Virus record (IMG/VR): IMGVR_UViG_3300047274_000061
Coordinates: 1 to 31,869 of that record
Source of the DNA: a virus
DNA length: 31,869 bases
Strand: one strand, 5' to 3'
How positions within the stretch are numbered: position 1 is the stretch's first letter; each line of letters starts with the position of its first letter. Below the pieces are notes generated by a model that saw only the letters and a list, made by a program, of their open reading frames with translations, had not been told where the DNA came from and ran no database searches. Shown here in pieces: positions 1 through 31,869 of this stretch. A program made the position numbers and the translations under genes.

Positions 1-87
1 GATAGAATTAGTGGAGTAGTTCCACAAGTTAGAACAGACAATGACTGTCTAGGTATTTTAAAATCTATATATGTTTCAGTCTTCTAG
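1..87 (+). CDS. C-terminal fragment of an upstream structural protein (partial)
   Basis: Frame 1 is open from the window edge to TAG at 85-87 and gives 28 residues ending in GILKSIYVSVF. The 5' part lies outside the window. The next gene has its own promoter directly after this stop, so this is probably the last gene of a preceding unit. The position just before a BppU/FN3 adhesin gene suggests a tail or baseplate protein, but the fragment is too short to assign a family. Confidence 0.5.
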   Translation, partial: DRISGVVPQVRTDNDCLGILKSIYVSVF

Positions 88-89
88 CA

Positions 90-98
90 TGCTATAAT
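90..98 (+). promoter_or_regulatory. Extended -10 promoter for the first adhesin unit
   Basis: TGCTATAAT is a perfect extended -10 box. Initiation about 7 nt downstream would fall near A105 and give a leader of about 10 nt that starts with AGGAG and ends at ATG 115. I see no convincing -35 at standard spacing. Confidence 0.7.
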
Positions 99-114
99 AT
101 TAATAGGAGCAAGC

Positions 115-789
115 ATGGCATTTCCAGCAACTTATAACTTTAGTTATTACAAGGGCGATACCCTTGAGTTTAGGGCATACCCAAAAGACACATCTGGCCT
201 ACCATTTAGTCTAGAGGGGTACGACGTATCTTTTACAATCTCTACTGCTAGAGGTTCAGAAGGTTTGGCAAATCAGGTGCCTGCTTTTGCAGAGATTATC
301 GACAATGCAAGTATTCTTTGTGCAATTAGGCCAGAGGATAGCCTAGAGCTTCCAAGTGCATCTTCGTACGTGTATGACGTAGAAATTAGGAAGCCAGGGG
401 CAACTCCTTACCCTCTAGTGTATACAATCCTAACTGGAACAATTACAGTTGAAGATCAGGTAACAGACATTCAGGTTTCTCTTCCAGAAGGACCTACTAA
501 CCTAGTAGTTACAGAAGATGGCGGTGTTGTGACAATCAACTGGGATGCACCAGAAACTGGTGACCAGCCAACGTCGTACAATGTTTATGGAAAGTCAGAC
601 GCACTTGGACTAACTACCTATGTTCTTATTTCAAATGTCCCAGCACCAGCTACGATTTATGAGCTTTCCTCAGTAATGGGCATTCCTCTTACCCCTGGCG
701 TTCAATATGAGGTCAAGGTAACTTCTGTAAACTCTGCAGGAGAGAATTCTGATGACTTCGTTACTGATGAAATTACGGTGGCACTATAA
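115..789 (+). CDS. BppU-like N-terminal domain plus fibronectin type III domain, tail/baseplate adhesin
   Basis: The 224-aa protein has two parts. Residues 1-120 form a beta-rich domain opening with a KGDTLEFRAYPKD motif, which resembles the N-terminal domain of BppU-type baseplate proteins and is paralogous to the protein encoded at 5771-6181 (RGDTASFRVYVTDD). Residues about 126-222 are a fibronectin type III domain, shown by GPTNLVVTEDGG, INWDAP, YNVYGK and the closing YEVKVTSVNSAGEN. The role is probably structural, attaching or spacing receptor-binding proteins at the tail tip. An AGGAG site lies 5-9 nt before ATG 115. The stop overlaps the next start as TAATG, so the two genes are translationally coupled. 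The FN3 call is secure. The BppU relation is inferred from the motif pattern. Confidence 0.75.
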   Translation: MAFPATYNFSYYKGDTLEFRAYPKDTSGLPFSLEGYDVSFTISTARGSEGLANQVPAFAEIIDNASILCAIRPEDSLELPSASSYVYDVEIRKPGATPYPLVYTILTGTITVEDQVTDIQVSLPEGPTNLVVTEDGGVVTINWDAPETGDQPTSYNVYGKSDALGLTTYVLISNVPAPATIYELSSVMGIPLTPGVQYEVKVTSVNSAGENSDDFVTDEITVAL

Positions 790-1355
790 TGACTAATCCA
801 TCAGTAGGCTCTATAGATATCTCTGTTTTGGGTGGGCCATCCACAGTAAACCTTGACGTAGACTTTGGACCTACTGGTGTTAGGGGTAGCAGAATCTTTG
901 GTGTATCGGCAGATCCTAGACTATCTACAACACCAAAGCCACTAGAAGTGATGAATTATGATCTAGGGATTGTGATTACCCCTTCGGCACCAGACTATCT
1001 ATCTGTTTATCAAAAAACAGGGACTTCTCCAGAAGACTGGGAAGCTTTTGCTGCACTCTACCCAAACTTTTATGCAGATAAAAAAACTGTTTCATTTAAT
1101 TCACAAGGTGTGGGAACTTTTACTATCGTAGCTTCCAGCGTTTTTACTGTAGCTGTTTACCTTGTAGAAATGTTTAACGTTTTTTACCAAATAGAAAACT
1201 CAAATCCAATTGCTTCCTCTATGACAATGACACTAGGTCAAAGTGGAAACCAGCAGGTGCTTACTGTTTCGATTAAAGCAATAGAGTACAATGGAACATC
1301 CTGGTCTGCCCTTCAGGGAGATAAAACAGTTCACGTATTCTCTACGGTGGTTTAA
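789..1355 (+). CDS. Unknown beta-rich phage protein in adhesin cassette A
   Basis: This 188-aa protein has no family I can name. It is beta-rich, with an early DVDFGPTGVRGSRIF segment and alternating Val/Thr/Ser stretches to the C-terminus. It has no signal peptide; the hydrophobic stretch around residues 112-130 (TIVASSVFTVAVYLVEMF) looks like a buried strand pair and not a membrane segment. It follows the BppU/FN3 gene through a TAATG overlap. In the second cassette a shorter protein (6181-6408) with a comparable DYG...G.RG segment holds the equivalent position, so both may be small structural partners of the BppU-like protein. That link is inference. Confidence 0.6.
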   Translation: MTNPSVGSIDISVLGGPSTVNLDVDFGPTGVRGSRIFGVSADPRLSTTPKPLEVMNYDLGIVITPSAPDYLSVYQKTGTSPEDWEAFAALYPNFYADKKTVSFNSQGVGTFTIVASSVFTVAVYLVEMFNVFYQIENSNPIASSMTMTLGQSGNQQVLTVSIKAIEYNGTSWSALQGDKTVHVFSTVV

Positions 1356-1366
1356 GGGAGGGTATC

Positions 1367-2146
1367 ATGTCAGAAGAAATTGGTTCAATTTTTCCAACTC
1401 AGGTGCCAGAGTATACAGAGGCTGCAGATATTCGTAAAGCATTTAATCTGTATCACTACGGTTCTCAGGATGCACCAACTCAGTCATCTCAGATCATAAG
1501 AAACTCTATAGCTGGAGAGTTTAACTATATTAATAACAGGCTTACTACCCTAGAGTCATCTGGATCTGAAATTTCTCAGTTGCTAGTTAGTCAATCGCTA
1601 AATGACATTGTGCAGACTGGAACATATCACAGCGTGGAATCCCCAACCGCACTGCTGAACTATCCAACAACAACTTCTGGGATATTGTTTGTGTATAGGC
1701 ACACAGTAGGAATCAACACTTTTGTGTATCAAAACTATCAGACAAATCACACGACAACAAACTTCTACTGGAGAGCTGGATATCTTTCTGGAACGTCGTA
1801 CGTATGGGCAAGCTGGTCATTGGCTTCAAAGGATGGACATACTCACAATGAATATGTAAGCACAACTACTCTTAACAACAGAGTGTCATCATCTCTTACC
1901 CCATCTAGAGCTGCAATAGTTGATTCAACTGGTAAGGTTTCGTCGTCTTCTAGCATTTCTGAACTTGAGTTAAATCAGCTAGACGGAATTTCTACAAGCA
2001 TGACAATTCAGGCACAGCTAAGTGACAAGGCCCCACTGGTGCATAACCATGATGATTTATACCACAAAATTGGTGTGCAGCCAAAGATATTTGTAACTAG
2101 CCAAGAGCCATCAGGAGCTTCCGTAGGCGATCTTTGGATTTACTAG
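1367..2146 (+). CDS. Tail fibre protein with pyocin-knob-like domain
   Basis: This 259-aa protein has a helical N-terminus (residues 1-75, ending in a NYINNRLTTLESS coiled segment). A domain at about 80-152 follows it: GTYHSV, NYPTTTSGILFVYRH, TNFYWRAG and VWASWS, the pattern of pyocin-knob domains on tail fibres. A C-terminal fibre segment carries GHTH (157-160) and VHNHDD, both HxH motifs like the metal-binding sites of trimeric fibres. It ends in SGASVGDLWIY, a motif frequent in phage fibre termini. A good GGGAGGG site precedes ATG 1367. It lies between the BppU/FN3 pair and the long Ig-repeat protein. Likely role: receptor binding or fibre shaft. Confidence 0.7.
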   Translation: MSEEIGSIFPTQVPEYTEAADIRKAFNLYHYGSQDAPTQSSQIIRNSIAGEFNYINNRLTTLESSGSEISQLLVSQSLNDIVQTGTYHSVESPTALLNYPTTTSGILFVYRHTVGINTFVYQNYQTNHTTTNFYWRAGYLSGTSYVWASWSLASKDGHTHNEYVSTTTLNNRVSSSLTPSRAAIVDSTGKVSSSSSISELELNQLDGISTSMTIQAQLSDKAPLVHNHDDLYHKIGVQPKIFVTSQEPSGASVGDLWIY

Positions 2147-2156
2147 GGGTAAATAG

Positions 2157-4565
2157 ATGCCATATTTTTATTGGAAAAATGAAGCAGATATTTACAGGGC
2201 AACAGGATATTCTGATGCAAGCCCAAGGAACACTATAACGATTCCCCTAGGTAGGCAATCGTATTTGCTTTCTACTGGTGGCACTAATAATCCAATATGG
2301 ATTCAGCAAGCAAAAATGTATCTTGCTGGTAGAGGTGGAACAAGAACTGCTTCGATAGTAATTGGAAATTCAACAACCTCGTCATTTTCTTTGGCTAATG
2401 CTGGAACGTCTGGATCAGCAACAGATACAGGATGGAAAGACACGGATTATAAATATTCTGGAACATCTGCAGCATCTATTTCTGTTGGATACAACACAAA
2501 TGGAAGTACCTTTTTTGGAAGATATGGAACAACAGCTGACACCACTACACTGTGGGGAAGATGTTTTTATAGCCAGGTTCCAACCGCCCCTACGTCAGTA
2601 TCAGCCTCATCGCCTTCAGCAAATACACTAAGAGTGTCCTGGTCTGTACCAAGCGATGATGGTGGCCTGTCAGTATCTGGATACTACGTTCAAATATCAA
2701 CATCTTCATCATTTAGCACAATAGCTAGCTTTGAAGAAAAGCCTTCGTCAGCATCATCTCACGACTTCTCTGGCCTGTCAGCAGGTACAACTTATTATGC
2801 AAGAGTGTTTGCCTATAATGACACATATTATGTTTTCCAAAATTACCCAATGTCTGTAGCTTCTCAGACTGCGTCTGCAGTCATATCGGCACCACCAGAG
2901 CCTGTATGGACTACAGACTCTACTTTGACAACAGCACAGATAAACTCTGCATACTCTACAACAGTTACTGCTACAAATACAGACAGCTATTCAAAAGTTA
3001 GCGGAGATTCTTGGCTATCAGTTTCGTCAAGTGGAACAGTATCTGGAACTGCACCATCTAGTGTTGGCACAGCATCAATAACAGTTAGAGCAACAGGTTC
3101 AGGTGGATCTGTTGATAGGGCGTTTTCAGTGCCAATAGATGGCCCTGCACCTAGCTGGAACACATCGTCACCATTGACATCAGTGGCTATTAGCACTTAC
3201 TATTCTTTGCAACTTTCTGCGACTAACGCAACGTCTTACCAAAAACTTTCTGGGGGATCAAACGACTCTTGGATATCAGTATCGTCTAGCGGACTAATAA
3301 CTGGAACGTCGCCATCTTCAGCTTCATCTGTTTCATTTACCGTTAGAGCAACTGGTAACGGCAAAAATACAGATAAAACATTTTCCCTTGATGTAACTCA
3401 GCCATCACCATCGTGGGTTACAGGAACTAGCCTTCCTGCTGCTCAACAATCTGTTGCATATTCAACGAATGTATCTGCATCATACACATCATCATATTCA
3501 AAGGTTAGCGGAGATTCTTGGATATCAGTTTCATCGAGTGGTACTGTTTCTGGAACACCAACATCTTCTGGAACGGCATCAGTGACGATTAGGGCCACAG
3601 GTCCAACAGGACTAACTTCTGATAGATCATTTACTATATCTGTTGCATCAGCACCAGTTCCAGTTTGGGTAACAACGTCTCCTCTTCCAAATGTGGTAGT
3701 AGGTTCTGCATACAATACTTCAGTTTCTGCTACAAATACTCAGACGTACTCCAAGCTTTCTGGCGGTACTAATGATGCATGGGTTAGTGTGCTCTCAACT
3801 GGTCAAGTATATGGTGCTCCACCAACAATAGGAACTACCATAGTCAAGATTAGAGCAACATCGTCACTCGGACAGACATCGGATAAAGATTTTTCTATTA
3901 GCGTGACAGCTCCACTGCCAGCATGGACAACAAACCAAACTCTTATTGGTGGAAAGGCTAATGCACCATATTCTGCTACTGTCTCTGCATCTAATACAGA
4001 CTCCTACGCTATTTCTGGAACAAAGCCATCATGGATATCTCTGAATACCTCTACTGGCTTGCTGTCTGGAACACCAACTGAAGAAGGGTCGTATTCAGTT
4101 ACAGTCGTTCCAACTGGTCCAGGTGGTGTAGGTCCATCTAGAACATTCTCTATTTCAATATCATCAGCATCTCCAGTATGGGTAGACTCTCAGCTTCAAA
4201 ATGCTTCTGGAGTTTTGAATGTTCAATACTCTGATGGATTTTCGGCTTCTAACGTTGTCTCGTCAAGTGGGTATCTAATTACAGGTCTTCCTACTGGAAT
4301 AACTTATAACTCTACAACTGGTGCCATATCTGGATATCCAACACAAACAGGTCAGTTCAATGTTCAGGTCACAGCATTTGGATTAGATGGGACAAACATA
4401 ACATCTTCTTCAATATTGAATATATACTATCCTGGAGAAAGAAAGACTATTTCTGGATCATTCAGTAGTATTGCTACCATGCAGAGATTTAATGGAACAA
4501 GCTGGGTCCCAGTGCAGTTTGTAAAAAGAAAAACAGCTTCTGGCTGGGAGAATGCCTCTAACTAG
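2157..4565 (+). CDS. Large FN3 and Ig-like (He_PIG type) repeat protein, tail surface adhesin
   Basis: The 802-aa protein has an N-terminal beta-rich domain (1-140), one fibronectin type III domain (about 141-240; PTAPTSVSASSPSANTLRVSW start, YYARVFAYND end), then six putative Ig repeats of about 85 residues (about 246-755). Each repeat follows the plan PxWxTxxxL....Y...V.A.N...Y.....SW[IL]SVSSSGxxSGTP....V.IRATG....D..F.I.V. The last 40 residues hold a small tail with RFNGTSWVPVQFVKRKTASGW. Such repeats usually extend a binding domain away from the particle and bind cell-surface polymers. The start has only a weak AGGGG site. Its 3' end overlaps the minus-strand transglycosylase gene by 8 bp, tail to tail, with no terminator visible between them. 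Confidence 0.8.
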   Translation: MPYFYWKNEADIYRATGYSDASPRNTITIPLGRQSYLLSTGGTNNPIWIQQAKMYLAGRGGTRTASIVIGNSTTSSFSLANAGTSGSATDTGWKDTDYKYSGTSAASISVGYNTNGSTFFGRYGTTADTTTLWGRCFYSQVPTAPTSVSASSPSANTLRVSWSVPSDDGGLSVSGYYVQISTSSSFSTIASFEEKPSSASSHDFSGLSAGTTYYARVFAYNDTYYVFQNYPMSVASQTASAVISAPPEPVWTTDSTLTTAQINSAYSTTVTATNTDSYSKVSGDSWLSVSSSGTVSGTAPSSVGTASITVRATGSGGSVDRAFSVPIDGPAPSWNTSSPLTSVAISTYYSLQLSATNATSYQKLSGGSNDSWISVSSSGLITGTSPSSASSVSFTVRATGNGKNTDKTFSLDVTQPSPSWVTGTSLPAAQQSVAYSTNVSASYTSSYSKVSGDSWISVSSSGTVSGTPTSSGTASVTIRATGPTGLTSDRSFTISVASAPVPVWVTTSPLPNVVVGSAYNTSVSATNTQTYSKLSGGTNDAWVSVLSTGQVYGAPPTIGTTIVKIRATSSLGQTSDKDFSISVTAPLPAWTTNQTLIGGKANAPYSATVSASNTDSYAISGTKPSWISLNTSTGLLSGTPTEEGSYSVTVVPTGPGGVGPSRTFSISISSASPVWVDSQLQNASGVLNVQYSDGFSASNVVSSSGYLITGLPTGITYNSTTGAISGYPTQTGQFNVQVTAFGLDGTNITSSSILNIYYPGERKTISGSFSSIATMQRFNGTSWVPVQFVKRKTASGWENASN
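2994..3556 (+). repeat. Near-identical direct repeat pair inside the Ig-repeat gene
   Basis: The 56-bp segments at 2994-3049 and 3501-3556 differ at only 7 positions, nearly all third codon bases. Both encode the KVSGDSW[LI]SVSSSGTVSGT core of Ig repeats 1 and 3. The intervening repeat 2 is more diverged. This points to recent duplication or gene conversion between non-adjacent repeats. Confidence 0.8.
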
Positions 4566-5070
4566 GAAAGTCAGAAATTATTCTTAATGCACTATCCTCT
4601 GTAGACCAGGCAGACCAGTTGTTGCCACCATTCGACATTTGATATGCAATTTTTGCATTAATCAATGGGTCAAATAAATCCTTTTCAGAGTCGAGGTTAT
4701 ATTTGTTTACTCTGTTTACCCCTAAAGATCCAGACATATTTATCTGAAAAAGTCCATAACAGTCGCTAGACTTATTATATGCCATTGGTCTTCTAGTTGA
4801 TTCTTTTACAGCAATAGCCCATGCATACTTCAGGGCATAGCCAGAAAATCCAGCTTGCTTTAGTATGGAAATTAGTTCAGCGTCAGACAGCATTGTCTTA
4901 GCTGTAAAGGGTGCCTTTACAATCTTGTACTGACCACGATCAAAACTTACCTCTTGAGTAGCAGGCACATAAAGTGTTTGATTTGGAAGATCAGCAGGCT
5001 GCCCCACAATGCTAGAAGCAGTTAGTGAGACAACCATGCTGATTGATCCTAGTAGTATGTTTGTGTTCAT
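4558..5070 (-). CDS. Exported SLT-type lytic transglycosylase / lysozyme-like endolysin
   Basis: This 170-aa protein carries a lysozyme-like SLT fold. The catalytic glutamate is E90 in AVKESTRRPMAYN, followed by the diagnostic CYGLFQINM (104-112) and the closing DPLINAKIAYQMS...NWSAWS. It would cleave the glycan strands of peptidoglycan. Residues 4-22 are hydrophobic and lack a lipobox (ILLGSISMVVSLTASSIVG), so the protein is probably exported, either cleaved or as a signal-anchor enzyme. Its ATG overlaps the stop of the upstream peptidase gene (TAATG on the minus strand), so the two wall hydrolases are made together. It is transcribed against the adhesin genes on both sides. No holin gene is seen beside it. 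Function is confident; the use at lysis rather than entry is inferred from the minus-strand placement and export signal. Confidence 0.85.
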   Translation of the reverse strand: MNTNILLGSISMVVSLTASSIVGQPADLPNQTLYVPATQEVSFDRGQYKIVKAPFTAKTMLSDAELISILKQAGFSGYALKYAWAIAVKESTRRPMAYNKSSDCYGLFQINMSGSLGVNRVNKYNLDSEKDLFDPLINAKIAYQMSNGGNNWSAWSTEDSALRIISDFPS

Positions 5071-5657
5071 TAGTTCTCAATTACTCTAATAAAGCTAATT
5101 TCACTTTTAGAAAACCAGCTATCCGTTAGTTTGATTGTTTCTGTTCTTGTTCCTGGCTTTCTGGCATGTACTACTTTACCATCACCAATATAAATACCAA
5201 CATGGTAGTATTTTTCAGAATTCAAATGCTTAAAAGCTACAATATCTCCAGGCTTTGGCTCAGACACATGGTTGCCTGCATATTTTGCCTGCTTGGATGC
5301 AGAGTGGTCAATCTCAATTCCCAGTCCAGCATAAAACCATCTGGTCAGCCCAGAGCAGTCCCATCCAGCAGTAGAAGAGCCACTAAAAACATATGGAGTT
5401 CTTCCAACATGCTTCATAAGTTCGCTTATGCGACTTTTGATTGCAGCAGTATTTTTTTCTTTAGCAATCTGCTTTGCTAGTTTAGCAAGATCTATTTCTC
5501 GCTGCTTGTTTGTTGCTATAACTTGTTCTAGTATTCTCTGTTGTTTGATGTTTGTATTAACGCTTTTGGCGTTATGTCGGTCATCTCCGACGGCAGTTAA
5601 TGGTGAACAGCTAACAACTAACAGTCCAATAATTCCTAGTATTGCAATCTTTTTCAA
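5070..5657 (-). CDS. NlpC/P60 peptidoglycan peptidase lipoprotein, TTG start
   Basis: This 195-aa protein has an NlpC/P60 cysteine peptidase domain at about 85-195. Catalytic C101 sits in GWDCSGLTRWFY, H152 in YYHVGIYIGDG and a third polar residue, H164, in VVHARKP. It should cut peptide stems of peptidoglycan. The start is a TTG at 5657-5655, chosen because AGGAGG (5669-5664) lies 6 nt upstream and because it begins exactly at a signal sequence: KK, then IAILGIIGLLVVSC with lipobox VVSC, C17 being the lipidated residue. Residues 30-80 are a charged helical, probably coiled, spacer. An upstream in-frame extension to 5825 would add 56 implausible residues across the promoter. A lipid-anchored outer-membrane-face hydrolase is unusual for a phage. 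It is coupled to the downstream transglycosylase gene. Confidence 0.85.
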   Translation of the reverse strand: MKKIAILGIIGLLVVSCSPLTAVGDDRHNAKSVNTNIKQQRILEQVIATNKQREIDLAKLAKQIAKEKNTAAIKSRISELMKHVGRTPYVFSGSSTAGWDCSGLTRWFYAGLGIEIDHSASKQAKYAGNHVSEPKPGDIVAFKHLNSEKYYHVGIYIGDGKVVHARKPGTRTETIKLTDSWFSKSEISFIRVIEN

Positions 5658-5674
5658 GTTGCACCTCCTAAAGC

Positions 5675-5698
5675 AAAAAGCACCTTTTTTAAGGGTGC
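5675..5698 (-). terminator. Hairpin plus U-run in the leader of the lysis genes (possible attenuator)
   Basis: On the minus strand GCACCCTT (5698-5691) pairs with AAGGTGC (5686-5680) with one bulged C, and five T residues follow (5679-5675). The structure ends six nucleotides before the AGGAGG site of the peptidase gene. It lies between the predicted minus-strand promoter and the TTG start, so it could terminate early transcription. The short stem makes this uncertain. Confidence 0.4.
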
Positions 5699-5715
5699 CG
5701 TTCGGTTGTTCTAAT

Positions 5716-5744
5716 AGTTTACCACGTTTTTCAATAAAAATCAA
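5716..5744 (-). promoter_or_regulatory. Minus-strand promoter for the lysis pair
   Basis: Reading the minus strand, TTGATT (5744-5739) is followed after 17 bp by TAAACT (5721-5716), which has TGG directly before it. This is the only promoter in the window where I see a plausible -35 at standard spacing. Initiation near 5709 would give a leader of about 52 nt that contains the hairpin at 5675-5698. Confidence 0.5.
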
Positions 5745-5755
5745 ACATAATACTG

Positions 5756-5764
5756 TGTTATAAT
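5756..5764 (+). promoter_or_regulatory. Extended -10 promoter, leaderless start at 5771
   Basis: TGTTATAAT ends 7 nt before ATG 5771, so the predicted first transcribed base is the A of the start codon. There is no Shine-Dalgarno. It diverges from the minus-strand lysis promoter about 12 bp away. Confidence 0.75.
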
Positions 5765-5770
5765 TAGACC

Positions 5771-6181
5771 ATGGCAACGCTAAGAGGATCAGCCTCATCT
5801 TATGATATTGGTAATATTCCACCAAGAATTAACTGGACTATTGTCCGTGGTGACACTGCTTCATTCAGGGTATATGTCACAGATGACAACAAAGAGCCAC
5901 TGAATATTCCAGATTGGAGCATTGCCATGGAGATCAAGCGTCCTAATCTGGCTGCAAACCTTGGAAAGATTACCGACGATGCCACGTTGGTGTTGTCACT
6001 ACAGCCAGCAGCAGACAGCGACGACGAAGCTGGAGAATTTACTGTTTCTCTAACAGCAGCCGAATCTGCCATCCTGGAAACAGGCGATATCTTTGACATT
6101 GAACTATCGTTGCCACAGGACGAATTGGTTTGGACAGTTGCTCAGGGTAGCGTAACTATTCTTGAGGACGTAACTGCATAA
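5771..6181 (+). CDS. BppU-like N-terminal domain protein (second copy)
   Basis: This 136-aa protein consists of a single beta domain paralogous to the first 120 residues of the protein at 115-789. Both open with an [RK]GDT..FR.Y..D core (here 26-39), continue with a ...DYD/PDWSI.ME.. strand and close with a GS[VI]TI.ED strand. This copy has no FN3 domain. In Gram-positive phages this kind of domain anchors receptor-binding proteins to the baseplate; the same role is inferred here. The mRNA should be leaderless. The stop overlaps the next start (TAATG). Confidence 0.7.
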   Translation: MATLRGSASSYDIGNIPPRINWTIVRGDTASFRVYVTDDNKEPLNIPDWSIAMEIKRPNLAANLGKITDDATLVLSLQPAADSDDEAGEFTVSLTAAESAILETGDIFDIELSLPQDELVWTVAQGSVTILEDVTA

Positions 6182-6408
6182 TGGCTTCAGTAAAAATTAT
6201 TGAAGATTCAAAAAGAAAAGCAAAGTCATTTAAAGCTATCGATTATGGCATTATAAATGTTGGAAAGCGTGGCTGGACATCTGTAATTGTAGAAGAAGAC
6301 ATTCCTTTTAGAGTGCGTTTTACAAACATTCAAATTCCTGGATATGGCCCAAACAATATTCCTGGAATTGGTGTTCAGGTAATTGGTTACAGCAACTACA
6401 TCCTTTAA
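6181..6408 (+). CDS. Small unknown protein paired with the BppU-like protein
   Basis: This 75-aa protein has a basic first 30 residues (SKRKAKSFK) followed by beta strands. A DYGIINVGKRGWTSVIV segment and a Pro/Gly-rich PGYGPNNIPGIGVQVIGY end are the only clear features. It is coupled to the preceding gene by a TAATG overlap. Its position matches the 188-aa protein at 789-1355 in the first cassette. No family is recognised. The low-complexity C-terminus suggests a small structural protein, which is inference. Confidence 0.55.
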   Translation: MASVKIIEDSKRKAKSFKAIDYGIINVGKRGWTSVIVEEDIPFRVRFTNIQIPGYGPNNIPGIGVQVIGYSNYIL

Positions 6409-6421
6409 TCTTTAAAAATCC

Positions 6422-6430
6422 TGGTATACT
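6422..6430 (+). promoter_or_regulatory. Extended -10 promoter, leaderless start at 6437
   Basis: TGGTATACT ends 7 nt before ATG 6437, and the intervening bases hold no Shine-Dalgarno. Predicted transcription starts on the initiation codon. Confidence 0.75.
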
Positions 6431-6436
6431 TTATAC

Positions 6437-6883
6437 ATGGCCAGAGTATCTATTCCTTACGTTAAGTCACGCTATGAAACAGGTGACCGCCCTTCGCAAG
6501 AAGACTATGAAGATCTAATTGATACCGTTGCTGCCCAGTCAACTGACCTGGGTACCTTCGGAAATAATGAGAATACCGTAAATGGTATTGAGAACCCAAC
6601 AGTACTGGATAGCTTTGATGCTACTGTATGGAGAATGGTAAAGTACATCATTTCTCTGTCAAAGACTTCTCAGGGAGATAACTACTTCTACGCCACAGAG
6701 TTGACCGTATTGATTGATGGAGAGGATGTCTCTGTATCGGAATACGGCACAATAGACAACGATGGGAATATGGGAACCATAGCTGTCTCTAGGACTGGAA
6801 ACACTGTAGCACTTACAGTTACCCCAGATTCAGTCATTAAGCCTGTCACCGCACGTTTTGCACGTATGGGACTAAAGGCATAA
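6437..6883 (+). CDS. Short fibre/baseplate protein with a C-terminal beta domain shared with the 632-aa fibre
   Basis: This 148-aa protein begins with a helical region (GDRPSQEDYEDLIDTVAAQ). From about residue 52 it has a beta domain with the pattern YFYATELTVLIDGEDVSVSE, YGTIDN.G.MGTI and VALTVTP, ending in VTARFARMGLKA. The same plan (EF.VKV..GTH.EIS, TEYGIV, VVL.V) ends the next protein at 6900-8798, so this looks like a common phage fibre end domain. It should be made from a leaderless mRNA. Placement between the BppU-like cassette and the fibres suggests a small fibre or an adaptor. The exact role is unknown. Confidence 0.6.
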   Translation: MARVSIPYVKSRYETGDRPSQEDYEDLIDTVAAQSTDLGTFGNNENTVNGIENPTVLDSFDATVWRMVKYIISLSKTSQGDNYFYATELTVLIDGEDVSVSEYGTIDNDGNMGTIAVSRTGNTVALTVTPDSVIKPVTARFARMGLKA

Positions 6884-6899
6884 ACAAGGAGATAACAAA

Positions 6900-8798
6900 A
6901 TGGCAACAGTCGTAAAAGACTTTAAGATTAAGTCTGGCTTGGTTGTTGAGGGCACAAATGGTACCATCAACGGCTATGACATTCTTACAAAGAAAACAGC
7001 AGACCAGAACTACATTATTGGTCTGATTGGTGGCTCTGCTACCGCACTTGCTACCCCAGATACAGTAGTTCTTCGTGACAACAATGGTAGCTTTGCAGCT
7101 AACGTTGTTACAGCAGACCTAGTTGGTGATGTTACTGGTGACCTTACAGGTAACGTAACAGGTAACGTAACAGGTAACGTAACTGGCGATGTAACAGGTA
7201 ACTTGACTGGTAACGTTACTGGTACAGTTTCTGACATCTCAAACCACAGCACAGATGATCTTGCAGAGGGTGAAGACAACCTTTACTTTACAGAGGCTCG
7301 TGCTCAGGACGCATTTGGTGCAGGAACAGGTATTGGCCTAAACGCTGGTACAATTTCTGTTGACCGCACTACAGTAGATGCTTGGTACGACGCTGCAGGC
7401 TCTGCAGCCACTGCTCTTGAAGATGCAAATGACTACACTGACGCTCGTGAAACAGCTATCACTAATGCCTACCAGTCTTACGCAAACCAGGCAGAGCTAG
7501 ATGCTGTTGCAACTGCAGGTTCTTACACAGACGCTCGTGAGACTGCTATTACAACCGCTTACGAGGCATACGCTGATGCTGCTCAAGAAGCTGCAGAGGA
7601 CTACGCAGACGGCAAGATTGACGATGCTACTACCACAACCAACAAGACATGGTCTTCTTACAAGATTGATGCTGAGATTGGTTCTGCAGTTGCTGGTCTA
7701 GTGGGTTCTGCTCCAGAAGTTCTAGATACAATTCAGGAGCTAGCAACAGCACTTGAAAATAACCCAGACATTATTGCTGATCTTGAGACTGTTGCAGCAG
7801 GAAAGCAGGGTACTCTTACAGCAGGTAATGGTATTGTCATAGATGAGGATAACCTAATCTATGTTCCAACCTCTATTGGTAGTGGTATTTCTGTAACCCC
7901 AAGCACTGTTGAAATTGATCGTGACGTAGTAGATGAGTGGTACGATGCAGCAGGTGCAGCTTCAGCAGCTCAGTCTGCAGCCCAGAGCTTCGCAACTTCT
8001 GCAGACACAACCTTATATGGAACTGTAACTGGTGATATTGCTACTGCAAAGCAGCAGGCCATTGATGCAGCAGCCACAGATGCTACTACTAAGGCTAACG
8101 CTGCTCAGTCAGCTGCAGAGGCTACTGCCTCAGCAGACGCTACTACTAAGGCGAATGCTGCACAGTCAGCTGCTGAAACATTTGCAACTAATGCTATCAA
8201 TGCACTAGATACAGATGACATCGAAGAAGGGTTAAATAACCTGTACTACACAACTGGTCGTGCAAAGACTGATGCAGCTGCTCTGCTTGTTGGTGCAACC
8301 CTTACCAATATCCAGATTACTGGTGATGGAAATGGCCTAACAATTACCGCTGAAAACGGTGTTGCAGATTCTGATACTGATGACTTGCAGGAAGGTTCTA
8401 GTAACCTTTACTTCACAGATGAGCGAGCTGTAGATGCACTCCAGGGTACTGACTCAATGTTTACCACAGTAAGCATTGACGAGGTTGCTCTTCAGGTTGC
8501 TGCAACTCTGTCTGCTCCAACAGCAGGTATTCAGAATGCCTATGCCTGGGCTACTGCAGACTACCGTTCTGCAGAGTTCTTGGTAAAGGTTGCATATGGA
8601 ACACACACAGAAATCTCTAAGGTTCTTCTAACTCTAGATACTTCTGGCAACATTGCAATTACTGAATACGGAATTGTTGGAACTAATGGTTCTGCATCGT
8701 CAATCTCTGCTTCTGTGGTAGATGACGAAGTAGTTCTAGAAGTAACTACAAACAACAACAACTCTACAGTTACCGTAGTTGGTACACTGCTAGTATAA
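6900..8798 (+). CDS. Long tail fibre protein with TGNV tract and NLYFT repeats
   Basis: The 632-aa fibre protein starts with an adaptor VKDFKIKSGLVVEG, which is shared with the next protein (DKDFKVKNGIQVTG). Residues 76-110 are a G-[DN]-[VL]-T tetrapeptide tract. Three fibre motifs follow, of the form DD[LI]xEGxxNLY[FY]TxxRA, typical of T4-like and cyanophage fibres. Ala-rich helical segments (DARETAITxAYxxYA; TTKANAAQSAAE) predict coiled coil. The C-terminal domain from about 520 has NAYAWATADYRSAEFLVKVA and ITEYGIVGTNG, as in many phage fibre ends. AAGGAGA precedes ATG 6900. It probably forms a homotrimeric shaft and tip for host recognition. Confidence 0.8.
   Translation: MATVVKDFKIKSGLVVEGTNGTINGYDILTKKTADQNYIIGLIGGSATALATPDTVVLRDNNGSFAANVVTADLVGDVTGDLTGNVTGNVTGNVTGDVTGNLTGNVTGTVSDISNHSTDDLAEGEDNLYFTEARAQDAFGAGTGIGLNAGTISVDRTTVDAWYDAAGSAATALEDANDYTDARETAITNAYQSYANQAELDAVATAGSYTDARETAITTAYEAYADAAQEAAEDYADGKIDDATTTTNKTWSSYKIDAEIGSAVAGLVGSAPEVLDTIQELATALENNPDIIADLETVAAGKQGTLTAGNGIVIDEDNLIYVPTSIGSGISVTPSTVEIDRDVVDEWYDAAGAASAAQSAAQSFATSADTTLYGTVTGDIATAKQQAIDAAATDATTKANAAQSAAEATASADATTKANAAQSAAETFATNAINALDTDDIEEGLNNLYYTTGRAKTDAAALLVGATLTNIQITGDGNGLTITAENGVADSDTDDLQEGSSNLYFTDERAVDALQGTDSMFTTVSIDEVALQVAATLSAPTAGIQNAYAWATADYRSAEFLVKVAYGTHTEISKVLLTLDTSGNIAITEYGIVGTNGSASSISASVVDDEVVLEVTTNNNNSTVTVVGTLLV
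7125..7229 (+). repeat. Tandem 12-bp repeat encoding a T-G-[ND]-[VL] tract
   Basis: About eight consecutive 12-bp units close to GGTAACGTAACA encode residues 76-110 of the 632-aa fibre as GDVTGDLTGNVTGNVTG and onwards. Such tracts lie in the shafts of phage fibres. The DNA repeat could change copy number by slippage. Confidence 0.75.
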
Positions 8799-8829
8799 TT
8801 AAATAAAATCTGATAGGAGGAGTATCTAA

Positions 8830-9285
8830 ATGAGCACATTTGACAAGGACTTCAAGGTCAAAAATGGCATCCAGGTAACTGGAGGTGGTACCTTTGGAGC
8901 ACCAGTCACAGTTGCTACACCAACTGAGGACCTACACGCAGCAACTAAGGCATACGTTGATGCCTTGACTTCGGGTACCCCAGTTGGAGATACTCCTCCT
9001 TCAGATCCCGAAACTGGTAGTATTTGGTTTGATACTACCGTAGAAAGACTTAAGTTTTATTATGGGGAAGAATGGATTACTCTTGCAACAAGCAACGATT
9101 TCCAGCAGATTCCAGACCACATCCACGACACAGCTATCGATGGAACAGGAAGAATCGTAACCATATTCTGGGATGGTCAGTCATACGACAGCCCACAAAT
9201 CAATGTATTGGATGGAGGAACACCGTCATCAACATCATGGGATGTTGTCTTTGACGGAGGTTTGGCTACCGATAACTTTAACTAA
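8830..9285 (+). CDS. Short fibre-related protein
   Basis: This 151-aa protein begins with DKDFKVKNGIQVTGGGTFGAP, matching the N-terminus of the 632-aa fibre, followed by LHAATKAYVDAL. That motif recurs in the 955-aa fibre as LHATTKQYVDNV and is common in fibre chaperone-like or stem segments. Residues 55-90 hold SDPETGSIWFDTTVERLKFYYGEEW, seen in fibre ends of many phages. A strong AGGAGG site sits upstream. It may be a short side fibre or an assembly partner of the 632-aa fibre, sharing its attachment point. There is no enzymatic motif. Confidence 0.65.
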   Translation: MSTFDKDFKVKNGIQVTGGGTFGAPVTVATPTEDLHAATKAYVDALTSGTPVGDTPPSDPETGSIWFDTTVERLKFYYGEEWITLATSNDFQQIPDHIHDTAIDGTGRIVTIFWDGQSYDSPQINVLDGGTPSSTSWDVVFDGGLATDNFN

Positions 9286-9290
9286 ATAGC

Positions 9291-9299
9291 TGATATAAT
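9291..9299 (+). promoter_or_regulatory. Extended -10 promoter for the 955-aa fibre
   Basis: TGATATAAT ends 43 nt before ATG 9342. The predicted leader of about 36 nt contains AGGAGA at 9328-9333, so this unit uses a normal ribosome binding site. Confidence 0.65.
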
Positions 9300-9341
9300 T
9301 GAATCAACGTGGTAAGAGCCCACTTATAGGAGAAAGTAAAC

Positions 9342-12209
9342 ATGGCAACTAGAATGCAGCAACGCCGAGGAACTGTGGCGGAATGGACAGCAGCAAACCC
9401 TGTTCTAGCAGCAGGTGAGATTGGTTTTGAGACTGACAGTGGTCAGTTTAAGATTGGTGATGGAACTAACCACTGGGCTGACCTGTCATATTTTAGAAAC
9501 CTTGAGGACCTTGGCTTTAACGCAGAGGACTATGTTGAAGTTACCCTACTTGGAGAGCCTCTGGGTGTTGCTACTCTAGACGAAAACGGAAAGCTGTCGG
9601 CTGACCAGATTCCAAATATTGATGAAATTTCTCAGGACGCTATTGACGCAGCTTTGACAGCTGGAACAGGTATTAGCAAGACTTACAACGATGCATCAAA
9701 CACCATTACTATTGCTGTGGATTCAACTATTGCTACAAAGACCTATGTGGACGATGCCATCTCTGGAGTCATCGACGGTGCCCCAACCGCACTGGATACT
9801 CTAAACGAACTAGCAGCTGCTCTCGGAGACGATGAAAACTATGCAGTATCTACAGTAAACTTTATCAACACCAAGGTAGACGAGCTTACAGAAGACATTG
9901 CAGATGCTATCACTACTGCCTCTGCTACAACCGATTCGGCAATCTCTACTCTGACTACTAATACAATTGTGCCAATTCAGTCAGATATCTCTACTCTTCA
10001 GGATCAGGTAGTTGACCTAGCTAGCGACAAGCAAGACAAGGTCTCTGGTGTGTCTGATGCTGAGATCGGATACCTTGCCAATGTAACATCTGATATTCAG
10101 GGACAGCTAGATGCTAAGGCTAATGGTTCTCACACACACATTCTTGGTGAAATAACAGACGTAACAGTGACTGCAGCAGAGGTAAACTCTCTAGTTGGAA
10201 TCTCTGGCGATGTTCAGATTCTTCTGGATGGCAAGGCTGGGACAATTCACACACACAGTCTATCTGACATAACTGATGTTACTGCTACAGTTGCAGAAGT
10301 AAATGTTTTGGATGGCATCACAGCAACTACAGCTGAGCTAAACATTCTTGCTGGGGCAACAGTAACCGCTCTAGAACTAGATACCCTTTCTGGCGTAACA
10401 TCAAGCATCCAGAATCAGCTAAACAATAAGGCTGGTACAACACACACGCACACCTTGGTAGACGTAACGGACGTTACTGCTACTGTAGCTGAGGTAAACT
10501 ACCTATCTGGTGTTACCTCTGGAGTTCAGGGGCAGCTAGACGGAAAAGCAGATACCTCTCACTCACACGCTGTATCAGACCTAACTGGTGTTACTGTAGA
10601 TGCTGCAGCTATTAACTCTTTGTCTGGAATCCAGAGCAATGTCCAGGATCAGCTAGACGGCAAGTCTGATGACTCACACACACACCTGCTAGAGGATGTA
10701 ACTGATGTTACAGCTACTACTGCAGAGGTCAACTACCTATCTGGCGTTACATCTAGCGTTCAGGACCAAATAGACTCTAAGCAGGATGAAATCACTGGTG
10801 CTGCTACTAGCATTGTATCTTCAGACCTTACAGCCGACAGAGCACTTATTTCCGACGGAAGCGGAAAAGTTTGGGCATCTCTGATAACAAAGAGTGAGCT
10901 AGAAAAGCTTTCTGGAGTAACTTCTGGAATTCAGTCTCAGCTAGATGGAAAGTCTGCTATTGGCCACACGCACACCACAGCAGACATTGATGGACTCTCT
11001 GCTACAGCTACTGAGCTAAACCACTCTGTAGGGGTTACATCTTCTATTCAGACACAGCTAGATGGTAAGGCAGCATCAAGCCACACCCACCCACAGTCAG
11101 ACATTACTGATCTAGAGGATGACCTAGCATCTAAGGCAAACCTTTCTGGTGCAACCTTTACTGGAGCAGTGGTTCTACACGCTGACCCAACTCAGGCTCT
11201 ACATGCAACTACTAAGCAGTACGTTGACAACGTTGCTTCTGGAATCCTTGCAAAGCCATCTGTAGTTGCAGCAACAACTGCAAACCTGTCTGCAACCTAT
11301 AGCAACGGAAATAGTGGTGTAGGTGCTACACTTACTGCAACCTCTAATGGAGCATTCCCCCAGATTGATGGTGTCTCGGTTACAACTGTTAGCGGACAGC
11401 GTGGAGTTCTAGTGAAGAACCAAACCGATGCCTCTCAGAATGGTCGATACAACCTAACTACTCAGGGTGACGCAAACACTCCATGGGTGCTTACTCGCTG
11501 TGGCCTCTGTGACGAAGCTTCCGAAATCCCTGGTGCTTACGTATTCGTAACTGACGGTACCGTAAATGGTCAAACTGGATGGGTACAGCACGTAGATAGC
11601 CCAGACACTTTCACCGTCGGAACTGACGATATTGCTGTATTCCAGTTTGCTGGAGCAGGAGCGGTTACTGCAGGGACAAATATCTCTGTAACTGGTAGTG
11701 AGGTTTCTGTTGTTGATGATCCAGAATTCTCTGATATTGTTGTGACTGGATCTGTTGACTTTACTGGTGCAACAGTTACTGGTATCGCACTAGGAAATGG
11801 CGGTGTTGATGACGTAACTGTTTCAGGCCCAACATCTCAAGACGTTCTATACTTTAATGGGTTGGGCTGGGTAAATAAGTATATCAACGCAATTCCAACT
11901 AAGATTAGCGAAGCTACTGTAACATCAAACAATTATGAACTTGTAGCAGCAGATGCTGGAAAGATTGTTGAAATCTCAAATGCTAATGCAACCACAGTAA
12001 CAATTCCAAGCGATGAAAGCTTTGCAGTCGGAACTATGATTGTAGTATCGCAGACAGGTGCTGGACAGGTAACAGTTGTAGTAGAAAACTCTGGCACACA
12101 AACACTAAACTCTACCCCTGGCAGCAAACTGAGAGCTCAATGGTCAGTTGCAACATTGTTGAAGCGTTCAGCTAACACATGGCTAGTATATGGAGATTTG
12201 GTGGCTTAA
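9342..12209 (+). CDS. Large tail fibre with Mtd-type N-terminus and HxH repeats
   Basis: The 955-aa protein starts with a major-tropism-determinant-type N-terminal domain (1-50): MQQRRGTVAEWTAANPVLAA, GEIGFETDSGQFKIGDG, W..L. Residues about 235-590 are eight repeats of about 39 aa (AEVNxLSGVTSxVQxQLDGKxxxSHTHxxxDVTDVTAT); seven carry H[TS]H. HxH motifs coordinate iron in T4 gp37, so a metal-braced trimeric shaft is plausible. Residues about 625-770 hold LHATTKQYVDNV, RGVLVKNQTDASQNGRYNL and a W.L.R pattern, a common phage fibre domain. The last 100 residues include EISNANATTVTIPSDESFAVGTMI, as in fibre tips. AGGAGA precedes ATG 9342. The role is host receptor binding. Confidence 0.85.
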   Translation: MATRMQQRRGTVAEWTAANPVLAAGEIGFETDSGQFKIGDGTNHWADLSYFRNLEDLGFNAEDYVEVTLLGEPLGVATLDENGKLSADQIPNIDEISQDAIDAALTAGTGISKTYNDASNTITIAVDSTIATKTYVDDAISGVIDGAPTALDTLNELAAALGDDENYAVSTVNFINTKVDELTEDIADAITTASATTDSAISTLTTNTIVPIQSDISTLQDQVVDLASDKQDKVSGVSDAEIGYLANVTSDIQGQLDAKANGSHTHILGEITDVTVTAAEVNSLVGISGDVQILLDGKAGTIHTHSLSDITDVTATVAEVNVLDGITATTAELNILAGATVTALELDTLSGVTSSIQNQLNNKAGTTHTHTLVDVTDVTATVAEVNYLSGVTSGVQGQLDGKADTSHSHAVSDLTGVTVDAAAINSLSGIQSNVQDQLDGKSDDSHTHLLEDVTDVTATTAEVNYLSGVTSSVQDQIDSKQDEITGAATSIVSSDLTADRALISDGSGKVWASLITKSELEKLSGVTSGIQSQLDGKSAIGHTHTTADIDGLSATATELNHSVGVTSSIQTQLDGKAASSHTHPQSDITDLEDDLASKANLSGATFTGAVVLHADPTQALHATTKQYVDNVASGILAKPSVVAATTANLSATYSNGNSGVGATLTATSNGAFPQIDGVSVTTVSGQRGVLVKNQTDASQNGRYNLTTQGDANTPWVLTRCGLCDEASEIPGAYVFVTDGTVNGQTGWVQHVDSPDTFTVGTDDIAVFQFAGAGAVTAGTNISVTGSEVSVVDDPEFSDIVVTGSVDFTGATVTGIALGNGGVDDVTVSGPTSQDVLYFNGLGWVNKYINAIPTKISEATVTSNNYELVAADAGKIVEISNANATTVTIPSDESFAVGTMIVVSQTGAGQVTVVVENSGTQTLNSTPGSKLRAQWSVATLLKRSANTWLVYGDLVA
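10050..11110 (+). repeat. Eight 39-aa fibre repeats with HxH motifs
   Basis: DNA and protein repeats of about 117 bp, each with TxAEVNxLSGVTSxVQ and most with a SHTH doublet, lie in the middle of the 955-aa fibre. One unit is longer because of an insertion (TAELNILAGATVTALELDTL). Another has lost its HTH and carries ITGAATSIVSSDL in its place. Confidence 0.75.
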
Positions 12210-12211
12210 TT

Positions 12212-13816
12212 ATGAGAATATTTGGATTTGGTGGCAAGGTTCTTGGTGGAAAGTTTGAGGATGACTTTAATCGCTCAAATACCACTGGCGGACTAGGTGT
12301 TTCTAGCAGCGGTACCGAATGGGAAGCTGTAAATGGCCTGATCAACGTAGAGAATAATTCTGCAGTATCAACGCCACCAGCCTCTCCAACAGTTGGAAGC
12401 TCATATCCAATATCTGTAATTGAAGCACAAGATGAAAATGCCGTAATTACGCTATCTGATACAAACGAAGGATCTTCTGTAGCTCTTTGGGTTCAGTCTA
12501 GTCAGGACTGGTGGATGGTTTCTGTTGACTCCACATTTAATACCATTCCTGGTGCAGTGAACTACACATCTGGAACGCCACTAGTATATACTTCTAGCGG
12601 TCCCACATATACTAAGGGTGACACAACTTATACGAATGCTCTAGGAACCTATACCTCGAACACTCCGTATACACAAGGAGCCACAACCTATACTGCTGGT
12701 TCAAACAACTATACATCTGGATCCACCTTATACTCTGTTGGTGGAACATCTTATACTTCTGCAGCTGCTAACTATACAGCAGCTACAGTATATAGCTCAT
12801 ACACGCCATACACAGCTAGCACAGCGTTTACATCAGCAGGTGGAGGCACATACTCATTCGCAAACTATGCCTTTGATGACACATATTATACTCAGGGGCC
12901 AACTACATACTCTTCATCAACAGCATATACCATGAGCCAGCCATATACCTCAAGCAGAAGCTATACTATGAGTCAGCCATATACGTCTGCAACGAACTTT
13001 TCTTCAAACACAAACTACACTATGAAGTTTGCTCCATATGCTTGGACAAAGGGGCCTACCACATATACAAGCGGTAAAAGCTATACTGGTGGAACTGCAA
13101 ACTTTACAGCATCACCAGCTAACTATACTGGTGGAACTGCAAACTTTACTTCAAAAACTAATTTTTCTAGCGGAATAGCATATTCGTCGCAGAACGTCTA
13201 CATATTGTGGAATTCTGGAACTTATGTAGCTCCTACAAACTATACTCAGGGCCCGACCAACTATTATGCTGGTAGCTCTTACGTAGTTGCAGGCCCAACA
13301 ACTTATACTCAGAATGGACCATACTACACATCCAACACTCCTTACACAACAGTCGTTCCGTATACCTCTAATACGCCATATACGTCGAACACCCCATACT
13401 CTAGTGTAAATAACTATACTAGCAGCCTAGTTTACACAAGTGCTGATAACTATTCCTCGAATATTGCTTACACTTCAAACCACACCTACACAAAGGGACA
13501 GGACCCAGATACGTATGCCTACGCAGCTTACCTAAAGGTTAAAAAGTCTGTAGGAAATACCGTAAGCACCGTAAGCTCGTCAATTGTTTCGACGGTATCG
13601 ACAATTAAGTCGATCATTGTTCAGACGCTAGGCAACCAGATTACAGCAAAAGCCTTCTCTGATGACAATTTTGTTACTCAGATTGGTAATGATCTGGTAT
13701 ATACAGCAACTGGTGCTGTCGTAAATGCTAAATACGGAATCTCTTTATCTACTGCAGAGTACGATCAAAGTGCTATAATAGGTACTGAGATTGTAATCGA
13801 TAAAAACGATGCATAG
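12212..13816 (+). CDS. Jelly-roll-type protein interrupted by about 48 Tyr-Thr repeats
   Basis: I take ATG 12212, three bases after the previous stop; an in-frame ATG at 12179 would overlap that gene by 31 bp with no better site. The protein is 534 aa. Residues 15-110 look like the first half of a LamG/concanavalin-type jelly roll (FEDDFNRS, LGVSSSGTEWEAVNG, WWMVSVDS). Residues about 116-430 are a run of about 48 units, x-[YF]-[TS]-x3-5, such as PYTSNT, TYTQGPT and NYTGGTA. Residues about 435-534 read like the missing half of the jelly roll (YLKVKKSVGN, SIIVQTLGNQITAKAFSDD, GISLSTAEYDQSA). It lies among fibre genes and is probably a surface adhesin. The fold assignment is inference. Confidence 0.7.
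   Translation: MRIFGFGGKVLGGKFEDDFNRSNTTGGLGVSSSGTEWEAVNGLINVENNSAVSTPPASPTVGSSYPISVIEAQDENAVITLSDTNEGSSVALWVQSSQDWWMVSVDSTFNTIPGAVNYTSGTPLVYTSSGPTYTKGDTTYTNALGTYTSNTPYTQGATTYTAGSNNYTSGSTLYSVGGTSYTSAAANYTAATVYSSYTPYTASTAFTSAGGGTYSFANYAFDDTYYTQGPTTYSSSTAYTMSQPYTSSRSYTMSQPYTSATNFSSNTNYTMKFAPYAWTKGPTTYTSGKSYTGGTANFTASPANYTGGTANFTSKTNFSSGIAYSSQNVYILWNSGTYVAPTNYTQGPTNYYAGSSYVVAGPTTYTQNGPYYTSNTPYTTVVPYTSNTPYTSNTPYSSVNNYTSSLVYTSADNYSSNIAYTSNHTYTKGQDPDTYAYAAYLKVKKSVGNTVSTVSSSIVSTVSTIKSIIVQTLGNQITAKAFSDDNFVTQIGNDLVYTATGAVVNAKYGISLSTAEYDQSAIIGTEIVIDKNDA
12558..13500 (+). repeat. YT-repeat tract
   Basis: The tract encodes about 48 short units of 6-9 residues with an aromatic Tyr or Phe then Thr or Ser at regular spacing. 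Most units begin Pro, Thr, Asn, Ser or Ala before the Tyr. Some neighbouring units are nearly identical at DNA level (for example the PYTSNT units around 13380), others have drifted, so expansion by tandem duplication is likely. Confidence 0.8.
13771..13779 (+). promoter_or_regulatory. Possible extended -10 promoter inside the YT-repeat gene
   Basis: TGCTATAAT is a perfect extended -10 box lying within the last codons of the preceding gene, 51 bp before GTG 13831. It could drive the three-gene unit 13831-15595. Confidence 0.45.
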
Positions 13817-13830
13817 TAGATAGGATTTTT

Positions 13831-14520
13831 GTGAAACTAATTAGATTCTTTTCAAAAAAGATTTATGACAACTTGGGGCAGCCAACTACAGCTAAAAAAC
13901 ATCTGCCTCAATGGTATAAGGATTCTGAAGCAACTTTTATTACTGAAGATGGTTCAGAGCATGCTGGACTAAAGAAGTGCATTCCATTCCTTGACGCTAT
14001 GCTTTCTGGCTACATGTTGGTAACGCCAGTAGATATTTTTATCTCTCACAATGAAGACGGAACACCAAACATCAGATGGAATTCCCCAGAGTCATTTATT
14101 GATTTTATTTCAGAGAGAACTAAACTTCTTGGCGAACAAATGCCTCGTCCAGCTGGACATTTTCCAAACCACCTAGCATTTAGAGGAACTTGGGGTTTTA
14201 GACTTCCAAAAGGTTGGAGTGTGTTGGTCACTCAACCATTTAACAGACACGACCTTCCTTGGACGCTCACATCTGGACTCATGGATGCTGACCAATTTTC
14301 TACCAGTGGCAATCTGCCATTCTTCCTAAGAAAAGATTTCGTTGGAATGGTGCCTGCAGGAACACCAATTGCACAGGTATTGCCAGTAAAGAGGGCATCT
14401 TGGAAGGCAATCTATAATGACCAAGGACTAGTATACTTAGACGATTTGCAAACCGCAGCCGTGCGATCTTTTGGTAATAGCTACAAAAAGCTGTTTTGGC
14501 AAAGAAAGGACTATTCTTAA
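13831..14520 (+). CDS. Unknown phage protein, DUF6065-like pattern (copy 1)
   Basis: This 229-aa protein begins at a GTG. It is clearly paralogous to the protein at 14945-15595. Shared blocks are KKC[IV]PFLDAM..GY (here 48-61) with a following DI, a P.G[WY]S.L.T.P[FL]NR.DLP block, N.PFF.RKDFVG, PAGTPIAQ..P.KR..WK (175-182 for PAGTPIAQ) and a C-terminal YK[KR].FW.RK.YS. These recall the DUF6065-type proteins seen in many phages, but I could not compare them directly. No catalytic motif is known for them. The gene lies in the fibre block, so a part in virion assembly or fibre modification is possible but unproven. Confidence 0.6.
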   Translation: MKLIRFFSKKIYDNLGQPTTAKKHLPQWYKDSEATFITEDGSEHAGLKKCIPFLDAMLSGYMLVTPVDIFISHNEDGTPNIRWNSPESFIDFISERTKLLGEQMPRPAGHFPNHLAFRGTWGFRLPKGWSVLVTQPFNRHDLPWTLTSGLMDADQFSTSGNLPFFLRKDFVGMVPAGTPIAQVLPVKRASWKAIYNDQGLVYLDDLQTAAVRSFGNSYKKLFWQRKDYS

Positions 14521-14523
14521 TAA

Positions 14524-14958
14524 ATGGCAAAGAAAAAAGAGAAAAACATTTACGGTGAATATCTTTATGACTACAAGCCAACGGTTGGTTCGCTTCTGAG
14601 GGAATACCTTCAAGAGCGTCTCTCAAACGTTAGAAGGGTCAAAGAATCTCCAATTCAGCCAGGAGCAATATTCAGACCACAAGAGGATGTTTTGAAGAAT
14701 CTGCCACTTCAGTATATTGCTGTAGTAAAAGACTCTGTTGTGGAAGAAATGATTCGTGTTAACGTAAAAACAGCTGAAGTTTTGTTGTCTGAAAACGTAC
14801 AACTAGTTGCTTTTAACCCACAAGAAGTAGTGGTTCAGCTAGGCATGATATGTAAGGATGGAGAGTTCTTATTCCAGGCAGATATTCCAAAAGAAAACTC
14901 AGATTTTATAAATTCAGACACTACTTTTGAAGAGGAAATAGCTAATGAAAAAGATTAA
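14524..14958 (+). CDS. Unknown protein between the two paralogues
   Basis: This 144-aa protein starts three bases after the previous stop and overlaps the next gene by 14 bp, so the three genes form one unit. The N-terminus is strongly basic (AKKKEKN), the middle has alternating hydrophobic strands (YIAVVKDSVVEEMIRVNVKTAEVLLSE), and the last 15 residues are acidic (TTFEEEIANEKD). No family recognised. Its tight coupling to both DUF6065-like genes suggests a shared function. Confidence 0.55.
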   Translation: MAKKKEKNIYGEYLYDYKPTVGSLLREYLQERLSNVRRVKESPIQPGAIFRPQEDVLKNLPLQYIAVVKDSVVEEMIRVNVKTAEVLLSENVQLVAFNPQEVVVQLGMICKDGEFLFQADIPKENSDFINSDTTFEEEIANEKD

Positions 14959-15595
14959 GTTTAGGTCTAAATATCCTGGCATCTCTTATGACACACCAAA
15001 GCCAGCCTCAAGAATGGTTCCAGAATGGTTTAGAAAATTTGATGGGGTAGTTAATGGTCAAGAAACTATCAAGAAGTGTGTCCCATTCCTGGATGCTATG
15101 ACCACTGGTTACGCAATTACTTTGGCAGCAGACATCTACGTGGATAAGAATGGTGTTCAGCAAATTTCAAAAGATGGTGTAGTAACTACGCACCTTGTTG
15201 ATCAAATTGGTGAGATGAAGGTACCATATGAGTACATTAGAACACCATTTAAGTGGATGAACTTTTTTATTGCTAAAACCCCAAGAGGATACAGCACTCT
15301 GTTTACACACCCACTGAATAGGCCAGACTTGCCATTCTATACCTTGAGCGGTGTTGTAGATACCGACAGCTTCCCCTTAGAGGTAAACTTTCCATTTTTT
15401 ATGAGAAAGGATTTTGTTGGAATCATTCCTGCAGGTACCCCTATCGCACAAGCGATTCCTTTCAAAAGAGAAGACTGGAAGATGGATCTTGACACAGAGA
15501 GTCCATATCAGGAGCCAACATTTACTCATACTATGCACAATCCGCCATTTGGATATTATAAGAGACACTTCTGGTCACGTAAAAAGTACTCGTAG
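14945..15595 (+). CDS. Unknown phage protein, DUF6065-like pattern (copy 2)
   Basis: This 216-aa paralogue of the protein at 13831-14520 keeps all the shared blocks: KKCVPFLDAMTTGY (43-56), TPRGYSTLFTHPLNRPDLP, NFPFFMRKDFVGIIPAGTPIAQ (PAGTPIAQ at 162-169), FKREDWK and a final YYKRHFWSRKKYS. The region between (about 65-95) and the segment before the C-terminus differ in length and sequence, so the duplication is old or under divergent selection. A GAGG site lies inside the upstream gene. Function unknown; as for copy 1, the fibre-gene neighbourhood hints at a virion role. Confidence 0.6.
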   Translation: MKKIKFRSKYPGISYDTPKPASRMVPEWFRKFDGVVNGQETIKKCVPFLDAMTTGYAITLAADIYVDKNGVQQISKDGVVTTHLVDQIGEMKVPYEYIRTPFKWMNFFIAKTPRGYSTLFTHPLNRPDLPFYTLSGVVDTDSFPLEVNFPFFMRKDFVGIIPAGTPIAQAIPFKREDWKMDLDTESPYQEPTFTHTMHNPPFGYYKRHFWSRKKYS

Positions 15596-15599
15596 TGTG

Positions 15600-15608
15600 T
15601 GATAAAAT
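15600..15608 (+). promoter_or_regulatory. Extended -10 promoter, leaderless start at 15615
   Basis: TGATAAAAT ends 7 nt before ATG 15615, with no Shine-Dalgarno between. It lies immediately after the stop of the preceding gene. Confidence 0.7.
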
Positions 15609-15614
15609 AGTTTT

Positions 15615-16697
15615 ATGTCAGTAGAAAGAATCCAACTTAGACGAGGCTCAACATCAGCCTGGGAAGCAGCAAATCCAACCCTATACTTAGGAGAGTTTGG
15701 AGTAGAAAGAACGGTAGACGACGAGGTCCTGCTGAAGGTTGGGGATGGTGAAACCTCATGGAACTCGCTACCATATATTTCTGCCGATGTTGACTTGTCT
15801 GGCTACTACACATCTACTCAGACAGATCAAAAGATAGCCCTAGATATTTCTGCAGCCTCAGCCATTCTTATTGGTCAATTGGCCAGTAAATCAGATGTTA
15901 CTCATAATCACGCCTTAGCAACGCTTACTGACGTAGAAGTAGATGATGTCACATCAGGTCAATATTTAAAATTTGATGGATCAGACTGGGTTCCTGGATC
16001 AGTGACAACACCAACAAGTTTCGACTATGAAGATTTGACAAATGTTCCGACAACATTTACTCCATCATCCCACATTCATGCAATATCAGATATTACCAAC
16101 CTGCAAACATCTCTAGATGGAAAAGCATCTTCTGCTCATACCCATGCTATTTCTGATACTACTGGGTTACAATCAGCACTTGATGGAAAGGCAGCATCTT
16201 CGCATACTCACACCAAGTCACAAATAACAGATTTTTCTCACACACACGTTATGTCAGATATTACAGATCTTTCTGTCGAACCACCAACTGAGCTTGCAGA
16301 TACCCTTATAATTTCACCAAAAGAAAAAACTTTAGTGTCTGCTACAGCAGCAACTGGAACTATTAATATAGACGTTTCGAGCCAGTCCGACGTTTTTTAT
16401 ACCTCAAGTGCAACTGGAAACTTTGTATTAAATATTCGTGGGAACGGTTCTACAACGCTAGCGTCCATCCTTGACGTTGGTCAGTCACTAACAGTTGTTT
16501 TTAAAAATACAAATGGCTCCACTGGATACTACCTAACTGGCATTCAGATCGATGGATCAAGCGTAACCCCAAAGTGGCTTATTAGTGCTCCTTCGTACGG
16601 AACTCCAAGTGGGGTAGATTCATATAGCATTACCATTACAAAAACAGCTTCAGCCCCGACATATGTAGTTTTTGCATCTCAGGCAGGATATGTATAA
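15615..16697 (+). CDS. Tail fibre with Mtd-type N-terminus and HxH repeats (second copy)
   Basis: This 360-aa fibre shares its N-terminal domain with the 955-aa fibre: IQLRRGSTSAWEAANPTLYL, GEFGVERTVDDEVLLKVGDG, W.SLPY. Residues about 90-220 hold five HxH units (THNHALATLTDV, SHIHAISDIT, AHTHAISDTT, SHTHTKSQIT, SHTHVMSDIT) with LQ[TS][AS]LDGKA linkers. The last 120 residues are a beta domain (GNFVLNIRGNGST, GQSLTVVFKNTNGSTGYYLTGIQIDG) of the type that ends many phage fibres. The two fibres could share one attachment site and give alternative tips. Overlaps the next gene through TAATG. Confidence 0.75.
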   Translation: MSVERIQLRRGSTSAWEAANPTLYLGEFGVERTVDDEVLLKVGDGETSWNSLPYISADVDLSGYYTSTQTDQKIALDISAASAILIGQLASKSDVTHNHALATLTDVEVDDVTSGQYLKFDGSDWVPGSVTTPTSFDYEDLTNVPTTFTPSSHIHAISDITNLQTSLDGKASSAHTHAISDTTGLQSALDGKAASSHTHTKSQITDFSHTHVMSDITDLSVEPPTELADTLIISPKEKTLVSATAATGTINIDVSSQSDVFYTSSATGNFVLNIRGNGSTTLASILDVGQSLTVVFKNTNGSTGYYLTGIQIDGSSVTPKWLISAPSYGTPSGVDSYSITITKTASAPTYVVFASQAGYV

Positions 16698-17944
16698 TGC
16701 CTGTCCAGTCTTCTTCAACTTTAAAGAATACAGGCCAAAAGCAAGACGTAGACTATTGGGTCTGGAGCGGGATTTCTCCAGGAAACCTAGCTGGAAGAGT
16801 TGCCCTAGCTCATCCAAACGGCAAAGACACATATATTTCTGCTTTTGATACAGGTCTGTCCAAGATAGACGCAGGCGGATCTATCGCTTGGACTAGGTCG
16901 TCTCCATCAGGGCTTATATATGGTGCAGATGTGGACTCTGCTGGAAACGTTTATACAGTTGGTGGCAACACTACAGTCGCAAAGTTCAACTCTGATGGTG
17001 GGGTGGTTTGGTGCAGGACTATAAATACTGACAGTCCAAGCAATGTAAGTCCAGGAATCTCTGTTGGCACCAGTGGTGCTGTTTATGTTGCATCGCAAGA
17101 CAGCTCAAGCAATCCAGTTCTAATAAAACTAAACTCTGATGGCTCTATCTCTTGGTCAAGAAAGATCTCTGGGGTAGCTGGTCAGTTTCAATTTGTAAAT
17201 GTAGATGAGGATAACAATAGGGTATATGCTGCAGGCATCGTTGGCATAACAAATTCTCAATCAGTGGCTGGATATGCTACAGTGCTAGCAGCATTTGATC
17301 TATCTGGAAATTTGCAGTGGCAAAAACGACTATGGGAGGACAGCACAAACAGGTCCTTTCCTGCTGGTGTGCAGTCTTATGGAGGTTCTGTATTTGTATC
17401 ATTTTCTGTAGGGTATTACTCATGTCCAATTTTTAAATATAGTAAAGACGGAAACCTAGAGCCAATTAGTGGTGGCATGTATGGACTATGGGGCTCTGAT
17501 GACTTTTTTGCATCTGCCCCATTCAGGATAAGTAAGACAAACGGTGATATCGTTGTGGTGTATAGAAGCGGTACTGTGGCAAAGTATTCCATAAACGGAA
17601 GCCAAATCTGGTCCAGGAGATTTCTTTCTAGCTCTTCAAGCTTTTACTATGGAGCAGACGTAAGTGTTGACTCTTCTGGAAATGTCTATTCTTTGGTATA
17701 TGCTGGATCAACCTCTAGGTGTATCTTTGCAAAAGTCAAGTCAGATGGATCTGGAACTGGGACTTATGGGGACTATTCGTATACGTCTGGAACGTCTTCA
17801 CACTTTTTAAACAATAGCATGCAATCTTGGCAAGCATCTAGTAGCTACACAATAAGCTCTACCACACACACATCTACAGCAGTGACTTTTACTGGAGTTG
17901 CATCAAACCCTGTAGGCAAATTTGCACCATTAAGGACGAGATAA
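16697..17944 (+). CDS. Beta-propeller-like adhesin
   Basis: This 415-aa protein is built from about six or seven repeats with the plan D..GNVY.[VA]GG....[VL].K[FL].[SD]G...W.[RK], as in AKFNSDGGVVWCR, IKLNSDGSISWSRK, AFDLSGNLQWQKR and AKYSINGSQIWSRR. That is the pattern of PQQ/SBBP-type beta-propellers, spanning about residues 40-365. No catalytic residues stand out, so a binding role is more likely. It is coupled by TAATG overlaps to the fibre before it and the small protein after it. The first 30 residues (VQSSSTLKNTGQKQDVDYW) may attach it to the fibre. Host-surface or glycan binding is inferred. Confidence 0.65.
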   Translation: MPVQSSSTLKNTGQKQDVDYWVWSGISPGNLAGRVALAHPNGKDTYISAFDTGLSKIDAGGSIAWTRSSPSGLIYGADVDSAGNVYTVGGNTTVAKFNSDGGVVWCRTINTDSPSNVSPGISVGTSGAVYVASQDSSSNPVLIKLNSDGSISWSRKISGVAGQFQFVNVDEDNNRVYAAGIVGITNSQSVAGYATVLAAFDLSGNLQWQKRLWEDSTNRSFPAGVQSYGGSVFVSFSVGYYSCPIFKYSKDGNLEPISGGMYGLWGSDDFFASAPFRISKTNGDIVVVYRSGTVAKYSINGSQIWSRRFLSSSSSFYYGADVSVDSSGNVYSLVYAGSTSRCIFAKVKSDGSGTGTYGDYSYTSGTSSHFLNNSMQSWQASSSYTISSTTHTSTAVTFTGVASNPVGKFAPLRTR

Positions 17945-18246
17945 TGTTACTTATTGACCCACAAGGAAACTACCCACGGTACATTGGCGATCTAATGCTT
18001 AGCATCCCAGAATGGAATATTGAAGACCCACTCCCAGACGGATGGTCCTTGGTTCACCCATCTGAAATCCCTTCTCACAACATGGCTACACATAAGCTGG
18101 AAGAGATTTACCCAGTTATTGGAGATGATGGCCAGTATTACCAGTCGTGGGTTGTTTCTGAGATATCCATATCAGAGTTAGAGATTCAAGAAAGACTAAT
18201 GGCTATGGGTTTGCCAGAAAACGACGTAGAGAAACTTTTACCATAG
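17944..18246 (+). CDS. Small protein resembling tail fibre assembly proteins
   Basis: This 100-aa protein has the pattern LPDGWSLVHPSEIP followed by a W at 69 in YYQSWVVSEIS and a C-terminal helical stretch with a short ELEIQERL segment. The DGW...V...P plus WV layout resembles small tail-fibre assembly or chaperone proteins that follow fibre genes, and this gene indeed follows the propeller adhesin through a TAATG overlap. It has no signal or membrane segment. The chaperone role is tentative. Confidence 0.5.
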   Translation: MLLIDPQGNYPRYIGDLMLSIPEWNIEDPLPDGWSLVHPSEIPSHNMATHKLEEIYPVIGDDGQYYQSWVVSEISISELEIQERLMAMGLPENDVEKLLP

Positions 18247-18251
18247 GCCTG

Positions 18252-18260
18252 TGCTAAAAT
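18252..18260 (+). promoter_or_regulatory. Extended -10 promoter, leaderless start at 18267
   Basis: TGCTAAAAT ends 7 nt before ATG 18267, with no Shine-Dalgarno. It begins six bases after the stop of the preceding gene. Confidence 0.7.
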
Positions 18261-18266
18261 AGTACT

Positions 18267-21200
18267 ATGTCAATCCTATCTAACTTATATGCCGAAAGGG
18301 TGTTTTCTGAGCAGCCAACCGCACTCTGGGCGTTAGATGATGACATTGACTTTGTATCGTTGATAGGCCAAGGCGATAGGTCTTTTAATGGCTGGGCTAT
18401 AACAAACGCCACAAAATCGAGTTCTTCGGATATAGTTAGACAAATTAAAAAATCTCCGCTAACTAAGTTTGTAACCTCAAACTCTTCTGGATTTTCTGCA
18501 AAAAGTCCAGCGGTATTTGGACTGTCAGACCTTGTTGAGTCAAAACAATCTTTTAATATATCCACATACTTTTATTCAGATACTGATGAAGTTTCAGAGG
18601 TTCGAATTGGCTATGAGTATGAAGATGGTACTCCAGGAGAGATTGAGACATATTCAGTGTCAACTTCTGGAGTCTGGGTATTCTTGTCTAAAACATACAG
18701 CTTACCAGAGCTATCGTCAGACATCAAGCTTATATTTGAGGTTGAAACACTTAGCACTGGATCGTATACATTTTATGTAAATGGCTTTTCAGTAGGCCAG
18801 TGGTCAGAAAAGTTTAACGCTGTCTCTGACGGAGTGGATCTTATAGATCTTCCAGAAAATATAAATATTCCAGACACTATGTGCTACCCAGCGTATGCCT
18901 ATGGGTTTTCTGATAAAACTGGATACTATCTTGCAACAAGTAACAACTTGGCAGCATACAACGATGGATTTCCCATGGTGTTTGGTGCTGGAGGAGTAAC
19001 CAGGATAGTTGGAAACTCTGGAAAGCCATCCCTCATTGTTCCAGGTGGAGGTTTCTTACATGATCTAGGTAGGTATCAAGATCTCACTCTAGAGTTTTGG
19101 CTTAGGGTTACAAATGATTCTGTAACTCCAACCAAAATAGTTGGCCCAGTGTTCTCTAGCGATGGGTTGTATGTTGATGGACAATTTTTGGTTTTAAAGA
19201 TAGACAGGAATGTTCAATCGTACTTTGTTGGTGAGTGGGAAAGACCAATGCTTGTTGACTTCAGGGTATCCCCAAACACTGCAAGCTTAATGATTAATGG
19301 TGAGATAGTTGTCAGCATGGATGTTGATACGGCATCCCTACCGATGCCAACAGGTACAGATGATGACTGGATAGGTTTTTATGGGCTTACAGACAAGGTA
19401 TCTTTGGATATTGACTGTGTGGCAATATACTCTTATCAGGTTCCATCGGTTGTGGCAAAAAGAAGATTTGTTTATGGTCAGGGTGCAGATGTACCAGAAA
19501 CAATTAATGGATCTTTGGTAGGCTCTGGAGTAACCATAGACTACCCAGTATCTGGATATGCAAACAACTATATATATCCAGATATGGGTAGATGGAATCA
19601 GGGCATTGTAGATAACCTCTCAACTGATAACGGAACACTCTCTACACCAAATTACCAGCTTCCTTCATTTGTGTTTAATAACACAGAAATTACTGTTGAT
19701 GAATGGCTTGATCTGTGTGCTGAGTCTGAGGGTAGTGAAGACTTTTCATCAATAGACTTTTCTTTAGCAGATTCCGAATCTAAGTCTGGAGCATATATTC
19801 TTTTTGACAAATTTAACATTACAGGTCAAGACACAAAGGCTGTCTATGGAATATTCAAGACAGTTGATGACTCGGATAGGCTTCTGTTTAAGCTATCAAA
19901 TGAATTTAATGGGTCTAGCCTAGAGGTAAAAATTTCAGATTCTAAAATAGTTTATTATTTTTCTTACCCAGGAATGCAAAGCTTAGAAGTGGAATCAGAA
20001 GACGAAATTTCCCAGAATTCTGTTTTTGTGGCAGGCTTTGACATCGATAAGATGATTTCTGCGTTTGGAGGAATAGCGTCAAGAGTATTATCAGAATCAA
20101 AGAAGATGGTTTTGTATGTCGCAGGAGATAAGACTTTTGCCAATACATTTAACGGAAAAATTTATAAAGTTGGATTAGCAACAAAATCAAATCTGCCAGA
20201 TATTGAAGACTGGTCCAATGAAGATGGTATGATTCTTGTTCTTGGCGAGGCAGTGCCACTTTTGGATGGCGGAGAGCCACCAACAGAGTTTTCAGTGCTT
20301 GCTGATGCTGGAGAGCCAGATTCCGACCTTGTGTCTACCAGAAGTGGTGGCTTCCCAACTCTTGGATCAACTATAGAGCTAATAAACTATGTTTCGGCAT
20401 ACACACTAGCACCAAAGCTGTACCTGGGCAAGTTCATCATTGACATTGCATCAAAGGGCTATTGGCAAGACTTTGTACCTTTGTCTCATTTTGGTAAAAA
20501 TGTAACAAACCTAGAGGGCGACTCAGTACCAACCTTAAGCTATTTGCAATTTAATATTGATGTTCCACGAATGGATATCTTAGACCCACTAGAGCCATGG
20601 CATCTAGACACATCCAACCTACCTGTTAAAACATATGTTTCTTTTCAGTATGCTTCGTCTGGGGCAAATAAGCTATTAAAAAACTTTGCGTCAATACAGA
20701 AGGCTTTGGCAAACTCTCCAGTAGTGCCTAGTGAAAACTGGATGAGCACGGCATATGAAGTTGTATCTGGTTCGGTAATATACCTGCCTTCTGGCGTAGA
20801 CTACAGAAGTCTTGCATTGGTCTACCATATTAGGGTTGAAACAAAATCTGTATTTTCTAATTCAGTGAAAATCAAAAGACTAGAGACCTGCTCCCAGTCT
20901 CTGAGCTCACACGAACCACTTAGGATTAATACAAGGTTTGGAATTCAAATATCTCCATACTTTAAGAGAGGTTTATACTCAGACTATATGGCTAAAAACC
21001 CTATAAGCATTTATAAGAGAAGTACGCCATACATGCATTTAACAAAGCAAAGCGGAATAAAGATGCTTCGTTATTACGTAGAAGAAAGTTCTGAAAAGGG
21101 CATTTCAATACCAGTTAATCAAAACAGGGTATCTCAATATGCTGTTGGTGCTATCCAGGCATTCATAAATTATCAATCTAGCCATTTCCCTGAGCTAGAG

Positions 21201-21809
21201 ACAAAGATCATGGAGATTAAAGCCTACAACAGATCTACTCAGATTATGCTAGTTAAGTCAGATGCCAACGCAACAAGAGGAAAGATTTATGCGGTAGACT
21301 CTAAAACAGGATTGCCAGACCAGCTTGTAAACTTTTATCTAAATGGCAAGCTAGTAAAAAATCCACTTATTTTAGCGAAGCAGTGGGACGTTCTTAGCGT
21401 ACAGTTTGTTGATGGAATGAAATTTGACAACTTCTCTGGGTCAATTAACTTGACAGGAGAGCTTATGCTGTTTAACAATATATCTACTTACAGATTATCT
21501 GAAATCCAGACCTCGCTCACCTCCATCTTTAGGACTTGGTCTCAGCTAGAACAGCTAATAGACAAGTCAGGAGATGAGGCTACATATTGGGGTGACCTCA
21601 TTACATCAACGCCACCACTAACCTGGGAAAATATCTTGTTCATTCCAACCATTAGGCGTTATTTGATTGATCCAACGGCAATTTTTGATTCATACGCTGG
21701 AACCAATAGGATATCAGTATCTGACGACTCTATTTTAATGTTTAAGAATTATAGGTATACTGCGTATTCTGATGTAAGATGGCGTTCAAACATTGTGTCA
21801 CCTGTTTAA
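18267..21809 (+). CDS. 1180-aa minor tail / adhesin protein with LamG-type domains
   Basis: This is the largest product in the window. The start PTALWALDDDIDFVSL is a motif often found in LamG-containing phage proteins. Residues about 91-181 look like a carbohydrate-binding-module beta sandwich (SGVWVFLSKTYSLPEL...SYTFYVNGFSVGQW). Residues about 255-395 are a LamG/concanavalin jelly roll (LTLEFWLRVTN, LMINGEIVVSMDVD, DDWIGFYGL, IDCVAIYSYQ). Similar beta segments recur near 505-640 and 1020-1100 (LVNFYLNGKLV, LTGELMLFNN). There are no transmembrane segments. It is monocistronic, leaderless, and sits between the fibre block and the head genes. Likely role: minor tail or surface-glycan-binding protein. 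Confidence 0.65.
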   Translation: MSILSNLYAERVFSEQPTALWALDDDIDFVSLIGQGDRSFNGWAITNATKSSSSDIVRQIKKSPLTKFVTSNSSGFSAKSPAVFGLSDLVESKQSFNISTYFYSDTDEVSEVRIGYEYEDGTPGEIETYSVSTSGVWVFLSKTYSLPELSSDIKLIFEVETLSTGSYTFYVNGFSVGQWSEKFNAVSDGVDLIDLPENINIPDTMCYPAYAYGFSDKTGYYLATSNNLAAYNDGFPMVFGAGGVTRIVGNSGKPSLIVPGGGFLHDLGRYQDLTLEFWLRVTNDSVTPTKIVGPVFSSDGLYVDGQFLVLKIDRNVQSYFVGEWERPMLVDFRVSPNTASLMINGEIVVSMDVDTASLPMPTGTDDDWIGFYGLTDKVSLDIDCVAIYSYQVPSVVAKRRFVYGQGADVPETINGSLVGSGVTIDYPVSGYANNYIYPDMGRWNQGIVDNLSTDNGTLSTPNYQLPSFVFNNTEITVDEWLDLCAESEGSEDFSSIDFSLADSESKSGAYILFDKFNITGQDTKAVYGIFKTVDDSDRLLFKLSNEFNGSSLEVKISDSKIVYYFSYPGMQSLEVESEDEISQNSVFVAGFDIDKMISAFGGIASRVLSESKKMVLYVAGDKTFANTFNGKIYKVGLATKSNLPDIEDWSNEDGMILVLGEAVPLLDGGEPPTEFSVLADAGEPDSDLVSTRSGGFPTLGSTIELINYVSAYTLAPKLYLGKFIIDIASKGYWQDFVPLSHFGKNVTNLEGDSVPTLSYLQFNIDVPRMDILDPLEPWHLDTSNLPVKTYVSFQYASSGANKLLKNFASIQKALANSPVVPSENWMSTAYEVVSGSVIYLPSGVDYRSLALVYHIRVETKSVFSNSVKIKRLETCSQSLSSHEPLRINTRFGIQISPYFKRGLYSDYMAKNPISIYKRSTPYMHLTKQSGIKMLRYYVEESSEKGISIPVNQNRVSQYAVGAIQAFINYQSSHFPELETKIMEIKAYNRSTQIMLVKSDANATRGKIYAVDSKTGLPDQLVNFYLNGKLVKNPLILAKQWDVLSVQFVDGMKFDNFSGSINLTGELMLFNNISTYRLSEIQTSLTSIFRTWSQLEQLIDKSGDEATYWGDLITSTPPLTWENILFIPTIRRYLIDPTAIFDSYAGTNRISVSDDSILMFKNYRYTAYSDVRWRSNIVSPV

Positions 21810-21811
21810 TA

Positions 21812-21820
21812 TGGTATACT
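21812..21820 (+). promoter_or_regulatory. Extended -10 promoter, near-leaderless start at 21828
   Basis: TGGTATACT ends 8 nt before ATG 21828. It overlaps the end of the preceding stop region and has no Shine-Dalgarno after it. A GTG two codons earlier (21822) is too close to the box to be used. Confidence 0.65.
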
Positions 21821-21827
21821 AGTGGTT

Positions 21828-22205
21828 ATGAATAACACAAAACCACGATTTCCTGGTCAGATTGGTGAGACCAAGGTTCAGGTAATAAAAGAAGAGTTTT
21901 CTATGTTTGGCACCTATGTGTGGGTAAAGCCAAATGGAAAGCCATTTACTGATGGTAATGGCAATGCCCTGTCAATTGAAGGCATGAAGGATGACCATGC
22001 AAGAATTAAAGAGTTGGCTGATGCAGCAAGCTATTGGGGGCAGCCAGAAGGCCGTGCGGTATTTTATCCAAATATGCGTAAGATTTCAGACGAAGAATAT
22101 TCTGAGCAAGTAGACAGAATGAACCAAGGCCTTATCCCAAGCATGAATGACCTTGGAGCTGTTATTGCTGCCAAGAAGACCCTAGAGCTTTACGGAGACG
22201 AATAA
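21828..22205 (+). CDS. Unknown small protein upstream of the portal
   Basis: This 125-aa protein starts at ATG 21828, preferred over GTG 21822. It has a beta-rich first half (VQVIKEEFSMFGTYVWVKPNG) and a helical second half (KISDEEYSEQVDRMNQG, IAAKKTLELYG). No family recognised. It is coupled to the portal gene by a TAATG overlap, which suggests a role linked to the portal or packaging; the large terminase gene that usually precedes a portal is not in the window. Confidence 0.55.
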   Translation: MNNTKPRFPGQIGETKVQVIKEEFSMFGTYVWVKPNGKPFTDGNGNALSIEGMKDDHARIKELADAASYWGQPEGRAVFYPNMRKISDEEYSEQVDRMNQGLIPSMNDLGAVIAAKKTLELYGDE

Positions 22206-23839
22206 TGGAAGAAGAATACCAGATCCCAGTTGTTGGAGCATCGCTGCCAGACTTTCAACCAGTAGAAAATATTTTTAAGGCTCAAGACCCATTTAGCAAA
22301 CCCTGGGATAGCCTCAGAGATCTTTCTGGGCTAGAGAAAAACTTTAAGCGTAGGTCAGATAGAGTTGCAAAAGTCTATGACGAAGCTGTTGCAAATAATG
22401 TTGACGTAAATTCTCTGGGGTATCTAGACAGTGCACTTGCTATAAACTCTGGTAGAGATGATGCAAAGTCAAAAGAGATTAACCCAGGAAATGTATATCG
22501 TAATGGATACGGCATGTTTGACGTTATTACTCCACCATGGAATCTTTATGAGCTAGCTAACTATTACGACACATCATTTGCCAATCACGCAGCTATCGAT
22601 GCAAAGGTTGAAAACATTGTTGGCCTTGGCTATGACTTTTTCCCCACACAGGCTACAGTTATGGCTTTAGAGGATAACGAATCAGACAGTGCTAGAGACA
22701 AGGCTAGAAGAAGAATTGAGAGAACTAAGGCAGAGCTAAGAAATTGGCTTGAAAGTCTCAACGACGATGATTCATTTACCAATACCATGACTAAGTTTTT
22801 CACAGATGTTCAGTCAACTGGAAATGGCTACCTAGAGATTGGTCGTACTACTTCTGGGCAAATTGGTTATGTTGGCCACATTCCATCAACTACCATGAGA
22901 GTTAGACGACTTCGTGATGGGTATGTCCAGATTATTGGAAATAAGGTAGTGTATTTTAGAAATTTTGGTGCAACTAACCGTAACCCAGTGACAGCTGATC
23001 CAAGACCGAATGAGATTCTTCACTACAAAGAGTACTCTCCTCTAAACACATTTTATGGTGTTCCAGACATCATGTCAGCAATCAGCTCTCTTCACGGAGA
23101 TCAGCTAGCCTCTCAATATAACATTGACTACTTTAGCAATAAGGCTGTGCCACGTTACGTAGTAACCCTTAAGGGTGCGAAGCTATCTGCTGATGCTGAG
23201 GACAAGCTGTTTAGATTCTTGCAGGCTAATTTGCGTGGGCAGAGTCACAGAACGCTTTACATTCCTCTACCAGGAGATTCTGATCAGAACAAAGTAGAGT
23301 TTGACATGAAGCCAATTGAGAATGGTGTTCAGGAGGCATCGTTTAACGATTACCGTTTGCGTAATCGTGATGACATTCTTGTAGCACACCAGGTTCCGCT
23401 ATCGAAGATTGGTGGAGGAGACTCTTCTGCAATTGCAGCTGCTTTGGCACAGGACCGTACATTTAAGGAGCAGGTAGCAAGACCAGCCCAACGTAATCTA
23501 GAAAAAATGATCAACAAGATCATTCGTGAAAAGACAGATATCGTTGAGTTTAAGTTTAATGAGCTAACTCTTACGGATGAGATTGCACAGTCACAGATTC
23601 TTGAGCGTTACGTTAAGACCCAGATCATGGTTCCAAATGAGGCTAGGCAGGTTCTTGGGTTGCCACAGAGACCAGATGGCGACGAGCCGTTTGAGATGAC
23701 AGCAAGACAATCTGCTGACTCAAGGGCTAACAGTGCTGGCAACAGGCAGCGTGATGCAGAAAGAACAAACAATAATTCAGACAGTACAACTACCATAAGT
23801 GGAAGAAATCCACAAGGTGAGGGAAATTCGTCTGCATAA
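22205..23839 (+). CDS. Portal protein
   Basis: This 544-aa protein matches phage portal proteins. Evidence includes a long helical start, then MFDVITPPWNLYELANYYDTSF, the central VQSTGNGYLEIGRTTSGQI (about 200-215), VYFRNFG, EILHYKEYSPLNTFYGVPDI, and DQLASQYNIDYFSNKAVPRYVV with the stem/wing helices. Dodecameric portals occupy the packaging vertex, join head to tail and guide DNA. Length is typical. The last 50 residues are Asn/Ser/Arg-rich and disordered (RQRDAERTNNNSDSTTTISG). A TAATG overlap couples it to the small gene before it, and a promoter region separates it from the protease. Confidence 0.9.
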   Translation: MEEEYQIPVVGASLPDFQPVENIFKAQDPFSKPWDSLRDLSGLEKNFKRRSDRVAKVYDEAVANNVDVNSLGYLDSALAINSGRDDAKSKEINPGNVYRNGYGMFDVITPPWNLYELANYYDTSFANHAAIDAKVENIVGLGYDFFPTQATVMALEDNESDSARDKARRRIERTKAELRNWLESLNDDDSFTNTMTKFFTDVQSTGNGYLEIGRTTSGQIGYVGHIPSTTMRVRRLRDGYVQIIGNKVVYFRNFGATNRNPVTADPRPNEILHYKEYSPLNTFYGVPDIMSAISSLHGDQLASQYNIDYFSNKAVPRYVVTLKGAKLSADAEDKLFRFLQANLRGQSHRTLYIPLPGDSDQNKVEFDMKPIENGVQEASFNDYRLRNRDDILVAHQVPLSKIGGGDSSAIAAALAQDRTFKEQVARPAQRNLEKMINKIIREKTDIVEFKFNELTLTDEIAQSQILERYVKTQIMVPNEARQVLGLPQRPDGDEPFEMTARQSADSRANSAGNRQRDAERTNNNSDSTTTISGRNPQGEGNSSA

Positions 23840-23851
23840 ATTTTTAAAAAA

Positions 23852-23892
23852 TGTTATAATATTTTAATATTTGAAAAAAAGTAAGGTATAAT
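23852..23892 (+). promoter_or_regulatory. AT-rich promoter region with two -10 boxes before the protease
   Basis: TGTTATAAT at 23852-23860 is an extended -10 box. A second TATAAT at 23887-23892 ends 11 nt before ATG 23903, giving a leader of about 4 nt with no Shine-Dalgarno. Either or both may be used. Confidence 0.6.
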
Positions 23893-23902
23893 AAAAGTTA
23901 CC

Positions 23903-25249
23903 ATGGCAATAAATAAAGTCCAGCTGGACACCAATGGCGAGAACGTTCGCCTATCTGTCCCTTTTAGTAAGGTTGACGTTGAGAGACGCATTGTCTCTGG
24001 TTTTGCCACACTTGATAACGTAGACAAGCAGGCTGACATCGTTACAGCTGAAGCTAGCCTAAAGGCATTCTCTAAGTTCAAGGGTAATATTCGTGAAATG
24101 CACCAGCCTGTATCTGTAGGCAAGATGGTAGCCTTTAAGGAAGATAAGTACTTTGATCCACAGTCAAAGAAGTTTTACTCTGGCATTTACGTTTCTGCAT
24201 ATGTTTCAAAGGGTGCTCAGAACACTTGGGAAAAGGTTCTTGATGGCACCCTTTCTGGCTTTTCGATTGGCGGAAGAATGAACAAGTATGACGATGCGTA
24301 CAATGCAGACATCGACAAGACTGTAAGAATTATTAAGGACTATGACCTAGTGGAGCTGTCTCTAGTTGACAATCCTGCAAACCAGTTTGCCAACATCCTC
24401 TCAATCGAAAAGGTTGATGGCGTTGACATTCTTAAGGGAGAGAACGCTGAGACAGAGTTGGAAAACGTTTTCTGGGACAAGGAGTCTGGTCTAGTAGTTC
24501 TTTCTGAAAATGAATCTGAGGTTAGCCCTGTTAACGGCAATCAGATGGAGAATATAGGTTTCGTTGAAAAGAATGACAGCGAAAAAACAGAAATGATAAA
24601 GTTCTTGGTAGATAGTGCTAAAGGCATTAACTCTGAGATAACTAAGGAGGTAAGTCCTATGACTGACACAACTGAAAACACAGTTGAGACTGAAGCAGAA
24701 GATGCAGTAGTCGAAACAGCAGAGGTCGCTCCAGAGGCAGATGCCGAAGTTGAGAAGTCTGACGATGTAACAGAAGAATCAACAGAATCAGCAGAAGATG
24801 TATCTAAGGCTGACGAGGTTGAGGATGTTGCAGTAGCAGAAGAAGAGACAGTAGAGGCAGATGCAACTTCTGAGTCTACAGAGGCAACTTCTGAAGATGC
24901 TGCATCAGACGATGAAGTATCTAAGTCAGATGACGTTGCTTCGGCTGAGATGATTGCCGATCTAAAGAGCAACATCGCAACAGCCTTTAGCGATCTAAGC
25001 GAAGTAGTTAAGTCGTTGCACGGCGAAATTACAGAGCTAAAGAAGTCATTGAATCTAGCAAATGCTAAGCTTTCAGATGCAGAGCGTGACTTTGAAGAAT
25101 TTGGAAAGCGTATGGATGCCGTAGAGGCTGACACTGCTTTCCGTAAGTCTGGCGATCTAGGCGAGATCGTACAGGAAACTCAGATTAGAAAGTCTGAGCA
25201 ATCCCCTTGGGGCGGTCGTTTCCTCAAAACTACCGACTTATTTCGATAA
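23903..25249 (+). CDS. Prohead protease fused to a C-terminal scaffold region
   Basis: This 448-aa protein has an HK97-type/XkdF-like prohead protease in residues 1-185. The likely catalytic H67 is in REMHQP, S121 in SGFSIGGR, and D156 in SLVDNPANQF follows at the usual distance. The enzyme should cleave scaffold and capsid proteins during head maturation. From about residue 253 the chain becomes acidic, Glu/Ala/Val-rich and low in complexity. Then comes a helical, coiled-coil-like stretch (LHGEITELKKSLNLANAKLSDAERDFEEFG), as expected for a scaffold domain. The internal ATG at 24659 with its own AAGGAGG is given separately. The major capsid gene follows. Near-leaderless start. Confidence 0.85.
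   Translation: MAINKVQLDTNGENVRLSVPFSKVDVERRIVSGFATLDNVDKQADIVTAEASLKAFSKFKGNIREMHQPVSVGKMVAFKEDKYFDPQSKKFYSGIYVSAYVSKGAQNTWEKVLDGTLSGFSIGGRMNKYDDAYNADIDKTVRIIKDYDLVELSLVDNPANQFANILSIEKVDGVDILKGENAETELENVFWDKESGLVVLSENESEVSPVNGNQMENIGFVEKNDSEKTEMIKFLVDSAKGINSEITKEVSPMTDTTENTVETEAEDAVVETAEVAPEADAEVEKSDDVTEESTESAEDVSKADEVEDVAVAEEETVEADATSESTEATSEDAASDDEVSKSDDVASAEMIADLKSNIATAFSDLSEVVKSLHGEITELKKSLNLANAKLSDAERDFEEFGKRMDAVEADTAFRKSGDLGEIVQETQIRKSEQSPWGGRFLKTTDLFR
24659..25249 (+). CDS. Putative nested scaffold protein from an internal in-frame start
   Basis: An ideal AAGGAGG (24644-24650) stands 8 nt before an in-frame ATG at 24659, inside the protease gene. It would yield 196 aa: an acidic, disordered part and the coiled-coil end. 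That is exactly the scaffold half of the fusion. Phage lambda makes its scaffold (Nu3) from an in-frame start within the protease gene C, and the same arrangement is proposed here. The start is chosen on spacing and position at the domain boundary. The dual product is inference. Confidence 0.65.
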   Translation: MTDTTENTVETEAEDAVVETAEVAPEADAEVEKSDDVTEESTESAEDVSKADEVEDVAVAEEETVEADATSESTEATSEDAASDDEVSKSDDVASAEMIADLKSNIATAFSDLSEVVKSLHGEITELKKSLNLANAKLSDAERDFEEFGKRMDAVEADTAFRKSGDLGEIVQETQIRKSEQSPWGGRFLKTTDLFR

Positions 25250-25275
25250 TAAGCAATCACTTAGGAGGTGACAAT

Positions 25276-26385
25276 ATGTCGGAAGAGATTATTAAAAACT
25301 ATCCAGATGCCGATGGAAACCCAACTGTAAATGGTGAGGGTGCTTTTGCGTCTGGTGGCATTGGCGGTGTGTCTGATCCAGGTGCTAGCACCCTCGGAAA
25401 CATTCCAACTGCTAACTTTGGTGTAACTTCTGGGCCAAATGCCGTAAATCCTTCGGGTGATGCAGCAAGCGGTATCCTCCGTCCTGAACAGGCACGTCGT
25501 TTTATTGACTACGTTTGGGACGCTACAGTTCTCGCCAAGGATGGTCGCAGAGTTACTATGCGAGCAAACACAATGGAACTTGAGAAGGTTAACGTTGGTG
25601 AGCGTGTAATCCGTGCAGCTGCTCAGGCAGACGCTGGCTACACAAACACTGGTGCTACATTCTCTAAGGTTGAACTAACCACAAAGAAGATTCGTCTAGA
25701 CTGGGAAGTCTCAGCTGAGGCACTTGAAGACAACGTCGAAGGTGCAGCACTTGAGGATCACCTAGTTCGCTTGATGACAAATGCATTTGCAAACGACATC
25801 GAGGACCTAGCAATCAACGGTACTGGTACTGGCAATGACGCATTCTTGGCAATTATGCCTGGTTTCGTTAAGAAGGCCAAGGATGGAGATGCACACGAGG
25901 CTATTGTAACAGTAGCTGACAACGCATGGACTCCAGAGGTTATGCAGGGTATTATCCTTGCTATGCCACGCAAGTACCGTGCACTTAAGAACAACCTTAA
26001 GTTCTACGCTGGTACAGATGCATTCCAGGGTATCGTTAAGCACAACGGTACACTAGCTGACGCAATTGCTGAGGCATTTGGTTCTGCAGCTAACACCGAG
26101 CGTAACGCTCAGGCTTACCTAGACGGCGTTGGTCAGACATTCGGTGGTGCTCGCACCACTCGTGTTCTTGGTATCGACGTTCAGGAAGTACCTTACTACC
26201 CTAATGGTTTCGTCGACCTGACATTCCCAGCCAACCGTGTTTGGGGATTCCAGCGTGACATCACTGTTAACCGTGAGTACAAGCCAAAGAAGGACACCAT
26301 TGAGTACACCGTATTCGTACGTTTCGGTATTCAGTGGGAGGAAGAGGACGCAATCGCATTTGCTGACGCAGCTGCAGATAGCTAA
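25276..26385 (+). CDS. Major capsid protein (HK97 fold)
   Basis: This 369-aa capsid protein starts at ATG 25276, preceded by AGGAGGTG; an in-frame extension to 25207 would run over the end of the scaffold gene and is rejected. The N-terminal 65 residues are Gly/Asn/Pro-rich and flexible (N-arm). The rest shows an HK97-type order: ARRFIDYVWDATVLAKDGRRVTM, E-loop region, a spine helix with EDHLVRLMTNAFANDIEDLAINGTG, then P-domain and A-domain (VMQGIILAMPRKYR, GIDVQEVPYYPNG, WGFQRDITVNREY, YTVFVRFGIQW). There is no N-terminal delta scaffold domain, consistent with a separate scaffold gene. A terminator follows, fitting very high expression. Confidence 0.9.
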   Translation: MSEEIIKNYPDADGNPTVNGEGAFASGGIGGVSDPGASTLGNIPTANFGVTSGPNAVNPSGDAASGILRPEQARRFIDYVWDATVLAKDGRRVTMRANTMELEKVNVGERVIRAAAQADAGYTNTGATFSKVELTTKKIRLDWEVSAEALEDNVEGAALEDHLVRLMTNAFANDIEDLAINGTGTGNDAFLAIMPGFVKKAKDGDAHEAIVTVADNAWTPEVMQGIILAMPRKYRALKNNLKFYAGTDAFQGIVKHNGTLADAIAEAFGSAANTERNAQAYLDGVGQTFGGARTTRVLGIDVQEVPYYPNGFVDLTFPANRVWGFQRDITVNREYKPKKDTIEYTVFVRFGIQWEEEDAIAFADAAADS

Positions 26386-26403
26386 ATCTAAAATCCTTTC
26401 TGA

Positions 26404-26436
26404 AAGGGGGCGGAGGCTACTGGCCTCTGCCCCTTA
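26404..26436 (+). terminator. Intrinsic terminator after the major capsid gene
   Basis: AAGGGGGCGGAGGC pairs with GCCTCTGCCCCTT around a short loop, with one bulge and one wobble pair. The downstream run is only TTATTCATT, so termination may be partial. Confidence 0.6.
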
Positions 26437-26446
26437 TTCATTAATC

Positions 26447-26455
26447 TGTTATAAT
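26447..26455 (+). promoter_or_regulatory. Extended -10 promoter for the connector unit
   Basis: TGTTATAAT lies 11 bp after the capsid terminator. ATG 26481 follows after a leader of about 19 nt containing AGGAG (26471-26475). Confidence 0.7.
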
Positions 26456-26480
26456 TAATAAGACAAATTAAGGAGAAAAT

Positions 26481-26936
26481 ATGTCAGAAGAAATTAAGAT
26501 TGAAGACACTGTTGCTCCAGAAGTGGTAGAAGAGACTGTAGTCTCTGCTCCAGTAGAAGAGCCTGTTGTTGCCACAGAGCCAGAGGTAGTCGCAGAGGAC
26601 ATTGCTCCAGTTGCAGAAGCCACTGAGATTGCTGTAGAAGAAGACAACGTGGTAGCATCAAAGCTTCCAGAGGTAAAGGCAGAGCCTAAGCCATCGCTGG
26701 ACTCTTCGAGTGGAGTTTTTAAGGCCAAGGAGCCGAAGAAGAAGGTTGTAAAGGAAGCCCCAGTTGCTAAGACTGTTGCCGTATACTCTTCAAAGAATCT
26801 TCACTGGGCTGGCGTTGGTAGCCTAATCCGTGGCTACTCTATCGTTTCTGAAGCAGCTGCTGAAAAGTGGATTGCTAAGAGCAGCAACGTTCGTCTTGCA
26901 ACACCAGAAGAGGTCGCCAAGGAGTTTGGTCTCTAA
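26481..26936 (+). CDS. Acidic-linker protein with a conserved C-terminal domain, head-associated
   Basis: This 151-aa protein starts MSEEI as the capsid protein does, then has about 85 residues of Val/Glu/Pro/Ala low-complexity sequence (EEPVVATEPEVVAEDIAPVA), a basic patch (AKEPKKKVVKEAP), and a compact C-terminal domain (101-151): VYSSKNLHWAGVGSLIRGYS, AAAEKWIAKSSNVRLATPEEVAKEFG. Similar C-terminal domains lie just after capsid genes in many Gram-positive phages. The role is not known. It could be a head decoration or connector-assembly protein. Coupled to the next gene by TAATG. Confidence 0.55.
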   Translation: MSEEIKIEDTVAPEVVEETVVSAPVEEPVVATEPEVVAEDIAPVAEATEIAVEEDNVVASKLPEVKAEPKPSLDSSSGVFKAKEPKKKVVKEAPVAKTVAVYSSKNLHWAGVGSLIRGYSIVSEAAAEKWIAKSSNVRLATPEEVAKEFGL

Positions 26937-27814
26937 TGGAAGTATTGAGGGTTCCGCCATATAATCTATCTGTAAGCATTGAAGTAACTGATCCAGCTAC
27001 CTCATATCCATACACGATTACCGATATGGCGGATCTCTCAATTACGAGCGGTACCGTAACTTCAAATTCCTCGTCAAAAGTCTCAATATCGTTGCCATCA
27101 AAATACGATGGGTTGTACTCCGTTTCTATAGATGGAGAAGATCACCTGTTCGATGTAGCTAGACCATATATTGACCCAACAACCAAAGGAAACACTGCCT
27201 CTGAAATAGCTGAGTATGCAGCTAATGAGCAGCTAGCAAGAGCAATCATTGACTCAGTAATTGTGGATGGATTCTATTACAAGAAAAAAGTGGTTGAGCT
27301 TACAGGGCTTGGGGCTGACTATCTGCCTATTTGGCAAAACTCATACAAGCTATTGAAGCTGCACGAAAATAATGTTTTGGTTTTTGATGCCGATGCCCCA
27401 GAAGATTTTACAGTTCATTACGAACTAACAGAAGATAGATTTGCTATTAAAGAAAAATATGTAGGAACCTTTAATAGGCTAGAGGCTGCAGCAAACATTA
27501 TCCCTGCAGCACCGTCAGATATCATTGATACAAAGTATAACTATAGGGGATTTGCGAAAGGTTTTGATTACAAGGCAGTGCTTGAAGTTGGATATAAGAG
27601 AATCCCTCAAGACATCGTTAGGGCAACAGAGCTATTGATTAATGACATTTCTTGCGGTAAGCTAGATTACTACAAGAGATACATTTCTGACTACAGCACA
27701 GATCAGTTCAAGCTAAAATTTGATAGTGCTGTTTTTAATGGCACAGGTAATCTTCTAGTAGACAGGATTCTTTCTAAGTACATGATTTCAATTAGAAATA
27801 TTGGAGTTCTGTAA
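26936..27814 (+). CDS. Head-tail connector / adaptor-like protein
   Basis: This 292-aa protein has a beta-rich N-terminal domain of about 80 residues (VSIEVTDPATSYPYTITDM, YSVSIDGEDHLFDVARP). A helical connector part follows, with NTASEIAEYAANEQLARAII and a C-terminal bundle IPQDIVRATELLINDISCGK...LLVDRILSKY. Helical bundles like the last one occur in portal-bound adaptor proteins (gp6/gp15 types). The first gene after the head genes is often such an adaptor. The Ig-like N-terminal addition is uncommon. Family assignment is tentative, order supports it. Coupled both sides by TAATG. Confidence 0.6.
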   Translation: MEVLRVPPYNLSVSIEVTDPATSYPYTITDMADLSITSGTVTSNSSSKVSISLPSKYDGLYSVSIDGEDHLFDVARPYIDPTTKGNTASEIAEYAANEQLARAIIDSVIVDGFYYKKKVVELTGLGADYLPIWQNSYKLLKLHENNVLVFDADAPEDFTVHYELTEDRFAIKEKYVGTFNRLEAAANIIPAAPSDIIDTKYNYRGFAKGFDYKAVLEVGYKRIPQDIVRATELLINDISCGKLDYYKRYISDYSTDQFKLKFDSAVFNGTGNLLVDRILSKYMISIRNIGVL

Positions 27815-28263
27815 TGTCATGTGGAGAGCTAACTGATTTTTCGTTTCCAATGGAAGCAGATGTTTATTACCCAATAGTTGAGCAGGGTGCCCTTGGTAAC
27901 GTCAAAAAACTTTGGATCTTAGATAGGTCAATAGGCTGTAGCTTTAATCCAGCAGGTACAGCATTCAAGGAAGAAGTAAAACCTAACGTAAACATCACTC
28001 AGTCTGGACTCTTGATTGGCAGAGTAAGAGAAGACATCAGAATTTCTAGCCGTGAGGCTAATAATGCAATCACCAACGTAATCATTACCAATATTAGAGA
28101 CAAGCACTGCAATCCAATTTATGTAGAGACATCTGGTCCAAGAGCAGGAAAGTCAACTATTTTTGAGATTGCCACCAATGAGCCATTTGTTGGGCCATTT
28201 GGAAATGTTGAGTATCACAAGCTAATCATTAGACGCTCAGAAAACCAGGCGGTAGATATTTGA
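27814..28263 (+). CDS. Head closure / stopper-like protein
   Basis: This 149-aa, mostly beta protein has a conserved pattern CSFNPAGTAFKEEVKPN, IRISSREANNAITNVIITNI and PFGNVEYHKLIIRRSENQAVDI. A small beta-barrel stopper protein commonly follows the adaptor in siphovirus neck operons, and size and position agree. No enzymatic motif is present. Coupled by TAATG before and TGATG after. The assignment rests mostly on gene order. Confidence 0.5.
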   Translation: MSCGELTDFSFPMEADVYYPIVEQGALGNVKKLWILDRSIGCSFNPAGTAFKEEVKPNVNITQSGLLIGRVREDIRISSREANNAITNVIITNIRDKHCNPIYVETSGPRAGKSTIFEIATNEPFVGPFGNVEYHKLIIRRSENQAVDI

Positions 28264-28934
28264 TGATATCTGTCAAGTTTAACTCAAAGCAGTTCATGAA
28301 AGAGATGAACAACATAACTGGCTACGCAACAGGGTTTCTTGATGGCGTAAAGGCTGGTCACCCAGGATTCCTGAAGTCGTTTGGAGAAACTGCCCTAGAG
28401 GCACTGCGACAGTACATTGACTCAAATGCTAGGGTAAACCCACAGTTGCTCCACCATGTATATGAGTGGGATCAGGTTGGATCTCCAAATGCTAGACTGT
28501 TTGATTTGAACTGCACTGTTACAGGCGTGGGACTTTCGTTCTCGTCTACATTTAGACAGTCATCTGTAATTAAAGAAGGGTCAAAGGTTCCATTCTATGA
28601 TAAGGCACGAATCATGGAAGAAGGCATCCCTGTAACTATAGTTCCTAAAAACAAAGTTTTGGCCTTTACTGATGAAAACGGTCAAGAGGTTTTTGTAAGC
28701 AAACCTGTAAGAGTTCAGAATCCTGGCGGCAATGTTTCTGGGGAATATGAAAAGGTTTTTGAATCTTTCTTCAATAGATACTTCACTCAAGCATTTATGT
28801 CAGCTAGTGGCATCACTGCTTATTTGTCTAACCCACTAGACTTTGATCGCTACCTATCTAATGGCAAGAGACGTGGTAGGGCAGAGGGTCTTAAGGTTGG
28901 ACAAGCTTGGATTCAAAAGGCAGGTGTTCTATAA
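28263..28934 (+). CDS. Neck / minor tail protein (gp10-like position)
   Basis: This 223-aa protein starts at ATG 28263 in a TGATG overlap; a TTG one codon earlier is rejected. It has a helical first 60 residues (FMKEMNNITGYATGFLDGVKAG, FGETALEALRQYIDSNARVNP) and a beta-sheet middle. That is the general look of HK97 gp10-type neck or tail-completion proteins, though longer than their usual 120-150 residues. The segment with QEVFVSKPVRVQNPGGNVSG and a long C-terminal helical extension (YFTQAFMSASGITAYLS) are extras. Role inferred from position between the stopper and terminator genes. Confidence 0.5.
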   Translation: MISVKFNSKQFMKEMNNITGYATGFLDGVKAGHPGFLKSFGETALEALRQYIDSNARVNPQLLHHVYEWDQVGSPNARLFDLNCTVTGVGLSFSSTFRQSSVIKEGSKVPFYDKARIMEEGIPVTIVPKNKVLAFTDENGQEVFVSKPVRVQNPGGNVSGEYEKVFESFFNRYFTQAFMSASGITAYLSNPLDFDRYLSNGKRRGRAEGLKVGQAWIQKAGVL

Positions 28935-29488
28935 TGGCTGTGCTACACTACCCACCAGTTTTTATTAATGACTATCTACAAGAAAAAATTAGCGAAGCAC
29001 TCACAGATCAGGGCGATCGTTTTGGATTTTCGATGCCATTTTTCCCAGTAGGTCCATCAGACATTGACCAGCTTACAGAGACTTTTCCAGAAGGTATGTA
29101 CGCAGTCTACGACAGAATGTTTAAGATGCGTAGAAAAGCATTTCCTCACATCAAAGATGAGCAGCTTCTTTATTACTTTTACAAGATGTCTGGAGACCCA
29201 GAAAAGCTAATAGAGGTGACGCAGGTTGTATCAGATCTGCTAGATAATGGAGATGAGTCTGCTCAAGATTTGAACTCCTGGATCGAGTCAAAGCTAACCG
29301 ATGTTGATGGAGAAATGCTTTACGTAAAGTCTAATGGTGGATCAGCCACAAAGTCCTTCAAGCCAGTATATTTCCACGAATTTAAGATATTCCAGCTAGA
29401 GGAGACCAGAGACATTATTGACTTTGGTACGGCTAGAACCTATGCTGGAAATAAAATAATTATTGATTATTGCTACCACAAAAACTAG
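28934..29488 (+). CDS. Tail terminator-like protein
   Basis: This 184-aa protein starts at ATG 28934, overlapping the previous stop; an upstream start at 28907 would run into the preceding gene and is rejected. It has an alternating helix-strand plan: DYLQEKISEALTDQG, FFPVGPSDIDQLTETFPEG, YAVYDRMFKMRRKAFPHIKDEQLLYYFYKMSG, LIEVTQVVSDLLDNGDESAQDLN. In siphoviruses the gene just before the tail tube usually encodes the terminator that caps the tail. Its size fits. The assignment rests on position. Confidence 0.5.
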   Translation: MAVLHYPPVFINDYLQEKISEALTDQGDRFGFSMPFFPVGPSDIDQLTETFPEGMYAVYDRMFKMRRKAFPHIKDEQLLYYFYKMSGDPEKLIEVTQVVSDLLDNGDESAQDLNSWIESKLTDVDGEMLYVKSNGGSATKSFKPVYFHEFKIFQLEETRDIIDFGTARTYAGNKIIIDYCYHKN

Positions 29489-29504
29489 GTTATCCTACAA
29501 AAGG

Positions 29505-29513
29505 TGGTATACT
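29505..29513 (+). promoter_or_regulatory. Extended -10 promoter for the tail tube gene
   Basis: TGGTATACT opens a leader of about 48 nt ahead of ATG 29568. The ribosome site is AGAGGTGA. In the leader CCCCTTTT (29530-29537) can pair with AAAAAGAGG (29550-29558), which would cover the ribosome site. Confidence 0.6.
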
Positions 29514-29567
29514 TATCTTGAGGAAACAGCCCCTTTTACTAGTATAAGGAAAAAGAGGTGAAAAAAT

Positions 29568-30227
29568 ATGCCAAACTACAATCGTGGAGATAGCAAGCAG
29601 ATCATCGTTGGTGCTGCTGCACTTTTTGCTGCAGACACTACACTAGATGCTGATGTATTGCCAGCTGCCGTTAACGGTGCCAGCTACAAGGAAACCCTTT
29701 CTGACCCAGAGAACGAAGAGGTAACTGATCTTGGTATTCGTAACGTAGGTTACACTATGAACGGTCTAGAGCTACAGTTCCAGCCTGACTTCGGTGAGGT
29801 CCAGGTTGACCAGGTTCTTGACGTTGCCAAGCTTTACAAGCAGGGTATGCAGGTTAACCTGAACACAACCTTCGCAGAGGCAACTCTGGAGAACTTGCTT
29901 TTTGCAATCGCAGGTCAGGACGAAGACAAGACTTCGGCCAACGCTTGGGGTACAGGAAGCATGCAGCTAGATCTTTCTGCTGGTGACATCGGTGAATGTC
30001 CAGTAGAGCGTGGTCTAATTGCAGTTGGTCCTGGTACAGGTGACTGTGAAGCAGGCTCAACCAAGGAGCGTATCTATGTTGCTTACCGTGCACTCTCAAT
30101 CGAGAGCGTAACAGTATCAGCAAAGCGTGACGAAGCAACAATGTTCGAAGTTTCGTTCCGTCTGCTACCAGAGGACGCATCGGGTTCATACGGTAAGATC
30201 GTTGATCGTACCATCCCATCTGCTTAA
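29568..30227 (+). CDS. Major tail tube protein
   Basis: This 219-aa protein is placed between neck genes and the tail chaperones, and is monocistronic with its own promoter and a strong terminator, as expected for the most abundant tail protein. The sequence is beta-rich: GDSKQIIVGAAALFAADTTLDA, YTMNGLELQFQPDFGEVQVDQV, then MFEVSFRLLPED near the end. The layout fits the tail-tube family fold with a long N-terminal arm and a late V.VSAKRDEATMFEVSFRL strand pair. Subunits form hexameric rings stacked into the tube. Codon use is noticeably richer in C-ending codons than its neighbours, as in the capsid gene, which fits high expression. Confidence 0.8.
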   Translation: MPNYNRGDSKQIIVGAAALFAADTTLDADVLPAAVNGASYKETLSDPENEEVTDLGIRNVGYTMNGLELQFQPDFGEVQVDQVLDVAKLYKQGMQVNLNTTFAEATLENLLFAIAGQDEDKTSANAWGTGSMQLDLSAGDIGECPVERGLIAVGPGTGDCEAGSTKERIYVAYRALSIESVTVSAKRDEATMFEVSFRLLPEDASGSYGKIVDRTIPSA

Positions 30228-30244
30228 TCTATAACTTAATAGAG

Positions 30245-30279
30245 ACTGCCTCGACTTCGGTCGGGGCAGTTTTATTTTT
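30245..30279 (+). terminator. Strong intrinsic terminator after the tail tube gene
   Basis: ACTGCCTCGAC and GTCGGGGCAGT form an 11-bp stem (one G-U pair) around a TTCG tetraloop, and TTTTATTTTT follows. The end of the T-run touches the next promoter. Confidence 0.9.
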
Positions 30280-30287
30280 GGTACAAT
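30279..30287 (+). promoter_or_regulatory. Extended -10 promoter, leaderless start at 30294
   Basis: TGGTACAAT begins on the last T of the terminator run and ends 7 nt before ATG 30294, with no Shine-Dalgarno. Confidence 0.7.
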
Positions 30288-30293
30288 AGATAG

Positions 30294-30992
30294 ATGTCAA
30301 ATACAGTATACGAATCTGCAACGATTACAACAATAGATGGAAAACGAATATATATAACTCCTCTAAAAATAAAGCACATGAGAGATTTTATGGCTGAGTT
30401 TGAGTCTGTAAAGGGTGCAAGCGATGATGGAGAAGCGATTAGCCACTTGGTTAGATGTGCAACTATTGCCATGAGGCAGTATTGTCCAGAGATACAGACC
30501 GAAGATCAGTTTGAAGATAACTTTGATCTGCAGACAGTCTATAAAATACTTGAGATTGCTGCTGGCATAAAATTTACAAAAGCATCAGCAGACAAGGATG
30601 TTGAAGATGTTGCGAAGCAAGCAAGTAGCCAAAAGGGTGGGTCCTGGTCTGATCTGGATCTTGCAAAACTTGAGTCAGAGGTTTTCTTGCTTGGTATTTG
30701 GAAAGACTATGAAGAGCTTGAGTCATCTCTATCAATGCCAGAGCTCACAGCTGTTTTGAACGCTAAGCGAGAGTCAGACTATGACCACAAAAAATTCTTA
30801 GCTGCCATTCAGGGTATTGACTTAGACAAGCAGAAAGGTTCAAGCAGAAATGAGTGGGAAGACCTAAAGGCTAGAGTATTTAGTAAAGGCAAGACCAACA
30901 ATAGCAATGACATTGTTTCTTTGCAGGGTGCAAACGCAACTAAAGCTGGATTTGGTATTGGCATGGGCCTAGATTACGAAGATATGGGCTGA
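30294..30992 (+). CDS. Long tail assembly chaperone (G plus T domains in one frame)
   Basis: This 232-aa protein has an N-terminal domain (1-98) with the plan ITTIDGKRIYITPLKIKHMRDF...CPEIQTEDQFEDNFDLQTVYKILE, which is paralogous to the whole short protein at 31045-31356. The following part (about 110-232) has WKDYEELESSLSMPELTAVL, KRESDYDHKKFLAAIQGIDLD and a disordered end, the usual T-part signature of siphovirus chaperones. In most such phages G and GT are made by a programmed frameshift. Here the long form is a single continuous frame. It should bind the tape measure during tail assembly. The mRNA is leaderless. Confidence 0.8.
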   Translation: MSNTVYESATITTIDGKRIYITPLKIKHMRDFMAEFESVKGASDDGEAISHLVRCATIAMRQYCPEIQTEDQFEDNFDLQTVYKILEIAAGIKFTKASADKDVEDVAKQASSQKGGSWSDLDLAKLESEVFLLGIWKDYEELESSLSMPELTAVLNAKRESDYDHKKFLAAIQGIDLDKQKGSSRNEWEDLKARVFSKGKTNNSNDIVSLQGANATKAGFGIGMGLDYEDMG

Positions 30993-31008
30993 TTTAGAAA
31001 CCCGATTA

Positions 31009-31017
31009 TGTTATAAT
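31009..31017 (+). promoter_or_regulatory. Extended -10 promoter for the short chaperone
   Basis: TGTTATAAT opens a leader of about 21 nt that has GAGAGGAA before ATG 31045. The box overlaps a short inverted repeat, ATTATgttATAAT (31005-31017). Confidence 0.65.
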
Positions 31018-31044
31018 TAATGGGTCAAATATGAGAGGAAATAA

Positions 31045-31356
31045 ATGACAACTACAATTAATGAGAAAAAGACCGTTACCCTCCTAGATGGTACCGAGAT
31101 TGAAGTTCGACCGCTGAAGATTTCTCTTCTCCGTGACTTCATGAAGAACTTTGAGAAGCTTGCAGAAGTTTCTGAGGACAACGCAGCTTCAATGGACGTT
31201 CTTATGGAGTGCGTTCGAATTGCCCTAGCACAGTACAAGCCAGAGCTTGCAACTGATGCAAAGGCTCTAGAGGATAATCTAGACCTTCCAACAGTCTACA
31301 AGATTGTTGAAGAGGCATCTGGAAACGCTTCGCTATTTAACAGCTTTAACAAGTAA
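31045..31356 (+). CDS. Short tail assembly chaperone (G-like)
   Basis: This 103-aa protein is paralogous to residues 1-98 of the long chaperone: VTLLDGTEIEVRPLKISLLRDFMKNFE, CVRIALAQYKPELATDAKALEDNLDLPTVYKIVEEASG. It ends with SLFNSFNK, without a T domain. I checked both shifted frames near its 3' end: -1 meets TAA at 31347, +1 meets TGA at 31382, so no frameshift extension is possible. It stands just before the tape measure gene, where a G/GT pair is expected. It is under its own promoter and a fair ribosome site, which allows a G:GT ratio set by transcription and not by frameshifting. Confidence 0.8.
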   Translation: MTTTINEKKTVTLLDGTEIEVRPLKISLLRDFMKNFEKLAEVSEDNAASMDVLMECVRIALAQYKPELATDAKALEDNLDLPTVYKIVEEASGNASLFNSFNK

Positions 31357-31376
31357 ATTACTGGGGGTGCCGATGA

Positions 31377-31869
31377 ATGACTGATATACGTTCAGACATA
31401 ATTATAAATGTTGATACGTCTATCGGCATTGCTGAAATTAAGAATCTGCAAAGACAGATTGCAGAACTTAACGCTCAGCTGCTAAAGTCTGGTGCCCAAC
31501 AAGCACGAGCTGCCCAGAATATTCAGCGTAATCTTATTAATAATATTAACGCTACTGGGCAGTTCGCTGCTTCTGTAAAAAACATCTCTTCTACTGCCGA
31601 AAGCTTTACCACAGCACTAGAAAGAAACAAGCTCGGAATGGGCGAGTACTTCAGGTACGCAGGTGGTGCAAGCAAGACCTTCGGAAAACTCTTTAAGAGA
31701 GAGTTTGACACAATTCAGCAGGTAGCTGAGTCAAGAGTAAAGACCCTTCAGACTCAGTACATCAAGCTAGGTAGAGACGCTAACGGAGCCCTAAAGGCTA
31801 TTCAGGTTAGACCGCTAGCTCTTGACATGGAAAACCTTGCAACAAAAACAGCAATTGCAGCTCAAAAGC
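31377..31869 (+). CDS. Tape measure protein, N-terminal part (runs off the window)
   Basis: The open frame from ATG 31377 to the window end gives 164 residues: an initial short beta segment (DIRSDIIINVDTSIGIAEI) then long amphipathic helix predicted as coiled coil (NLQRQIAELNAQLLKSGAQQ, VKNISSTAESFTTALERNK). This start and location after the chaperones fit a tape measure protein, which sets tail length. An ATG 4 nt earlier (31373) hits a stop after three codons. GGGGG at 31363-31367 could serve as ribosome site. The C-terminal bulk is outside the window. Confidence 0.8.
   Translation, partial: MTDIRSDIIINVDTSIGIAEIKNLQRQIAELNAQLLKSGAQQARAAQNIQRNLINNINATGQFAASVKNISSTAESFTTALERNKLGMGEYFRYAGGASKTFGKLFKREFDTIQQVAESRVKTLQTQYIKLGRDANGALKAIQVRPLALDMENLATKTAIAAQK

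Follow-up and report, generated by a model that had tools for sequence, protein, structure and literature searches.

The gene at positions 12,212-13,816 (+ strand) of the window, the whole stretch of 31,869 nucleotides of viral DNA analyzed here, encodes a 534-residue jelly-roll protein with a long insert that varies among its relatives, an assignment based on the open reading frame and its translation, on the 84% identical homologue L001 and on about 35 further contigs. Because the relatives keep the domain but carry different chains in the same loop, the protein is probably an interchangeable host-recognition tip. On balance we favor the view that it is a virion adhesin located at the tip of the adjacent fiber, with its constant sandwich docked on the fiber and its insert acting as an exchangeable recognition element.

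Repeat Pattern of the Insert

The reading frame is open throughout and its ATG start codon lies 3 nt after the stop codon of a fiber gene. Three parts can be distinguished in the product, all encoded on the + strand: the N-terminal half of a β-sandwich (12,239-12,565) that ends in a conserved WVQSSxDWWMV strand, an insert comprising residues 119-430 (12,566-13,501) that is built of 6- or 7-residue [YF][TS] units, and the C-terminal half of the sandwich (13,502-13,807) with the elements AYxxxLKVKKSV, GNQITAKAFSD and IGxDLVYTATG, which is conserved in all relatives. The insert, delineated by motif counts, periodicity and a low-confidence region in the AlphaFold2 model of the homologue L125, is about 314 residues long and is predicted to sit at the tip of a β-hairpin; the structural limits mapped from that model agree with those proposed in an earlier note on this DNA, residues 116-430.

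Residues 117-430 include 47 Tyr and 8 Phe. Strict [YF][TS] motifs number 43 in the insert, as compared with 20.4 ± 3.3 (maximum 31) in 2000 composition-preserving shuffles; the regular Tyr-Thr repeat described in the earlier note stands, while its count of 48 units is slightly high. Successive Tyr/Phe distances are 6 in 24 of 54 cases and 7 in a further 13 (37 together), and aromatic pairs give z = 6.1 at lag 6 and z = 3.0 at lag 7, bearing out the proposed period of 6-7. On the DNA, Tandem Repeats Finder reports just two short and weak arrays inside the insert, so that the pattern is kept at the level of the protein. No GxY repeat is present in the window insert, which therefore lacks the glycine at every third residue that marks collagen-like phage proteins.

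Fold of the Scaffold

An AlphaFold2 model of the window protein computed from only two sequences has a mean pLDDT of 28 and is unusable, and the claim that its two flanks constitute a single domain therefore rests on homology with L125, which has a short insert and for which a 30-sequence alignment was used. The model of this homologue has a pLDDT of at least 90 at 153 of 328 residues and a pTM of 0.64. Both flanks form one β-sandwich, with pLDDT values mostly >90 (the two halves of the window protein are mapped from it), as had been supposed when the flanks were taken for halves of one jelly-roll domain, and the sole long segment of low confidence, residues 120-226 with pLDDT <50, is the insert. 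Strands 104-119 and 227-243 flank the insert as a long hairpin that forms its base, and they map onto residues 100-118 and 431-447 of the window protein; the suggestion that the insert emerges from a loop thus finds its counterpart at the hairpin tip.

According to this model the fold class is that of a concanavalin-A/CBM-like two-sheet jelly-roll β-sandwich, the remote matches all being weak statistically. A Foldseek search with the L125 model returns six uncharacterized proteins of uncultured Caudovirales with E-values of 1e-10 to 1e-14 over most of the length (UniProt A0A6J5RDN1, A0A6J5KM36, A0A6J7WYT9, A0A6J5MLT4, A0A6J7WRS3 and A0A6J5REI5, 308-510 residues); these unnamed and undescribed proteins probably belong to the same family as the jelly-roll protein. 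Among solved structures none has E < 0.001. Below this threshold the nearest by E-value is the CBM2 of the evolved Dit of phage J-1 (5ly8, E 0.028, probability 0.90), and further matches include the central fiber gp20 of mycobacteriophage Douge (8zdp, probability 0.97, E 0.32), the mannose lectin VIP36 and tail proteins; the probable sub-threshold matches are all of concanavalin/CBM or tail-protein type. At the sequence level, no profile match to concanavalin A-like lectin/CBM families was obtained in Pfam, NCBIfam or PHROGs.

Relatives and Diversity of the Inserts

L001, the closest homologue, is encoded on a 59.7-kb IMG/VR contig. A search with the C-terminal flank yielded 24 further loci and broader alignments about 35 IMG/VR contigs in total, and this flank is present in 31 of 31 related virus records, usually in one copy. 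Every relative examined in full shares these two flanks and has its insert at one site, between the WVQSSxDWWMV strand and a strand of the form AYxxxLRVRQSV. The jelly-roll protein has no convincing match in Pfam, PHROGs, NCBIfam, PDB sequences or INPHARED phages, and tblastn of the whole protein and of its flanks against INPHARED likewise gave nothing convincing and no cultured relative. A jelly-roll with a long aromatic loop insert was not found described in the open-access literature, and the earlier statement that no described family has this arrangement is upheld by the database searches. The only INPHARED match of the C-terminal flank was rejected (E = 5, over tRNA genes), as was a Mannheimia match to the repeat, which lies on the strand opposite to the annotated gene and reflects chance low complexity. 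Most matches of a DNA scan for Y[TS]x4 were off-frame reads or collagen-like proteins of the GYTGS/GYSGI type, and L001 was the only one in which the jelly-roll architecture was seen; scans of genome contigs for relatives confirmed none. Very long collagen-like GYTGS/GYSGI proteins are common in IMG/VR contigs (L012, L016, L032, L061, L074 and others).

The inserts are of several kinds. Tyr-Thr units are found in the window, L001, L129, L157 and L164; Phe/Tyr-Ser sequences with Trp/Arg patches in L130, L131, L139 and L156; short inserts rich in Tyr, Phe and Asn in L125-L128, L132, L135 and L137; NYN-type inserts in L168; Phe-Thr in L170; Cys-Tyr in L140 and L204-L220; and Cys-rich inserts in L142-L148. 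Measured lengths extend from 81 to 348 residues, and the Cys-rich inserts are, by eye, ∼400 residues long. Over 30 sequences aromatics account for 13-27% of the inserts as compared with 5-10% of the flanks, and Ile, Leu, Val and Met for 2-13% as compared with 20-27%; charged residues make up 1-7% of the inserts (13% in one exception) and Cys is either absent or present at 8-17%. A strong 6/7 register characterizes the long Tyr-Thr subgroup and is missing from most others, and the Tyr-Thr repeat, which had been taken as the defining feature, is one form among several of a variable insert whose composition is constrained.

In their flanks L125 and L130 resemble the window to the same degree (107/189 and 108/188 identities). 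However, the L130 insert is collinear with that of the window, 8.0 SD above unit-order shuffles, whereas the value for the L125 insert is -0.3. Since equally window-like flanks thus bear unrelated or collinear inserts, the histories of scaffold and insert are uncoupled. The proposal of a tunable extension applies in a stronger sense than one of repeat number: indels among relatives are often one repeat unit, and whole inserts differing in both sequence and length also occur at the one site. L136 contains two tandem jelly-roll genes (2492-4048 and 4071-5321) whose inserts differ, being Tyr-Thr-rich in one and Tyr/Pro-rich in the other; this arrangement may represent an intermediate in the replacement of one insert by another. 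A distant member, L222 (3543-5291), has an apparent second extra segment elsewhere in its N-terminal half, besides a Cys/Tyr insert.

Selection and Diversification

In close pairs dN/dS is 0.08-0.39 for the insert and 0.00-0.36 for the flanks, with the insert higher in most pairs and with values for the window and L001 that are approximate because dS is near saturation. Several indels of 6-8 residues, often equal to one repeat unit, separate the inserts of close pairs. Judged from these comparisons, the inserts are under purifying selection within subgroups. Between the window and L001 an aromatic residue is kept at 60 of 60 aromatic positions and the small class at 88 of 105. Insert dN/dS is below 1 in every pair, and no positive selection of the receptor-arms-race type was seen. 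Diversification by an Mtd-like DGR was rejected, as neither of its components was found: there is no RVT_1 reverse transcriptase in the 31 related records, many of which are fragments, and the rest of the window has no repeat resembling a template for the insert.

Fiber and Gene Neighborhood

The window is a tail-fiber region that adjoins portal and head-protease genes. Beside the jelly-roll gene, as stated in the earlier note, is a large tail fiber gene (9342-12,209, +; 955 residues); it lies directly upstream, an order that recurs in relatives. Its product has an N-terminal Mtd_N domain and PTR repeats (PF18454 and PF12789, both scoring above the Pfam cut-off; tail fiber/minor tail protein in PHROGs). 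The fiber ends in a conserved domain of ∼90 residues (11,925-12,206, +) that we propose as the docking module for the adhesin. In 26 loci the protein encoded immediately before the jelly-roll terminates in the same domain, although its total length varies from 132 to 1435 residues, and in the 23 loci measured the jelly-roll start falls between -3 and +6 nt relative to the end of the fiber ORF. This neighbor had been described as a large receptor-binding fiber; its size holds, its receptor-binding role is a presumption, and the jelly-roll protein may be the receptor binder instead.

Conserved neighbors follow downstream, namely a PHROG 7084 protein, A (13,831-14,520, +), a 144-residue protein (14,524-14,958, +) and a second PHROG 7084 protein, B (14,945-15,595, +), a paralogue of A. 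Where the contig extends far enough, most loci show the order fiber, jelly-roll, A, small gene, B; in a few distant members some of these genes are absent or escaped detection. The two paralogues have diverged from each other and enclose the 144-residue gene. Distant homologues of PHROG 7084 occur in 49 INPHARED records, nearly all of them Hafunaviridae-type haloarchaeal tailed viruses.

The C-terminal domain of the fiber is also present in 236 phage records, mostly from Gordonia (minor tail proteins), where it is followed by varied small genes, and it may serve more generally as a docking module. In Brevundimonas phage Domovoi it is followed by a gene for a Gly-rich protein annotated as lectin-like. 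In Gordonia phages the gene that follows encodes a small β-rich minor tail protein that belongs to another family and has no insert of this kind, so that the slot after the fiber domain is not always occupied by a known adhesin.

Other genes of the window include one at 16,697-17,944 for a 415-residue protein with weak β-propeller matches, segments of which share only 26-31% identity with the corresponding L001 protein; the genes around it are about 77-90% identical to those of L001, and it is likely an exchanged gene. An 802-residue protein (2157-4565) contains an fn3 domain together with several Ig-like domains of the He_PIG type, and a 12/24-bp DNA tandem repeat lies at 7134-7224 within a gene for a 632-residue fiber-like protein.

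Proposed Function

We infer that the protein is located on the virion, that it docks to the fiber and that it binds a receptor, with the insert rather than the sandwich as the receptor binder. In the mechanism that we propose, the constant concanavalin/CBM-like sandwich (residues ∼10-118 and 431-532) would fold and dock, its probable docking site being the conserved domain that ends the upstream fiber, and the long insert, carried on the tip of a β-hairpin, would contact the host surface as an exchangeable recognition element. The chemistry of the insert, aromatic residues with Ser/Thr and small residues and with or without Cys, would suit glycan or protein contact without charge specificity, and its identity would shift between lineages through replacement and through gain or loss of 6-8-residue units. 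Support comes from the sub-threshold fold neighbors, which are binding modules (the J-1 evolved-Dit CBM2, VIP36 and the Douge central fiber), from the presence of unrelated inserts of constant composition at one site on equally related scaffolds, and from the conserved gene order with the fiber C-terminus, a position where Domovoi has its lectin-annotated protein. In addition, a PHROG 7084 homologue lies near a host-range-linked Gly-rich adhesin in hafunaviruses (PMC8651126). Against an adhesin stand the insert dN/dS, which is below 1 everywhere and gives no sign of the positive selection that arms races over receptors typically bring, and the protein of another family that Gordonia phages encode after the same fiber domain.

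A structural extension is rather unlikely. Inserts of several copies, in a trimer for example, would come together in a regular β-structure with stacked tyrosines that produces a longer fiber or a stalk, and the receptor would be bound elsewhere. The strong 6/7 register of the long Tyr-Thr subgroup, the retention of every aromatic position between the window and L001 and an insert dN/dS of 0.08, near the 0.06 of the flanks, are in keeping with this picture and make an ordered structure with a core plausible. However, most subgroups are without the register, and a shared structural role is hard to reconcile with inserts of 81-150 residues or with Cys-rich ones; the pLDDT of <50 for the insert, though obtained in a short-insert homologue, also speaks against it.

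Unlikely, too, is that the insert is a disordered aromatic low-complexity chain with Tyr spaced as in other sticker-and-spacer sequences, a non-specific ribbon that would adhere weakly and multivalently to surfaces, to slime or to other virions, even though its complexity is low with few charges and no confident fold in the homologue, and relatives share composition but not sequence. The purifying selection and the collinear unit order across the Tyr-Thr subgroup exceed what such a chain needs, and Cys-rich versions suggest cross-linked folded loops. This selection together with the retention of every aromatic argues against a loosely constrained sticky ribbon.

That the jelly-roll instead caps the adjacent fiber or acts as its chaperone, with an insert that is dispensable or modulates assembly, seems quite improbable. 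The constant gene order with the fiber C-terminal domain would fit, as would the precedent of T4 gp38, a chaperone released after assembly, in place of which T2-type phages have a receptor-binding gp38 (PMC12892980), but a long exchangeable insert is superfluous for a chaperone and the fold neighbors are binding modules. Neutral, functionless expansion of low complexity, arising through DNA slippage in a loop that tolerates it, to which the repetitive inserts and the often unit-sized indels of relatives might point, is very improbable and already largely refuted, in view of dN/dS values well below 1, conserved aromatics, DNA tandem repeats that are only weak and short, and an insert of the same chemistry in every relative examined.

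Comparison with Known Systems

In T-even phages the order gp37-gp38 places the adhesin gene directly after the large fiber gene. As with T-even gp38, the jelly-roll gene is directly downstream of a fiber gene (-3 to +6 nt, 23 loci) and its product has a variable segment on a constant scaffold, a segment that may contact the receptor. The gp38 proteins of S16, PP01 and T2 have a polyglycine-II (PGII) sandwich with hypervariable loops that are thought to contact the receptor, while the constant part docks (PMC12892980). Unlike gp38, with its β-helix, its PGII sandwich and several short loops between Gly-rich motifs, the jelly-roll protein is predicted to be a concanavalin/CBM-like β-sandwich with one long aromatic insert; it contains no Gly-rich motifs or PGII sandwich and has no sequence match to gp38. 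By this comparison it is gp38-like in organization and outside that family.

The evolved Dit proteins of siphophages have carbohydrate-binding modules as domains inserted in the distal tail protein (PMC7291167). The module of Lactobacillus phage J-1 (5ly8) is, like ours, a phage module, and is host-binding, with a fold match that falls short of E < 0.001; unlike evolved Dit modules, the jelly-roll protein is the product of a free-standing gene and has a low-complexity insert inside the module. The Douge central fiber gp20 (8zdp) and actinophage minor tail proteins provide a sandwich fold in a tail fiber protein, again at a sub-threshold match, and we know of no aromatic insert in them.

In hafunaviruses the PHROG 7084 homologue is close to a variable adhesin locus and to the ConA-like virion protein VP1, and mutations in the Gly-rich adhesin and its neighbor go with differences in host range (PMC8651126). 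The locus (HF2, HRTV-10) differs from ours in that the adhesin is gp38-like and Gly-rich and the PHROG 7084 homologue is on the opposite strand; neither of these two loci contains a jelly-roll with an insert, and, judged by eye, the small genes in the adhesin locus of HF2 bear no similarity to the gene for the 144-residue neighbor.

Functional binding loops can be made from Tyr and Ser only (review, PMC3498902). It is conceivable, if doubtful, that the family is a natural minimalist binding system in which, much as in synthetic antibodies with a Tyr/Ser binary code, loops are made from a near-closed alphabet (aromatics, Ser/Thr and small residues, in some cases also Cys), here on a constant sandwich, and are diversified without a diversity-generating retroelement (DGR) by unit gain or loss and by wholesale swaps. 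The work describes a protein family of uncultured viruses that had not been described; its variable part is recognizable in the sequence by where it lies and by its composition. Should the insert prove to be the receptor-binding element, reading one loop would allow host specificity to be compared across many uncultured phages, and the family would offer a natural parallel to binding loops made of Tyr and Ser only (PMC3498902).
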